A DNA stretch of 64,000 nt from contig NZ_MARB01000015.1 in the NCBI RefSeq assembly GCF_001715975.1, positions 1 through 64,000 of the forward strand. Reading direction: 5' to 3'. The DNA is from Candidatus Thiodiazotropha endolucinida (lineage in GTDB: Bacteria > Pseudomonadota > Gammaproteobacteria > Chromatiales > Chromatiaceae). The position numbers were made by a program, and so were the translations under genes. The notes below the pieces were generated by a model. The model had not been told where the DNA came from, did no database searches, and saw nothing but the letters and a program-made list of their open reading frames with translations. Of this stretch, positions 1-64,000 are shown piece after piece (the first letter of the stretch is position 1; every line of letters starts with the position of its first letter).

Positions 1-112
1 CTCTGTCAGGGAGCTATGGATTAAGTTTCACTATGCTTGATGAACCGCCTAGTGCGGACCCGCATGCTAGGTGGTGTGGGGAGGGCGGGTTAGAGACCCG
101 CCCTTACCCGAT
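1..112 (+). mobile_element. 3' end of a group II intron (domains V and VI), cut by the window edge
   Basis: Positions 42-75 form a 34-nt hairpin of exactly the size of group II intron domain V: an outer stem of ACCGCCTAG against CTAGGTGGT, then an inner stem TGCGG/CGCA closed by a short loop. It is followed by a second GC-rich hairpin (GGGCGGG at 83-89 pairing with CCCGCCC near 97-103) that fits domain VI, and by an ACCCGAT end whose AT at 111-112 would be the AY 3' splice boundary. The intron body and any reverse transcriptase would lie upstream, outside the window. That this is an intron end is inferred from the structure and resemblance to bacterial intron 3' ends; activity cannot be judged. 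Confidence 0.7.
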
Positions 113-242
113 TGATGCGGAATATCATTATTTTCAAATCGAAACGATTCATGACTAAGGTGTTCTTGAGGTTCTATACTAAGTCCATCTATCTAGTGGT
201 AACTGTGCATTGAAGTGGCACATGACAGAGAGGGATTCTTTG

Positions 243-303
243 CCGTGGAGCTTCAGGTTCATCCGGTTCAGCTCGCTAACCGTGTGAACCTGAAGCTCCA
301 CGG
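243..303. repeat. Long perfect hairpin
   Basis: A 19-bp perfect inverted repeat (243-261 against 285-303, arm beginning CCGTGGAGCTTCAGG) encloses a 23-nt loop that itself can pair CGGTT (264-268) with AACCG (278-282). No T-tract of a normal intrinsic terminator follows directly. No gene lies near. It may be a folded-DNA element or a remnant of the preceding intron's target site. Confidence 0.75.
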
Positions 304-713
304 TATCATATTTATTTATCACTCTTTGTCTCCCTTTTCCGGTTCCGTTGTCAGTTTTTTCTGAAATTCTATACAGAATCTTATTACAGATTTTTTTATT
401 ATTCTGTTTATGATCTAACTTACTTTCCTTACGTGCATCAACAGTTGATTATATTGCCGGCACCTATTATCGCGTTATGCAGCCGGCTCCAGATATTGTA
501 TTATGCCGCATCGTAAATAATTATCATTTAGAGACAAATGGAAGTGAGATCAACCGGAAGGGGCATCCTGCCAGTAGACACAAATCCCTATATATTCAAA
601 AGAATACCAGAGACTCGTTGAATAGGTAAGGCATACTGCAGAACATAATTCCTGATATTTGTCCCATAGAAGGATCAATAGCAGGAGCACACACTATAGG
701 ATCAGACTTGAAT
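304..713. other. Non-coding stretch with a diverged dispersed repeat
   Basis: No convincing gene was seen here. Positions about 500-690 resemble 6975-7105 at lower identity: both contain TATGCCGCAT, then a GGGCAT segment, TCCCTAT, GAATAC and AGGATCAAT in the same order and similar spacing. The stretch looks like decayed accessory DNA. Confidence 0.4.
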
Positions 714-848
714 GGCGCTTACTTAAGACGAATTTCAGATTTTTCGTCATTCCGGTGCAGGACGGAATCCAGGAGTAGCGTCACCATAAAGCATTCTGGA
801 TCCCGGTCTGCGCCGGGATGACGGTGGTTCTTGGCTTAAGTAAGCACC
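714..848. mobile_element. MITE-like element with terminal inverted repeats and an internal REP-like stem
   Basis: The ends GGCGCTTACTTAAG (714-727) and CTTAAGTAAGCACC (835-848) are inverted repeats matching at 13 of 14 positions. Inside, 745-772 and 797-824 form a second inverted repeat (23 of 28 matches) of the common CGTCATTCC...GGAATCCAG / CTGGATCCC...GGGATGACG type. The element is 135 bp and has no ORF, so it could only be mobilised in trans. A short direct repeat, GGATCAGA, occurs 6-15 bases outside both ends (699-706 and 853-860) and may be part of the target. Confidence 0.65.
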
Positions 849-992
849 TTTCGGATCAGATGCCATTCTCCTGATATGCTCGATTTACGCTACCCATCGG
901 TAAAATGAGAGACGTTAGCACCTTAGAGTACTTGTTCTACAAAATTCCTTGGTTGACTCCGTTTTTCACCGATTCATCCTGAGGATTCCAAA

Positions 993-1142
993 TTAATCGA
1001 TTCCATACATCGCGATTAGAACAGGAACCGCCAGCCATAATAGTCCCTTGATCAGAAAAAACAGGGGAAGTCCCCAGGCCAGCTTTTTTGTCCAGGCTTT
1101 TGTGTGTTTTTCATGGACAGCAATAGTTGTTGGGTCATTCAT
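993..1142 (-). CDS. Small single-pass membrane protein candidate (49 aa)
   Basis: The ORF runs from ATG at 1142 to TAA at 993-995. The product begins MNDPTTIAVHEKH, has a basic patch (KAWTKK, residues 15-20), then one strongly hydrophobic segment (about residues 21-46, WGLPLFFLIKGLLWLAVPVLI). An AGAGG ribosome-binding sequence sits about 9 bases upstream. The positive charges before the helix suggest an N-in orientation. It lies 13 bp downstream of another short ORF and in the same direction as katG, so all three could be co-transcribed. The family was not recognised. Confidence 0.45.
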   Translation of the reverse strand: MNDPTTIAVHEKHTKAWTKKLAWGLPLFFLIKGLLWLAVPVLIAMYGID

Positions 1143-1155
1143 TGATCACTTTCCT

Positions 1156-1323
1156 CTAAGGCATGCAGTTGTAGCCATTGCCTCGTCGGGTATGGGGCCT
1201 GTCATTAACCGGCCGACTCTTTCCGATGTTGGGGATGCCCAGATCCAATACCGTCATCCAATATCCACGCTTTACTGATCGGGGTAGGCTCACACCGCTG
1301 ACTGCTCTGTTTGATGCCTTCAT
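1156..1323 (-). CDS. Hypothetical short ORF (55 aa) downstream of katG
   Basis: ATG at 1323 is preceded by a good AGGAG ribosome-binding site about 10 bases upstream, and the frame ends with TAG at 1156-1158, 13 bp before the next small ORF. The product begins MKASNRAVSGVSLPRSVKR and has no recognisable domain, signal peptide or membrane segment. Support is only the ribosome-binding site and the tight spacing, so it may be spurious. Confidence 0.25.
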   Translation of the reverse strand: MKASNRAVSGVSLPRSVKRGYWMTVLDLGIPNIGKSRPVNDRPHTRRGNGYNCMP

Positions 1324-1398
1324 GTTGTCTATCTCCTAGTCTGAATCGTGTTTTCTGTCGCTGAAAAGGCCACATCCCTGTAGCCATGATCACGCGGT

Positions 1399-4096
<2,698 letters not shown>

Positions 4097-4540
4097 TCAA
4101 CTGACGCCAACCACCTGTACCGCGTATGTGCGCTCGCGTGGCCCGTCCATCTCCAGTAACAGGATGGACTGGTAACGCCCAAGCACCAATGCACCATCAT
4201 GTAGCGGCACCGTTTCACTGTTTCCAAGTATCATGGCAATCAGGTGGGCGTGTGCATTTTCGGGTTCGTCAGGCGGAATATTGATACGCAGATGCAAGTC
4301 GTTATGCTTGTACGATCCCTCGGGCGAGGCAATGGTTAAGAGGAAGTTGCGTATATCCTCGAATAGACGCTCTTCGTTTTCGTTGACGGAAATAGCACAG
4401 GTGGTATGCAGCGAAGTGATTGCTACCGTTCCCTCCAATACCCCCGATTCTCTTACCACGCTTTCGACTTGCTCGGTAATATCACATACTTCGAATGGCC
4501 GGCCTGTGGAAATATTCAATATTTTGTAGCAATTCGACAT
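4097..4540 (-). CDS. YjbQ family protein (UPF0047)
   Basis: The 147-residue product matches the small YjbQ/UPF0047 family. These proteins form trimers around a metal site, and E. coli YjbQ has weak thiamine-phosphate synthase activity in vitro; the true role is unclear. Visible hallmarks are TSLHTTCAISVNENE (about residues 47-61), the histidine-rich KHNDLHLRINIPPDEPENAHAHL stretch in the middle, and GRYQSILLLEMDGPRER near the end. The ATG at 4540 was chosen because AGGAGA lies 6-8 bases upstream and the protein then has the family length; an upstream in-frame start at 4627 would add an unrelated leader. It appears to be a single-gene unit. Confidence 0.9.
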   Translation of the reverse strand: MSNCYKILNISTGRPFEVCDITEQVESVVRESGVLEGTVAITSLHTTCAISVNENEERLFEDIRNFLLTIASPEGSYKHNDLHLRINIPPDEPENAHAHLIAMILGNSETVPLHDGALVLGRYQSILLLEMDGPRERTYAVQVVGVS

Positions 4541-4650
4541 CCAGCGATCTCCTATGTTAAGCCTAACTAATAGGCTTTGGGCATACGCATGATGGTGAGG
4601 GCATCCCAGCCGCAATAAGGTTGGCAATTGCCGCTATTTATTCAGTCACA

Positions 4651-4887
4651 TTATGGAAATCCACGCCAATCAGGATTGATCGCACCAATAACGTACCAAA
4701 TCACCTGAATCACTAAAGACAACAGTGCATACAACCGCAGTTGTTCTTTATCCAGTCTTGCCGCGAGCCAATCAATGAGAAAGAAGGCACCCCACCCTTC
4801 AAGTTTTTTGGCGCCACCCCAAATGAGTATCCAAAGCCAAAATAGTGCTATTAAGGCATGGATAAGTGTCCATTCATATATGCTCAT
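4651..4887 (-). CDS. Small membrane protein next to chrA
   Basis: The 78-residue product (MSIYEWTLIHALIALFW...) has two hydrophobic segments, about residues 7-24 and 56-72, separated by a basic/polar part (WGGAKKLEGWG, ARLDKEQLRL). It follows chrA on the same strand after about 100 bp and may share its transcript. Starts at 4956 (ATG) or 4968 (TTG) would add about 23-27 less hydrophobic residues; none has a strong ribosome-binding site, so the start is uncertain. The family was not recognised. Confidence 0.55.
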   Translation of the reverse strand: MSIYEWTLIHALIALFWLWILIWGGAKKLEGWGAFFLIDWLAARLDKEQLRLYALLSLVIQVIWYVIGAINPDWRGFP

Positions 4888-4984
4888 ACACAATCTGTTG
4901 TTGGGTTGAATAACGACCAAGCCACCAGTGGCGGTGAAGTGCAACGGAATTGCCATCCGGCGTAGCAATTGTTAGCCCTAAAAG

Positions 4985-6340
4985 TTATCTCCACAGAAAT
5001 AGGAAGTAACCCAAACCAATCACTGCGCATGCGCCAATCACTTGAACAATACCGACTTTGTATTTAAATAGGGCGACAAATGCAACGATACCAATTAAAA
5101 GAGAAAACCATTCAAATCTTCCTGTGAAACCTTGAGGCCAAAGAACATGGTATGCAAAAAACACAGCTAGATTGATGATCACTCCGACAACCGCTGCTGT
5201 GATGCCGGTTAAGGGGGCCGTGAACTTGATATCATGCCTTGTTGCTTCGACTGCGGGGCCACCTAACATGATAAACAAAAAGGATGGCAAGAAGGTAAAA
5301 AGTGTTGCGATACCCGCACCTGCAGCGCCAGCCAAAGGCAGCAATTCAGGACCGAATAACTCTTTTGTCCATCCGCCAACAAAACCGACAAAGGCCACCA
5401 CCATTATCAGAGGCCCAGGTGTGGTCTCCCCCAATGCCAAACCATCTATCATTTGTGTACCGCTCAGCCAAGCATATTGATCTACGCCTCCTTGATACAC
5501 ATAGGGAAGGACTGCATAAGCACCGCCAAAAGTAACAAGTGCCGCCTTGGTAAAGAACCATCCCATTTGTGTAAGCGTACCCTCCCACCCATAACTGGTG
5601 GTAAGCAGCACCATAGCACTCCCCCATATGGCAAGACCTATCGCGCTAAACACGATCAATCTCGACCACTTGAATTTGGCGTGCTCCGGAACAGGTGTAC
5701 CATCATCAATCAAAGCGGGCCCATATGATTTGCCTGATTCAGCATGATGTCCACCTGTCCGGAATCGATCAGGCGCAAAGTGTGAACCTGCATAACCGAT
5801 CAGTCCCGCCATCAACACTATATAGGGGAACGGAACATCTAAAGCGAAAATAGCCAAGAATGCCAATACCGCCATTGCACGAAGTAGATTGTTTTTTAAT
5901 GCTCTTGAGCCGATTTGATAGGCCGCAAAAATGACAATCGCAGTCACAGCTGGTTTAATTCCATACAAGATACCTGCTACCGCAGGGAGATTTCCATAAG
6001 CCAAATAGACCCAGGTTAATCCCATGAGAATGAACAACGATGGTAGTACGAACAGAACGCCAGCGGCAATACCGCCCCAAACACCATGCATCAACCAGCC
6101 AATATAGGTTGCTAATTGTTGCGCTTCAGGCCCCGGTAAGACCATGGTGTAGTTGAGGGCATGCAAAAAGCGATGCTCGGAAATCCATCGACGTTTTTCG
6201 ACCAGTTCCTGATGCATCATACTTATTTGGCCCGCCGGCCCGCCAAAACTGATAAATCCCAGTTTCAGCCAATATAGAAAAGCTTCCGCGAATGGTACAT
6301 TTTCGGGTTTTTCTTCTATTTCTTCAGTACTCGCTGACAT
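4985..6340 (-). CDS. chrA: Chromate transporter ChrA (long-chain, two CHR domains)
   Basis: This 451-residue inner-membrane protein has the length and architecture of bidomain CHR transporters, which export chromate and so give resistance, probably using the proton gradient. The N-terminal domain starts with LGFISFGGPAGQISMMHQE (about residues 32-50) and contains LPGPEAQQLATYIG. The C-terminal domain repeats the pattern with ALVTFGGAYAVLPYV (about 266-280) and LGETTPGPLIMVVAFVGF. A long soluble loop with acidic and histidine residues (about 196-225) joins the domains. About ten to twelve hydrophobic segments are seen. The substrate is inferred from family; other oxyanions such as sulfate are possible. 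Confidence 0.93.
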   Translation of the reverse strand: MSASTEEIEEKPENVPFAEAFLYWLKLGFISFGGPAGQISMMHQELVEKRRWISEHRFLHALNYTMVLPGPEAQQLATYIGWLMHGVWGGIAAGVLFVLPSLFILMGLTWVYLAYGNLPAVAGILYGIKPAVTAIVIFAAYQIGSRALKNNLLRAMAVLAFLAIFALDVPFPYIVLMAGLIGYAGSHFAPDRFRTGGHHAESGKSYGPALIDDGTPVPEHAKFKWSRLIVFSAIGLAIWGSAMVLLTTSYGWEGTLTQMGWFFTKAALVTFGGAYAVLPYVYQGGVDQYAWLSGTQMIDGLALGETTPGPLIMVVAFVGFVGGWTKELFGPELLPLAGAAGAGIATLFTFLPSFLFIMLGGPAVEATRHDIKFTAPLTGITAAVVGVIINLAVFFAYHVLWPQGFTGRFEWFSLLIGIVAFVALFKYKVGIVQVIGACAVIGLGYFLFLWR

Positions 6341-6433
6341 TCAATTTTACTCAATTGGTGTGATCTTGTGTTCTAAAGACACGTTTTTTGAGTCACAGGT
6401 TATGCACTAGGAACATTTCGGTTAACCCATTTG

Positions 6434-6925
6434 TCATGTTTTAATTTCTTTATACATTACAAGTGCATCAACGTAACCAGCACTCTGGCTTTTAAAGGCT
6501 TTTGGCAGTGTGCCTATAACCTGAAAACCAAGTTTTTTCCATAAACGAATTGCCCCTTCGTTTGTGGAAACAACTAGATTGAATTGCATGGCACGAAAGC
6601 CCACATCCACTGCTACTTGCTGTGAGTGCTCACACATTCCCGACGCCACACCTTTTCCTCTGGCATTTTCTGAAACTATATAGCCACAATTACAAACATG
6701 AGAACCAAGTCCGGGTTGATTGGGTTTTATATAATATGTGCCTAAAATTTCGCCCTCCTCGGCTGTTGCTACATATACTTCCTGCGGCACTACTATCCAG
6801 AGCTTCCGGGCCTCATGTTCTGTGATTTCCGGCGAATAAGGATATGTTTCACCTGCACGAAATGCCTTTTCTATAATAGGCCATACTTGGCTCCAGTCTG
6901 TTTCTTTGTATTTTCTTATTTCCAT
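6434..6925 (-). CDS. GNAT family N-acetyltransferase
   Basis: The 163-residue product is a single GNAT fold. The acetyl-CoA pyrophosphate-binding motif is ENARGKGVASGMC in the middle of the protein, followed by the typical STNEGAIRLWKKLGFQVIGT ending of GNAT domains. The acceptor substrate cannot be told from sequence. The ATG at 6925 gives MEIRKYKETDW, a normal GNAT beginning; the TTG three codons upstream is less likely. It stands alone between chrA and a repeat-bearing gap. Confidence 0.88.
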   Translation of the reverse strand: MEIRKYKETDWSQVWPIIEKAFRAGETYPYSPEITEHEARKLWIVVPQEVYVATAEEGEILGTYYIKPNQPGLGSHVCNCGYIVSENARGKGVASGMCEHSQQVAVDVGFRAMQFNLVVSTNEGAIRLWKKLGFQVIGTLPKAFKSQSAGYVDALVMYKEIKT

Positions 6926-6959
6926 GCTTTTCAATTATTGAACATATCTGTAGATTATG

Positions 6960-7120
6960 TAGGCGACACAAATAGTATGGTATGCCGCATAGTAAGCAAT
7001 TCTCGTTTTGAAACGACTGGGAAGGGCATTCTACCGGAAAAATATAGTCCCTATTTATTTCGAGAATACAAGAGAGTTATCTAGACAATAGGATCAATTG
7101 CAAGGTCACTTGATCATTAG
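6960..7120. repeat. Diverged copy of the repeat at about 500-690
   Basis: TATGCCGCAT, a GGGCATTCTACC segment, TCCCTAT, GAGAATAC and AGGATCAATTGC occur in the same order as in the 500-690 region, with point differences and small gaps. The right end (AGGTCACTTGATCAT) also resembles 3748-3765. No ORF is conserved, so this looks like a decayed non-coding repeat. Confidence 0.4.
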
Positions 7121-7147
7121 CTGGTTAAACCGGCCAATGAATCCACA

Positions 7148-8122
7148 TTATTGCCTGGCAACAAAAACAGCCCTGCGAGGCGCAGGATAACCCTCAATGG
7201 TCAGGCTCCTGTCTGCCGGATCGAGATAGTCCGCCAACGATTCAAAACGCATCCACTCTGTAGCACGCTGCTCCTCGACGGTGGTTACCGATACATCGAT
7301 CAGTTTCACCTGGCTGAAACCGGCCCGTTCCAGCCATAAGTGCAGGGTTTCCGTGCTGGGGATAAACCAGACATTGCGCATCTTGGCATAGCGGCCCCGG
7401 GGTACCAGCACCCGGTTCTCACCCCCTTCGATCACCAGGGTCTCCAGGACAAGTTCGCCGCCGTTGCGCAGCGCACCTTTCAGTTCAGCCAAGTGGGCGA
7501 AGGGTGACCGGCGATGATAGAGCACCCCCATTGAGAAAACAGTGTCGAACCCCTTGATATCCGGCGGCAAGTGCTCGATGCCGAGGGGAAAGAGATGAAC
7601 CGGATGGTGTTCGCCGAGAAAATGTTTGATGGCTTCGAACTGCATGATGAAGAGTTGGGTGGGGTCGATACCGATGGCCAGTCTTGCACCCTCCCCCAGC
7701 ATGCGCCAGGCGTGATAGCCGTTGCCGCAACCCACATCCAGCACCACCCGTTCCTTCAGTGGCTGGATATGGGATTGCAGCCTGTCCCATTTTAGATCGG
7801 AGCGCCATTCGGTATCGATATGCAGGCCGCATACTTCGTAGGGCCCCTTACGCCAAGGATGCAATCCTGAGAGAAACTGGATTAACTGCTGGCGCATCGT
7901 CTCGTTACAGTCGCCTGTGACGCCCGCCCTGATTCGCGCACTGTTCAAGTCGATGGATGACAGATTTGGCGTTGGCAGCCGGGAGACGATCCTGCGCCAC
8001 TCCTCCATATCCCCATGGGCCTTTTCCCGCCATACCCGTTCGACCTGCTGCGGCAGTTGCTCAAACCATCTCCCCAGCGGCCCCTCCATGAAAGGTTGTC
8101 GCCATGCCCATCGATCCGTCAT
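7148..8122 (-). CDS. cmoB: tRNA U34 carboxymethyltransferase CmoB
   Basis: CmoB transfers the carboxymethyl group of carboxy-S-adenosylmethionine (made by CmoA) to 5-hydroxyuridine at tRNA wobble position 34, giving cmo5U. The 324-residue product keeps PWRKGPY (89-95), HIDTEWRSD (101-109), the SAM-type binding motif LDVGCGNGYH (128-137), FDTVFSMGVLYHRRSP and the C-terminal EGYPAPRRAVFVAR. The ATG at 8122 overlaps the cmoA stop as ATGA, implying translational coupling, and yields the E. coli length; a start at 8155 is less likely. Confidence 0.97.
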   Translation of the reverse strand: MTDRWAWRQPFMEGPLGRWFEQLPQQVERVWREKAHGDMEEWRRIVSRLPTPNLSSIDLNSARIRAGVTGDCNETMRQQLIQFLSGLHPWRKGPYEVCGLHIDTEWRSDLKWDRLQSHIQPLKERVVLDVGCGNGYHAWRMLGEGARLAIGIDPTQLFIMQFEAIKHFLGEHHPVHLFPLGIEHLPPDIKGFDTVFSMGVLYHRRSPFAHLAELKGALRNGGELVLETLVIEGGENRVLVPRGRYAKMRNVWFIPSTETLHLWLERAGFSQVKLIDVSVTTVEEQRATEWMRFESLADYLDPADRSLTIEGYPAPRRAVFVARQ

Positions 8123-8856
8123 TTGATGGCCAGCAGGGAGACAAAATTGAAACACTGGAACCAGACCTCGACCGTGGAGAAGCCAACCGCTTTCAAGCGC
8201 TCGACGTGGCAGGCCAGGCTCTCGGGGATCAAGACATCCTCCAGTGCGGATCGCTTCTGGCTGATCTCCAGATCAGAGTAGCCCTGAGCCTTTTTGAAGC
8301 CATGATGCATCTGCGTGAAGAGTTGCTGGGCCGTATCGTTGGCTACCACAATCTTTTCAGAGAGGACCAACAGGCCATCCGGCAACATCCCGTGATGGAT
8401 CTTTTTCAGGATCCTGGTCCGCTCCTCGGCGGGCAGGAACTGCAATGTGAAGTTCAAAACCACCATCGATGCCTGTTGAATCGTCACATCGCGGATATCG
8501 GCGCATATTAGTTCAATCGCCGGATCGGATCGGCATTGGACCAGATTCGCTTTGGCCCTGGCCAGCATTGCGGGGGAGTTGTCGACACCGACGAGGGTCA
8601 CATCCACTGCCTCGATGGCGGAGTGAATCGCCATACTGGCCGCACCCAGCGAACAGCCGAGATCGTAGCAGTATGAGCCGTCCTTGACATATTGTGCAGC
8701 CAGGGTACCGATCATGTTGATAATGGTTCCGTAACCGGGAACCGAGCGGTTGATCATATCGGGAAAGACACGGGCCACCCGGTCGTCGAAGACAAAATCG
8801 GGAACGAGTTCGCGGGCATCCGCATAGAGCCTGTCTTTGTTCGAATCGTCTGCCAT
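8119..8856 (-). CDS. cmoA: Carboxy-S-adenosyl-L-methionine synthase CmoA
   Basis: CmoA makes carboxy-SAM from SAM and prephenate for wobble-uridine modification. The 245-residue product carries FDDRVARVFPDMINRSVPGY (about 23-42), the nucleotide-binding motif YDLGCSLGAAS (64-74), GVDNSPAM and VVLNFTLQFLP, all hallmarks of the family. It lies directly upstream of cmoB with a 4-base stop/start overlap. The start at 8856 was chosen for E. coli-like length; frames open to 8955 would overlap the transporter gene, and no strong ribosome-binding site decides. Confidence 0.96.
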   Translation of the reverse strand: MADDSNKDRLYADARELVPDFVFDDRVARVFPDMINRSVPGYGTIINMIGTLAAQYVKDGSYCYDLGCSLGAASMAIHSAIEAVDVTLVGVDNSPAMLARAKANLVQCRSDPAIELICADIRDVTIQQASMVVLNFTLQFLPAEERTRILKKIHHGMLPDGLLVLSEKIVVANDTAQQLFTQMHHGFKKAQGYSDLEISQKRSALEDVLIPESLACHVERLKAVGFSTVEVWFQCFNFVSLLAIK

Positions 8857-8905
8857 AGATCGAAAGGGCATCAGGTGAGTTGTCGCGCGGTTTGCAGGCT
8901 GCTCA

Positions 8906-10189
8906 TCATTGGTTATCACCCGTTTCCTGCACCGCCCGTTCCCCCGCCTCCACATCTACGAAGTTCAATAATACACCGCCAATGATAAACAGGATGCTGA
9001 TCGAGAGAATCGAGAGGCGGGTATCGCCGGTGAGCACACCGATCCAGCCCATCAACAGCGGTCCCAGCACCGTGGCGAACTTACCCAGCATGTTATAAAA
9101 ACCGAAGAACTCCGCTGACTGATCGTGGGGAATCAGGCGTGCATAGAGGGAGCGTGAGAGCGCCTGAATGCCGCCCTGTACCAGACCGATGGCGATGGCC
9201 AGCAGATAGAACTCCCACACCGCCTCCATGTGATAAGCCCAGAGCAGAATCATCAGGTAACAGAAGATGGCCAGCATGATGCCCTGCTTGGGGCCGCGCC
9301 TGTTACCGATCTCGCCGAATACGATGGCGGCGGGGAAACCGACGAACTGGGTAATCAGCAGGGCCACCATCAGGTTGTTGGCATCGAATCCGATAGAGAG
9401 CCCGAAGTCCACCGCCATTCTGACAATGGTATCGACACCGTCGATATAGCACCAATAGGCGACCAGAGACAGGAATGCCATGCGCAGTTGTTTCAGTTTA
9501 CTGAAGGTGCCGATCAACTGGCGAAATCCTGCCAGTATCCACCTCTTTTCATGGGCTCCGACCGATGGCTCCTCCACCAGCAGAAACAGGGGAATGGAGA
9601 ACAGGGCCCACCACAATGCTACCATTATGAATGAGAGTCTCACTGCCTGTGCGGCATCGGCAAGACCGAAAAAAGCAGGGAACAAGGTCATCAGGACATT
9701 GAAGGTAAACAATACCCCGCCGCCCAGATAGCCAAAGGCAAATCCGTATGCGGAGACCTTGTCGTAGTTTTGCTTTTGCGTCACCGACACCATCAGAGCG
9801 TCGTAGAAGATGTTGCCACCGGAGAAACCGAGCACTCCCAGGCCGTAGAGCACCAGGGCCATGGCCCAGTTTCCCATCGCCACCAGATAGAGCCCACCGG
9901 TCATAACGATACCCATACCGGCAAAAAAGAGCAGAAAGCGCTTTTTCGCCCCGGCCTGGTCAGCCAGCGCCCCCAACAGCGGGGCAAGACATACGACGAT
10001 GATGCTTGCCACCGAATTGGCCAACCCTAATCGAAAAGTGCTCTCGGTGGCCACAACGTCCGCGCTCCAGTACTGCTTGAAGAAGATCGGAAAGAAACCG
10101 GCCATCACGGTAGTGGCGAAAGCTGAGTTTGCCCAGTCGTAGAGACTCCACGCGAGCACCCGAGGCTCCTTTAACAAGGACTTGGACAA
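8906..10189 (-). CDS. MFS transporter of the Atg22/UMF1 family
   Basis: The 427-residue protein has about twelve hydrophobic segments and starts with the family signature LAWSLYDWANSAFATTVM (about residues 12-29). A loop rich in charged residues between helices 2 and 3 (GALADQAGAKKRF) matches the MFS motif A. Bacterial members of the Atg22-like group are efflux permeases of unknown substrate. The first possible start is TTG at 10189, six bases after the response regulator's stop; GTG or ATG alternatives would cut into helix 1. The close spacing with the two-component pair upstream suggests one transcript running into cmoAB. Confidence 0.9.
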   Translation of the reverse strand: MSKSLLKEPRVLAWSLYDWANSAFATTVMAGFFPIFFKQYWSADVVATESTFRLGLANSVASIIVVCLAPLLGALADQAGAKKRFLLFFAGMGIVMTGGLYLVAMGNWAMALVLYGLGVLGFSGGNIFYDALMVSVTQKQNYDKVSAYGFAFGYLGGGVLFTFNVLMTLFPAFFGLADAAQAVRLSFIMVALWWALFSIPLFLLVEEPSVGAHEKRWILAGFRQLIGTFSKLKQLRMAFLSLVAYWCYIDGVDTIVRMAVDFGLSIGFDANNLMVALLITQFVGFPAAIVFGEIGNRRGPKQGIMLAIFCYLMILLWAYHMEAVWEFYLLAIAIGLVQGGIQALSRSLYARLIPHDQSAEFFGFYNMLGKFATVLGPLLMGWIGVLTGDTRLSILSISILFIIGGVLLNFVDVEAGERAVQETGDNQ

Positions 10190-10195
10190 CTGAGA

Positions 10196-10831
10196 CTACT
10201 CTTCGCTCTTTGACTCGGAGAGCGTGAGATTGGCACTGATCGCCATCCTGACCAGTTCGGCGAGGGAGTTGGCCTGCATCTTCTCCATGACCCTGGCCCG
10301 GTGCGCTTCGACCGTCTTGGCGCTGACCCCCAGGCTGCTTGCAATCTCCTTATTTGCCTTGCCGTTGGTCACCATGACCATCACTTCGTGTTCCCTCGGT
10401 GTCAGGCGCGCCAGACGGGTGGCGATCTCCGCACGCTGTTTCTGCATATCCCGCTGCTTCACATCCAATGCCAGCGCATAGCGGATGCTTTCGAGCAGCA
10501 ATTCATCGTTGAAGGGTTTCTCGATGAAATCGACCGCGCCCGATTTCATCGCTCTGACGGCCATCGGCACATCTCCGTGACCGGTAATGATGATCACCGG
10601 TATGGCAATCTGGTTGGCCCGCAGATACTCCTGTAACTCCAGACCGCTCATCCCCGGCATGCGTACATCCAGCAATAGACAGCCGGATCGTCCGGGATAA
10701 TAACTTTTGATAAAGGCATCTGCCGACTCGAATGTCTCCACCTGCATGGAAACCGATTCTATAAGCCATTTTAACGAATTCCGCATGGCTTGATCATCAT
10801 CTACAACAAATACTGTCGGTGGTTTGGTCAT
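10196..10831 (-). CDS. FixJ/NarL-type response regulator
   Basis: This 211-residue protein has a receiver domain (residues 6-120) with acidic pocket DDD (11-13), phospho-acceptor Asp55 in LLLDVRMPG, and Lys near 105 in FIEKPF. The C-terminal LuxR-type helix-turn-helix covers about 140-200 (LTPREHEVMVMVTNGKANKE then ASSLGVSAKTVEAHRARVM). It follows the sensor kinase gene after 2 bp and is almost surely its partner. The layout resembles FixLJ or TodST-like pairs. Target genes are not known; the transporter directly downstream is the obvious candidate. Confidence 0.94.
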   Translation of the reverse strand: MTKPPTVFVVDDDQAMRNSLKWLIESVSMQVETFESADAFIKSYYPGRSGCLLLDVRMPGMSGLELQEYLRANQIAIPVIIITGHGDVPMAVRAMKSGAVDFIEKPFNDELLLESIRYALALDVKQRDMQKQRAEIATRLARLTPREHEVMVMVTNGKANKEIASSLGVSAKTVEAHRARVMEKMQANSLAELVRMAISANLTLSESKSEE

Positions 10832-10833
10832 GG

Positions 10834-13383
10834 TTAAAAACCTGGTAGTTCGAGTTTGGGATCCGTTGGCAGGATAACGTGAAAGGTCGTTCCTTCATCG
10901 ACTTCGGATACGACTTCAATCAAGCCATGGTGATCTTGCATGATTTTCTGACTGATTCGCAAGCCCATTCCCATACCACCCTTCTTGGTGGAAAAAAACG
11001 CATCGAAGAGATGCTCCAGCGTCTCCGGCGACATACCGGGACCGCTGTCTCTGACAAGAACCTGCACCATCTTGTTATTCACTCTCTCTGTCTTTAGCAG
11101 AAGTCTGCGCTGGGAGACATCGACCTGTTTCATGGCATCGATTGCGTTTCTCACCAGGTTGAGTAACACCTGCTCTATCTGCACCAGGTCAACCATAACC
11201 GGAAGAACCTCATCGCTCAATTCCACACAGACCTCAACCTTCTCCCGGTCAGCCTCGAACTCTATGAATGAGGCAACTTCCAGCACCAGGTGATTGAGAT
11301 TTGCCGCCTCGCGCTCCTGGGGACGTTTCCCCACCAGTGAGCGCAATCGCTTGATAATCTCACCCGCCCGCTCCGCTTGCACAGTAATCTGGGCCATGGC
11401 GTCCAACAACTCGGCTTCACCACCGCTACCGGTTTGCAGGCGCCTGACACAACCACTGGCAAAATTGATGATTGCCGACAGTGGCTGGTTCAGCTCATGA
11501 GCCAATCCGGTGGACATCTCGCCCATTGTACTGAGGCGACAGACATGGACAAGTTCTGACTGGTGCTGTCTGCTCTGCATCTCAGCCAGACGCATTTGGG
11601 TGAAGTCGCGTCCGTAGATATTGACATAATCCAACTCTCTGATGGACGCCAGTTGTAATGAATAGATCTGGTCCTCCAGATTGATCTCATAGACCTTGTT
11701 GACGCCCTCTTTAAGGACACTGGCAACCAGGTTGCGCCAATAGAGCGGCAACGTCTGACCGCGCTCGCAATCCCAATAGGTCAGCAGTGGCTCACTGGCA
11801 TCGTTGGCATAGACAATGACCCCCTTATCATTGATACGCAACACGGGATTGGGATTTTCACTGGCAAGCTTGGCCAGACTCGCAATCTCCCGTTCAGCCT
11901 GTCTGCGCCCGCTGACATCACGGAGATAGACATTGAATAGTGTCTGATTTTGGAGATGAATCGGAATGACAGAACACTCGATTGCCTTCTCTTCACCGTT
12001 GGCGGTTTCCGCCAGCATCGGCTGATCACGGCAGAAACTGGGTCCGACACTGCGCTTGATGCATCGCCCCAACATGTCGCGGAAACGGCTACGATCATCC
12101 GGCTTGATCGCTATCTCCTCCAGTCTCCTGCCCATCAGCAGTCTCCTTGAGTAGCCAAACGTGTTCAGCGCTGTTCCGTTGACTTCCACAACAATGCCTT
12201 GCTCGTCTAATGTCACAATCGACACCATGGAATTATCGAATAGCGCACTCTTTAGGACTTCGGTTTCCCGAATTCGCTTCTCCTGTCTGTCGTGCAGGGT
12301 ATCGCGTGCGGTGATCAACTGGCGAAAAAACTTCTTTACCCAATCCTCCAGCTGCAGGAGTACGTTACCCTTTTCTATAACCGGCTGCTGCACACCCAAT
12401 GCTTGTTGCCCGTAACGGGATATGCGTTTTAAAACCTGGTTGATTTTGGCGGATATCAAAAAGATGATGAAGGAGAACACAACCACATAGACCAACGCTG
12501 CAAGCAGACGGTCCAGTTGAGCCAGTTTGGAGATGTTTTTTATGTTCTGCTGTACTACATCCCGCGACACCATGGTGGTAAACAGCAGATCGTGATCCAA
12601 TGATTGGTATTGAGTGATGGCCTGGGAAGTCAACAGATAGCTGTCGCGCCAATCCCGTATGTAGGAACCTTGGGGTATCTTTTCCTGATTGCTGCTTACC
12701 AGGAGTCTCTGATCGTTGGAATCGATCAATGCGATAAGCGTATCCGTACCGTGTGCCATCTTCTGTGACTCGGCAAGAAATAATTCATCGACATCGATGA
12801 TCAGAAGAACGACCGCCGGATCTGTGTCCTGCTGGTAGGCAATGTTCGACCAGACCAATAGGTAGGGAGTACCCTCGATCAATGTGATGACTGCATCATC
12901 ACGCTTTGGATATAACTCTAGGATTCTGTCTATGTTGAACGGCAGCAATTTTCTTTGATAAATCTCACGAGCCTTGCCGCGCATATCCATCAGGACCACC
13001 TGGCCAGGCGCTATTAAACTGACATTGGGGTGACCTATTTCCAACCAATTTGGCGACTCATTGTAGTATTTGGTCCGCTGCGCCGATTTATACCATGAAA
13101 AGGAGTTGAGATAGGTAATTAGCTGCCAGTGATTCGAAATCGCATGGCCCTGCAGTTGCCACTCTTTAATAAACTCTTCGAAACGGCGGCGTGTCTCCAC
13201 GGCACGCATATCCAACCGGTTCACCAGTTCATTTTGAAAGAGCTGTTCCAGGTGTTTACCCTGGATAGGATCTAACAGCAACCAGGCGACCAATCCACTA
13301 AAGATCCCGGCCAAAAGTGAAAGTGTTGGCAAGGAAAGGTTTACCAGCCTGTTCCGCCATTTTTGTGAATAGTTAGTGCTCAT
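10834..13383 (-). CDS. Membrane-bound PAS sensor histidine kinase
   Basis: The 849-residue kinase begins with one transmembrane helix (about 16-38), then a periplasmic sensor region of about 240 residues that fits a Cache-like fold, a second helix (about 285-310), one or two PAS domains (STYLE: FDNSMVSIVTLDEQGIVVEVN and ASENPNPVLRINDKGVIVYAN), a HisKA dimerisation helix with phospho-accepting His629 in LAHELNQPLSA, and an ATPase domain with NLVRNAIDAM, DSGPGMS and GMGMGLRIS boxes. DctB/FixL-type kinases share the HELNQPL motif. ATG at 13383 is preferred to an in-frame TTG at 13419. The ligand is unknown. Confidence 0.94.
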   Translation of the reverse strand: MSTNYSQKWRNRLVNLSLPTLSLLAGIFSGLVAWLLLDPIQGKHLEQLFQNELVNRLDMRAVETRRRFEEFIKEWQLQGHAISNHWQLITYLNSFSWYKSAQRTKYYNESPNWLEIGHPNVSLIAPGQVVLMDMRGKAREIYQRKLLPFNIDRILELYPKRDDAVITLIEGTPYLLVWSNIAYQQDTDPAVVLLIIDVDELFLAESQKMAHGTDTLIALIDSNDQRLLVSSNQEKIPQGSYIRDWRDSYLLTSQAITQYQSLDHDLLFTTMVSRDVVQQNIKNISKLAQLDRLLAALVYVVVFSFIIFLISAKINQVLKRISRYGQQALGVQQPVIEKGNVLLQLEDWVKKFFRQLITARDTLHDRQEKRIRETEVLKSALFDNSMVSIVTLDEQGIVVEVNGTALNTFGYSRRLLMGRRLEEIAIKPDDRSRFRDMLGRCIKRSVGPSFCRDQPMLAETANGEEKAIECSVIPIHLQNQTLFNVYLRDVSGRRQAEREIASLAKLASENPNPVLRINDKGVIVYANDASEPLLTYWDCERGQTLPLYWRNLVASVLKEGVNKVYEINLEDQIYSLQLASIRELDYVNIYGRDFTQMRLAEMQSRQHQSELVHVCRLSTMGEMSTGLAHELNQPLSAIINFASGCVRRLQTGSGGEAELLDAMAQITVQAERAGEIIKRLRSLVGKRPQEREAANLNHLVLEVASFIEFEADREKVEVCVELSDEVLPVMVDLVQIEQVLLNLVRNAIDAMKQVDVSQRRLLLKTERVNNKMVQVLVRDSGPGMSPETLEHLFDAFFSTKKGGMGMGLRISQKIMQDHHGLIEVVSEVDEGTTFHVILPTDPKLELPGF

Positions 13384-13646
13384 TTTGCGGATAGTCGGGG
13401 TAGCCGGTAAAAAAAACAATTCGATATATAAGGCAATCTGTCACACGCGGACTTGGAAAAACGGCTGCCGCACCCTTTTTACCCTGGTTGTTGTCACTAT
13501 TCCAGTCTATTGGGCAATTCATCTGACAATCGGTTACATCAGGAGTACGCTCGACTCAGGCCCTGTTGAAATTTATCCAACCGGCCCTGTCGGATATCGC
13601 TGTGATAAATCGAGATAGCAACATTGAACAATATAAAATCTAAAGT
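13384..13646. other. Gap between the sensor kinase start and the PilZ gene terminator
   Basis: No gene was seen in this stretch. It probably holds the promoter of the sensor kinase operon; no clear box could be assigned. Confidence 0.35.
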
Positions 13647-13672
13647 AAAAAAAAGACGCGGAATGCGTCTTT
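13647..13672 (-). terminator. Intrinsic terminator of the PilZ gene
   Basis: Read on the minus strand, AGACGC (665-670 arm) pairs with GCGTCT (654-659 arm) around a 5-nt loop and is followed by eight T residues. It lies about 60 bp after the PilZ gene stop. Confidence 0.85.
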
Positions 13673-13730
13673 ATCAAATCTGGATTCCAGTTAACTGGAG
13701 GTATTATAGTTTTCAGGAGGTTCGGTCAGG

Positions 13731-14126
13731 TCAATAGTTGGCACTGGCCCGGTTAGGCAATGCTTGGGATGTATCACTGTAGCCGGTGTGCATATAGGCT
13801 CTCTCCGCGACTGTGGCATAGCCATATAGCATCTTCCGCAACATCTGCCTGACACCGGCATCCAGCTCGCTGAACATCGATCCCAGACAGCCGGGCTGCT
13901 GATGCACGATAAATGCTTTAGCCTGGCACTGGCTTTTACCGCCGCAGGTTTCGACGGGAAATGATACATCAACGATCGGATTAAGATGGTGTGAGCTGTC
14001 ACCGATATCGACCAGCATACCACTCAGGCTGATATTTCTTACCTTTCCATGTAACTGTCCATGAGTGCGATCATTGATTACAATTTCGAAGGATAGCAAC
14101 TTGCGATGGTCACGTCTGTGTTCCAT
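13731..14126 (-). CDS. PilZ domain protein
   Basis: The 131-residue product begins EHRRDHRK, the arginine-rich c-di-GMP-binding motif, and has RNISLSGMLVDIG (about 30-42), the second PilZ motif with D/N-x-S-x-x-G replaced by NISLSG. No enzymatic domain is attached, so it is likely a c-di-GMP-responsive adaptor. The last third (YATVAERAYMHTGYSD...) is not part of the domain. GGAG precedes the ATG, and a strong terminator follows. Its partner is unknown. Confidence 0.85.
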   Translation of the reverse strand: MEHRRDHRKLLSFEIVINDRTHGQLHGKVRNISLSGMLVDIGDSSHHLNPIVDVSFPVETCGGKSQCQAKAFIVHQQPGCLGSMFSELDAGVRQMLRKMLYGYATVAERAYMHTGYSDTSQALPNRASANY

Positions 14127-14273
14127 GCTTTCGCTCCAAATAATTGCTGTATTAGCAGGACTTAAACCTGGTGCGGATTTTTCAAATCGGGAGTATTGCC
14201 GCAGAATATTAGGGTTTGTCCTAGGTTGAGATCTCCGTGATCTCTTATCATCTACCCAATTGTATGTAGACAG

Positions 14274-14714
14274 ATGCCAGCTTATAGCACCCCCGAAGCC
14301 GAAGAAGCTCTCATTCCAGGCCTCATCCGCCGTCTGGCCGCCATCCTCTACGACAGCTTGCTGTTAATCGCCCTATTGTTTGTAGCGACAGCTATCGTCA
14401 CGCTTCCGTTCGGCAATCCCAGCGGTACGATGCTTCTTTTTTTCCAGTTTTTTATCTTTGAAATCATACCCTTGATATTCTTTACCGGCTTCTGGGCTCG
14501 AGGCGGTCAAACCCTTGGCATGCGTGCCTGGCGACTCAAACTGATACGTATGGACGGGGGGGATGTGGGTTGGTCGGATGCCCTCAAACGCCACTTCGCC
14601 GCCCTCTTTTCGATTCTGGTTTTCGGGCTTGGATTTATCTGGATTCTGCTCGATCCGCAAAAGCTCGCCTGGCATGACCGGCTTTCAAAAACACGACTGA
14701 TAATTGTCGAATAG
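14274..14714 (+). CDS. RDD family membrane protein
   Basis: This 146-residue protein has three hydrophobic segments (about 24-44, 52-72 and 112-132). The RDD signature is represented by GLIRRLAAILYDSLLL near residues 16-31, where the conserved Arg-Asp pattern reads RRLAAILYD. FWARGGQTLGMRAWRLKLI and DPQKLAWHDRLSKTRLI are also typical. RDD proteins are small inner-membrane proteins of mostly unknown role. No ribosome-binding site is obvious. A terminator follows. Confidence 0.88.
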   Translation: MPAYSTPEAEEALIPGLIRRLAAILYDSLLLIALLFVATAIVTLPFGNPSGTMLLFFQFFIFEIIPLIFFTGFWARGGQTLGMRAWRLKLIRMDGGDVGWSDALKRHFAALFSILVFGLGFIWILLDPQKLAWHDRLSKTRLIIVE

Positions 14715-14841
14715 TTGATCCAGGTCACATTTTCATTGCTGGCAGTTTCGATCAGATAGCTGAGCGAGTGAGGATGCGCAGGCGGACACACAGATAGCAA
14801 TTTGTTAATCACTTTCCGGCGCTAACCTGGCACCTGTCCAG

Positions 14842-14862
14842 ACCGATCCAATCGGTTTTTTT
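14842..14862 (+). terminator. Intrinsic terminator after the RDD gene
   Basis: ACCGAT (842-847) pairs with ATCGGT (851-856) around a 3-nt loop, followed by six more T residues. It ends the plus-strand RDD transcript before the convergent purA gene. Confidence 0.75.
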
Positions 14863-14900
14863 GCGTCGAGTGAACGTACCGGAATATCGGGTGAGCAGAC

Positions 14901-16211
<1,311 letters not shown>

Positions 16212-16279
16212 TTATTTCCGATCGGAGTCGGATCTAGATTAAAGTTAAGTCAGCGATTCTTGCAGAAATCATTACAGAA

Positions 16280-17470
16280 TCAAACAGCCATCAGCTGCCA
16301 CCGACCATCCGTCAATACCAGCTGTTGCTCACATCCCATCTCTTCGGCATCGCCGTGTTGACCAGGCAATGCACTGACAACCCTATGTCCTTCGGAGCGC
16401 AATCGCGCGATCTCTTTTTGTAGCCCGGGATCATCCGAAGCAGGCGCAAAAATGGCGGGTTGATTCGCTGTCCGTTGCGGTAAATGAGCCACCCGAATCA
16501 GTGTCTTGAGGTCACTGCTAAAACCGGTCGCAGGTCTCGACCTGCCGAACACGCTGCCGATGGCATCGTAGCGCCCACCGCGTGCGATCTCTTTTCCGCT
16601 GCCGGGTACAAAAGCTGCAAACACCACGCCTGTATGGAAGTGGTATCCGCGCAACTCAGCAAGATCGAAGTGGACCGGCACATCAGGCAGCCAGACAGCG
16701 ATCTGGTCAGCCATCATCTGCAGGTAATCCAGCGCCTCTTTCACAACCTCGGAAGCATTCTGCAACAGATCTCTCGCCTGCTTCAGCGCCCTGTCACCAT
16801 TCAGCTCCCCCAAGCGGGCAAGCATGGCGGCATGCTCTGGGGCGATGGAAAAGACCTCGAGGAGCCTGTCGACCTCAGACATTGCCTTACGTTGCAAAGC
16901 GTCGAAAAGTTCCCTTTCCTGATAGCCATTGAGACCGGCCTGTTCGGCCAGGCCCTTGTAGATGCCGACATGGCCAAGATCGAGATAGACATCCTCAACA
17001 CCGGTGGTCTTGAGGGTCTCCATCATCAACCGCAATACCTCGATGTCACTTTCAACACCGCTGTGGCCATACAGCTCTGCACCGATCTGCAGTGGACTGC
17101 GGGTACCGGCGAATCCGTCTGATCGGGTATGCAACACCGTACCCAGGTAGCAGAGACGAGTTGGGCTTTGAGAACGGATGTGATGTGCGTCAATGCGCGC
17201 AGCCTGGGGTGTGATATCCGCGCGAATACCCATCAGCCTGCCGGAAAGCTGATCGGTCAGTTTGAAGGTATTCAGATCCAGATCACTGCCCGTGCCGGTC
17301 AGCAATGAGTCGAGAAACTCCACAAACGGCGGAATGACAAAGTCATAGCCCCAACTGCTATAGAGATCGAGCAACTCACGGCGTTTGCGCTCGATAATAC
17401 CCGCTTCAGGAGGAAGCACTTCATCGATACCGTCAGGCAGTATCCAACGTTCGTTTTCCATCTTAGCCAC
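16280..17470 (-). CDS. hisZ: ATP phosphoribosyltransferase regulatory subunit HisZ
   Basis: HisZ is a catalytically inactive paralogue of histidyl-tRNA synthetase that forms a complex with short-form HisG and gives it histidine feedback control. The 396-residue protein has class II synthetase-like elements (RADITPQAARIDAH, CYLGTVLHTR, QIGAELYG) but lacks a tRNA anticodon-binding domain. Its position between DUF2065 and purA is the usual gammaproteobacterial one and separates it from HisRS. The first start is GTG at 17470, 2 bp after the upstream gene; an ATG at 17461 is also possible. Confidence 0.95.
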   Translation of the reverse strand: MAKMENERWILPDGIDEVLPPEAGIIERKRRELLDLYSSWGYDFVIPPFVEFLDSLLTGTGSDLDLNTFKLTDQLSGRLMGIRADITPQAARIDAHHIRSQSPTRLCYLGTVLHTRSDGFAGTRSPLQIGAELYGHSGVESDIEVLRLMMETLKTTGVEDVYLDLGHVGIYKGLAEQAGLNGYQERELFDALQRKAMSEVDRLLEVFSIAPEHAAMLARLGELNGDRALKQARDLLQNASEVVKEALDYLQMMADQIAVWLPDVPVHFDLAELRGYHFHTGVVFAAFVPGSGKEIARGGRYDAIGSVFGRSRPATGFSSDLKTLIRVAHLPQRTANQPAIFAPASDDPGLQKEIARLRSEGHRVVSALPGQHGDAEEMGCEQQLVLTDGRWQLMAV

Positions 17471-17472
17471 AA

Positions 17473-17658
17473 TTAATTCACAAGATAGAGCAGGATTACC
17501 CCGGACGCCATACTGATTAAACCGCTGATTCTCAGCGAGCGGTTATCTTGTTGCGTCAGCATCAAGAGGACCTCCCGCATACTGTTTGGGCTGAGGAAAG
17601 GCCAGATGCCTTCGATCACCAATAAGAGCGCCAAGGCCACAAGCAAATCATGCCACAT
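17473..17658 (-). CDS. DUF2065 small membrane protein (YjeT-like)
   Basis: The 61-residue product (MWHDLLVALALLLVIEGIWP...) has two hydrophobic helices, about 4-20 and 45-60, with the family's EGIWPFLSP and SGLISMASGVILLYLV segments. The ATG at 17658 has GGGGA about 9 bases upstream and gives the family length; upstream ATGs would add an unconserved leader. It sits between hflC and hisZ as in many gammaproteobacteria. Function is unknown; proximity to HflKC suggests a membrane role. Confidence 0.9.
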   Translation of the reverse strand: MWHDLLVALALLLVIEGIWPFLSPNSMREVLLMLTQQDNRSLRISGLISMASGVILLYLVN

Positions 17659-17833
17659 CGATGAATTCCCCATAAAAAAACCGGGGATCATCCCGGTCGA
17701 GAGCATGCGGTCCACCAACCATTCTCTCAGAGCAGGGCGCTGTTGTCCATGCGGACAGAGTCAATAAAAACGATATCTGGAGCAAATAACCGTTAATAAC
17801 AGCTGAATGATCAGACCGTACCGGAGGGATGCC

Positions 17834-17869
17834 AATCAGCTGCCGCCCGCTGAGCGGCGGCAGCTGATT
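17834..17869. terminator. 14-bp perfect GC-rich hairpin between hflC and the DUF2065 gene
   Basis: Positions 834-847 and 856-869 of the 17 kb region are perfect complements (arm AATCAGCTGCCGCC) around an 8-nt loop. The plus-strand side continues with TTTTT, but the flanking genes both run on the minus strand, where only two T follow. It may attenuate hflKC transcription into hisZ-purA or stabilise an hflKC mRNA end. Confidence 0.6.
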
Positions 17870-17884
17870 TTTCATCTGCGCCTA

Positions 17885-18751
17885 TTATTGACCCTCGCGG
17901 TTTTTCAAGTAGCGGAAGAAATCGGAGTCGGGTTGTAAAACCATCACGTCGGAACGGTTCTGGAAGCTCCTTTTATAGGCGTTCAGACTGCGGTAGAAGG
18001 AGTAAAACTCGCTGTCCTGTTTATAGGCATTGGCATAGGTCTCCGCGGCCTTGCCATCTCCCTCACCACGCAGTTTTTCGGCCTCCCGGTAGGCATCAGC
18101 CACAATAACCACGCGTTCTCGATCGGCATTGGCGCGAATCTTCTCAGCCGCCTCAGCACCCTTGGCTCGAAGGTCCCTGGCTACACGTTCACGTTCTGCG
18201 CGCATCCGTTGATAGACCGACTCACTCACTTCGGGGGGGAGATCGATCTGTTTGACCCTCACGTCGAGGATCTCGACACCTAGCTCTGCCGCCTTGGCAT
18301 CGGAATCCTTAGTCAGCTTGTCCATGATCTCCGTACGTTCGCCGGAGATAACCTCCTGCACCGTGCGCTTACCGAACTCATCACGCAGACTAGTATTGAT
18401 ACGCTCCTGCAACAGGCGGGCTGTCTTGTCGAGACTGCCGCCGGTAGAGCGGTAATACTGTGCCACGCTGGCGATACGCCATTTGGCGAAATAGTCGACG
18501 ATAACATCCTTCTTTTCCGCGGTCAGAAAGCGTTCGGGACGGGCATCCATGGTCTGGATTCGGGCGTCGAAGGTCTGGACATTATTGAGTATCGGCACCA
18601 ACCAGTGGAGACCCGGTTTGTAGTCGGTGGCGACAATTTCACCCAGACGCAGCTTCAACGCCACCTCCCACTGATTGACAACGAAGGCGGAAGTGTAGAT
18701 CACGATTGCCCCAATCGCGACCACAGGGATTAGCAATTTAGGCATTTTCAT
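17885..18751 (-). CDS. hflC: HflC, SPFH-domain modulator of FtsH
   Basis: HflC and HflK form a large periplasmic cage around FtsH that controls its proteolysis of membrane proteins. The 288-residue protein has one N-terminal anchor helix (about 5-25), an SPFH/band-7 domain that opens with VVNQWEVALKLRLGEIV, and a long coiled-coil rich in Arg/Glu/Ala (AERERVARDLRAKGAEAAEKI). The start shares bases with the hflK stop (TGATG), implying coupled translation and equal stoichiometry. Confidence 0.97.
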   Translation of the reverse strand: MKMPKLLIPVVAIGAIVIYTSAFVVNQWEVALKLRLGEIVATDYKPGLHWLVPILNNVQTFDARIQTMDARPERFLTAEKKDVIVDYFAKWRIASVAQYYRSTGGSLDKTARLLQERINTSLRDEFGKRTVQEVISGERTEIMDKLTKDSDAKAAELGVEILDVRVKQIDLPPEVSESVYQRMRAERERVARDLRAKGAEAAEKIRANADRERVVIVADAYREAEKLRGEGDGKAAETYANAYKQDSEFYSFYRSLNAYKRSFQNRSDVMVLQPDSDFFRYLKNREGQ

Positions 18752-19902
18752 CAGCGAACCCCCCTTGTACGATCGACATTGCGGATCTGACCGCTACCGC
18801 TCTGACTGCGTGAGGTCTCTTTGGTTGAAAACTGCTGTTCTCTCACCGCTCTTCCTTTCTCGTCACCTTGAATCAGTTTATCCAGTGGCAGATACATCAG
18901 GCTGTTCCCTTCCTGTGTGTCGAGCATCACTTTGCTCGACTGCCCCAACATCGACTCAATGGCGTCCAGATAGAGGCGTTCCCGGGTGACTTCGGGTTCC
19001 CGACGGTACTCTTTGAGAATCGCAAGAAAACGGCTCACATCACCTTCCGCTTCCGCAATCACCCGGTCTCTGTAGGCATTCGCATCAGCCGTACGGCGTG
19101 CCGCCTCACCACGGGCCTTGGGTACAACCTCATTGGCGTAGGCTTCGGCCTGATTCTCCAGCTTCTCCTTATCCTCACGCGCCTTGATGGCGTCATCGAA
19201 TGCGCTCTTGACCTGCTCGGGCGGTTTGGCGGGTTGCATGTTCACACTGGTGATAATGAGGCCGGTCTTGTATACGTCTATCAAACCCTGGGCACCCTGC
19301 ATAATTCGATCCGCGATGGCGCCACGTCCCTGGGTGAGGATAAAGTCGAGATCGCTCTTACCGATGATTTCGCGTACAGCGGTCTCGGTTGCATCGCGCA
19401 AGGTCTTGTTCGGATCCCGATCCTGAAAAAGGAAGTCTGCCGCGTCCTGAATACGAGACTGAATGGTGAACTCCACATCGACGATGTTTTCATCACGGGT
19501 CAACATCTGCGCCTTGTGGCGAAATGAGGAGATCTGGTCGACGTTGACCAGGATCCGGCGTTCGACTGGAAAAGGGATATGCCAGTGCGGTCCGGGTTGC
19601 GTAGTCTCGGAATAGGCGCCGAAACGCAGCACCACACCACGCTCGGCAGGCTCGACAATGTAGATGCCGCTGGCCAGCCAGACAATCAACCCGATGGCAA
19701 CGATTACACCAATCGATTTGGAACCAGGCCCTGATCCACCACCGACCGATGAGCCGCCACGGGAAGGCTTGCCGCCTCCGAAAATTCCACCGAATTTATC
19801 CTGAAGCTTTTTTACCACTTCATCGAGGTCCGGTGGACCCTGATCGCCACCTTTACCGCTCCAAGGATCTTTACCGTTTCCACCCGGTTCATTCCAGGCC
19901 AT
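18751..19902 (-). CDS. hflK: HflK, SPFH-domain modulator of FtsH
   Basis: The 383-residue partner of HflC has the typical Gly/Pro-rich cytoplasmic N-terminus (MAWNEPGGNGKDPW), a single membrane helix at about 63-82, an SPFH domain starting near IVEPAERGVVLRFGAY, and a C-terminal helical region. The ATG at 19902 is preferred because GGAG lies 9 bases upstream and the protein then starts exactly like E. coli HflK; a frame open to 19914 adds MECS only. Confidence 0.97.
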   Translation of the reverse strand: MAWNEPGGNGKDPWSGKGGDQGPPDLDEVVKKLQDKFGGIFGGGKPSRGGSSVGGGSGPGSKSIGVIVAIGLIVWLASGIYIVEPAERGVVLRFGAYSETTQPGPHWHIPFPVERRILVNVDQISSFRHKAQMLTRDENIVDVEFTIQSRIQDAADFLFQDRDPNKTLRDATETAVREIIGKSDLDFILTQGRGAIADRIMQGAQGLIDVYKTGLIITSVNMQPAKPPEQVKSAFDDAIKAREDKEKLENQAEAYANEVVPKARGEAARRTADANAYRDRVIAEAEGDVSRFLAILKEYRREPEVTRERLYLDAIESMLGQSSKVMLDTQEGNSLMYLPLDKLIQGDEKGRAVREQQFSTKETSRSQSGSGQIRNVDRTRGVR

Positions 19903-20072
19903 TGAACACTCCAACTATAGTTACTGGTTTAATTCGCTTTGGCACAAGCAACCGAAACTTGTATATGGGTTCGATTAAAGCCAAATTCAATCCATAACAC
20001 TCCAACCTGGCACCATTCTATCAGCACCCGGGGACCGAGTGTACATCGTGATCGGTTCCGTGACACTCCAGA

Positions 20073-21356
20073 CTAACCGATAATGCAGTTTTCCAGTACA
20101 GGTTCTTCCTTCAATAATTTAAGAAACTCCCGCTCCGGCATATCGATATCCATCTCCCAGCCCCCTTCGTCTGTACTCGACTCATTAAGCACCGAACCGC
20201 GTTCAAACAACAGCGCGTGCAAGCGACCATCACCCGGATTCAAGCGCAACCGCTGCTGTACATGGTTTTTTCGAAAGAATTCAGCCAGTGCCTGATGCAG
20301 CAAGTCAGTTCCCTCTCCCGTGATGGCGGAGAGCCAGATACGTGTAATCTGACCATTCCCGTCCCGATCTATTCTCGGTTCAAGATTGTCAAGTAGATCC
20401 GTTTTGTTAAATATCTCTATCTGGTGGACCTTGTCAGCACCGATTTGTCGGAGCACATCGTTGACTTCCGTTATACAGGTCGCCCTCTGCTGGCTGGAGG
20501 CATCCACCACATGCAGTAACAGAGAGGCATCCGTGGTCTCCTGCAAGGTCGATTTGAAGGCAGCCACCAGATCGTGTGGCAAATGGCTGATAAATCCAAC
20601 CGTATCGGCCAATACAATCGGTCCCTCGCCATTCAGTTCCAGCCTCCTCAATGTCGGATCAAGGGTGGCGAACAGCTGGTCAGCGGCATATACGTTGGAG
20701 CCCACCAGTTTATTGAAAAGCGTGGATTTACCCGCATTGGTATAGCCAACCAGGGAAACTGTAGGGATATCAGCTCTCTCACGCCCCCGTCGTCCCTGCT
20801 CACGCTGAGAATCCACCCGTTCGAGGCGCCGTTTTATCTGATTGATTCGCTGGTTCAACAATCGACGGTCACTCTCCAATTGCGTCTCACCCGGTCCGCG
20901 CAGGCCAATACCGCCTTTCTGCCGTTCCAGATGGGTCCACCCCCTCACCAGACGGGTAGAGAGGTGTTGCAACTGGGCCAGCTCCACCTGGAGCTTACCT
21001 TCAAATGAGCGCGCCCGCTGACTGAATATGTCCAGAATCAAACCGGTACGATCGACGACCCGACACTTAAATTCCCGTTCCAGGTTTCTCTCCTGACTGG
21101 GTGAGAGCGTATGGTCAAAAATCACCAGATCGGCACTCTCCTCGGCAACAATATGCTTTATCTCTTCCGCCTTACCACGTCCGACAAAGAGTTTGGGATC
21201 GGGTTGTTGGCGACTCCCATAGATAAGCGTAACGATCTCTGCACCTGCAGAGATTGCCAAGTCACGAAACTCGTTGATCTCATCCCGATCCCTGGTTATA
21301 CCCAGGTCAAGATGGACAAGTACAGCGCGTTCACCCGCTTTGGGACGTTCAAACAT
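20073..21356 (-). CDS. hflX: Ribosome-associated GTPase HflX
   Basis: HflX binds and splits stalled ribosomes under stress. The 427-residue protein has the N-terminal HflX domain with FVGRGKAEEI (57-66), the glycine-rich GPGETQLE (154-161), and a GTPase domain with P-loop GYTNAGKST (204-212), DTVGF switch II and NKTD base-recognition motif. It lies between hfq and hflK, as usual for gammaproteobacteria, with a palindromic hairpin separating it from hfq. Confidence 0.97.
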   Translation of the reverse strand: MFERPKAGERAVLVHLDLGITRDRDEINEFRDLAISAGAEIVTLIYGSRQQPDPKLFVGRGKAEEIKHIVAEESADLVIFDHTLSPSQERNLEREFKCRVVDRTGLILDIFSQRARSFEGKLQVELAQLQHLSTRLVRGWTHLERQKGGIGLRGPGETQLESDRRLLNQRINQIKRRLERVDSQREQGRRGRERADIPTVSLVGYTNAGKSTLFNKLVGSNVYAADQLFATLDPTLRRLELNGEGPIVLADTVGFISHLPHDLVAAFKSTLQETTDASLLLHVVDASSQQRATCITEVNDVLRQIGADKVHQIEIFNKTDLLDNLEPRIDRDGNGQITRIWLSAITGEGTDLLHQALAEFFRKNHVQQRLRLNPGDGRLHALLFERGSVLNESSTDEGGWEMDIDMPEREFLKLLKEEPVLENCIIG

Positions 21357-21413
21357 ATTGGATCGGATAGATCAGGCTGGAAAATATCAGGTCATGCTAC
21401 CGGGCAAAACCAG

Positions 21414-21429
21414 AGCCTGTTAACAGGCT
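21414..21429. repeat. GTTAAC-centred palindrome, copy 1 (after hfq)
   Basis: AGCCTGTTAACAGGCT is a perfect 16-bp palindrome 39 bp after the hfq stop and about 58 bp before the hflX start. On the minus strand it is followed by CTGGTTTTG, so it may act as a weak terminator or processing site for hfq mRNA. The same core recurs at 36810-36833 and 50708-50731. Confidence 0.7.
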
Positions 21430-21467
21430 TCAGTGGGACAGGCCCGATAGCGAATCGATTGGAAAGA

Positions 21468-21737
21468 CTAGAAGTTACCAGTACCGGTTGGTGGTGCTGG
21501 CTCTTCGCCCTGGCCGTTTGCATGCTGAATACGCACATTCCGTGCGGGAACGACCGTCGAAATGGCGTGTTTGTAGACCATTTGACTAACACTGTTTTTT
21601 AAAAGCACCACAAATTGGTCAAAGGATTCAATCTGTCCCTGCAGTTTGATACCGTTGACAAGAAAAATCGACACTGGTACGCGTTCCTTCCTCAGTGCAT
21701 TCAAAAAAGGGTCTTGTAGACTTTGCCCTTTAGACAT
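21468..21737 (-). CDS. hfq: RNA chaperone Hfq
   Basis: Hfq forms a hexameric ring that pairs small RNAs with mRNAs. The 89-residue product starts [20 protein letters not shown] and carries Sm1 ([20 protein letters not shown]) and Sm2 ([14 protein letters not shown]), including the proximal-face Gln8, Phe42 region and the KH motif at about 56-57. The tail after residue 66 is short. A strong AAGGAGA ribosome-binding site precedes the ATG. Confidence 0.98.
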
Positions 21738-21761
21738 GGAGTTTCTCCTTATTGTGTTTCT

Positions 21762-21767
21762 ATTATA
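21762..21767 (-). promoter_or_regulatory. Probable -10 box of an hfq promoter
   Basis: The minus strand reads a perfect TATAAT here, 25-30 bases upstream of the hfq ATG, which leaves room for a short leader with the ribosome-binding site. No good -35 hexamer is found at 16-18 bp spacing, so the promoter assignment is tentative. Confidence 0.45.
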
Positions 21768-21913
21768 GGCAGTGATATCAAATGCATAATGTAAGCTGGC
21801 AACTGTAAAAACGACGCCACAGGCGGAAGTTTAGCACAATGTTTTTTTGTCCACGCATACAAAACATAAATAGCAATTAAGTAAAAAATAGTAACCGAAC
21901 CAACGGGAAGAGG

Positions 21914-22882
21914 CTAGGTAGGGCTGAAAAACGACTTAAACCGGCTTGAAATCAGTCCCAGAGCCTGTTCTATCACATCCCCCTCCTCATCGAGCCAGTG
22001 ACACCCTCTACAGCTGCGCAACCAGGTAAACTGACGTTTCGCAAGCTGACGCGTGGCAATTATGCCCCTTTCTATCATCTCTTCACGTGATAACTCGCCC
22101 AACAGGTAGCTGAGCATCTGACGATACCCGACGGCCCTCATTGATGGCATTGCGGGTGAGAGATCGCCCCGACGCATTAGGGCGCTGACTTCCCGCTCGA
22201 AACCCTGTGCCAGCATTTCACGGAAACGCCGCTCTATTCGAGCATGTAACAGGCTTCGCTCCAGAGGTGCACGCACCAGCTTCAACACACTGTACGGAAA
22301 TGTATGACCAACACCGCCTTGCTGAAGTTCAGTCAGAGTTTTTCCACTGATTTCAATCACCTCAAGCGCACGAAGGATCCGCTGAGGGTCGTTGGCATGA
22401 ATACGCCTGCCTGCTGCGGGATCCAGACATGAAAGGCGCTGATGCAACGCTTCCAATCCGAGCCGGCCCAATTCTTGCTCCAGGCGCGACCTGATCCCTG
22501 GATCTGCTTCAGGCAAGTCGGAAAGCCCCTCTTCCAGCGCCTTGAAATAGAGCATTGTGCCGCCAACCAACAGGGGGACTCTGCCAGCCCGGGTTATTTC
22601 GGCCATCTCGGTCAGTGCGTCCTCTCGAAAGGCGGCGGCCGAGTAGCTCTCCGATGGATCCCTGATATCTATCAGCCGATGCGGCGCGATCCGCAACGTG
22701 GCCTGGTCAGGCTTGGCTGTGCCAATATCCATACCCCGGTAGATTAGCGCTGAATCCACACTGATGATCTCCAGTGGAAGACGTTCAACCAGTGCCACAG
22801 CCAGCGCTGTCTTACCTGATGCGGTGGGCCCCATGAGAAAGATGGCGGGTGGTAGTGACTGAGGATGCTGCTCCAACTCCAC
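21914..22882 (-). CDS. miaA: tRNA dimethylallyltransferase MiaA
   Basis: MiaA adds the isopentenyl group to A37 of tRNAs reading codons that start with U. The protein (322 residues from GTG at 22882) has the P-loop GPTASGKT (18-25), the [18 protein letters not shown] region with the catalytic Asp, [12 protein letters not shown], and the C-terminal [15 protein letters not shown] 22882 lies 1 bp after the mutL stop and gives a normal N-terminus; a GTG at 22918 would overlap mutL by 35 bp and is an alternative. It is the usual neighbour of mutL and hfq. Confidence 0.96.
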
Positions 22883-22883
22883 T

Positions 22884-24662
22884 TCAGCGGCCCCGCAGGA
22901 AGAGCCGGTCCAATTCACTTAGGGACATCTGTACCCAGGTTGGTCTGCCGTGATTGCACTGATCCGCCCGTTCCGTCCTCTCCATATCGCGCAGCAACGC
23001 GTTCATCTCATCCAATTCAAGACGTCGATTCGCCCTGACCGAGCCATGGCAAGCCATAGTGGCCAATACCTTTTCAATCTCGACCTGCATACGATCGGTG
23101 TGACCGTGCTCCGCGAGGTCAGCGAGCAGATCACGCAACAGTTTCTCCGCATCAGCGTCCCGAAGCAGGGCAGGGACAGTCCTGATCGCCAGGGAATCCT
23201 TACCCAAACGGCTGACTTCGATGCCGAGTCGATCTAATAATGGTTGATATTCCTCAACCAAATCCGCCTCTGATGCACTGACCGCAACCGTCACGGGCAC
23301 CAACAACGGTTGGCTGGTAATGCCGTCACCATGGTAGGTCAGCTTAAAGCGTTCATAGGTGATACGCTCATGGGCCGCATGCATATCAACCAGCACCAGG
23401 CCAGCTTCGTTTTGCGCCAGGATATAGACACCATGCAATTGTCCCAGAGCAAACCCCAAAGGCGGTATCTGCTCCGTCCGGGAAGGCTCCGCCTCTGAAT
23501 ATTCCTGTGCATGCGCCGGCTGTTGAGCCATGAATGCCGCCCGATAGGCGGCAGGGCGCTGCGCCACACGCAAATCCATACCCTGCTGTCGGGTGTAGCC
23601 GGATGTTGTTGGCTCCTTGACTGACGGTATCGTTTCAACAACCGGCTCCTGGCCATGCTGGGGTCGGGTCTGAGCCAACAGTCGGTGCAGGCCCCGATAG
23701 ATGAAATCGTGCACCGAGCGAGAATCGCGAAAGCGCACCTCATGTTTTGTCGGATGGACATTGACATCCACCTTGCGGGGATCCAAACCGAGGAACAGCA
23801 AATAGGCCGGATGACGACCGTGATAGAGTACATCCTGATAGCTCTGTCGAATAGCATGCGTGACCAGTTTATCCCGGACCATTCGCCGATTGACATAAAA
23901 GTACTGCATATCCGCCTGAGAGCGGGAGAAGCCTGGTCTAGCCACCCACCCGCTGAGGATCATATTCCCCGCCTGTTCTTCAATGGCAGGCGCCTGATCC
24001 ATAAAGCCAGCTCCGAGCAATTCCCGGATGCGCCCTTCTCTGTCCTGGCGATCACCGCAGGGCGGCAAGGCAAAGATCTGACGGCGATTGTGGTGGAGAG
24101 AGAATCCCACATCGAAATGCATCAGGGCAAAACGTTGAAACAGCGCGCTGATGTGGTTGAACTCGGTCTTTTCAGTACGCAGAAACTTACGCCTAGCCGG
24201 GGTATTGTAAAAGAGGTCGCATACCTCGACACTGGTGCCTGGCGGATGCGCTGCCGGCTTGGGTTCGGTAACGGCGTCTGAACCATCTCCCGCCACCTCC
24301 CATGCCTCCTCGGCTTCCTGATGGCGGGAGATCAGCCTGAGTCGGGAGACCGAACTGATGCTGGGCAGCGCCTCGCCCCTGAACCCCATGCTTTGCAATG
24401 ACTCCAAATCCTTGAATTGGATGACCTTGCTGGTGGCATGTCGAGACAATGCCATGGTCAAGTCCCGTTGCTCAATACCGACACCATCGTCACGAATGTG
24501 GATACGTTTGATACCCCCCTGGTCGACCTCGATATCGATCTTTCGCGCCCCGGCGTCAAGACTGTTCTCCACCAACTCCTTGACCACCGAGGCCGGACGC
24601 TCCACCACTTCGCCGGCGGCAATCTGATTGATCAGTTGAGGGGGCAGGATTCGAATCGGCAT
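22884..24662 (-). CDS. mutL: DNA mismatch repair protein MutL
   Basis: MutL couples MutS to downstream repair steps. The 592-residue protein has the GHKL ATPase N-terminus with Glu29 and Asn33 in [19 protein letters not shown] and GFRGEALPS. The C-terminal domain holds [12 protein letters not shown] (426-437), which fits the DQHA(X)2E(X)4E endonuclease motif with Met in place of Gln, plus ACHGSVRA and CNHGRP zinc-site motifs. This points to a nicking MutL as in methyl-independent mismatch repair rather than the MutH-dependent E. coli type. Confidence 0.97.
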
Positions 24663-24770
24663 AGTCAGCAGGCGCAGTCGTCGCTAGAGGCTGTGGGAAT
24701 GGGGTATTGTGCCATCCATCCCGGAAACGGGCCATGGCTAAGTGGGTGGAGAGGCAGAATGGTTTATTGA

Positions 24771-26087
24771 TCAGCCGCCAGGGATCTGCAATACCTGACC
24801 GATACGGATAGTATCGCTCTTCAATTCGTTGGCGTTGCGCAGACGGCTGACACTCACTTGATATCGATTGGCGATGGCGATCAGTGTTTCACCGCGGGAG
24901 ATCACATGCTTTCGCGGCGCCTTCTTAGCCTGGTTGGAGGCAAGCAAAGTACCTGGTGGCGGCTGGAACTTGAAATAGGTGCGAATGCCTTTCATCAGGG
25001 CGGTAGCCACCTTTTGCTGATGTTTTACGCTCCTCAGACGGCGCTCCTCATCCGGGTTGGAGATGAAGGCGGTCTCCACCAGCATGGAAGGGATATCCGG
25101 TGACTTCAATACCACAAAACCCGCCTGTTGCACCTTTCGCTTATGGGTTTTTCCAAGCGTTTTAAGCTGCCTCAACACCCTATTGGCGGCCCCTGAACTT
25201 GCCTGCAGGGTACCGATCTGGGAGAGATCCAACAGCACCGAGGCAAGCATATCGTCCTTGTCCTCGAGAGAGACGCCACCGACGAGATCCGCGCTGTTCT
25301 CCCTTTCAGCCAACCAACGGGCAGCTTCATTGGAGGCCCCGCTTCTTGACAGGGTATAGACGGATGAGCCACGTACCTTCGGATCGTGAAAGGCATCGGC
25401 ATGAATCGACACGAACAGGTCAGCCTGATGCTCTCTCGCCTTGGCGATACGTTTACGCAAGCCGAGATAGTAGTCGCCATCCCGAATCAGTACCGCCCGC
25501 ATCCCCTTCTGCTTATTGATCGAAGTGACCAATTTACGCGCAATCGCCAACACCACATCCTTTTCATAAGTCCCCTTGAGGCCGCGCGCGCCAGGATCCT
25601 CTCCACCGTGTCCCGGATCCACGGCTATCACCACATCCCGTTTTCCCAGCGCCTTTGCTGTCTTCACCGGTTGTGAACGCCGGCTGGTGGTGGCTTTGCC
25701 GTCATACAGATCGACAACCAGGCGGTGACCATACTCCCGATTGGGCTTGAGTGAAAAACTCTTCGGTTTGACCGCGCTCTTGAGATCGAAGACAACCCGC
25801 ATATCGCGCTTGTTGCGAACCGCGGACCGCATTCCCCGTATGATCTTGTTCTCCTTGGTCGGGTCGGGAAGATGTTCTGTCAGGGTGGTATTCTTCAGAT
25901 CGAGCACCAACCGGTCAGGCCCCTTCAGGGTGAAGATCTTGTGGCTGATCTGACTGTTGGCATCGAATACCAGTCTGACATGGTCGGGGGCCGACCAGAT
26001 GCGTAATCCGGTGATCTGAGACTGATTTGCGTAGAGAGGGAGACTGCTTAGCAAGATCAGCAGCAGCATTAGGCAACGCTTCCTCAT
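24771..26087 (-). CDS. amiB: N-acetylmuramoyl-L-alanine amidase, AmiB-like with LysM
   Basis: This periplasmic enzyme cleaves the stem peptide from N-acetylmuramic acid during daughter-cell separation. The 438-residue precursor has a Sec signal peptide (MRKRCLMLLLILLSSLPLYA), an AMIN domain (about 25-125), an Amidase_3 domain with zinc ligands in DPGHGGEDPGA, a conserved Glu after it, SIHADAF and VETAFISNPDEE, and one C-terminal LysM repeat (ISRGETLIAIANRYQVSVS). ATG 26087 is chosen because it starts the signal peptide and has AGG upstream. The inserted helix between the ligands suggests regulation by an EnvC/NlpD-type activator. The symbol follows synteny with mutL. Confidence 0.93.
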   Translation of the reverse strand: MRKRCLMLLLILLSSLPLYANQSQITGLRIWSAPDHVRLVFDANSQISHKIFTLKGPDRLVLDLKNTTLTEHLPDPTKENKIIRGMRSAVRNKRDMRVVFDLKSAVKPKSFSLKPNREYGHRLVVDLYDGKATTSRRSQPVKTAKALGKRDVVIAVDPGHGGEDPGARGLKGTYEKDVVLAIARKLVTSINKQKGMRAVLIRDGDYYLGLRKRIAKAREHQADLFVSIHADAFHDPKVRGSSVYTLSRSGASNEAARWLAERENSADLVGGVSLEDKDDMLASVLLDLSQIGTLQASSGAANRVLRQLKTLGKTHKRKVQQAGFVVLKSPDIPSMLVETAFISNPDEERRLRSVKHQQKVATALMKGIRTYFKFQPPPGTLLASNQAKKAPRKHVISRGETLIAIANRYQVSVSRLRNANELKSDTIRIGQVLQIPGG

Positions 26088-26191
26088 TTCCCCATGACCT
26101 TTGTATACGAGCAAATTCATCCTAAAAATAGCACGCTATAATCATTTTTCCAAGGTTTTCTAGCAGATAGGTCAGTTTCTTTTAAAAAAAC

Positions 26192-26662
26192 TTAAACTTT
26201 CGCCACTGCTTTTTGCAACTGCATAAGAGATTCTGCGCCCCGCTCTGTACCGGCGTCAAATTTGAGCACACGTGCCTGATCATGGTGGGTGAAATGAATC
26301 ATCAGATCCGCTTGCGGCAACACGCCAGCCCCTTTCTCGGGCCACTCTATCAACAGTAATGCATCGACATTCAGTAGATCCTCGATACCTAGATAATCCA
26401 ACTCCCTGGGATCGGACAGACGATAGAGGTCAAAATGGTAATAGGAACGACCCGCAAAGTCGTAGGGCTCAAGTAACGTATAGGTTGGGCTCTTTACCCT
26501 TCCCCGATACCCAAGCTGCCTCAGAAACCCCCTGACCAGGGTTGTCTTTCCTGTCCCAAGATCACCCTCGAGATAGACAATAAAGGGCGGGCTGCAGTTC
26601 AACGCCAGACAGGCGCCAACCGCCTCCTGCCGCTCTTCGCCTTCAACCTCTATTTCAAACAC
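26192..26662 (-). CDS. tsaE: tRNA threonylcarbamoyladenosine ATPase TsaE
   Basis: TsaE is the ATPase of the TsaBDE complex that makes t6A37 in ANN-decoding tRNAs. The 156-residue product has the P-loop GDLGTGKTT (33-41), LVRGFLR after it, PTYTLLEPY, HFDLYRLSDPRELDYLG and LIEWPEKG, all typical. Translation probably begins at GTG 26662, inside the last codons of nnr, a 13-bp overlap that suggests coupling. Confidence 0.96.
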   Translation of the reverse strand: MFEIEVEGEERQEAVGACLALNCSPPFIVYLEGDLGTGKTTLVRGFLRQLGYRGRVKSPTYTLLEPYDFAGRSYYHFDLYRLSDPRELDYLGIEDLLNVDALLLIEWPEKGAGVLPQADLMIHFTHHDQARVLKFDAGTERGAESLMQLQKAVAKV

Positions 26663-28161
26663 GAGTGCGCCTCATTCAGAAGGGTTCTGACTTCAGGCAG
26701 CAGATCACCTGCCAGAAGACCGATCTCACCATTCGCAGCGGCCCGGTCGCCTGCGGCGGCATGCAGACAGACTCCCATCTCGGCGGCCTCGCGATTGGTA
26801 TAATCCTGTGCCATGAATGCACCGATGATACCGCTTAAGACATCACCGCACCCCCCCGTGGCCATTCCGGGATTACCATCACTGCAGAGTGAAGCGGGTT
26901 GGGTGCTCCCATCACATATCAGAGTGCCTGCCCCTTTCAGTATCACCACGCCGCCAAAGCGCTGCTGTATCTTTTCAGCAGCTTGAAACCTGTCATATTC
27001 AACCCTCTTCGTATCATTACCGAGAAGTCTCGATGCCTCCCCCGGGTGCGGTGTCAGGATCCAATTCTTCCGTTGCTGCGGCCACTCGGCCAACCAGTTG
27101 AGGCCATCCGCATCGATGACCACCGGCAACGTAGAATCGAGGGCGGCCCGGTAACACATCTCTCCCCACGCATTTCGTCCAAGGCCAGGCCCCAGAACCA
27201 GGGCATCAGCCCGCTGCGTCAGCTGTTCTATCTCCTGCACCTCACTCACTCCCCGCACCATCAGCTCTGGACGGCCCAGGTTTATACAATGGGCATGGTC
27301 GGGATGGGTTGCCAGGGTCACCAGCCCTACCCCGCTTCGGGCGGCCGCTTCTGCTGCCAGACGGGCGGCCCCCGAATAACCCCTGTCACCGGCGATAACC
27401 AGAAGATGTCCGAAATCACCCTTATGTGCAGTACGGCGCCTGGGTGTGACCAGACCACACCGCTTCCGCCAATCGATACGCTTGCAGGCAAGTAATTGAT
27501 GGGCATAGACACGCGCAGGAATTCCTAGAGCATCGAAAATGATTTCACCACAGCAATCCGGACCACGTCCGGTGAACATCCCCTGTTTCAGGCCGATGAA
27601 ACTGATGGTGGCGGCCGCCTCGATAGCGCAGCCCATAATACGGCCGGTATCGGCATGCAGCCCGGATGGGATATCGATGGCGAACACCTCTGCACGATGC
27701 CTGTTTATCTGTTCGATTGCAGAGGCCCAACGACCCGTGACATCCCGTTCGAGTCCCGTGCCCAAGACCGCGTCCACAATCAGGTCGGGGTTCCCCAAAT
27801 CCTCGAAGGGCTCGATAGGATGACCCAGTGCCGTCCAGGACTCTGCCATGATCAGGGCATCGCCCTTAAGCTGCGGGGCCTCGCCCAACTGCAATACACG
27901 TACCCGCAGACCAGCCTGACTTGCCAGCCGGGCAACGACATATCCATCACCACCGTTATTTCCCGTACCACAGACCACGACGATCTCGGACAGGTCCGGC
28001 CAGCGTTGTTTCAAGAACCGATAAGCGCCGCTACCGGCACGTTCCATCAATTCTGCGCCAGGAATATCGTATTCTTCAATGGCGATACGATCGAACTCCC
28101 TTACCTGCCTCGCCCGATAGAGGGCATAAGGCAGTTCCTCGGTATGTGGCATAACACGCAT
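26650..28161 (-). CDS. nnr: Bifunctional NAD(P)H-hydrate repair enzyme Nnr
   Basis: Nnr restores NAD(P)H damaged by hydration. The N-terminal half (YjeF_N) is the epimerase, with VVCGTGNNGGDGYVVARL and AIDIPSGLHADTG; the C-terminal half is the ADP-dependent dehydratase, with HKGDFGHLLVIAGD, TPHPGEASRLL, VILKGAGTLI and GNPGMATGGCGDVLSGIIGA. The length of about 503 residues is normal. ATG at 28161 or 28152 fits the family; an open frame to 28251 adds a cysteine-rich leader that is not conserved. Confidence 0.95.
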   Translation of the reverse strand: MRVMPHTEELPYALYRARQVREFDRIAIEEYDIPGAELMERAGSGAYRFLKQRWPDLSEIVVVCGTGNNGGDGYVVARLASQAGLRVRVLQLGEAPQLKGDALIMAESWTALGHPIEPFEDLGNPDLIVDAVLGTGLERDVTGRWASAIEQINRHRAEVFAIDIPSGLHADTGRIMGCAIEAAATISFIGLKQGMFTGRGPDCCGEIIFDALGIPARVYAHQLLACKRIDWRKRCGLVTPRRRTAHKGDFGHLLVIAGDRGYSGAARLAAEAAARSGVGLVTLATHPDHAHCINLGRPELMVRGVSEVQEIEQLTQRADALVLGPGLGRNAWGEMCYRAALDSTLPVVIDADGLNWLAEWPQQRKNWILTPHPGEASRLLGNDTKRVEYDRFQAAEKIQQRFGGVVILKGAGTLICDGSTQPASLCSDGNPGMATGGCGDVLSGIIGAFMAQDYTNREAAEMGVCLHAAAGDRAAANGEIGLLAGDLLPEVRTLLNEAHSCLK

Positions 28162-28606
28162 TCGATAAATCTCATGGCAAGTCGATGTTTCACAAAGCGT
28201 ATACAACTCATCGCTTGGGCAAACCATACCCTGTTGCGGACGAGGGTTCAAAAGCCCTGGTCAGGCATCAATGCCAACTGCTGTAACAGTCGACGGCCAG
28301 TGAAGGATTTATGATTAATACTTGTGGGAATCCGGCGATATCAAGCGCGTGGATGACAAGGCATGGCCCCACCATTCTCGGCTGTCCGGGAGCATGGCTG
28401 TTCAGGCTTGTATGGATATACGCCTGCACTATTTCTTTCAATCGCTGGCACAGGTTATCGATTCGATAACCCGGTATGATGGGTATTCGGCAAAGATGAT
28501 AACCGGAGGCGGACAGACAGGAGCGGCTTGAGAGCTGGGTTATAGTAGCACTCCGACACCCGTTTAGGCGAGTTTCCCAGCCGTTGCATCCGAATGAACG
28601 ATCTCT
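28162..28606. other. Divergent nnr-queG intergenic region
   Basis: This 445-bp gap should hold promoters for nnr (minus) and queG (plus). A small hairpin (GGTTATCG 453-460, ATT, CGATAACC 464-471) is present at 28453-28471. A 69-codon plus-strand frame at 28322-28531 has no ribosome-binding site and no recognisable motif, so no gene is called. Confidence 0.4.
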
Positions 28607-29692
28607 ATGCAATACACATTGCAGCACACACAACTGGCACTGTTGACCCGTAAGATAAAGACTTGGGCCCATTCCCTGGGATTGAGCGCCATCGGTATCA
28701 CGGACACGGACCTGACCGATGCGGAAGCCAAGCTCGAGGCGTGGCTTGCAAAAGGTTTTCACGGGGACATGGGCTATATGGAAAAACATGGCACCAAACG
28801 CAGCCGTCCCGCGGAACTGGAACCAGGCACCACCAGAATCATATCTGCCAGATTAAACTATCTACCTGAATCCCTGGCCCAATCCGAACGAATTCTTGCA
28901 GATCCTGAGCGGGCATTTGTTGCGCGTTACGCCTTGGGACGCGACTACCACAAGCTGTTACGCAAGCGATTGCAGAAGCTGGTGGAATTGATCCGCACCG
29001 AGGTGAATAACGCCGACTGCAGGGTATATGTCGATTCGGCACCGGTATTGGAAAAACCCCTGGCGCAAAAAGCGGGTCTGGGCTGGATCGGCAAGCATAC
29101 CAATCTGATCGCCAGAAATGCCGGTTCCTGGTTCTTTCTGGGAGAGATCTATACCGACATACCATTACTCTGCGACTCGCCGGCTCAAGATCATTGCGGT
29201 GACTGTTCGGCCTGTATCGACTGTTGCCCCACACAGGCTATCGTAGCGCCCTATCTACTGGATGCCAGGCGTTGTATCTCCTATCTGACCATCGAACTCC
29301 AGGGTTCGATACCCGAGCATCTCAGACGAGACATGGGCAACAGAATATTTGGCTGCGACGACTGTATGCAGGTCTGCCCGTGGAACCGTTTCGCCCAACT
29401 TACCCGTGAGATCGATTTCCTCCCCCGCGCCTCCCTCGACAGCGCCACCCTTGTCGCACTCTTCAATTGGGACGAGGCCACTTTCCTGCAGCGTACCGAA
29501 GGATCTGCTATCCGGCGCTTAGGCCATAACCGCTGGTTAAGAAATATCGCCGTTGCCCTGGGCAACGCCCCGACAAATGCGGGGGTTGTGACTGCCCTGC
29601 AAGAGCGCCTCGAAGACAGCTCGCCACTGCTACGTGAACACATTGTATGGGCCTTGCAACAACATCGAAAAAGCTATCCGGGTTATCAGTGA
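28607..29692 (+). CDS. queG: Epoxyqueuosine reductase QueG
   Basis: QueG reduces epoxyqueuosine to queuosine in tRNA, using cobalamin and two [4Fe-4S] clusters. The 361-residue protein has the proposed catalytic Asp143 in YVDSAPVLEK, a first cluster at Cys197/200/203 with Cys257, a second at Cys250/253 with Cys207 and Cys223 nearby (CGDCSACIDCCP and CDDCMQVCPW), and HEAT-like repeats at the C-terminus. The gene ends 15 bp from the convergent orn stop. Confidence 0.95.
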   Translation: MQYTLQHTQLALLTRKIKTWAHSLGLSAIGITDTDLTDAEAKLEAWLAKGFHGDMGYMEKHGTKRSRPAELEPGTTRIISARLNYLPESLAQSERILADPERAFVARYALGRDYHKLLRKRLQKLVELIRTEVNNADCRVYVDSAPVLEKPLAQKAGLGWIGKHTNLIARNAGSWFFLGEIYTDIPLLCDSPAQDHCGDCSACIDCCPTQAIVAPYLLDARRCISYLTIELQGSIPEHLRRDMGNRIFGCDDCMQVCPWNRFAQLTREIDFLPRASLDSATLVALFNWDEATFLQRTEGSAIRRLGHNRWLRNIAVALGNAPTNAGVVTALQERLEDSSPLLREHIVWALQQHRKSYPGYQ

Positions 29693-29707
29693 AATAGATC
29701 GCGGATG

Positions 29708-30256
29708 TCAGGGCAGACGCAGGAAATGGTCCCGGTAGTAGCTCAATTCATTGATGGAATCCTTGATGTCATCCAATGCGAGATGTTTTCCCGCTTTCGA
29801 GAATCCCTCGCTCAGTGACGGCGCCCATCGATTCATCAGCTCCTTCAGGGTACTGACGTCCAGATTCCGGTAGTGAAAAAAGGCCTCAAGCTTCGGCATC
29901 GTCCGTGCCAGGAAACGTCGATCCTGACATATGCTGTTGCCACACATGGGCGAGGCGCCACTGGGCAGGTAATACTGCAAAAATTCCAGGGTTTCAGCCT
30001 CTGCCCGCGCCTCATCATAGTCACTCTTCTGGACACGCTCAATCAGCCCGGAGGCACCATGTTGACGTTGATTCCACTCATCCATCGCATCCAGCCTTTG
30101 TTGTGACTGGTGTATTGCGATCATGGGCCCCTCAGCCAGGATGTTTAGTCTTGCATCGGTGACAATCGTCGCGATCTCGATAATCTCATCACTCTGGGTA
30201 TCGAGCCCAGTCATTTCCAAATCAATCCATATCAGGTTGGAGGCATCAACAGGCAT
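29708..30256 (-). CDS. orn: Oligoribonuclease Orn
   Basis: Orn degrades 2-5-nt RNAs and the linear dinucleotide pGpG, so it also finishes c-di-GMP breakdown, which is relevant to the PilZ proteins in this window. The 182-residue product is a DEDDh exonuclease: Asp12 and Glu14 in [10 protein letters not shown], a middle Asp in [14 protein letters not shown], and [10 protein letters not shown] near the end. ATG 30256 has AGGA 9 bases upstream and gives the E. coli length; upstream starts to 30343 are open but unconserved. Confidence 0.97.
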
Positions 30257-30407
30257 CTTGTTGTCCTTTTTCATTTTCAGCCGCCAGATTCTAGCAGGAA
30301 GCTGCCACTCTCTGTATTCTAGGTCCTGAAAAACTGTGAGCATTTTTCAATTGAAATGATCTAATAGAACATTCGTACACCTCCGACTGAGTTAACAAAC
30401 TGGACTG

Positions 30408-31646
30408 ATGCCGATATTTACCCAACTATTTCTCACATTTCTCGCGATTGGCACCTTGCTTCAGCTCTGGCTGCTGTTGCGCCACCTTGGGCATGTCTCT
30501 CGACATCGTAACCAGGTACCCGGGGAATTCAGTGATAGAGTGACACTCAACGAGCATCAGAAGGCAGCGGACTACACCCGGTCCAAAGGCCGCCTTGCGA
30601 TCCTTGAAGCCGTAGTGGGTGTCTCACTGTTGCTCATATGGACCCTGGGAGGAGGACTCGATCTACTCGATCACTTCTGGCGCAGCCTTGCCTGGGAAGA
30701 GATCACCGTCGGCATGCTTTTCATCTTCTCCTTCTTCCTCATCAACAGCCTGCTGGAAATGCCATTCGACCTCTATCGGACATTCCGCCTGGAAACTGCC
30801 TTCGGTTTCAACCGCACCACCCCCCAGCAATATATCAAGGACCGTCTGCTCGGCCTTATGCTCTCCATCCTGCTTGGAGGCCCCCTGCTCTGGATCGTCC
30901 TGCAACTTATGCAAGGTGCCGGTCAATACTGGTGGCTTGCCGCATGGATCGTCTGGATGGGTTTCACGCTGACCCTGAGCTGGGCTTACCCAAAGTTTAT
31001 CGCTCCGTTGTTCAATCGATTTACCCCATTGGATGATGGCGATATGCGGAACCGTATCCAGTCCCTATTGCAGCGATGCGGATTTACCAGCGACGGTATC
31101 TTTGTCATGGACGGCTCAAAACGTTCAAATCACGGCAATGCCTATTTCACCGGTTTCGGTAAAAGCAAGCGCATCGTCTTTTTCGACACCCTGCTGGATG
31201 CATTGACGATTGATGAGATGGAAGCGGTCCTGGCCCACGAGCTTGGCCATTTCCGCTACAAACACATCCTGAAACAGATGTTGCTGATGGGTCTTCTCTC
31301 ACTGCTCGGATTGGCCCTGCTGGGCTGGCTCTCTCAACAACCATGGTTCTACAACGGCCTGGGAATCAGCCAACCCTCCAATGCAGCCGCTCTGCTGCTG
31401 TTTATGCTGGCGATTCCGGTTTTCACCGTCTTTTTTACACCCCTGGGGAGTTACCTGTCACGTCGTTACGAGTTTCAGGCCGACGACTATGCCGCCAGGC
31501 AGACGAATGGAGAGTTTCTTGTGCAGGCATTGGTCAAACTCTACCAGGACAACGCGAGCACCTTGACCCCCGATCCGCTCTATTCACTGTTTCATGACAG
31601 TCACCCACCGGCGCCGGTGCGTATTGCCAACATCCGGAGTCGATAG
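30408..31646 (+). CDS. M48 family (Ste24-like) membrane metalloprotease
   Basis: The 412-residue protein has the size and N-terminal domain of Ste24/CAAX-protease-like M48A enzymes rather than the shorter HtpX. The zinc motif HELGH lies at 277-281 and the third ligand is the Glu of YEFQADDYA. At least six hydrophobic segments surround it (about 5-25, 63-82, 100-118, 150-195, 292-310, 325-345). MPFDLYRTFRLETAFGFN is a typical family segment. Bacteria lack CAAX prenylation, so a role in membrane-protein quality control is inferred. Confidence 0.92.
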   Translation: MPIFTQLFLTFLAIGTLLQLWLLLRHLGHVSRHRNQVPGEFSDRVTLNEHQKAADYTRSKGRLAILEAVVGVSLLLIWTLGGGLDLLDHFWRSLAWEEITVGMLFIFSFFLINSLLEMPFDLYRTFRLETAFGFNRTTPQQYIKDRLLGLMLSILLGGPLLWIVLQLMQGAGQYWWLAAWIVWMGFTLTLSWAYPKFIAPLFNRFTPLDDGDMRNRIQSLLQRCGFTSDGIFVMDGSKRSNHGNAYFTGFGKSKRIVFFDTLLDALTIDEMEAVLAHELGHFRYKHILKQMLLMGLLSLLGLALLGWLSQQPWFYNGLGISQPSNAAALLLFMLAIPVFTVFFTPLGSYLSRRYEFQADDYAARQTNGEFLVQALVKLYQDNASTLTPDPLYSLFHDSHPPAPVRIANIRSR

Positions 31647-31662
31647 ACCTGAATTTATATCT

Positions 31663-31782
31663 ATGTCAGCCAAATTTTCACACTCCCCCATACAGATAGC
31701 GAGCGCCGATGACTGGAAGAGAGGCGAATACCAGTCGTTTGCGGAACAACAGAAACCACTGGTCAATGGAGATAGCAAATGA
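31663..31782 (+). CDS. Possible 39-residue peptide coupled to the cytochrome gene
   Basis: An ATG at 31663 opens a 39-codon frame that starts just after the M48 stop and ends with TGA overlapping the cytochrome start as ATGA. The peptide ([20 protein letters not shown]...) is polar, with no signal or helix, and was not recognised. The stop/start overlap is the only support; the initiation site is weak. Confidence 0.25.
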
Positions 31783-32063
31783 TCAAAACCGTGATACCTG
31801 CAATGATGCTGACACTCGCATCAACAACCTCACAGGCGGCCGACCCCGCAATAGGAAAGCAGTTAAACGAAGAGCACTGCATCAGGTGTCACGGCAGTGA
31901 AGTCTATACGCGGGAAAACCGACGTGTTACATCCCTGCCGGGGCTACACAAACAGGTACGCTTTTGTGAACAGAATCTTGGTCTGACCTGGTTTGATGAT
32001 CAGATTGAAAGTACCGCGACATATCTCAATTTGGAGTTCTACAAGTTCGGCATCAAACCCTGA
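31779..32063 (+). CDS. Small periplasmic c-type cytochrome
   Basis: The 94-residue precursor has a signal peptide cleaved near Ala20/Ala21 (TSQA-AD) and one heme-binding motif CIRCH (34-38). There is no methionine after residue 10, so the second axial ligand cannot be Met; His57 in SLPGLHKQV is the best candidate, making a bis-His or five-coordinate heme likely. GGAGA precedes the ATG. It sits between the protease and rsgA genes, probably in one transcript. The electron partner is unknown. Confidence 0.85.
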
Positions 32064-32071
32064 GGCTTTCG

Positions 32072-33073
32072 ATGGCCAAACGTCGCCTGACCAAACAACA
32101 GAAAACACGTATTCAGGCCATACAGGAGAAACGTCGCAAACGACTCGATTCAAAGGCCAGGCAATCACTTTCTGAGGCTGGGGACAACCCGGCTCTGGAG
32201 GGACGCGTTATCATCCGCCACGGCGCAACCCTGGGTGTCATGAATGCACAGGGCAAGCTGTTTCGCTGTCAGACACGACAGCATATCGGCCACCCTGTGT
32301 GTGGTGATTGGGTCATTTGGCAACAGGTGGATCAGAGCACGGGTGTGGTGACGGCGCTGCAACCTCGAAGCAGTGTCCTCAGCCGCCCCGACTACAGCGG
32401 CAGACATAAACCGTTGGCGGCCAATATCACCCAATTGGTGATAGTGCTTGCACCCAAGCCGGAACCCAGTGGCTACCTACTGGACCAGTATCTGGTTACC
32501 GCCGAAACCATAGGTATTCCTCCCTTAATTGCTATCAATAAGATCGACCTGCTGGGGGGGGGACTGGAACATGAATTCATGCGGCGCTTTGAACCCTATA
32601 GGTCGATCGGATATACGGTTATCGGGGTAAGCGCCAAACGTGAACATGGATTGGATCTTCTGATCGATAATCTGAAGGATAAGACAAGTATCATGCTGGG
32701 ACAGTCAGGGGTGGGTAAGTCATCGTTGGTCAATGCACTGCTGCCATCGATGAAAGTTGAAACAGGACGTCTCTCCAATGCGACCGGCCTGGGTAGACAC
32801 ACCACCTCGGCGGCAACCTGTTATACCCTTCCCCAGGGCGGTGAACTGATCGATTCACCGGGTGTACGCAGCTTTCGCCTTACCGATCTTTCCCGGCAGG
32901 AACTGGAACAGGGATTTATCGAATTCCGGCCGTTTCTCGGTCATTGCCGGTTTCATAATTGCAGTCACGACCATGAACCGGGTTGTGCCATTCAGGCGGC
33001 CATGGAGTGTGCCGAGATTACACCCCATCGCTTGGATAACTTCCTCAGGTTAAGCCAGGTAGCAGAGCATTGA
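32072..33073 (+). CDS. rsgA: Ribosome small-subunit GTPase RsgA
   Basis: RsgA is a late 30S maturation and checkpoint GTPase. The 333-residue protein shows the circularly permuted order of GTPase motifs: NKID (156-159) comes before the P-loop GQSGVGKS (210-217) and DSPG (261-264). An N-terminal OB fold and basic leader (AKRRLTKQQKTR) bind rRNA, and the C-terminal zinc site is Cys292, Cys297, His299 and Cys305. The start is 8 bp after the cytochrome stop. Confidence 0.97.
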   Translation: MAKRRLTKQQKTRIQAIQEKRRKRLDSKARQSLSEAGDNPALEGRVIIRHGATLGVMNAQGKLFRCQTRQHIGHPVCGDWVIWQQVDQSTGVVTALQPRSSVLSRPDYSGRHKPLAANITQLVIVLAPKPEPSGYLLDQYLVTAETIGIPPLIAINKIDLLGGGLEHEFMRRFEPYRSIGYTVIGVSAKREHGLDLLIDNLKDKTSIMLGQSGVGKSSLVNALLPSMKVETGRLSNATGLGRHTTSAATCYTLPQGGELIDSPGVRSFRLTDLSRQELEQGFIEFRPFLGHCRFHNCSHDHEPGCAIQAAMECAEITPHRLDNFLRLSQVAEH

Positions 33074-33116
33074 ACGATGAGAAAACCGACCCTCTTTCTG
33101 GATGGTTGGAAGGCCC

Positions 33117-34475
33117 TCATCCTCCGGGGAGATAAACCTGCACAGCCGCGCCACCCAGCTGTTCGGCCACACCTATCTCGATCCGACCCCCATACGCGGC
33201 AACAATATCGGCAGCGACCGAGAGTCCGATTCCCTGACCGGGTAGCTGCTGGTCGGCACGATGTCCTCGCCGTAACACCGATTCCACCTGATCTTCAGGG
33301 ATACCCTTTCCATTGTCCTCCACGCTTAAATGGAGATCCTTCCCTGTTACTGCCCTGATCCGGACATGGCCATGACCGTATTTGCAGGCGTTTTCCATCA
33401 GATTCCCCAGAAGCTCCATAAGATCGCCCTCATCGCCGCGGAAAAGGACCCCTTCAGCAACATCAAGATCCCAGGTTATTCTCTGTTCCCGATAGACCTT
33501 TTCCAGAGAGCCCGCGATACGTTCCACCACCGGTTTGACGGACAGGTTTTGGGTCAGCACACTGCTCCCTGAGGCTGCTGCCCGTTGCAGCTGATGGCTG
33601 ACGATCTGGTTCATGCGCTCGACCTGTTCGCGCAGCGTATTATTAGTTGCCTGCTGATTGTCACCCTCATTCTCAGCAACACCCTGCAAGACCGCCAGGG
33701 GTGTCTTGAGGCTATGGGCAAGGTCACCGAGACTGTCTCGATAACGATGTTGACGGGCCTGAGCATGGCGAATCAGGGAATTGATATTCGAGGTCAGACG
33801 ATTCAGCTCCTTCGGATAGTCTCCCTTCAGTTGATCCTCGCGACCCGACTCAATCTCGGTCAGCGCCTGTGCCACTTCCCGCAACGGATGCAATCCCCAG
33901 CGCAACACCCAGCCTTGTACCAGCAACAGCAGCAGCGCTGCGCCGCCAAGCCAGAGAAAAAGGGTATCGCGGAATGCGGCAATCTGCTCCTGCAACGGTT
34001 TCAAGTCCTCTGCCACCGCCAGGACATATTGCAGTTCACGCCCTTGGAAATCCTCCCAAACCACACCGAAGCTCAATCCCATGGTAGCAGCACCATCGAG
34101 CTTGAACTGTTCGAATTTCGATTCGCCCGGCTGCATTTCGCGTACAAAGCCAAGCTTGTGTCCCACAGAAGAGGAGGATATCCAGAGGTAGCTCTCCTGC
34201 GTGCCGCTGACCTGGGCATAAAGTCCCGATTCCGGTCGGTTGAAACGAGGATCGGTCAATAGCTGAGGCATCCTGAGTCGTCCCGCTTCATCCTCCTCTG
34301 CCGCCGCCAAAAGTGCATAGACACTACTGTAAAGTCGTGCCTGTAGCGCCTCTTCACTGGCTGAGCGGAATGCCTTGTCGAGAGCCAGTCCCGTCAATCC
34401 AAGAAAGGCGCTCAATACCAGACTGGCCGCCAACAACAGGCGTTGATGTATGGAGAAGGTACGAACTTGTCCCAT
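33117..34475 (-). CDS. PhoQ-like sensor histidine kinase
   Basis: The 452-residue kinase has two membrane helices (about 12-32 and 167-188) flanking a periplasmic domain of about 135 residues, a short HAMP-like linker, HisKA with the phosphorylated His in LAHSLKTPLAVLQG, and an ATPase domain with NLMENACKYG, VEDNGKGIPED and GQGIGLSVAADIVAAYGG. The order and type match PhoQ and its close relatives. Signals such as divalent cations or envelope stress are possible but not shown. It follows its regulator after 39 bp. Confidence 0.93.
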   Translation of the reverse strand: MGQVRTFSIHQRLLLAASLVLSAFLGLTGLALDKAFRSASEEALQARLYSSVYALLAAAEEDEAGRLRMPQLLTDPRFNRPESGLYAQVSGTQESYLWISSSSVGHKLGFVREMQPGESKFEQFKLDGAATMGLSFGVVWEDFQGRELQYVLAVAEDLKPLQEQIAAFRDTLFLWLGGAALLLLLVQGWVLRWGLHPLREVAQALTEIESGREDQLKGDYPKELNRLTSNINSLIRHAQARQHRYRDSLGDLAHSLKTPLAVLQGVAENEGDNQQATNNTLREQVERMNQIVSHQLQRAAASGSSVLTQNLSVKPVVERIAGSLEKVYREQRITWDLDVAEGVLFRGDEGDLMELLGNLMENACKYGHGHVRIRAVTGKDLHLSVEDNGKGIPEDQVESVLRRGHRADQQLPGQGIGLSVAADIVAAYGGRIEIGVAEQLGGAAVQVYLPGG

Positions 34476-34514
34476 CCAGGCCGTTTGCTCCCTTAGTGGT
34501 AACAGTGGAAAGGA

Positions 34515-35189
34515 TCAGCGTTCGAGGGCAAAGCGGTAACCTCGACCACGAAGAGTTTCTATCGGTTTGTAGCGCTCATCCGGATCGAGTTTTTTTCGCA
34601 GGCGGCGTACGAACACCTCGATGGTATTACTGTCGCGATCCCAATCCTGGTCGTAGATATGTTCAGTAAGATCGGTCTTTGAGATTACCTTACCGGCATG
34701 CAGCATCATGTACTCGAGCACCTTGTATTCATAGGCTGTCAATTCCACCGGATCGCCATGCAGGGTGACCGACTGGGTACGGGTATCGAGTTCCACCGGA
34801 CCACCCGAAAGCACCGGTTGTGACCAACCGCCAGTACGTCGCAGCAGTGCATTAAGACGGGCCAGCAGTTCTTCCATGTGGAAAGGTTTGACCAGATAGT
34901 CATCGGCGCCCGCCTCCAGCCCCTCTACCTTGTCCTGCCAGTTGCCGCGGGCGGTCAGAATAAGAATCGGAAAGTGCTTGTCCAGCTTACGCAGCTCCCT
35001 TATCAATTCAATCCCTGATAACTTCGGCAATCCGATATCGACGATCCCCACGTCGATGCCATACTCCCTGCCGAGAAACAGTCCAGCGGCACCATCCTCG
35101 GCACTATCCACGGTATAACCCTGCTTGCGCAGTTTATCCGCCAATGGCTCGCGAATATCCGCTTCATCCTCTACTAATAACACACGCAT
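34515..35189 (-). CDS. PhoP-like (OmpR family) response regulator
   Basis: The 224-residue regulator has a receiver domain with Asp51 in IVDIGLPKLSG and Lys in DYLVKPFHMEEL, and an OmpR-type winged helix (ELTAYEYKVLEYMMLHAGKV ... DRDSNTIEVFVRRLRKKL ... TLRGRGYRF). ATG 35189 gives the standard MRVLLVEDE start with AAGGA upstream; a frame open to 35234 is unlikely. The gene set glycine-zipper, PepSY, regulator, kinase suggests the two small envelope proteins are its targets or modulators. Confidence 0.95.
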   Translation of the reverse strand: MRVLLVEDEADIREPLADKLRKQGYTVDSAEDGAAGLFLGREYGIDVGIVDIGLPKLSGIELIRELRKLDKHFPILILTARGNWQDKVEGLEAGADDYLVKPFHMEELLARLNALLRRTGGWSQPVLSGGPVELDTRTQSVTLHGDPVELTAYEYKVLEYMMLHAGKVISKTDLTEHIYDQDWDRDSNTIEVFVRRLRKKLDPDERYKPIETLRGRGYRFALER

Positions 35190-35199
35190 CAGATTTTCC

Positions 35200-35466
35200 T
35201 TAACGACGTTCGCCACTACCTCGGCGTTTACCATTGGCTCTTATCTGCTTGCGATGTACCTTTCCATCCTTACCCAAAATACGGATGTTGTGGATTCGTA
35301 CTCCATTTCTTTCCCTTGTCTCTGCTTTAATGACTCGCCCCCCCACACGCTGTTTCTCCTGCTCCACAGCCTGATCAAGACTGATATCGGCATTGGCATA
35401 GAGGCTGGATACCAGCAGCAGTGCGCACAACAGCATCTTGGAGATAAATCGAGTTCTATTCGTCAT
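35200..35466 (-). CDS. Small exported PepSY-domain protein
   Basis: The 88-residue precursor has a signal peptide (LLCALLLVSSLYANA, cleavage near residue 26), then a single PepSY-like repeat: SLDQAVEQEKQRVGGRVIKAE, followed by the strand-forming VRIHNIRILGKDGKVHRKQI. The tail is strongly basic (RANGKRRGSGERR). PepSY proteins next to PhoPQ-type systems may modulate the kinase; that role is inferred. The stop lies 10 bp before the regulator start. Confidence 0.8.
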   Translation of the reverse strand: MTNRTRFISKMLLCALLLVSSLYANADISLDQAVEQEKQRVGGRVIKAETRERNGVRIHNIRILGKDGKVHRKQIRANGKRRGSGERR

Positions 35467-35492
35467 CGTCTTGGATTTATGTAGTGTTAGCT

Positions 35493-36026
35493 CTAATCAT
35501 CACCCACTGGTCTGACAGTTATCGCAACCGGAATCCGTTTCCCGGGATGATTGTTTGTACGGGTAGTGAATTCACGCCCCTTATACCGATATGTTACATC
35601 ATAGCCGATCAATTGTTCCTCATAGCGGGTGTGGTGAGTGACTTCACAACGGCGTTCCACCGATGTGGTGTAGTGCCCGCCCCGGTGCTGCTGACTGATG
35701 TCGTGACCGATGGCGCCACCGAGCAGAGTGCCCGCCAGGGTGGCTGCATCTCTGCCTCGACCACGGCCTCGACTGATCTTGTTCGCTACCACGCCACCGA
35801 TAATACCGCCCAAAACCGTACCGGTGTAACGGCGCCCATCCGGATGATAGCGGTCGACCTCCTGATCCCAACACTCTCTCTCGGGATACGAAACCTCTAC
35901 ATTGCGGTAGATCGGCTCAACATCGATAACCTTGGCGGTATCGTGAAAGTAGTCGCGCTGACCGGCAGCGGCTGTCATCGATGCAATCATGAGTGCTGTA
36001 CCAATTGTCAATGCCTCTGTCTTCAT
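35493..36026 (-). CDS. Glycine-zipper 2TM (17-kDa antigen-like) envelope protein
   Basis: The 177-residue precursor has a signal peptide (LTIGTALMIASMTAAAG) and a glycine-zipper membrane motif: TGTVLGGIIGGVVANKI, a run of RGRGRGRD, then ATLAGTLLGGAIGHDI. The N-terminal mature part and C-terminal RRCEVTHHTRYEEQLIGYDV resemble Rickettsia 17-kDa/SlyB-like families. There is no lipobox cysteine at the signal cleavage. A strong AGGAG site precedes the ATG. It is first in the PepSY-regulator-kinase operon; SlyB is a PhoP target in enterics, so a feedback role is plausible. Confidence 0.88.
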   Translation of the reverse strand: MKTEALTIGTALMIASMTAAAGQRDYFHDTAKVIDVEPIYRNVEVSYPERECWDQEVDRYHPDGRRYTGTVLGGIIGGVVANKISRGRGRGRDAATLAGTLLGGAIGHDISQQHRGGHYTTSVERRCEVTHHTRYEEQLIGYDVTYRYKGREFTTRTNNHPGKRIPVAITVRPVGDD

Positions 36027-36206
36027 CTCTTCTCTCCTGGTCTTTAAGCTTTAATCCTGATTTGCGAGTCAGTCTCTCGATATGGTTAAAGCTTACGAGG
36101 TTGAAACTGAACCACGCCTGAACCGGAAGAGAAGAAGATATCTCCATGTTTTTCAACAGATTAAAAACACCTGAAATTGCTTCAGTGAAGAGCGTTCGTA
36201 TGTCGC

Positions 36207-36797
36207 TCAGCGATCCCTGTACCACACCAGAATTCGGTTATTCACAGGCATCTCCACATCCTCGGAGAAGATCAGATGATTTGAGGCGGCGAGTTCATCG
36301 AGCATCTCGAAATCCCGAATGCCACTTAAGGGATCCCTTGATTTCAACCACTGATCAAACCTTTGATTGCTTTCGCTGGTATACCCTCCCTGATAGTTGA
36401 ATGGGCCATAGAGCGCGAAACAGCCTCCTCGTTTCAGCACCTGCCCGACTCCCTGAAACATCAGCTCGACTTCAGGCCATGACATAATGTGGGTGGTATT
36501 GGCACTGAATATCGCATCATACTCCCCTGCAGGCCATGCACGGCTCACATCCAACCCGATCGGATTGCGAACATTGGGCAGAGCGGCCTCCCGCAACCAG
36601 GCACGGATTCCCGGGTGATTCTCCTCCATGTCACTGGTCTGCCAAGTTAGATGGGGCATGGCGGTGGCGAAGTGGACCGCATGCTGACCGGTACCGCTGC
36701 CGATCTCAAGGACGGTCTGAACATCACGGTAAAGGCGTAGAAGCACTTCCAGGATGGGCCCTTTGTTCTCATCACAGGCTTCTGAGTAGGGTTTCAT
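36207..36797 (-). CDS. DUF938 SAM-dependent methyltransferase
   Basis: This 196-residue protein is a class I methyltransferase of the DUF938 group. The SAM motif is VLEIGSGTGQHAVHFA (about 35-50), preceded by the family's KPYSEACDENKGPILEVL start. FSANTTHIMSW, GGCFALYGPFNYQGGYTSESN and FEMLDELA are typical. The substrate is not known. It lies directly after hemF. Confidence 0.88.
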   Translation of the reverse strand: MKPYSEACDENKGPILEVLLRLYRDVQTVLEIGSGTGQHAVHFATAMPHLTWQTSDMEENHPGIRAWLREAALPNVRNPIGLDVSRAWPAGEYDAIFSANTTHIMSWPEVELMFQGVGQVLKRGGCFALYGPFNYQGGYTSESNQRFDQWLKSRDPLSGIRDFEMLDELAASNHLIFSEDVEMPVNNRILVWYRDR

Positions 36798-36809
36798 GGT
36801 GTGGTTACA

Positions 36810-37832
<1,023 letters not shown>

Positions 37833-37934
37833 TCATTGCCGGTCCGATAAAGTTGACCACCGGGTACCGAGGGTTAAACTAACATGCCTGTTTTCAGCAC
37901 GGCCAGTCCAATATTTAAGCTCATTTTCAGATTC

Positions 37935-38240
37935 TTATTCGAGCCGCTTCAAAAAGACACCCATCTCTTTAGCTGCCTGGACATCCCCGCGGGCCTCAGC
38001 TACGGCAATCCCCTTCCGATAGGCCTTCCTTGCCTCTTCCTCCCTGTTCAATGCGGCCAGTGCCTTACCATACAATTTCCAACTTGCTGAATGGTTTGGA
38101 TCTTGTTTCAGCGCCTCGGCCAGATGCCTTACGGCCATATCCGCATCCTTTTCCTTCAAACAGAGCGAACCCAATGTATAGCGTAACAGGGCGTTGTCAT
38201 TCCCCTGTTCGAGCATCTTCTCAAGGTTTTCTCGTTGCAT
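37935..38240 (-). CDS. Small TPR-repeat protein
   Basis: The 101-residue product has about two tetratricopeptide repeats (LLRYTLGSLCLKEKDADMAV and SWKLYGKALAALNREEEARK) and a capping helix. TPR proteins are binding scaffolds, so no reaction is assigned. It starts 1 bp after the persulfide dioxygenase stop and is surely co-transcribed with it, which suggests it works with sulfur or glutathione metabolism. Confidence 0.85.
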   Translation of the reverse strand: MQRENLEKMLEQGNDNALLRYTLGSLCLKEKDADMAVRHLAEALKQDPNHSASWKLYGKALAALNREEEARKAYRKGIAVAEARGDVQAAKEMGVFLKRLE

Positions 38241-38241
38241 A

Positions 38242-38928
38242 TTATTTCAGGCCACACGCCAGGTTACCGGGTATCGCAATATCCATGTGCTCCGGCTTGT
38301 CCAGCTTCATCGCCTGCATGATTTGAATATAGTCACTACGCGGGATTGCGTTCCCCAACCTGGGATTGCAACGCTTCTCTTCACCCACCGTGCTGCTGGT
38401 AAAACCGTTATAGTCATGGGCTGGATATATCACCGTATCATCCGCAAGGCTGAACAACCTTTGGGTGATTGAGTCGTAGGATAAGCCAGGATCCCCCGAC
38501 TGAAAGTCAGTACGGCCACTGCCGCGTATCAAGAGGATATCGCCGGTAAAAACCACTCCTTCGGTAAGAATGGAGATATCGTTATCGGTATGCCCCGGCG
38601 TGTAGATGATCTCGAGCTTTGCATCACCCAGATGAACGATATCGCCATCGGTCAGTTTGAGATCAGTACAATCGCATGCCGCCTTTTCATGTACCGCCAC
38701 TTGACAACCCAGCCGTTCGCGAAGCTGTCCGCTTCCTGTGATGTGGTCTGCGTGAATATGGGTTTCCAAGGCGACTTTCAGGGTCAGGCCCAACTCATCG
38801 ATCAACCTGGCATCACGTTCAACCTGTTCGCTCACTGAGTCGATAATCGCTGTCTCACGGCTGGCTGCTTCCCATACCAGGTAGGTATAGGTGCTCGATT
38901 GTGGATCGAATAGCTGTCGTATGTGCAT
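38242..38928 (-). CDS. Metallo-beta-lactamase-fold persulfide dioxygenase (ETHE1-like)
   Basis: The 228-residue protein has the ETHE1 layout: MHIRQLFDPQSSTYTYLVWE at the start, the metal motif THIHADH (about 56-62), TPGHTDNDIS, TGDILLIRGSGRTDFQSGD and YPAHDYNG. ETHE1 enzymes oxidise glutathione persulfide to sulfite with one non-heme iron. The RTDFQ pattern is typical of that group rather than glyoxalase II. This fits sulfide detoxification or sulfur oxidation. ATG 38928 gives the family length; the frame is open to 39000. Confidence 0.9.
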   Translation of the reverse strand: MHIRQLFDPQSSTYTYLVWEAASRETAIIDSVSEQVERDARLIDELGLTLKVALETHIHADHITGSGQLRERLGCQVAVHEKAACDCTDLKLTDGDIVHLGDAKLEIIYTPGHTDNDISILTEGVVFTGDILLIRGSGRTDFQSGDPGLSYDSITQRLFSLADDTVIYPAHDYNGFTSSTVGEEKRCNPRLGNAIPRSDYIQIMQAMKLDKPEHMDIAIPGNLACGLK

Positions 38929-39075
38929 CTTCACAATAGTTACCGCCTCGCCCCTGTTGAGGTGTATTATTGTCATTAGATGTGGGTAGTCAAAGATCAT
39001 TCAACCCAGGGGGTTTCAGGGAAATGTTCAACAGATGATTTGCTACTATTTCCATTAACCTATAGTGATTTGCCC

Positions 39076-39279
39076 ATGACTATCGACAAGGCACGCGAGA
39101 TTATCAAACAACAGATCAGTTTCGGCAGCGGTTACAACCGCAATGCTGTGCGCCTGCTGCTTGGTGAAATACAGCGTGAATATGGCCTGCAGGCTGGTGA
39201 CCAGCTGATTGAAGAGCTGAACCTGGAACAGGTCTTCGGACTACATCCGGGCACTGACTTTACCCACGTGGCCCACTAG
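39076..39279 (+). CDS. Conserved-looking small protein of unknown function (67 aa)
   Basis: The product (MTIDKAREIIKQQISFGSGY...) is helical and acidic, with LLLGEIQREYGLQAGDQLIEELNLEQVFGLHPG in its second half and no signal or membrane segment. It was not recognised. It is divergent from the persulfide dioxygenase with about 150 bp between. No ribosome-binding site is obvious before ATG 39076, but the composition looks coding. Confidence 0.6.
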   Translation: MTIDKAREIIKQQISFGSGYNRNAVRLLLGEIQREYGLQAGDQLIEELNLEQVFGLHPGTDFTHVAH

Positions 39280-39364
39280 ACCGCGTATCAGATCCAAAAT
39301 AGTATTCAGTTACAATATTTGTACATCATCATTCATAGCGGTAGAGCCACAATCTACCTGATCG

Positions 39365-39468
39365 GCTGCAAATGAACGCCAATCACCGCAGATTTTTACA
39401 AATAGATGATGTGGTGATTCAGTATATGATTTGGCGTCGATTCGCGGTGATTGGCATTCATTTGCGGC
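39365..39468. repeat. Palindromic intergenic repeat
   Basis: The arms 39365-39389 and 39444-39468 are inverted repeats matching at 23 of 25 positions (core AATGAACGCCAATCACCGC). Two shorter relatives of the right arm, ATTCGCGTTCATTTGCGG and ATTCGCGAGTATTTGCGG, occur at 60694-60711 and 60724-60741. The element lies in the gap between the 67-residue protein and the methyltransferase. Confidence 0.75.
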
Positions 39469-39512
39469 TTTGTTCTGTTAGCCAACCATCACTCGTGTCG
39501 GATCCCCGCTTG

Positions 39513-40103
39513 TCATGATTTTTCCGCTACCAGCATTGCCACATCCCGCGTACCTTCCTCCAGGTTACCCAAAAGATTCTCCTCACGGTAATATCGCAGT
39601 TTCAAACTGGAGAACAGTTGCAACAGCTCATTATCAGCCAATCTGAAGGCCGGGTTACTCGGTCCCAGGTTCGACACAGCAGCCTGTATGAAGGTCTGAT
39701 AGAAGATCAAACCGCCTGGTAACAATGCCTCGATCAGATCGGGTATCAAGGTCCTCTCAAGATAATAACTGACGACTATCAGATCATAGCTGTTGGGAGA
39801 TGGAGGCAACTGTTCTACATCACGCACTTCTGCTGATAGATTCTTCAATCCCGCTTCTGCGGCATAGGCATTAAGCCGCTGAATGGCGACGGGAGAGATA
39901 TCCCATGCCACTGTATCCAGTCCCTGACGCGCCAGGGTCAGCGCATTGCCTCCTATTCCACAGGCAAGATCCAGTGCAGTACCCTCGGTTGGCAGCAGAT
40001 GCAGATTTCTTTCCAGAACCTCTGCGGGAGTGGGACGTTTATCCGCATCGGCATGGCGCCTGTCCCACTTGTCACGCAGGCTTTGAAAATCATTGCTGTT
40101 CAC
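39513..40103 (-). CDS. SAM-dependent methyltransferase (TehB-like)
   Basis: This 196-residue class I methyltransferase has ALDLACGIGGNALTLARQGL (about 39-58) as SAM motif I, VAWDISPVAIQRLNAYA as motif II and SYDLIVVSYYLERTLIPDL as the motif IV region. It resembles TehB/tellurite-resistance-type thiol or chalcogen methyltransferases, but the substrate is unknown. The GTG start overlaps the metZ stop by 4 bp (GTGA), linking it to sulfur amino acid synthesis. Confidence 0.85.
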   Translation of the reverse strand: MNSNDFQSLRDKWDRRHADADKRPTPAEVLERNLHLLPTEGTALDLACGIGGNALTLARQGLDTVAWDISPVAIQRLNAYAAEAGLKNLSAEVRDVEQLPPSPNSYDLIVVSYYLERTLIPDLIEALLPGGLIFYQTFIQAAVSNLGPSNPAFRLADNELLQLFSSLKLRYYREENLLGNLEEGTRDVAMLVAEKS

Positions 40104-41290
40104 AAACTATCGAGACCGCGGGCCAGATCGTTTTTGATATCCTCAACATTTTCCAGCCCCACAGCGATGCGGACCAGACCGTTTTGTATTCCGGCCTGGG
40201 TTCGCTCCTCGGGTGTCAATCTGCCGTGTGTCGTGGTCGCCGGATGGGTGATGGTCGTCTTGGTATCACCAAGATTGGCCGTGATTGAGAGTACCCGGGT
40301 GGAATCGATGACTGTCCATGCCGCCGGCTGCCCACCCTTGACATTGAAAGAGACAATACTGCCGGGCGCACGCTGCTGTTTCATCGCCAGGGTGTGTTGA
40401 GGATGGCTCGCAAGACCGGGAAAATAGACATGCTCGACCTGTGGATGCTGCTCCAGCCATTCAGCCAGTACTTGGGCATTGCGTGAATGGGCGTGCATGC
40501 GCAGTTCGAGTGTTTCAAGTCCCTTAAGGAAGACCCAGGCGTTAAATGGACTCATGGTTGGACCTGCGGTTCGCAGTACCCCGAACACAGCATCGCCAAC
40601 CACTTCTTGACTGCCCACCACAGCCCCCCCGACACAACGCCCCTGGCCATCCAGAAATTTTGTTGCCGAGTGAATGACGATGTCCGCCCCCAACTTGAGT
40701 GGTTGCTGCAGGGCAGGTGTGCAAAAGCAGTTGTCCACCACGAGCAGGCAATCGCGGGCATGCGCCAACTCGCTCAAGTGAGTGATATCAGCCACATCTG
40801 TCAGTGGGTTGGAAGGGGTCTCGAGAAACAGCAGTTTCGTTTCCGGACGAAGCGCGGCCTCCCAGGCCTGAAGATCATTGAGGTCGACAAAACTGGTCTC
40901 GATACCGAATCGGGTGAGATACTTGTTGAACAGCATCGTGGTCGACCCGAACACGCTTTGCGATGAGACGATATGGTCACCCGTCTGCAGTAAGCCGATG
41001 CATGTCGACATGATTGCCGACATGCCGGATGCAGTGGCAACGCAACACTCACCTCCCTCCAACACCGCCAGTCGCTCTTCGAAAGTTCTTACCGTGGGAT
41101 TGGTGAAACGTGAATAGATGTTACCCGGCTCATCACCACTGAATCGCGCCGCAGCCTCGGCGGCGCTACGGAAGACAAAGCTGGAAGTCGGAAAGATCGG
41201 TTCCGCATGTTCCCCTTCCGGTGTACGGTGGTGTCCTACGCGCACAGCCTGGGTAGAAAACCCCCAATCTCCATAATTCTGTTCCCCCAT
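40100..41290 (-). CDS. metZ: O-succinylhomoserine sulfhydrylase MetZ
   Basis: MetZ makes homocysteine directly from O-succinylhomoserine and sulfide with pyridoxal phosphate, bypassing cystathionine. The 396-residue Cys/Met-metabolism enzyme has YSRFTNPTVRTFEERLA, ASGMSAIMSTCIGLL, DNCFCTPALQQPL and the PLP lysine in HSATKFLDGQGRCVGG. The length and NPLTDVADI pattern fit MetZ rather than MetB, though the two families are close. GAGG precedes the ATG. Confidence 0.92.
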   Translation of the reverse strand: MGEQNYGDWGFSTQAVRVGHHRTPEGEHAEPIFPTSSFVFRSAAEAAARFSGDEPGNIYSRFTNPTVRTFEERLAVLEGGECCVATASGMSAIMSTCIGLLQTGDHIVSSQSVFGSTTMLFNKYLTRFGIETSFVDLNDLQAWEAALRPETKLLFLETPSNPLTDVADITHLSELAHARDCLLVVDNCFCTPALQQPLKLGADIVIHSATKFLDGQGRCVGGAVVGSQEVVGDAVFGVLRTAGPTMSPFNAWVFLKGLETLELRMHAHSRNAQVLAEWLEQHPQVEHVYFPGLASHPQHTLAMKQQRAPGSIVSFNVKGGQPAAWTVIDSTRVLSITANLGDTKTTITHPATTTHGRLTPEERTQAGIQNGLVRIAVGLENVEDIKNDLARGLDSL

Positions 41291-41356
41291 AACCCATCCT
41301 CGTTCTTCATATATTCTCTGATTCGTTGTGTCGTTACATGAGCGCCATTCTACAAC

Positions 41357-43027
41357 TCAGCTTGCCGATATGCTTCTCTTTTCTACTTTGCGGGATAGGT
41401 CCTCATCGAGTTGTTGAGCGAAGTAGTCCTCCAGGAAGAGATCAAAACTGACTCTGTCTGATGCCTCCAACTCCCGCTGGCGCTGCCATGAATCGGTCGC
41501 CTCCTGACCCAGCAACAGTTGATCCTGACTTGAGTGCTCCTGCTGCATAAAGGTGTGTTGGTGCTGCTTCGACATACGCTGGGCAAACTGGAAAAAACTC
41601 TCCCCTTTGTCACGCATCTCCGCGAGCATGCGCGCCGAGGGAGTCAGATCGGCATCCTGCAGGCGATAGCGCTGTATCATCAGGCTTTCACTATAAGGAT
41701 TGCCCGGCATACCCGCTTCCAGCATCTCGCATAAAGGCAGCATAGCGTCGCAGATCTCCAATCCCCAACTCCGCAAAGCAACCTTCTCACCATTACGCTG
41801 CAGCATCAATCCGGGTTTTCTCCCCTGGTGGGCGGCCGTCAACTCGTTCCAGTCGATCTCCTTCTGTTCCGCCACATTGATCGCCGGACTTGCGTGCAGC
41901 AGACACATCAGCATCAGGGCCTCGATAAAAAAGATCTGCTCTTCTGCGATACCCAGTGGATGAAAGGCATTCACATCCAGGGAGCGCAATTCCACATAAC
42001 GCACCCCACGACGCTGCAGGGCATGGATCGGCTTCTCCATCATCTCGGGAATCTGTTTGGGACGCACCGTACTGTAGTACTCGTTCTCGATCTGCAGAAT
42101 ATTGGCGTTCAGCTGCTCATAACGACCATCGACCTTGACACCAATGGCTTGATAGATCGGACAGGGTGTTTCGATGGCCCGGGAGAGTGTTTCGATGTAG
42201 GCGTTGAGGCAATCGTAACAGGCTTTGATACCGGTACCCTGTTCCTTACTGTTCTGATAACCGATATCCCCCATCCTTAAAGAGGTGGCATAGGGTGAAT
42301 AGTAACTGTATTCATCAAACACCTGCAGCGTGGTAGGTCTGCCTCCGAGAAAGGATTTGCACACTGCAGGAGAAGCCCCGAACAGGTAGGGAATCAGCCA
42401 GCCGACACGCTGCAGGTTGCGCAGCATGGCAAAATAGGATTCCGAAATAAAAGTCTGTATCGGTGTTTCATCCTGTTCCAAGTTTTGAAACACCTGCCAG
42501 AACGGCAGTGGTATAGAGTAGTTGAAATGGACCCCGGCTATCACCTGCATAACTCTGCCGTAGCGGTGACCCAACCCTCTGCGGTAGACGGTCTTCATCA
42601 TACCGGCATTGGAGTCGCCATATTCTGCAATCGGAATCAGTTCATCGCTTTCGACTATACAGGGCATACTGGTTGACCAGAGGATCTCATCACCCAGATG
42701 CTGGTAGAGGAAATGGTGCGCCTCGGACAAAAACCGTAACGGCTCTTCACGATCTGCTGAAGGTGGCGTGATGATTTCGGTCAGGGCTTCGGAATAATCC
42801 GTCGTTATGTACCTGTTGGTCAGTGCAGATCCTAATGCCTCGGGATGTCTCTTTTGCGAGATACAGCCGGACGGGGATACCCGCAATCCCTCTTTTTCCA
42901 GACCTATCAGCCCCCCTCTCAGCAGCCCGGCCTGATCTGCTTGACGCAGTTTTTCCAAGCGTTGTTCAAGTGTCGTATACAAACCGGGAGCAGTCCATGT
43001 TGTAGATTGGATCGAGGCCGGAACCAA
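41357..43027 (-). CDS. gshA: Glutamate-cysteine ligase GshA
   Basis: GshA joins glutamate and cysteine, the first and limiting step of glutathione synthesis. The protein (up to 556 residues) is of the gammaproteobacterial class: GGLIGLEKEGLRVSPSG, HPEALGSALTNRYITTDYSEALTEIITPP, STSMPC, GVHFNYSIP, and VRYVELRSLDVNAFHP. It is slightly longer than the E. coli enzyme. The first start is TTG 43027, and TTG 42982 is an alternative; neither has a good ribosome-binding site. It runs in the same direction as metZ, about 66 bp apart. Confidence 0.95.
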   Translation of the reverse strand: MVPASIQSTTWTAPGLYTTLEQRLEKLRQADQAGLLRGGLIGLEKEGLRVSPSGCISQKRHPEALGSALTNRYITTDYSEALTEIITPPSADREEPLRFLSEAHHFLYQHLGDEILWSTSMPCIVESDELIPIAEYGDSNAGMMKTVYRRGLGHRYGRVMQVIAGVHFNYSIPLPFWQVFQNLEQDETPIQTFISESYFAMLRNLQRVGWLIPYLFGASPAVCKSFLGGRPTTLQVFDEYSYYSPYATSLRMGDIGYQNSKEQGTGIKACYDCLNAYIETLSRAIETPCPIYQAIGVKVDGRYEQLNANILQIENEYYSTVRPKQIPEMMEKPIHALQRRGVRYVELRSLDVNAFHPLGIAEEQIFFIEALMLMCLLHASPAINVAEQKEIDWNELTAAHQGRKPGLMLQRNGEKVALRSWGLEICDAMLPLCEMLEAGMPGNPYSESLMIQRYRLQDADLTPSARMLAEMRDKGESFFQFAQRMSKQHQHTFMQQEHSSQDQLLLGQEATDSWQRQRELEASDRVSFDLFLEDYFAQQLDEDLSRKVEKRSISAS

Positions 43028-43162
43028 ATTGATGATTCTGACTTAATTTGTAAACATGCAATGAGGCAATATACAGGCCAGGTGAATTTATGCCGCACGG
43101 GGGCGTAGACTGAAGGCACGCATCATACCATCAATTGTCATTTTGAAGCATGCTTTTACAGG

Positions 43163-45250
43163 CTAGCGCATCACCGCCCTGGGCGCCTGCATTCGGATCG
43201 AGTCCGTCAGAATGCGGGCCGCTTCGTTCAACTCGATGCGTTGTGTCGCTTCCGACTCCTTGTCATCAACATCAACATCCATGTCTTCCTGGTCGATGGA
43301 TTTGATTGCCTGCAGACCTTGTGACGCCCTGAAGCGGTTCTTGTGCACTAGCTGCTCCTGCTCACGATCATCCCATTCAGACCGGCGGCGGCTCTCCAGC
43401 AGACTTGTTTCTGTACGCTTGTCCAGTGCCTGGAAGCGTTTTTCCCGATCGACCAGCATTTCGAATCCGGGATCATGCTCAACCCGGCTCATGTGGTTAT
43501 CAATGAGATGGGGTACCGCCCATTTCCCTTTGGTAACAAAATTGGCCGGTCTGATCTGTGCCCAGGGCAGCGCATTCTCCAATGAACGCTCCCCGAAATC
43601 TTCTGAGTATTTCGCCATTGGAAACTGGATATCGGGCACCACTCCCCGGTGCTGGGTGCTGCCGCCATTGATGCGGAAGAACTGCGCCATGGTCAGCCGC
43701 AATCGGCCCAGGTCTTTCTTGCGGCCGGGCACGAAGCGCCCCAGATCCACCAGCGTCTGCACGGTTCCCTTACCGAAAGTGGGTTCGCCGATGACGATGC
43801 CCCGCTTGTAATCCTGGATGGCACCGGCAAATATCTCCGAGGCAGAGGCACTGTTGCGATCGACCAGAACCGCCAATGGTCCCTCGTAGGCTATGGTTTG
43901 ATCCGGATCCTGCTCGATCTCGATCTTACCGAAGGCGTCCTTGATCTGAACCACGGGTCCGGAATCGATGAACAACCCTGTCAGTTCGGTCGCTTCGGAC
44001 AGTGAGCCGCCACCGTTTTCCCGCAGATCGATGACGATGCCGTTGACACCCTGCTGCTTCAGATCACCCAGGAGATTGCGCACATCCCTGGTGGTGCTGC
44101 GGAAATCCTCATCCCCTCTCGCCTCGGCGGCGAAATCACGGTAGAAAGTCGGCACTTCGACAACACCGATACGCATACCCTTCATACCGTCCAGGTCTTC
44201 GATGATATAGCTCTTCGCCGCCTGCTCCTCAAGCTTTATCTTGTTGCGCACGAGGGTGATGGTCTTGCGCTTGGAACCGGTTTCAGTCCCCTTTGGCAGG
44301 ATGTCGAGCCTGACGACCGAGCCCTTGGGACCACGGATCTGCTCCACCACATCCTGCAATCGCCAACCGACGATATCGATGATTTCACCCTCCAGCCCCT
44401 GACCGACACCGACAATACGATCACCCGAATGCAACAGATCACTCTGTTCAGCGGGTCCGCCTATCACTGTCTTCTGGACCACGGTAAAGCCGTCTTCATC
44501 CTTGAGTACTGCACCTATGCCTTCCAGGGAGAGACGCATGCTGATATCGAAGTTTTCCGATGTGCTCGGCGACATGTAACTGGTGTGGGGTTCCAGGCTC
44601 AGGGTATAGGCATTGATAAAGGTCTGAAAAACATCGTTGGCATCAAACTGCTCCACCCGGCTCAAGAGACGTTTATAGCGTTCACTCAGGGTTTTACGAA
44701 TCTCATCGTCTTTTTTATCCATCAACCGCAGATTGAGGAAATCATTTTTTACCCGCTTGCGCCAAATTTCCTGCAGCTCAGTACGGGTTTGAGGCCAGGG
44801 TTCTTCGTCACGCTCGAATCGATAACTCTCATCGACTGTGAAATCGAACGCTTTATCAACCAGTTTTTGCGCATGGGCCACCGCCTCCGCCACACGTTTG
44901 CGATAGAGGCGAAAAATCTCAAAGGCAGGTTCGATTCTGGCATTCTTCAGGTAGTCATCGAGCTTATCCTGATAGAGTGAGAAACGAACGATATCCCTGG
45001 CACGAAAAAAAGAGCGGTTGGGATCGAGGGCGTCAAAGTAACGATCGAGGATCATCTTTGACATGGCATCGTCGAGTGCAGCCTCTTTGTAATGGTATTT
45101 TTCGATAACCTTGACGATGACATTTGCCGTTTGCTGCTGCTCCGGAGTCGGTTGTAGTTCGCTGATCGGGACAACCTGGCGATTGGCCCATAGCGCCGTA
45201 TTGCTGAACAGAAACAGCGAACTGAGCAGAATAACCTTAAAAAATCTCAT
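43163..45250 (-). CDS. prc: Tail-specific carboxy-terminal protease Prc
   Basis: Prc (Tsp) is a periplasmic PDZ protease that trims or degrades proteins from their C-termini, including the penicillin-binding protein 3 precursor and hydrolases. The 695-residue precursor has a signal peptide (MRFFKVILLSSLFLFSNTALWA), a long helical N-domain, a PDZ domain with EGIGAVLKDEDGFTVVQKT, and the catalytic core with LRENGGGSLSEATELTG, Ser in DRNSASASEIFAGAIQDY and Lys in GEPTFGKGTVQ. It closes with the DUF3340 helical domain. Confidence 0.96.
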   Translation of the reverse strand: MRFFKVILLSSLFLFSNTALWANRQVVPISELQPTPEQQQTANVIVKVIEKYHYKEAALDDAMSKMILDRYFDALDPNRSFFRARDIVRFSLYQDKLDDYLKNARIEPAFEIFRLYRKRVAEAVAHAQKLVDKAFDFTVDESYRFERDEEPWPQTRTELQEIWRKRVKNDFLNLRLMDKKDDEIRKTLSERYKRLLSRVEQFDANDVFQTFINAYTLSLEPHTSYMSPSTSENFDISMRLSLEGIGAVLKDEDGFTVVQKTVIGGPAEQSDLLHSGDRIVGVGQGLEGEIIDIVGWRLQDVVEQIRGPKGSVVRLDILPKGTETGSKRKTITLVRNKIKLEEQAAKSYIIEDLDGMKGMRIGVVEVPTFYRDFAAEARGDEDFRSTTRDVRNLLGDLKQQGVNGIVIDLRENGGGSLSEATELTGLFIDSGPVVQIKDAFGKIEIEQDPDQTIAYEGPLAVLVDRNSASASEIFAGAIQDYKRGIVIGEPTFGKGTVQTLVDLGRFVPGRKKDLGRLRLTMAQFFRINGGSTQHRGVVPDIQFPMAKYSEDFGERSLENALPWAQIRPANFVTKGKWAVPHLIDNHMSRVEHDPGFEMLVDREKRFQALDKRTETSLLESRRRSEWDDREQEQLVHKNRFRASQGLQAIKSIDQEDMDVDVDDKESEATQRIELNEAARILTDSIRMQAPRAVMR

Positions 45251-45400
45251 GTAACTACCTGGCCTTTTTTTGCACCTTAACAGTCAACACTTGACTATAC
45301 ATCATAGTAAACAGGACTAGGATTGGACTGGATTACCGTATCACTGGTTCAATTTAGTGCCTAAAAGGTGTACTGGACCGCAAGATAAAGCCCCACCCGC

Positions 45401-46261
45401 CTATATATTCTCGTGCAGACCCTGTACCAGATCCAGATAACCGGGCGTTTCGGGATTTATAATCCCATGGCGCACTAGAAAGTCAATCACCACAAGATTG
45501 CAGTTGAGCTTGAATTCATCGCTCTTTGCAACCAGTCTCGCCACCTCGTCTACAGGCAGCAGCATGAACTCAGCCACTTCGCCGTCACTGTTGTGGGGTA
45601 GGAAATCACCCGGGAGCTCAAGATCATAACAATAGAGCGTATCGGGTTTCAGTCCGACAGCTGTCTCAGTGCAATAGGTCAGAACACCCACGGAGATCGC
45701 TCGGTTCGCCAGCGATGGCGGCACATTGGCCTCTTCCATGCACTCCTTGCGCAGATTCTCGGCAAGGGAGATGTTGTAGGGCAGTCCCCCTGCCACCATA
45801 TTGTCCAGACAACCGGGAAAGTTACGCCGGTCGGCCGAACGTCTTGCGATCCAGAGTTTCAGCACCTCTCCATGGCGGACGAAACCATTCAGATGTTGAC
45901 CATAGGCGCGCAATCCGAAATAGGGAGCGCTGGCGCGATCCATCGTGGCAATCGCCGTCTCCCTGCCAGCGTGAGTAACCGGATACTGTTCACCGTGGAT
46001 ATGGGATATGACCCCCTCATCAACCAAGGTCGAGGTGATCTCCGCAAACAGTCCGGTACGGGCTTCGAAGCTGTCGTAATGGCCTTGGAGATGAAGGCCC
46101 TCATCATCCTGTCTGAAGGCATCGGACCATTGACCGAGGGCCTTCCAAACAGGTTGCTTTAGACGTCCGATACGCTGCCCCTGGAAGAAGAGCGATTTGA
46201 AGTTTCCCGGACTCCAGTGATTTAGGCGCTCGATATGGCGCAGATACCCTTGCATGCTCAT
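45401..46261 (-). CDS. Nudix hydrolase with DUF4743 domain
   Basis: The 286-residue protein has an N-terminal DUF4743 part (MSMQGYLRHIERLNHWS...) and a Nudix domain whose box reads GGLPYNISLAENLRKECMEEANVP, a near-standard match to GX5EX7REUXEEXGU. It resembles the Nudix domain of fungal and plant thiamine-pyrophosphokinase-linked (Tnr3/NUDT20-24-like) proteins, thought to hydrolyse damaged thiamine diphosphate. That activity is inferred. It stands alone between prc and lexA. Confidence 0.88.
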   Translation of the reverse strand: MSMQGYLRHIERLNHWSPGNFKSLFFQGQRIGRLKQPVWKALGQWSDAFRQDDEGLHLQGHYDSFEARTGLFAEITSTLVDEGVISHIHGEQYPVTHAGRETAIATMDRASAPYFGLRAYGQHLNGFVRHGEVLKLWIARRSADRRNFPGCLDNMVAGGLPYNISLAENLRKECMEEANVPPSLANRAISVGVLTYCTETAVGLKPDTLYCYDLELPGDFLPHNSDGEVAEFMLLPVDEVARLVAKSDEFKLNCNLVVIDFLVRHGIINPETPGYLDLVQGLHENI

Positions 46262-46408
46262 GGATTGATGGACGCTTTCGTCTCCAGTGGATTGGCTATT
46301 TACGCAGTCATATCATCCGATCCGTCACTGCGGCGAAGAGACAATCATACAACCGTGCATGCGGGGCTGTTAACACCCATCCAACAGGCTGATCAAAGCG
46401 TTGTCCCG

Positions 46409-47005
46409 TTATGTATAGGATCTGAGCAACCCCCGCAGCACCCCTTGTATGCTGACCTCTTCCGGCCGATAGACCATCGCACTCATCGAGTGGTTTGCGG
46501 GATGAAGTACAATCTCACCCGGACGCTGCTCGATTCTCTTCAGTGTGGCCTCCTCGTTATGGATCAATGCCACAACGATATCACCATTTTGCGCATGCTC
46601 CTGCTGCTCGATAACCACATAGTCACCGTGGTGGATGCCTTCATCGATCATCGAATCCCCTGACACCTGGAGAACATAACATGGCCCCTTTCCCAGCAAC
46701 TCATCGGGAACCTGCATCGGCTCTGCGTTGGTAATGGCTTCTATAGGCCTGCCGGCAGCGATGCGGCTGAGATAGGGAATACCCTGCTCCACACCGTGCT
46801 CAACTAGGCGAATACCCCGTTTCAGACCTTCCATGGGCTCCACCAATCCCGCCTCAACCAGCGCCTGGATATGTTTGTGCAACGAACCCCGGGATTTCAG
46901 CCCGAGCAACCTGCAGACCTCGTCATAGGTGGGGGCATGCTCATAGTGCTCGCTACAGTCACGCAGGGCTTGGTATATCTCCTGCTGGCGTCGGGTCAAT
47001 TTCAT
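46409..47005 (-). CDS. lexA: SOS repressor LexA
   Basis: LexA represses DNA-damage genes and cleaves itself when RecA filaments form. In this 198-residue protein the cleavage bond is Ala84-Gly85 (RIAAGRPIEA), and the Ser118/Lys156 dyad lies in VSGDSMIDEG and EATLKRIEQ, as in E. coli. The winged helix-turn-helix differs: the recognition helix reads LKSRGSLHKHIQAL (36-49), where E. coli has SPNAAEEH-type residues, so a different operator is expected. AAGGA precedes the ATG. It shares its control region with the divergent helicase gene. Confidence 0.96.
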   Translation of the reverse strand: MKLTRRQQEIYQALRDCSEHYEHAPTYDEVCRLLGLKSRGSLHKHIQALVEAGLVEPMEGLKRGIRLVEHGVEQGIPYLSRIAAGRPIEAITNAEPMQVPDELLGKGPCYVLQVSGDSMIDEGIHHGDYVVIEQQEHAQNGDIVVALIHNEEATLKRIEQRPGEIVLHPANHSMSAMVYRPEEVSIQGVLRGLLRSYT

Positions 47006-47020
47006 TGGGATCCTTGATTT

Positions 47021-47067
47021 GTTCTCCGGTTGTTCTCTATTCTATACCAGGAGAACAGGAAGAGAAC
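47021..47067. promoter_or_regulatory. Symmetric four-half-site operator between lexA and the mrfA-like gene
   Basis: GTTCTC occurs at 47021-47026 and 47032-47037, and its complement GAGAAC at 47051-47056 and 47062-47067. Each pair has an 11-bp period, and both inner and outer pairs are centred on 47044. Two of the repeats are also GTTC-N7-GTTC, the LexA box of alphaproteobacteria. The right-hand sites overlap the helicase ribosome-binding region. Binding by this LexA is inferred from position and symmetry. Confidence 0.7.
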
Positions 47068-47071
47068 AACC

Positions 47072-49471
47072 ATGACTAGTCCCATTGCAGCCTTGACCGC
47101 CACAAAGCCGGTTACCCGACTTGATCCAGCCGACCATTTGGCCGCCAAATTGCGTAGCGAATATGGAGAGCGTATCACAGGCGAACTGATACTCCCCGCC
47201 AAGCAGGGTAACTACCGTCCACTACCCGATGATCTCGACCAGCGACTCACCGATGCCTTGCGAAAGCGCGGGATCGAACGACTCTACACCCACCAGGCTG
47301 CGGCCTGGGAATCGGTACGGAATGGTCGGCATACAGTAATTGTCACCCCTACGGCATCAGGCAAGACCCTCTGCTACAACCTGCCGGTACTGCAGGAGGT
47401 GCTGCAGACGCAGGCCAAAGCCCTCTACCTTTTCCCCACCAAGGCCCTGGCCCAGGACCAGGTGGCCGAGTTGACTGCCCTCAACCAGGCCGCCGAACTG
47501 GGCGTACGTACTTTCACCTTTGATGGCGACACGCCGGGGGATGCGCGCAAGGCGGTGCGGACCCGTGGTGATATGGTGCTCTCAAATCCGGACATGTTGC
47601 ACCAGGGGATACTACCCCACCACACCAAATGGGCTCAGTTTTTCGAATCCTTGCGCTATGTGGTGATCGACGAAATGCATACATACCGCGGCGTATTCGG
47701 CTCCCACGTTGCGAATGTGATAAGGCGTCTGCGGCGTATCTGTCGCTTCTATGGGTCAGACCCTCTGTTCATCCTCTGCTCCGCCACTATCGCCAATCCC
47801 GCCCAACTGGCGCATGAACTGATCGGAGACGAAGTCAATGCAATTACCGAGAGCGGCGCACCGCAGGGAGGCAAGCACCTGTTATTGTGGAACCCGCCGG
47901 TGGTCAATGCCGATCTCGGCATGCGTGCATCCGCCCGTTCCCAGACCACCCGTATTACCAAACTGGCAATGGGTCAGGGGCTAAAAAGCATTGTCTTCGC
48001 CCGCTCACGCCTGATGGTTGAGGTGCTGACCAAATATCTCAAGGATACCTTTGACCGGGACCCCAGACATCCAGCCAGGGTCGCCGCCTATCGTGGCGGC
48101 TACCTGCCCGCTGAACGACGCGCTATGGAACGGCGACTGCGTGAAGGGAAACTCGACTGTGTGGTCTCCACCTCAGCATTGGAACTGGGTGTGGACATCG
48201 GCGCCCTCGATCTCTGTGTGCTCAACGGTTATCCCGGCACCATTGCCGCCACCTGGCAGCGCCTGGGACGCGCCGGCAGACGCCAGCGCACTGCGGTTGG
48301 CGTGCTGGTGGCCAGCAGCCTGCCGCTGGATCAATACATTATCCGTAATCCCGACTTCTTCCTTGGCGCCTCGCCGGAACAGGCACGTATCGATGCCGAT
48401 CAGTTACTGATCCTGCTTGATCATGTTCGCTGCGCCGCCTTCGAACTGCCGTTCAGGGATGGAGAGCGGTTCGGCGACCAACCGCTGAGCGAGTTACTCG
48501 CCTATCTGGAGGAACATGGCATCCTGCACCGGGAGGCGGATGAGTGGCACTGGATCAGCGACAGCTACCCCGCCAACAGTATCAGCCTGCGATCGGTGGC
48601 GGAGGGTAATTTCGTGGTGGTGGATACTACCGGTGGCGGAAAAACCGTGATTGCCGAAGTCGACTACAGTTCCGCACCGATGACCATCCATGAAGGCGCC
48701 ATCTACATGGTTCAATCCACCCCCTATCAGGTTGAGCGGCTCGATTGGGAGGGACGCAAGGCATTCGTTACCCGCACCCGAGCCGATTACTACACTGATG
48801 CCATAGACTATACACGCCTTAAGATTCTGGAGTCTTTCGAGGAGCACGAATATGCCCGTCATGGCGTGGCCCAAGGTGAGGTTCATCTTGTCAAGCGCAT
48901 AACCGGCTACAAAAAGATTCGCTACTACAGTCACGACAATGTGGGCTACGGCAAGATCGAGCTACCGGATCAGGAGATGCACACCACCGCCGTCTGGTGG
49001 CAGATAAACCCACAGGCGCTGGAGGCTGCATTCCACTCACGTCAGACTGCCCTGGACGGCTTTCTTGGCGCCAGCTATGCACTTCATATCGTCGCCACCA
49101 TGCACATGCTTTCCGAACCCGGAGATATCGGCAAGGCGGTGGGTGACGGCAACGCCCGCTGGTTTGCTACAGTGCATGCCGGTGGACGGGGAGAGTTGCG
49201 CAACAGGGAGGACCAGCGAATTGATCCGGCGCAGCTGGATCGCTTCACTCCCACGCTGTTTCTCTACGACAACTATCCTGGAGGCATCGGACTCTCATCA
49301 CCGCTTTGCGAGAGCCGTGAGACCATCGTTCATGAAGCGAAGCGGCTTGTCGTTGACTGCAGCTGTAACCATGGCTGCCCCAGCTGCATCGGCCCTATCC
49401 TGGCCAGCGACGAGCTGCGGGGCTACTCGCCCAAACAGGCCGCACTCGAAGTGCTTTCACTCCTGATGTAG
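47072..49471 (+). CDS. DEAD/DEAH helicase with C-terminal DUF1998-type zinc motif, MrfA (YprA)-like
   Basis: This 799-residue SF2 helicase has Walker A TPTASGKT (92-99), DEMH box (200-203), the motif VI QRLGRAGR, and a C-terminal four-cysteine cluster (Cys763, 765, 769, 772 in DCSCNHGCPSCIGP) that in Bacillus MrfA binds metal. MrfA works with the MrfB exonuclease in excision of mitomycin C adducts, apart from UvrABC. The ATG at 47072 is preferred over an in-frame TTG at 47030. An exonuclease gene of MrfB type follows after 22 bp, so the pair is conserved. SOS control by the shared operator is inferred. Confidence 0.92.
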   Translation: MTSPIAALTATKPVTRLDPADHLAAKLRSEYGERITGELILPAKQGNYRPLPDDLDQRLTDALRKRGIERLYTHQAAAWESVRNGRHTVIVTPTASGKTLCYNLPVLQEVLQTQAKALYLFPTKALAQDQVAELTALNQAAELGVRTFTFDGDTPGDARKAVRTRGDMVLSNPDMLHQGILPHHTKWAQFFESLRYVVIDEMHTYRGVFGSHVANVIRRLRRICRFYGSDPLFILCSATIANPAQLAHELIGDEVNAITESGAPQGGKHLLLWNPPVVNADLGMRASARSQTTRITKLAMGQGLKSIVFARSRLMVEVLTKYLKDTFDRDPRHPARVAAYRGGYLPAERRAMERRLREGKLDCVVSTSALELGVDIGALDLCVLNGYPGTIAATWQRLGRAGRRQRTAVGVLVASSLPLDQYIIRNPDFFLGASPEQARIDADQLLILLDHVRCAAFELPFRDGERFGDQPLSELLAYLEEHGILHREADEWHWISDSYPANSISLRSVAEGNFVVVDTTGGGKTVIAEVDYSSAPMTIHEGAIYMVQSTPYQVERLDWEGRKAFVTRTRADYYTDAIDYTRLKILESFEEHEYARHGVAQGEVHLVKRITGYKKIRYYSHDNVGYGKIELPDQEMHTTAVWWQINPQALEAAFHSRQTALDGFLGASYALHIVATMHMLSEPGDIGKAVGDGNARWFATVHAGGRGELRNREDQRIDPAQLDRFTPTLFLYDNYPGGIGLSSPLCESRETIVHEAKRLVVDCSCNHGCPSCIGPILASDELRGYSPKQAALEVLSLLM

Positions 49472-49493
49472 TGTCTACAGGTCACAACCGACA

Positions 49494-50711
49494 ATGACAC
49501 TCGGAACAAAACTCAGCCGTCTGAGGGCACTGAAAAAGGATCGAGGGCAACAACCTGTTGCATCTGCGACGGACCTGCGACATCGCTTGGCACGGATCGA
49601 CCGGACACGACCTTCTGATGATTCGAAAGGGCGGCGACAAGCGTCAATAGAGGAGAGACTGGCAAAACAGCTGAAGGGATACCAAATCAGCGATGGTCTG
49701 ATCAAGATACAGCGCCATATACCCCTGCATGGATCAATGGGCCGCCATCCTCTCTCGCTACTGAAACAACAACCCGTCCTGCCCGGAGATGGGGCGGCGG
49801 CCAACCGCCGCCAGGTCTACTTCGATACCGAAACCACCGGACTCTCAGGGGGCAGCGGCACCCTCGCCTTCCTGTTCGGTTTTGCAGTGGTTGAGCAGGA
49901 GAACCTTGAGACAACCCAGTACCTGATCACCCGCTTTGCCGGCGAAAATGCCATGCTCGAGAGGATTAACAGTATACTCAGCCCAGATGATCGGCTGGTG
50001 AGCTATAACGGCAAGTGTTACGACATCCCCCTGATGAATACCCGCTACCGCATGCGGAATATACCGGCCATATTGGATCGGCTGCCTCACCTGGACCTTT
50101 TGCATGCCGTGCGCCGACTGTTTGGCCGCACTTGGCCGGATTGCCGGCTGATGACGCTGGAACAGCGCCTGCTCGGCCTGAAACGACACAACGACCTGCC
50201 GGGTTCGGAAGCCCCGGAAGCCTGGTTCGATTGTGTAACAACGGGCGCTACGGTGCGACTCGCACGGGTGGTGGATCACAATTTTCAGGATATCATCTCT
50301 CTCCCCATGGCCCACGCTGTCCTGGCTGGGGTGATTGAGCAACCGGAACGCCATGACGCAGACATTGCGGCCCTCGCCCGCTGGTTGACGGATAGCGACA
50401 AGACTGCCGCCTATACCTTGTTATTGCGCCAGCGGCAGAGACTGTCAATCAGTGGTATGAGGTTACTGGGTCGACTAGCCAGGCGTTTCGGCAACTGGGA
50501 GTTGGCAGTGGAGATATGGGAAGCCTTATCCCGGGGCGGCTGTCGACAAGCTACAGAACAACTTGCCAAATATCATGAGCACATCAGCAAGGATCTGGAG
50601 CATGCAAAATATTATTGTGAGCTGCTCCCCGTCGACGATGAGCAACGGCGTCGGTTGAACCGAATCTTAATCAAGCGCTATCGTCAGGGGATACAACCAG
50701 CACTGCATTAG
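49494..50711 (+). CDS. DnaQ-like (DEDDh) exonuclease, MrfB (YprB)-like
   Basis: The 405-residue protein is a ribonuclease H-like exonuclease: Asp111 and Glu113 in YFDTETTGLSGG, Asp177 in VSYNGKCYDIPLM, and His262/Asp266 in VVDHNFQDIISL. Its C-terminal 100 residues are helical and TPR-like (TLLLRQRQRL, NWELAVEIWEAL), as in Bacillus MrfB. In the Bacillus pathway MrfB is thought to degrade the strand unwound by MrfA. The TAG stop lies in a palindrome shared with the convergent gene. Confidence 0.88.
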   Translation: MTLGTKLSRLRALKKDRGQQPVASATDLRHRLARIDRTRPSDDSKGRRQASIEERLAKQLKGYQISDGLIKIQRHIPLHGSMGRHPLSLLKQQPVLPGDGAAANRRQVYFDTETTGLSGGSGTLAFLFGFAVVEQENLETTQYLITRFAGENAMLERINSILSPDDRLVSYNGKCYDIPLMNTRYRMRNIPAILDRLPHLDLLHAVRRLFGRTWPDCRLMTLEQRLLGLKRHNDLPGSEAPEAWFDCVTTGATVRLARVVDHNFQDIISLPMAHAVLAGVIEQPERHDADIAALARWLTDSDKTAAYTLLLRQRQRLSISGMRLLGRLARRFGNWELAVEIWEALSRGGCRQATEQLAKYHEHISKDLEHAKYYCELLPVDDEQRRRLNRILIKRYRQGIQPALH

Positions 50712-50731
50712 GGCCTGTTAACAGGCCCTAA
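50708..50731. repeat. GTTAAC-centred palindrome, copy 3, convergent gene ends
   Basis: A perfect 24-bp palindrome (core GCCTGTTAACAGGC) contains the TAG stop codons of both converging genes in its two arms. With a symmetrical stem it could terminate both transcripts. It is the most complete of the three copies. Confidence 0.8.
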
Positions 50732-51861
50732 AGTGCCTGTTCGCATCTCTGCGTCAGTTCGATAGCCTGTCTGACATAACCCTTATACCATTCATTGACG
50801 GTCAGAATAAATTCGGACAAGGACTCGGCATCATCCGGATCGTTTATGTAGTCGCTCACTTTGAAAGGGGGAAAGACAGTGGCCGCGGTACAGGTACGTG
50901 TCAGTCGCTTGTCGAAATTGGCGACCGCGATGGGTACGATCAGTGGCTCAATATCGGCCGCCAGCGCCAGACGGAATGCCCCGGCCTTGAACGGACCGGG
51001 TGACTCCTCGGTGTAGTAGCAGCGTCCCTCCGGACAGATGATGATGTTGTCCCCCTGTTGCAGCCTTTCCAGTGCCTGTTCAATGAACTGGCGGTTGCGT
51101 TGCTCGCGGGTCAGGTGACGATCGCGATCCTCCTCATCGACCTCGCCAGGGTAGACATAGAGATACTCAAGGCGGTCGAAATATTGCTGAAAACCGTACC
51201 AATCGAGCGCCGGCTTTTTCACCACCCTGATCGGCGCTTCATGATATTTCGGGTAGATCACCATGCTCGATACGAAGTGGGTGTCCAGGGTCAGGCGAAA
51301 ATCATTCGGCAGCATATTGTCGGTATGGTTTTCCAGATGATTCATGATAAACAGATGCCCTGAGGAGTCGGGCAGGTGCTCCTCGCCAGCCACGTTATAG
51401 TGGGTCTGCTCAAACAACGCCCGGAATGCCCGCATACAGTGATGTCTCACTTCCCTTGGCGTCTGATCCTCGGGAGCATTGGCAACGCTTTCATAAATAC
51501 GTTGCAGTCCCTGATAAAAATGGAGTTCATCGTGCACCTTTTCCAGGATATCCAGAGACAACCGCGCCAGGTTGCGCTCATTTTCATCCTCGCCATGATT
51601 ACGGATCAGTTCCAAGGTACCGAACGCATCGGAGAGCGTCAGTCTGTTTTCCAGCAGATAGGGGATTTTGTGCAGCGGCGAGGTTACATGCAGGGTAGCG
51701 GCATTCTGTTCCAGTAATGCGGTTACAGCCAACGTCTCTTTATGATAGCGCCTTGCAATCAATTGGGTCCGGGCCATACGCAGCCGATTGCCGATCAACC
51801 AGATCACCCGTTCCATTAGTTCTGTTGCGAACAACGGTTCCCGGTGACACAGCGCCGTCAA
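50728..51861 (-). CDS. PlsC-like acyltransferase (distal part of an interrupted gene)
   Basis: The open frame has an acyltransferase domain: HLFIMNHLENHTDNML (the NH-x-x-x-D-like motif I), a later ICPEGRCYY (the PEG motif III) and FKAGAFRLALAADIEPLIVPI (motif IV). Its substrate is likely glycerol-3-phosphate or lysophospholipid, but this is not shown. No ribosome-binding site or good start is present at TTG 51861; coding sense continues in the same frame to 52071, where an amber codon separates it from the cNMP-binding part. It is therefore probably the rear of one longer gene. Confidence 0.75.
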   Translation of the reverse strand: MTALCHREPLFATELMERVIWLIGNRLRMARTQLIARRYHKETLAVTALLEQNAATLHVTSPLHKIPYLLENRLTLSDAFGTLELIRNHGEDENERNLARLSLDILEKVHDELHFYQGLQRIYESVANAPEDQTPREVRHHCMRAFRALFEQTHYNVAGEEHLPDSSGHLFIMNHLENHTDNMLPNDFRLTLDTHFVSSMVIYPKYHEAPIRVVKKPALDWYGFQQYFDRLEYLYVYPGEVDEEDRDRHLTREQRNRQFIEQALERLQQGDNIIICPEGRCYYTEESPGPFKAGAFRLALAADIEPLIVPIAVANFDKRLTRTCTAATVFPPFKVSDYINDPDDAESLSEFILTVNEWYKGYVRQAIELTQRCEQAL

Positions 51862-52071
51862 CGCTTCAGCTGTGAATACCAGGGCACAGACTGAATCACT
51901 GGCGATTGCGGATACCTGATAGTGATTGGGTTCGACCAGGGCGGACCAGCCGAATGCCTGCCCTGTGCTCTCCAGGCTATTGAGAAAAAAACAGATCTTG
52001 CCATCACTGCTGCAATACCAGAGCTCGATCCGTCCGCTGACAAGCAGGTAGAACTTCTCTGCCTCACCTCC

Positions 52072-52740
52072 CTACTGAAACAGTGTTGTGCCAGGGTTCA
52101 CGCGAATCATTCGCCCCAATGACAACATGGATCGTAAATGATGGTCTGACATGGCTTCAAAAAAAGTGACGTGGCGCAGAAACCTGAAGGTTGACTCCTG
52201 ATCGCTGCCCAGGTTCTCAAACTCGACAAGCGGGTCTGATCCCCGGGTTCTCATTGCGGCGGCAGGTTCCACCATGTTTCTCCCTTCGACACCGCTACTG
52301 GCGATCAGGCGGTCCCTGTTATGTTCAAGTCGACGCGCCAGAACTATCGCCACGCGGCGTAAAAGCGTGTAGGCGATGAGTGGTGACTCTGCCATCAACT
52401 CAGTTAACAGTGTTCTCGGAATACGTATGAAGCTGCACTCCCTTTCACAGCGCACGGTCACTGTATGGCGATAGGGTGCGCGAAACACAGACCAGCCAAT
52501 CAGTGCCCCAAACTCGCTGTCGGTGCCGACAAGAAGATCATCCATACCTGCCACATGGATCAGAAACTGCACCTTTCCAGTCGCCAAAAAATAGAGTGCA
52601 ATGGCACGATCATGCTGATGCAGCAAAATCTCCCCTTGATCCATTTGCCGCACCTCGGAGCCTTTAGCTAGAAAATCGATCACATCCCTGTTGATATCCT
52701 GGAAGAACGCAAGTTCGGAAAGTTCAGAGGCATCCATCAT
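52072..52740 (-). CDS. Cyclic-nucleotide-binding domain protein (front part of an interrupted gene)
   Basis: The 222-residue open part carries one full CNB domain (FFQDINRDVIDFLAKG, GEILLHQHDRAIALYFLATGKVQFL, and FGALIGWSVFRAPYRHTVTVRCERECSFIRI) and begins a second (HVTFFEAMSDHHLRSMLSLGRMIRVNPGTTLF). No helix-turn-helix follows, so it is a sensory rather than a Crp-type regulator. ATG 52740 has AAGGGTGA upstream; ATG 52764 is open too. The ligand may be cAMP, cGMP or something else; the domain's key residues were not resolved. Confidence 0.75.
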   Translation of the reverse strand: MMDASELSELAFFQDINRDVIDFLAKGSEVRQMDQGEILLHQHDRAIALYFLATGKVQFLIHVAGMDDLLVGTDSEFGALIGWSVFRAPYRHTVTVRCERECSFIRIPRTLLTELMAESPLIAYTLLRRVAIVLARRLEHNRDRLIASSGVEGRNMVEPAAAMRTRGSDPLVEFENLGSDQESTFRFLRHVTFFEAMSDHHLRSMLSLGRMIRVNPGTTLFQ

Positions 52741-52875
52741 CACGATCACCCTTTTTAAGAGCATGTCACTTATTATTGTCTCTTCTCAACATCGATGTGA
52801 TTTGAATATTCAAACGACAATATTATTGGCCCTGCATCACTAACCACACCCCTATTACTAATCTATAGTAGATAT

Positions 52876-53832
52876 ATGCGGCGCCAATTCAAACCGGAAC
52901 ACACCAAGCCAAGGGATTTTGATCTTTTCTGGCAGGAGACGCTGAGCAAACTTGAGAAGGTCGATCCGGATCCGATAATCGCAGGCGTGGAACATTCGCC
53001 CAACCACCCGGAACTTGTACTGGAGTATGTGGAATTTGTGTCATTGGACGATGTGCGCATTACCGGGCTGCTCACTCATTGGAAGGATGATCTGCCACGG
53101 CCGCTGGTTGTTTACAGCCACGGTTACGGCTCTCAATGCATGCCTCAATGGTCATGGGTGAGTTTCGGGCTAAATTGCTTTGGCGTGGATATTCGTGGCT
53201 TTGGCCGCTCTCATGACGCACTTCGAGAGTACTCTCACTGGGGCTGGGTATTGACGGGCATCCAAGCACCGGAGACCTCAGTGATAAGAGGCGCCGTCTG
53301 CGATTACATTCAAGGCGCAAGAGTCGCTGAGCAACTGCTCCCCAACCCGACCACCCACCATACCTATCAGGGTGTCAGTTTTGCAGGTGCACTGGCACTT
53401 AAATCCGCATCGGTACTGGGGTCGCCCGACCTGCTGGCAGTAGGTGTTCCCACATTCGGTTGGACTGAAGGACGCTATATCTTCGTCAAATCGGGCTCCG
53501 GCGCACAGATTAATCACTATCTCGCCAACCATCCGGAACGATTGGATGATGTGATGCTGGTGATGCGTTACTTTGATCCTGTCAATTTTGCCGATGGCGT
53601 GCACTGTCCCGCTCTCATTGGCCTGGGGCTCAAAGATGATGTGGTGCCGGCCAAGACAGTCTATGCCATTGCCAACCATCTGGTTGGGAAGAAGGAGATT
53701 ATGGAGTTTCCCGTCAGCCATACCGATTTGCCGGAGGAGCGTCTTTGGGATCGTTTTGAACAATATTGGTTGACACTGACGATTGAGGGTATCAGCGAGG
53801 GTTTTGGATCGAAACCCCTCCATTTCGATTGA
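52876..53832 (+). CDS. Acetyl xylan esterase / cephalosporin-C deacetylase-like hydrolase
   Basis: The 318-residue protein has the AXE1 fold start (FKPEHTKPRDFDLFWQETLSKL), an alpha/beta hydrolase core with PLVVYSHGYGS and VDIRGFGRS, the nucleophile Ser168 in YQGVSFAGALAL (GxSxA, where most members have GxSxG), Asp254/255 in GLKDDVVP and His282 in VSHTDL. There is no signal peptide, so it acts in the cytoplasm. Its substrate could be an acetylated sugar or antibiotic-like molecule. It is divergent from the cNMP-binding gene. Confidence 0.88.
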   Translation: MRRQFKPEHTKPRDFDLFWQETLSKLEKVDPDPIIAGVEHSPNHPELVLEYVEFVSLDDVRITGLLTHWKDDLPRPLVVYSHGYGSQCMPQWSWVSFGLNCFGVDIRGFGRSHDALREYSHWGWVLTGIQAPETSVIRGAVCDYIQGARVAEQLLPNPTTHHTYQGVSFAGALALKSASVLGSPDLLAVGVPTFGWTEGRYIFVKSGSGAQINHYLANHPERLDDVMLVMRYFDPVNFADGVHCPALIGLGLKDDVVPAKTVYAIANHLVGKKEIMEFPVSHTDLPEERLWDRFEQYWLTLTIEGISEGFGSKPLHFD

Positions 53833-53896
53833 TAGCTTTCTACCGTAATTAAAGCGTTTCCGTCCTTATCGAGGCCAGGCAACGACGTTTACCGCA

Positions 53897-54190
53897 TTAT
53901 CTTTTATGCGCAGAGTATTTTTTATAGCGCCTCAACGAGTAGAGAGAAAGCGTGGAGAGGAGCAATAATTCAACAGGAAACAGCACAATCAGATCGACTC
54001 TGATATTGCACTCGCCTGTGCAGTTTTCCAAAACCCAAGTCTCATAGGCAATGGGCAGTAGCAACATCACGGCAGACAGCGCCTGCAGGCCCTGTTTTGA
54101 GTGGATATAGAGTGCAAAAAAGAAGACGCCCATGGCGGCACAGATGAGAAGGAAAAGATAGTAGACCAGGATCAACATATTCAAAGACAC
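53897..54190 (-). CDS. Small membrane protein of unknown function (97 aa)
   Basis: The product has three hydrophobic helices (about 4-28, 35-52 and 63-85), a short Cys-containing loop (ENCTGECNIR) and a basic tail (RRYKKYSAHKR). The first start is GTG 54190; ATG at 54178 is also possible. It was not recognised and lies between an esterase and the YcgR-like gene with no sign of an operon. Confidence 0.6.
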   Translation of the reverse strand: MSLNMLILVYYLFLLICAAMGVFFFALYIHSKQGLQALSAVMLLLPIAYETWVLENCTGECNIRVDLIVLFPVELLLLSTLSLYSLRRYKKYSAHKR

Positions 54191-54305
54191 AATCTCAAAA
54201 CCACTATACAGATCATAGCCGACTGCCAGGATACAACAGTGCCGCGCCTATGTCGCTTGTCAGTGACGCCCGACCAGGGGGTCGGCCGGTCAGCCGGATC
54301 CAACG

Positions 54306-54974
54306 TCAGCCTCGCTCCCTGGCGATACTACCCAAGACATAGGAACAGAGTACCAGTTGCTGAAATCGATTCAGACCGCGAAACTCCAATCCATGGACAA
54401 AGGTGTTTTTGCCATCCCTGCCTGCCGTCTCGCGAATATTGCGAATCACACCCATGATTTTCAGCATGTCTTCCCCACCGCATACCGACAAGGTATAGAT
54501 CACCTGAACTACATCACCGACTTTACCAAGCGTTTGCCGGTCTAATATCCGGGCTCCCGTACTACTGATATCGGAAATGATGACAGATCGTTTCTTCTCC
54601 CCCCCCGAGGCGCCTTGGGGCCAGACAACTTCCGCACTTATTTCAGTCGGCACCCGTGGTGCGTTGCGCACGACGGCGCTCTCCACATCCGACGGATAGG
54701 AGAGATGGATATGTGGATAGGGTTTAGATGATGCATTCAGGACTTGCGAAACAAATCCGAATATATTGCTGCCCTGTAACATCCTGACCGTAAAACTCTG
54801 ACCATCGCGCACGATAATCGGTTTTCCGTGTTTACGGGGTGTCGTGATCACCAGACTGTGACCAGGTAGAAAGCCGATCAGGGTGGCCGCAAAGCGCTCG
54901 GCGTTTTCATTGGGTGGCGCCCACTGCAACTGCAGTACATCACCAATCTGCAAGTATCTGACACTGTCAGGCAA
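54306..54974 (-). CDS. YcgR-like PilZ domain protein
   Basis: The 222-residue protein has the two-part YcgR architecture: an N-terminal PilZN-like domain (about 1-100, LQIGDVLQLQWAPP, GFLPGHSLVITTPRK) and a C-terminal PilZ domain with the c-di-GMP motifs RNAPR (about 106-110) and DISSTGARI (about 136-144). YcgR slows flagellar rotation when c-di-GMP is high. No flagellar gene is in the window, so the partner is not known. The start is probably TTG 54974 with GGGAG upstream. Confidence 0.88.
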   Translation of the reverse strand: MPDSVRYLQIGDVLQLQWAPPNENAERFAATLIGFLPGHSLVITTPRKHGKPIIVRDGQSFTVRMLQGSNIFGFVSQVLNASSKPYPHIHLSYPSDVESAVVRNAPRVPTEISAEVVWPQGASGGEKKRSVIISDISSTGARILDRQTLGKVGDVVQVIYTLSVCGGEDMLKIMGVIRNIRETAGRDGKNTFVHGLEFRGLNRFQQLVLCSYVLGSIARERG

Positions 54975-55211
54975 GGCCTCACTCCCATGCGGCTTATGTT
55001 AATATTGAATCACAAATCGACTAAAACCAGCTGCTATGATTCAGCACATAACAATCTGTGGCAAGCATTTGTCAGTCTAGGGCACGTAAATACGTATTGA
55101 CCCGGCAGAGACAATATGCCCAGCGATTACATGTCTTTAAATAATGCGAATTTTTTATTTTAAAAACAAGTAGCTGTTAAGATTAGTTTAAGTCCTTTAA
55201 ATCGGCAAACG

Positions 55212-55931
55212 ATGATTTTTGTGCTTGACGACAATCCGGATACGCCATTTCCTGACGTTTCACTCGCGGAACGCGAGCCGGACGGGTTACTGGCGGTGGG
55301 CGGCGATCTAACGCCTCAACGGCTGATCCAGGCTTATCAGCTGGGAATATTTCCCTGGTTCACAGAGGGAGAACCCATACTCTGGTGGTCGCCGGACCCA
55401 CGCACCGTACTCTATCCCGAAAAGATAAAAATCAGTCGCAGCCTGAGAAAAGTATTAAAAAAAAATGTCTATAAAGTATCCTTTGATCAAGACTTCGAGG
55501 CTGTAATCAGGGGTTGCGCGGCGCCGCGTGAAAACTCGCCTGGAACATGGCTGGTACCCGAGATGATCGATGCCTATCGCCAACAACACCAGCTGGGAAT
55601 GGCACACTCCGTAGAGGTATGGCGCAACGACGAGCTGGTGGGCGGCCTATACGGCATGGCCATAGGCGCTGTCTTCTTCGGTGAATCGATGTTCAGCCGT
55701 ACGTCCGACAGTTCCAAAATCGCTCTGGTTCACCTCAGTCGAAGACTGACTCAGTGGGGGTTCAAGATGATCGATTGTCAGGTCTATACCAATCATCTGG
55801 CCAGTCTGGGAGCTGAAGAGATACCCAGGTCCAGTTTTTGCACCGACCTCGATCGCTGGACCCGGCTTGAAGGACGAACAGGCAGTTGGGCTGACCAGGG
55901 CAGGCACTTTCCAGAGATCGATATATGCTGA
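55212..55931 (+). CDS. aat: Leucyl/phenylalanyl-tRNA-protein transferase Aat
   Basis: Aat adds Leu or Phe to proteins with N-terminal Lys or Arg and so marks them for ClpS/ClpAP. The 239-residue protein has LLAVGGDLTPQRLIQAYQLGIFPWF, PILWWSPDPRTVL, TWLVPEMIDAY and the core GGLYGMAIGAVFFGESMFSR. The next gene overlaps it by 7 bp, so the N-degron enzymes form one unit. Confidence 0.97.
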   Translation: MIFVLDDNPDTPFPDVSLAEREPDGLLAVGGDLTPQRLIQAYQLGIFPWFTEGEPILWWSPDPRTVLYPEKIKISRSLRKVLKKNVYKVSFDQDFEAVIRGCAAPRENSPGTWLVPEMIDAYRQQHQLGMAHSVEVWRNDELVGGLYGMAIGAVFFGESMFSRTSDSSKIALVHLSRRLTQWGFKMIDCQVYTNHLASLGAEEIPRSSFCTDLDRWTRLEGRTGSWADQGRHFPEIDIC

Positions 55932-56695
55932 ATCCGCCTCCAGGATTCGAACAGGAGGCGAGCTATGCTCTCTACATGAGCCAGGTTCACGGCTGCTCCT
56001 ATCTGCCTGGGCGAGAGGCACGCAATCTGTTTCTCGACCCGAATGCGAAAGTCACTCAACACCTCTATCAACAATTGATAGACCGGGGTTTTCGTCGTAG
56101 CGGCTGCTATCTGTATCAACCTGCCTGCCCACAATGCAATGATTGCATCTCCCTGAGGATACCGACGGCACGGTTTCAACCATCTCGCAGCCAACGCCGT
56201 ATCTGGAAACGCAACCTGTCACTTTACGAAGTGAACCCCGGCCCCGCCGGATTCAATGAAGCACACTATCATCTCTATCAGCGATACCTGCTGCAGCGTC
56301 ATCCCGATGGTGCCATGGCATGCAACAGCCCGGGGCAATATTCTCAATTTCTGACCTGCGAATGGGCTGAAACACAATTTATCGAATTCCGTAAGGCCGG
56401 CAAGCTGGCAGCCGTTGCGGTCAGTGATCTGCTCCCGAATGGCACCTCATCCGTGTATACCTTCTTCGACCCCGACATGTCACAGGACAGCCTGGGCATC
56501 TTCGCCCTGCTGTGGCAGATTGACTATTCGCGGGGACTCGGCCTGAAATGGGTCTATCCCGGTTTCTGGATCGAGAGCTGCGAAAAGATGAGCTACAAGT
56601 CCCGCTTTCGTCCGTTTGAGGCCTGGACAGGGCAACAGTGGATAGATCATACTGAACTCGGGAATCGCGGCTACGGAACGAATGACAGGGTCTGA
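55925..56695 (+). CDS. bpt: Arginyl/leucyl-tRNA-protein transferase Bpt (Ate family)
   Basis: Bpt transfers Leu to proteins with N-terminal Asp or Glu, extending the N-degron set of Aat. The 256-residue protein keeps CSYLPGREARNLFLDP, GFRRSGCYLYQPACPQCNDCISLRIPT with the Cys-rich cluster, YQRYLLQRHPDG, and YSRGLGLKWVYPGFWIESCEKMSYKSRFRP. It shares a 7-bp overlap with aat (ATGCTGA), which suggests coupled translation. Confidence 0.95.
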   Translation: MLNPPPGFEQEASYALYMSQVHGCSYLPGREARNLFLDPNAKVTQHLYQQLIDRGFRRSGCYLYQPACPQCNDCISLRIPTARFQPSRSQRRIWKRNLSLYEVNPGPAGFNEAHYHLYQRYLLQRHPDGAMACNSPGQYSQFLTCEWAETQFIEFRKAGKLAAVAVSDLLPNGTSSVYTFFDPDMSQDSLGIFALLWQIDYSRGLGLKWVYPGFWIESCEKMSYKSRFRPFEAWTGQQWIDHTELGNRGYGTNDRV

Positions 56696-56751
56696 CCTGT
56701 AGCTGGCAAACTATTCCATCCCTGGTAAGCGATACTTCGCTGGAGACATTG

Positions 56752-59700
56752 ATGTCCAAACCGATTAGATGCAGCATCTCCGCTATCCTCCTAAGCACTC
56801 TCCTCTCTCTTTTCAGTGGTTGCAACTCCTCCGATAGTGGAGAGACCATAGCTACATCTGTTGAAACTGATGTAGCGCTGAAACAATTCGATCATTGTGA
56901 TGAGTTGAAGTCATACCTGATCAGTACAAGTGAGCAGCAGAGTGCGCTTTCGGCCTATGTGCAAAACTCATCGGTATTACCCCAGGACGACTTTAGCAGT
57001 TCTCCTGAAACCACTGCTGATAGTGGCTCAGGGCAGCCTGCGATCAATCGTGTAAGCGGGACGAATAATCAGGTCGCCGGCGTGGATGAGGCGGATTTCG
57101 TCAAGACAAGTGGTGACTATACCTATCTCCTTTCTGGCGGGAATTTAATGATTTTACAGACCTGGCCGGCGGATCAGAGCCAGGAGATCTCGAGAACAGA
57201 GATCGATGGCTCACCCAGGGCGCTCTTTTTAAATGACGATATCGTCTGGGTGGTGAGTGACCTGTCGTACCAGAGCTATCCCCAATTCGAGGAGAGCCTG
57301 GCGGCTGATATCGCACCCCGCACCAACCAGACGACCAAGGTCACTCTGCTGCAGGTCACCGATCCCGCGCAACCTGTCCTGATCAGAGAGACCGTGCTTG
57401 AATCAAGCTATGTGGATGCGCGCATGATAGGGCAACAGGTCTATCTGATCGTCACTGCACAACTTGATCTGAGCCCTGTGCTTGAGGACCCGGATAATGT
57501 CGAGATCGATGAGCTGTTACCCTCCCTGGCCGATAACACAGCCCCCTCGGCGAACAGTGACCCCACTACCTCTGTGATCTGTGGTTGCGATGCAGTCTAT
57601 CGACCCGAAATCGCCAATGGCACCGGCACCATGACGATTCTCGGCTTCGATCTGGCGAACCCGCTGGCAACTATTTCCAGCCAGACCATACTGGGTAACA
57701 GCGGCCTGGTCTACGCCAGTCAGGAAAACCTTTACATTGCCAGTGTGGAGGACCAAAACTGGCTCTGGCTGCCGGTGATGGAAGGGGAAGAGGATCCGAC
57801 GCCCTCCACCACCATCCACAAATTCACTCTTCAATCGAATCCCCAATATGTTGCCAGCGGAAGTGTCGATGGCCATCTGCTCAACCAATTCGCCATGGAT
57901 GAGTATCAGGGTACATTGCGCCTGGTGACCACCGAACAGGCCTGGTGGAGTGATGCCGATCCTGAAAACCGACTCTATGTCCTGGAACAGTCGGGTGACC
58001 AACTGATACAACGTGCAGCGATTGATGGTCTCGGCAAGCCTGGAGAGAGTATCTTTGCAGCGCGCTTCGATGAGGACAAGGGCTACCTGGTGACCTTTGA
58101 ACAGATCGACCCTCTGATCACCCTGGATCTCAGTGACACCGGCAATCCACTGGTCGCAGGTGAATTGGAGGTACCGGGATTCTCCACCTATCTGCACCCG
58201 ATCGAGGGGGACCTGATCCTCGCCATCGGTCAGGATACCGATACCAATGGTATCAAGCTGAGCCTGTTCGATATCAGTGATCTCGCCCAACCGGTGTTGC
58301 TCAATGAGCATTTAATCGGTGCCGGCAGCTACTCCGAGGCCGCCTACAACCACCACGCCTTCACCTGGTTCGAGCAGGAGCAGATGCTGGCTATTCCGGT
58401 GACCCATTGGAACAGCTCGGCGCTTGAAGCGATTTTTGATGTGGATGACATATTCAATGGGCTGGAGCTGTTCAAAGTAACCGCGCAACAGGGCATAGAA
58501 CCCTATGCCGCCATCGACCACGATATCTTCTATCGAAATCAAAACAACTCGAGATGGCTCTATCCCGAGGGGATCCGCAGGAGTTTCTTTGTCTCTGATG
58601 AGGCGATGAACAGTTATATCTACTCCATCAGCGAGCGTGGATTTCTGGTCAACGACCTCGCCTCACCGGCGACAAACCTGGCGGAAATAGAACTGCCAAC
58701 CGAAAGTGACAATGTCTATCTCTTCAACGAAGCGCAACTGGCACGATTCGATTCATGTGATGAAGTCAAGTCATTTCTGGTCGATACCAATCGTCAACAG
58801 AATGATCTTTTGTCTTATGTAGGCGCCTCGTCCGGTGGTGATTTCAGCAGCGCCCCCATATCAGGACCCGCCCCTCTGCCGGACTTTGACTCGGGGCAGA
58901 GTGAATCACAACCCTCTGTCAATAGCGTAACCGGCACCAATAATCAGGTCGCCGGCGTGGATGAGCCAGACTTCATCAAGACCACCGGTAACCACACCTA
59001 CCTGCTATCCGGCAGTAATCTGGTGATTATGCAAACCTGGCCGGCAGCCGAAAGCCAGGAATTATCGAGAACACAGATCGATGGTAACCCCAGGGCGATG
59101 TTTCTTTATGAGGATATAGTCTGGGTGGTAAGTGATCTGACGCAATCCAACTATCCACAATTCGCAGAGAGTCTTACAGCGGATTTCGCACCCAGAATCC
59201 ACCGGATGACCAAGGTCTCGCTATTCCGGATCAGCGATCCACAACAACCCAGCCTGATCAGGGAGACGGTATTCGAATCGAGCTATGTGGATGCGCGCAG
59301 AATCGGTCAACATGTCTATCTGATTGTGAGCGCGCTGATCGACCTGAACCCTGCGCTTGACGATCCCATCAATGTGGAGATCGATGAACTGCTGCCGATT
59401 CAGTCCGATAACACAGCTCCCGGGACAGAGACTCAACCCGACACCTCGTCGATCTGTGGTTGTGACGCAATCTATCGGCCTGAAATCCCCAACGGCACCG
59501 GTACCCTGACGATTCTCAATTTCGATCTGGCCAACCCGTTGGCTGTTACTTCCAGCCAGACCATCCTGGGCAACACCGGTTTGGTCTATGCCAGTCGGGA
59601 TAACCTCTACATCGCCAGTGTCGAGGATAATTTCTGGACCTGGTTGCCTGTGATGCTAGGGGGAGCTGATCTGACAGTTACCACCACCATCCATAAATTC

Positions 59701-60591
59701 AGTCTTCAATCATCCCCTCAATATCTTGCCAGTGGTCGTGTCGAGGGCCATCTGCTGAATCAATTCGCCATGGATGAACACCGGGGTGCGTTGCGCCTGG
59801 TGACATCAGAGCGGAACTGGTGGTCACGGGAAACTAACAATCGGCTTTATGTGTTGGCCCAATCGGGAAAGCAACTGGCAGAGCGTGCCTATCTGGATGG
59901 TCTCGGCAAACCCGGTGAAGAGGTCTATGCGGTGCGCTTCGATGAGGAGAAGGGTTATGTGGTGACCTTCCAACAGATCGATCCCCTGATTACCCTGGAT
60001 CTCAGCGACAACAGAAATCCGCTGGTTGCAGGTGAACTGGAGGTACCGGGATTCTCCACCTACCTGCACCCCATCGAGGGGGATATGATCCTTGCCGTCG
60101 GCCGTGAAGGCAGTAGTATCAAACTCAGCCTGTTCGATATCAGTGATTTCGCCCAGCCTGCGTTGCTATATGACCATCTTATAGGTTCAAGTAGTTACAC
60201 AGAAGCCGCCTACAACCATCACGCCTTCACCTGGTTCGAGCAGGAGAAGATGTTGGCGATCCCGATAACGGCATGGGGCAACGCCTTAACCAGCACTACC
60301 TTTGGTTACAACGACATATTCAACGGGCTTGAACTGTTCAGAGTCACTGCGCAAGCGGGTATCCAACCCTATGCCGCCATCGACCACGACATCTTCTACA
60401 AGGATCCAAACAGCACGAACTTTTACTACCCTGAAAGTGTGCGCAGGAGTTTCTTTGTCGCCGATGATGCGATGAACAGTTACATCTATTCCATCAGCGG
60501 CCGGGGATTACTGGTCAACGACCTCGCCTCGCCGGACACCAACCTGGCAGAGGTCGAACTGCCGAGTGACAATAACGATTATCTTTATTAG
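56752..60591 (+). CDS. Lipoprotein with two tandem beta-propeller units
   Basis: The 1279-residue protein begins with a lipoprotein signal peptide (lipobox LFSGC, Cys24). Residues about 46-660 and 666-1279 are two copies of one beta-propeller unit (DUF/Beta_propel type). Both contain FD-x-CDE-x-KS, GTNNQVAGVDE, YLLSGxNLxIxQTWPA, ICGCDA-x-YRPEI, HLLNQFAMDE, VPGFSTYLHPIEGD, YNHHAFTWFEQE and IDHDIFY. Copy 2 lacks its own signal and follows after a few linker residues. Both end with SVRRSFFV-type and YIYSISxRG-LVNDLASP. The cell-surface role is unknown. GGAG precedes the ATG; TTG 56749 is an alternative. Confidence 0.9.
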   Translation: MSKPIRCSISAILLSTLLSLFSGCNSSDSGETIATSVETDVALKQFDHCDELKSYLISTSEQQSALSAYVQNSSVLPQDDFSSSPETTADSGSGQPAINRVSGTNNQVAGVDEADFVKTSGDYTYLLSGGNLMILQTWPADQSQEISRTEIDGSPRALFLNDDIVWVVSDLSYQSYPQFEESLAADIAPRTNQTTKVTLLQVTDPAQPVLIRETVLESSYVDARMIGQQVYLIVTAQLDLSPVLEDPDNVEIDELLPSLADNTAPSANSDPTTSVICGCDAVYRPEIANGTGTMTILGFDLANPLATISSQTILGNSGLVYASQENLYIASVEDQNWLWLPVMEGEEDPTPSTTIHKFTLQSNPQYVASGSVDGHLLNQFAMDEYQGTLRLVTTEQAWWSDADPENRLYVLEQSGDQLIQRAAIDGLGKPGESIFAARFDEDKGYLVTFEQIDPLITLDLSDTGNPLVAGELEVPGFSTYLHPIEGDLILAIGQDTDTNGIKLSLFDISDLAQPVLLNEHLIGAGSYSEAAYNHHAFTWFEQEQMLAIPVTHWNSSALEAIFDVDDIFNGLELFKVTAQQGIEPYAAIDHDIFYRNQNNSRWLYPEGIRRSFFVSDEAMNSYIYSISERGFLVNDLASPATNLAEIELPTESDNVYLFNEAQLARFDSCDEVKSFLVDTNRQQNDLLSYVGASSGGDFSSAPISGPAPLPDFDSGQSESQPSVNSVTGTNNQVAGVDEPDFIKTTGNHTYLLSGSNLVIMQTWPAAESQELSRTQIDGNPRAMFLYEDIVWVVSDLTQSNYPQFAESLTADFAPRIHRMTKVSLFRISDPQQPSLIRETVFESSYVDARRIGQHVYLIVSALIDLNPALDDPINVEIDELLPIQSDNTAPGTETQPDTSSICGCDAIYRPEIPNGTGTLTILNFDLANPLAVTSSQTILGNTGLVYASRDNLYIASVEDNFWTWLPVMLGGADLTVTTTIHKFSLQSSPQYLASGRVEGHLLNQFAMDEHRGALRLVTSERNWWSRETNNRLYVLAQSGKQLAERAYLDGLGKPGEEVYAVRFDEEKGYVVTFQQIDPLITLDLSDNRNPLVAGELEVPGFSTYLHPIEGDMILAVGREGSSIKLSLFDISDFAQPALLYDHLIGSSSYTEAAYNHHAFTWFEQEKMLAIPITAWGNALTSTTFGYNDIFNGLELFRVTAQAGIQPYAAIDHDIFYKDPNSTNFYYPESVRRSFFVADDAMNSYIYSISGRGLLVNDLASPDTNLAEVELPSDNNDYLY

Positions 60592-61004
60592 CGCCACCTA
60601 AGGCATCTATTTTTTACGTTAGTGTCACTTACCCTGGCGATGGGTCTGACACTGTCGGTCATTTACATGATGGCACATAACACAATTGCGTTTATTCGCG
60701 TTCATTTGCGGACTTAAAAAATCATTCGCGAGTATTTGCGGCTGTTTTTTTAGCCGTTTGGTACTCACTTGAGCTGGGGAGAGCCTTGACAAGGCACCTT
60801 CATGCCATATGGCGCACTGTTACGTGATATGCCCCACACCTCCACTTATCACAATCTATTAATTACATATAATTCAGTAGCTTAACGATTGGTCCGCTAA
60901 TTGCATTTGTATCAGGGATCTCTGTCCAAGGACGCACTATTTTTCCCCAGGTAAAAGGCACATTGAGGTGAACCTATGCCTGATTGATTCGGATATGAAG
61001 TTGT
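60592..61004. other. Intergenic region before the TonB receptor
   Basis: This 413-bp gap has no gene. It contains two related repeats, ATTCGCGTTCATTTGCGG (60694) and ATTCGCGAGTATTTGCGG (60724), 30 bp apart, which resemble the arm at 39440-39468. The promoter of the receptor operon should lie near 60840-60990; no Fur box or cobalamin/other riboswitch was recognised. Confidence 0.4.
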
Positions 61005-63179
61005 ATGAAACGCCTGCCACGAAACAATAATCTCAAATACCCCGTTATTATCTCTCTCACCCTTTTTCATCTCAGCATATCTGCCGCTGACGAGACTGTA
61101 GTTGCAGAACCAGATACCGTTGAAGAATATGACATCATCAGTGTCACCGCCTCCCGTGTCGAACGACGCACCCAGGATGTTGCCGGTTCCATTGACGTGA
61201 TCGATGCCGAACGCATCGAAAGCGAAAAGATGTTCAATATCAAGGACGCCATCCAGGGCAGTCCCGGGGTTCTGATCAACTCTAAGAATTCTGCCTATGA
61301 CAGCCGTCTTATCATCCGCGGTGCCGGGCAGAAGGCCAATTACGGCGTTCGGGAGATCATGGTCATCCGTGATGGCGTACCGATGACCGACCCGGACAGC
61401 TTCTCCCGTTTCGACTTTATCGACACCCAGGATATCGAGCGCATCGAGATCACCAAAGGCCCCGGATCACTATTCGGCGCCGGCTCCTCCGGCGGCACCA
61501 TTCAGATCATTTCCAAGTCGGTGTTCGATACCGACAGTAACCGTATCAAACTGGGTGTCGGTGATTTCGGTCAAGGCAATCTGCATGGCCGTCTTGCCGG
61601 CGATATCGATGACAGCAATGCCTACTCGCTCACCGCCTCTTACCGGAAGAGTGATAACGACTGGCGGGAATGGAATGAATTCGAGTCCAAGCAGCTCGCA
61701 TTCAAGCATGGTTATCTGCTGGATAACGGCGCCACCCTGGAATCCGAGCTGAGTTATCACGAAGCGGATCTGCAGATCCCGGGATCTATGGATGAGTACG
61801 AATTCGAAAGCTACCTGGAAAGCGGAGAGCAAAAGGACACCACCAGCAGTCCCTGGCAGCACAGCGGTCGCTACTCGACCATCTGGTTTTTCAATTCCCG
61901 CTATGAACAGGAGATGGGCGACCTGACCCTGAAACCCCGTATCTACGCCAACCGCTGGGACCATTACCATCCGGTCACCGGCGCAATCAACGATAATCCT
62001 GGCACACTCGTGCTCGGCACAGACCTCGAGATGGCCTACAAGCACCAGCTCTGGGGTCCCAGCACATTGGTTGCGGGTGTGACCGCCCGGCGCGATGACA
62101 CCGAAGGCGCGAAAAAATTCACCTATGCGGATGTTGAAACCAGCCCGCCGCCCCCCTGGAACCCGATGGGGCCTGAAACCATCCTGCATACCAATTCCGA
62201 TGAAGCCGGCGAATTGCTCGAGGAGGAGGATGCAACTAATACATTGTACGGTTTCTTTATCCAGGAGACCCTGCATCCGAATCGACGCACCACCCTCGAC
62301 ATCGGCTTTCGTTACGACCGCAACCACTTCGATATCGACAATACCGCCTATGGCGAATACAGCTGGGGCGCCGGAAGTTATACCTTCTTCGACACCCCGG
62401 AGAGCACCAATACAGATAAGACCTTCAACCTCTTCTCACCCAAGCTGGGTCTGACCTATGAACTCAGCAACTTGTTGAATCTCTACACTGTCATCGCCCA
62501 GTCGGGACAGGTCCCATCGGAGTCGGAGATTCAGAGCAACCCAAAACTCGATGCCGCCACCGCACGCAATGTGGAGATCGGTTTGAAGGGGCGAGCTCAA
62601 GCATGGTCCTTCGATCTCGCCCTCTATCGCACCACCGTCAGTGATGAGATCGTTTCGGTACTGAATGAGGATCTGACCACAGAGTTTCAAAATGCCGGCG
62701 AGACGTTGAAGAAGGGATTGGAGTTGAGCGGGCGCTACGATCTCAACCGCCATTTCTGGCTGGAAGGCAGTTTTGCTTACAGCGACTACAGCTTCACTGA
62801 CTTTGAGGAGTTGGTGCGTACAGGCCGAAACCAAACACCGGTCGATCGCTCCGGCAATCAGCTTCCATTCATACCCAGGCAACAATACGGCCTCGGCATG
62901 GGCTACAGTCACCCGGCAGGTTTCAAAGCGATATTGCGCAGCAACAGCTGGGGCAGCTACTACGTCGACAACGCCAATACGGAAAAGTATGGCGGCTATG
63001 ATTTTGTCACGAACCTGCTGCTGAGTTATCAAACCGGTCCTCACACGCTCTCGCTGAATGTGGAAAACCTGTTCGACAAACTCTACGCCCTTGAAGTCAA
63101 GAAGAGCACCAGCGGCGATAAGACCTTCTCGGCTGCCTCACCGCGCAGCGCCATGCTGAGTTACACCTATAACTTTTAA
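61005..63179 (+). CDS. TonB-dependent outer-membrane receptor
   Basis: The 724-residue precursor has a signal peptide (KYPVIISLTLFHLSISA), a TonB-box-like and plug domain (DIISVTASRVERRTQDVAGS, MFNIKDAIQGSPGVLI, SRLIIRGAG, IERIEITKGPGSLFGAGSSGGTI), and a 22-strand-type barrel that ends in the usual aromatic residue (SYTYNF). The ligand is unknown; the barrel is short and acidic. It is the first gene of an operon with the next two, 12 bp and overlap spacing, so they probably handle one substrate. Confidence 0.93.
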   Translation: MKRLPRNNNLKYPVIISLTLFHLSISAADETVVAEPDTVEEYDIISVTASRVERRTQDVAGSIDVIDAERIESEKMFNIKDAIQGSPGVLINSKNSAYDSRLIIRGAGQKANYGVREIMVIRDGVPMTDPDSFSRFDFIDTQDIERIEITKGPGSLFGAGSSGGTIQIISKSVFDTDSNRIKLGVGDFGQGNLHGRLAGDIDDSNAYSLTASYRKSDNDWREWNEFESKQLAFKHGYLLDNGATLESELSYHEADLQIPGSMDEYEFESYLESGEQKDTTSSPWQHSGRYSTIWFFNSRYEQEMGDLTLKPRIYANRWDHYHPVTGAINDNPGTLVLGTDLEMAYKHQLWGPSTLVAGVTARRDDTEGAKKFTYADVETSPPPPWNPMGPETILHTNSDEAGELLEEEDATNTLYGFFIQETLHPNRRTTLDIGFRYDRNHFDIDNTAYGEYSWGAGSYTFFDTPESTNTDKTFNLFSPKLGLTYELSNLLNLYTVIAQSGQVPSESEIQSNPKLDAATARNVEIGLKGRAQAWSFDLALYRTTVSDEIVSVLNEDLTTEFQNAGETLKKGLELSGRYDLNRHFWLEGSFAYSDYSFTDFEELVRTGRNQTPVDRSGNQLPFIPRQQYGLGMGYSHPAGFKAILRSNSWGSYYVDNANTEKYGGYDFVTNLLLSYQTGPHTLSLNVENLFDKLYALEVKKSTSGDKTFSAASPRSAMLSYTYNF

Positions 63180-63191
63180 GGAAAGCATCCC

Positions 63192-63983
63192 ATGCATCAA
63201 CTGTTAGGTGTTGTTATCCCTGCCTGTATGCTCTCTCTCGCCGGTGTTGCAATCGGTGCGGAGGGCGGGGACGCAACCAAGCCCCCTCAACCCGCCCATG
63301 ATCACCGCGGCGAAAAGCGAATTGTCCTGGAGAATGGTGATGGCGCCATCATCACTCTCTGGAAACCGGATCTCTCTACCCAACAACTCACCCCCGATCA
63401 CAATGTTGTCACGATACCGATGACCGGTATCGACAACTACCACGCCATCGTGGCGGAAAAGGATTGGGGTGATCACAAAGAGGCAGTGATACGTTACGAG
63501 TACAGGTTCGGACGCCCCAGCAAACAGAGCCCCTCCCAACTGGTGGCGAAACAAAAGACCGAGTTTGAGATAGTACCCGATCCGATTCCACGGGAGCACT
63601 ATCGCTATCACTCATTACAGAGCTGGAATTATTTGGTGCGTTTCAACGGCAGACCGGTCAACGACCTCGAGGTCGTACTGAATACCGCCAACGGCACGCA
63701 GCTATCATCGACTACCGATTCCCACGGTCGGGTCTCTTTTCAGATCCCCGACGACTTCCCCGGCATGATTGAAGGAGAACGGGATAAGAGGCTTGGCCAG
63801 TTCACTGTCAGCAGCGAATACCTTGAAGGAAATAGGCGCTACACCACTCAACTCAACGCCGACTATCGTGTCAACCCCGCTCATTGGCAATCAACCCGTT
63901 TGGGTCTATTGGTGGTCGGCATCGGATTTATCGCCGGCGGCTTCCTTGGCCGAGTTAAAAGAAGCGGAGGAATGGTGCAATGA
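63192..63983 (+). CDS. Exported protein with C-terminal membrane anchor, receptor operon
   Basis: The 263-residue precursor has a signal peptide (VVIPACMLSLAGVAIGA), a histidine-containing start of the mature part (KPPQPAHDHRG), a beta-rich middle, a carboxypeptidase-regulatory-like or DUF4198-like region (YLVRFNGRPVNDLEVVLNTANGTQL), and a C-terminal helix (LGLLVVGIGFIAGGFLG). Such proteins are often found beside metal-uptake genes. The start is 12 bp after the receptor stop, and the stop overlaps the next ATG. Confidence 0.8.
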   Translation: MHQLLGVVIPACMLSLAGVAIGAEGGDATKPPQPAHDHRGEKRIVLENGDGAIITLWKPDLSTQQLTPDHNVVTIPMTGIDNYHAIVAEKDWGDHKEAVIRYEYRFGRPSKQSPSQLVAKQKTEFEIVPDPIPREHYRYHSLQSWNYLVRFNGRPVNDLEVVLNTANGTQLSSTTDSHGRVSFQIPDDFPGMIEGERDKRLGQFTVSSEYLEGNRRYTTQLNADYRVNPAHWQSTRLGLLVVGIGFIAGGFLGRVKRSGGMVQ

Positions 63984-64000
63984 ACAATCCAATCAACCTT
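63980..64000 (+). CDS. Start of a further gene of the receptor operon, cut by the window
   Basis: ATG at 63980 overlaps the previous stop as ATGA and opens a frame reading MNNPINL to the end of the window. A GGAGG sequence 8-10 bases upstream supports initiation. The product cannot be identified from seven residues. Confidence 0.6.

Follow-up and report, generated by a model that had tools for sequence, protein, structure and literature searches.

The window analysed in this study, a stretch of 64,000 nucleotides from Candidatus Thiodiazotropha endolucinida, lies on contig 15 of a 4.49-Mb genome and carries lexA back to back with a helicase-exonuclease gene pair. On the minus strand, lexA1 (46409-47005) encodes a LexA repressor of 198 amino acids. 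On the plus strand, the mrfA-mrfB unit (47072-50711) encodes a superfamily 2 (SF2) helicase of 799 amino acids (mrfA, 47072-49471) and a DEDDh exonuclease of 405 amino acids (mrfB, 49494-50711). The divergent lexA and helicase genes are separated by a gap of 66 bp (47006-47071), exactly as given in the initial annotation of this DNA. The closest named relative of the helicase, at 98%, is that of a gammaproteobacterium living in symbiosis with the clam Ctena orbiculata; records named Candidatus Thiodiazotropha, from which those of the same genome were possibly excluded, reach up to 80%.

The three protein identities proposed in the initial annotation, a LexA, an MrfA-like helicase with a four-cysteine C-terminus and an MrfB-like DEDDh exonuclease, are borne out by profile and structure matches. 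LexA1 scores 167.6 bits against TIGR00498 (cut-off 110.95) and combines the winged helix-turn-helix LexA_DNA_bind domain with Peptidase_S24 (Pfam). Its cleavage dipeptide Ala84-Gly85 and its catalytic dyad Ser118/Lys156 are the same in all 56 LexA1 rows of the thinned set. MrfA possesses DEAD and Helicase_C domains, an HRQ1-type winged helix and the MrfA zinc-binding (MZB) domain PF09369, the last with 47 bits against a cut-off of 24.2 (Pfam). Its best match among solved structures is MrfA/YprA of Bacillus subtilis (6znp; E 1.3e-223, 747.6 bits), aligned in two stretches (residues 42-685 and 726-794), and its cysteines 763, 765, 769 and 772 are kept in 45 of the 46 lexA-divergent loci described below, the remaining one showing a gap. 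Against TIGR03817, a hypothetical equivalog for DECH helicases, the protein scores 646.3 bits, which is below the curated cut-off of 874.1, and it is therefore not placed in that family. Like the Bacillus protein, MrfA may have a 3′-5′ helicase activity and a role in the repair of mitomycin C damage.

MrfB matches RNase_H_2 (Pfam) and carries the intact catalytic residues Asp111, Glu113, Asp177, His262 and Asp266. It aligns with the solved MrfB structure 8un9 at E 2.9e-25 when searched singly and at 1.3e-47 with a family profile. The DEDDh residues and the wedge leucine are found in 43/43 MrfB proteins of the lexA-divergent loci. With the family profile only, positions 292-377 of the C-terminal region match a designed TPR (E 5.4e-7), and TPR_7 is detected in 6 of 18 relatives (E up to 1); no TPR match was obtained with the window protein taken alone.

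Within the gap, GTTCTC is found at 47021-47026 and 47032-47037, and GAGAAC at 47051-47056 and 47062-47067. Both pairs are centred on 47044, so that the exact dyad symmetry claimed earlier for the four half-sites is real. The operator (47021-47067) is a double dyad made of two inverted direct repeats, each arm of which is better described as GTTC-N7-GTTC. The arm nearer lexA, GTTCTCCGGTTGTTCTC (47021-47037, plus strand), is an exact match to GTTCTC-N5-GTTCTC, and the arm nearer mrfA reads GTTCTCTTCCTGTTCTC on the minus strand (47051-47067). On the lexA side, the operator starts 15 bp upstream of the ATG (47005), and on the mrfA side it ends 4 bp before the ATG (47072), where it covers a possible Shine-Dalgarno sequence, AGGAAG. 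Contrary to the initial annotation, which had it overlapping both starts, it reaches neither ATG. A strict scan of the lexA-mrfA gap found no sigma-70 promoter.

The hexamer GTTCTC alone is not enriched in the window (30 observed, 29.1 expected), which indicates that the signal lies in the arrangement and not in the hexamer. Indeed, GTTCTC-N5-GTTCTC occurs twice in the window, against a single occurrence in total over 200 first-order resamplings of it, and the double dyad occurs once, against none over the 200. A chance origin of the operator, which we considered, is ruled out by these resamplings and by reversed-pattern controls. When one mismatch is allowed, the whole genome holds 18 GTTCTC-N5-GTTCTC sites, compared with 13 matches of the reversed control, and most of these sites are thus noise. 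An arm model, whose alignment omitted 16 of 64 distinct arms, returned the lexA-proximal arm as its top match in the genome, that arm having been included in its construction. The strict CTGT-type pattern of E. coli SOS boxes has 4 matches in the genome, two palindromes each being counted on either strand, and its reversed control has 10; there is thus no sign of an E. coli-type regulon.

We then asked how far the operator is conserved at mrfA loci of relatives. From 110 collected loci (30 + 80), the 90 with distinct promoters were kept, the 20 with identical promoters being dropped; one further locus (L214), which comes without upstream DNA, was left out. A divergent lexA is found in 46 of the 90 loci and 44 are without it. 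Between -300 and +90 of mrfA, GTTC-N7-GTTC or its complement is present in 45/46 lexA-divergent loci (0.39 expected) and in 5/44 of the others (0.41 expected). The initial annotation had proposed looking for the half-sites beside lexA and mrfAB in relatives, and the operator is indeed found in all 45 distinct loci where this type of LexA is divergent. Where both arms are present, the distance between their starts is 31-34 bp in all but one of 31 lexA-divergent loci and 40 bp in the remaining one.

Of the 44 loci that lack a divergent lexA, eight have a good weight-matrix site at mrfA and 36 have none. Four of the eight (L063, L064, L074 and L090) are strict matches whose arms belonged to the matrix training set, and the arms of the other four (L061, L070, L071 and L072) lie outside it. 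Since 14 of the 44 loci have less than 1.5 kb of upstream DNA covered, the absence of lexA at these loci applies to the covered DNA. A further mrfA (L182/L204) has the full dyad and no lexA within the roughly 1.5 kb covered.

Within the class, 23 of 369 genomes contain strict double dyads, 24 in all, and the reversed control pattern gave none. All but one of them (23/24) flank lexA1, mrfA, a second LexA gene (lexA2) or the Y-family polymerase paired with lexA2; two of the 24 belong to the present genome, one in this window and one at its lexA2 operon. When 23 dyad loci were annotated, the window included, seven lay at lexA1, of which six also adjoin mrfA, and one at mrfA alone; 13 lay at lexA2, 11 of these with the polymerase in the covered DNA, and one at the polymerase alone. 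The sole strict dyad of the class without lexA, mrfA or polymerase (L177:1501-1553, G057) stands at the start of an open frame of 76 amino acids without family assignment.

MrfA itself is found in 18/369 genomes of the class at E up to 1e-120, and 10 of the 15 matches with at least 60% identity and upstream DNA have a divergent LexA1. A phylum-wide draw gave MrfA in 17 of 398 genomes. At the 16 other loci of this draw, neither a double dyad nor a lexA directly beside mrfA was found, which argues for a lineage-specific linkage to LexA; one of them (L211) has a lone GTTC-N7-GTTC at -241. At two of the 16, from Magnetococcales, lexA lies 1.2-1.8 kb upstream on the same strand (partial in L278/L279, whole in L123/L124).

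The same box is also associated with recA. In the family, recA was matched in 53 of 57 genomes, and we examined 30 recA loci. Of the 30, 11 have the strict GTTC-N7-GTTC box upstream of recA, and 17 have a site by weight matrix, located between -31 and -91. With LexA1 presence assigned by hand at an identity of at least 52%, the site is found in 16/21 genomes with LexA1 against 1/9 without it (Fisher P 0.0016), so that the box expected beside recA in relatives is present in most of the LexA1 genomes examined. The recA of the present genome (L163) has no box upstream by strict pattern or matrix, this genome being one of the 5/21 LexA1 genomes without one, and in G007, of the same genus, recA has only a weak site at -181. 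The local regulon may therefore be small, or recA may be controlled otherwise.

In the present genome, the box stands at lexA1, at lexA2-polymerase and at an integron integrase gene, intI. Integron integrases are described as LexA targets in a previous study (PMC3108266). The second-best match of the arm model in this genome lies 50 bp upstream of intI (TIGR02249; L015:596-2028, contig 25); as 150 of 1605 candidates were scored, the list of regulon members is incomplete. The integrase has 460 amino acids, including an N-terminal extension of about 150. Of the eight nearest orthologues whose start is intact (identity of 63% or more, its own gene included), seven have a matrix site at -52 or -55; four of these sites are strict and three degenerate, and for two of the degenerate ones 1 and 3 of 60 resamplings did as well. 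For the integrases of the genus, the first placement of starts gave a strict box in 4/25, with 14 of the 25 starts projected and misplaced, and 5/30 loci had no upstream DNA. Once the starts of the 14 shorter integrases were re-placed, one strict site was found, together with five weaker sites near the start that were reached by 0/60 resamplings.

The second lexA gene of this genome, lexA2 (L164:5764-8081, contig 16), encodes a protein 44% identical to LexA1 and carries the same GTTC-N7-GTTC double dyad. It is the first gene of an operon-like row that also contains a Y-family polymerase of 433 amino acids and a protein of 139 amino acids for which no NCBIfam model matched, and 13 further genomes of the class draw also have lexA2 with the double dyad. 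On a quick tree of LexA proteins, in which long rows are uncertainly placed, the LexA2 sequences cluster in a single supported group that lies among the LexA1 rows and includes the only LexA3 row. In G007, a third LexA gene (L167:6685-12580) is divergent from genes that resemble imuA, imuB and dnaE2 (names given by eye) and is without a GTTC-N7-GTTC box; the imuB-like gene has weak matches to polymerase IV models.

Other types of LexA are also coupled to mrfA. L122, from Parasulfuritortus, is the sole lexA-divergent locus without GTTC-N7-GTTC; its LexA is 34% identical, and the gap holds two CTGT-N8-ACAG boxes. In L141, L142 and L144, mrfA is immediately preceded, on its own strand, by the gene for a third type of LexA, which is itself preceded by two GAACGNNCGTTC palindromes, that is, GAAC-N4-GTTC boxes. 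L141 and L142 are two contigs of one MAG, which thus has two lexA-mrfA copies, and L144 comes from a MAG labelled Betaproteobacteria. A study of Sideroxydans reportedly described a noncanonical betaproteobacterial LexA motif, GAACG-N2-CGTTC, to which these palindromes correspond; it differs from the operator of the window, and the gene order in the three loci is tandem instead of divergent. The Aquisalimonas mrfA (L111) has a LexA-type box, CTGTCTTTTTATACAG, at -45 and no lexA in the 5.9 kb covered upstream. In Nitrosospira, L147 and L136 have a single GAAC-N4-GTTC at -108 and -220, respectively, which could be chance. On a quick FastTree phylogeny of MrfA, in which 30 of 79 inner branches are open, the lexA-linked state is scattered and many changes are needed to explain it. 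L122, L141, L142 and L144 are placed near the LexA1-linked row L110, so that an exchange of lexA next to an mrfAB that stayed in place is as possible as an independent coupling.

The operator behaves as an SOS operator should, since it is conserved at lexA-mrfA, is found before some mrfA genes without lexA in the covered DNA and also occurs at recA in most of the LexA1 genomes examined. The back-to-back position of lexA and mrfAB around one shared, doubled LexA-type switch, seen in clam symbionts and in many bacteria related to them, suggests that MrfAB is turned on by DNA damage. We consider it very probable, judging from sequence comparisons, that lexA1 and mrfAB together form a compact module for SOS repair, in which an MrfAB excision system is repressed by LexA and induced by damage. 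Dimers of LexA1, the presumed binding protein, would occupy both inverted GTTC-N7-GTTC repeats and shut off lexA1, through autoregulation, together with mrfAB. Upon DNA damage, RecA filaments would trigger self-cleavage of LexA1 between Ala84 and Gly85, and both divergent promoters would then open. The MrfA helicase would unwind the DNA and the MrfB exonuclease would digest the damaged strand, resulting in the excision of bulky or cross-linking adducts as in Bacillus.

Three other readings have to be weighed against this SOS-controlled excision module. It could be argued that the operator serves the autoregulation of lexA only, mrfAB being a close neighbour that is not meaningfully regulated. 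Indeed, autoregulation is common among LexA genes, the two genes share a short gap, the box is missing from many mrfA genes of other loci, and in L100, L104, L149 and L150 the box lies nearer to lexA than to mrfA. However, the operator has two full arms, the second abutting mrfA, and the near-constant spacing of such arms extends to almost all the relatives that have both. Moreover, boxes are present at mrfA genes with no lexA in the covered DNA, LexA-type boxes of other kinds occur at mrfA in L111 and L122, and lexA and mrfA form a tandem in L141, L142 and L144. Regulation of lexA alone thus appears highly improbable. It is somewhat unlikely, yet less so, that the site is mainly used by LexA2, or by both LexA proteins through cross-regulation with a shared recognition grammar. 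LexA2 has the same operator grammar, with the double dyad at its own operon and in the 13 further genomes, so it could occupy the mrfA-lexA1 site; LexA1 and LexA2 also have their helix region, S-[RK]-G-[STV]-x-H-[KR], in common, and the LexA2 group does not appear as a distant lineage on the quick tree. The distribution of the dyads argues against such a use: as most lexA1 dyads also adjoin mrfA (6/7) and most lexA2 dyads go with the polymerase (11/13), the two modules stay separate, even if cross-binding may occur.

The third reading concerns the DNA on which MrfAB acts. The two proteins could be under LexA control and process invading DNA or recombination intermediates instead of drug-type adducts. 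In favour of such a role, PADLOC gave matches to BrxHI, DruE and DrmA, and the wider YprA family includes antiphage helicases, as reported in PMC12458937. Nevertheless, the match to MrfA reaches 747.6 bits against 166.9 bits for the best defence model, mrfB is found in 43/46 lexA-divergent loci, and none of the six genes scanned between 43163 and 51861 contains another defence-type Pfam family, so that we regard this role as improbable.

Taking these data further, we tentatively propose a broader scenario, which is less likely than not. LexA might have been split into private copies, each tied to one damage tool through the same doubled, inverted operator: LexA1 to MrfAB and LexA2 to the Y-family polymerase, with a third LexA, in the same-genus relative G007, beside the imuA-imuB-dnaE2-like genes and without the box. 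The four half-sites might bind two cooperating dimers that close two divergent promoters. The linkage of LexA to mrfAB might have arisen, or have been kept through LexA replacement, under three operator grammars, which would make MrfAB a recurrent SOS excision pathway.

The proteins described here are of known kinds, and it is the wiring of LexA to mrfAB that seems new within the literature searched. The pair resembles the MrfAB (YprAB) mitomycin C repair operon of B. subtilis in its helicase-exonuclease composition, its domains, its zinc cysteines, its DEDDh residues and, by family profile, its TPR-like C-terminus; it differs in that lexA lies divergent to it, with a double GTTC-N7-GTTC operator in between. 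To our knowledge, the Bacillus mrfAB operon is not a LexA target. Bacillus MrfAB works apart from UvrABC. The LexA motif of Vibrio is of the CTGT type and thus unlike the GTTC-N7-GTTC box of the present locus. In Vibrio, two studies describe unfA as a LexA-bound SF2 helicase gene induced by mitomycin C (PMC3323433, PMC5963079); it is, as proposed here for mrfA, a LexA-controlled SF2 helicase gene tied to damage survival, and it is a possible precedent if UnfA is a relative of MrfA. The scheme in which MrfA unwinds the DNA and MrfB digests the damaged strand was proposed for Bacillus in PMC11194089.

As regards the operator, GTTC-N7-GTTC is the LexA motif of Alphaproteobacteria in PMC8565304 and PMC3323433, with half-site and spacing identical to those within each arm here; the present operator differs from this one in being gammaproteobacterial, doubled and inverted, and in flanking mrfAB. 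Most Beta- and Gammaproteobacteria seem to use the E. coli motif, according to PMC3323433. In the main texts of the MrfB and YprA-family papers (PMC11194089, PMC12458937), the words LexA and SOS are absent, and a Druantia preprint that names both LexA and YprA draws no link between them in its accessible part. No link between LexA and MrfAB was found in the literature searched, which covers the accessible parts of these sources and to which the original MrfAB report does not belong. If MrfAB is SOS-controlled in proteobacteria, a second excision pathway would lie within the inducible damage response of a wide range of bacteria, whether marine, haloalkaliphilic or symbiotic, and SOS reporters could serve to test what MrfAB does. 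Furthermore, a gammaproteobacterial LexA group with a doubled form of the alphaproteobacterial direct repeat would offer a natural system for studying LexA specificity and the rewiring of regulons.

Two further observations were made on mrfA genes and their relatives. An inverted repeat of the GTCTCA/TGAGAC type, read by eye, precedes mrfA in L210, L212, L284, L288, L289 and L290 (families f13 and f181) and is imperfect in L210 and L284. Finally, two genomes, G320 and G434, each have a second MrfA-like helicase, which is 44% identical.
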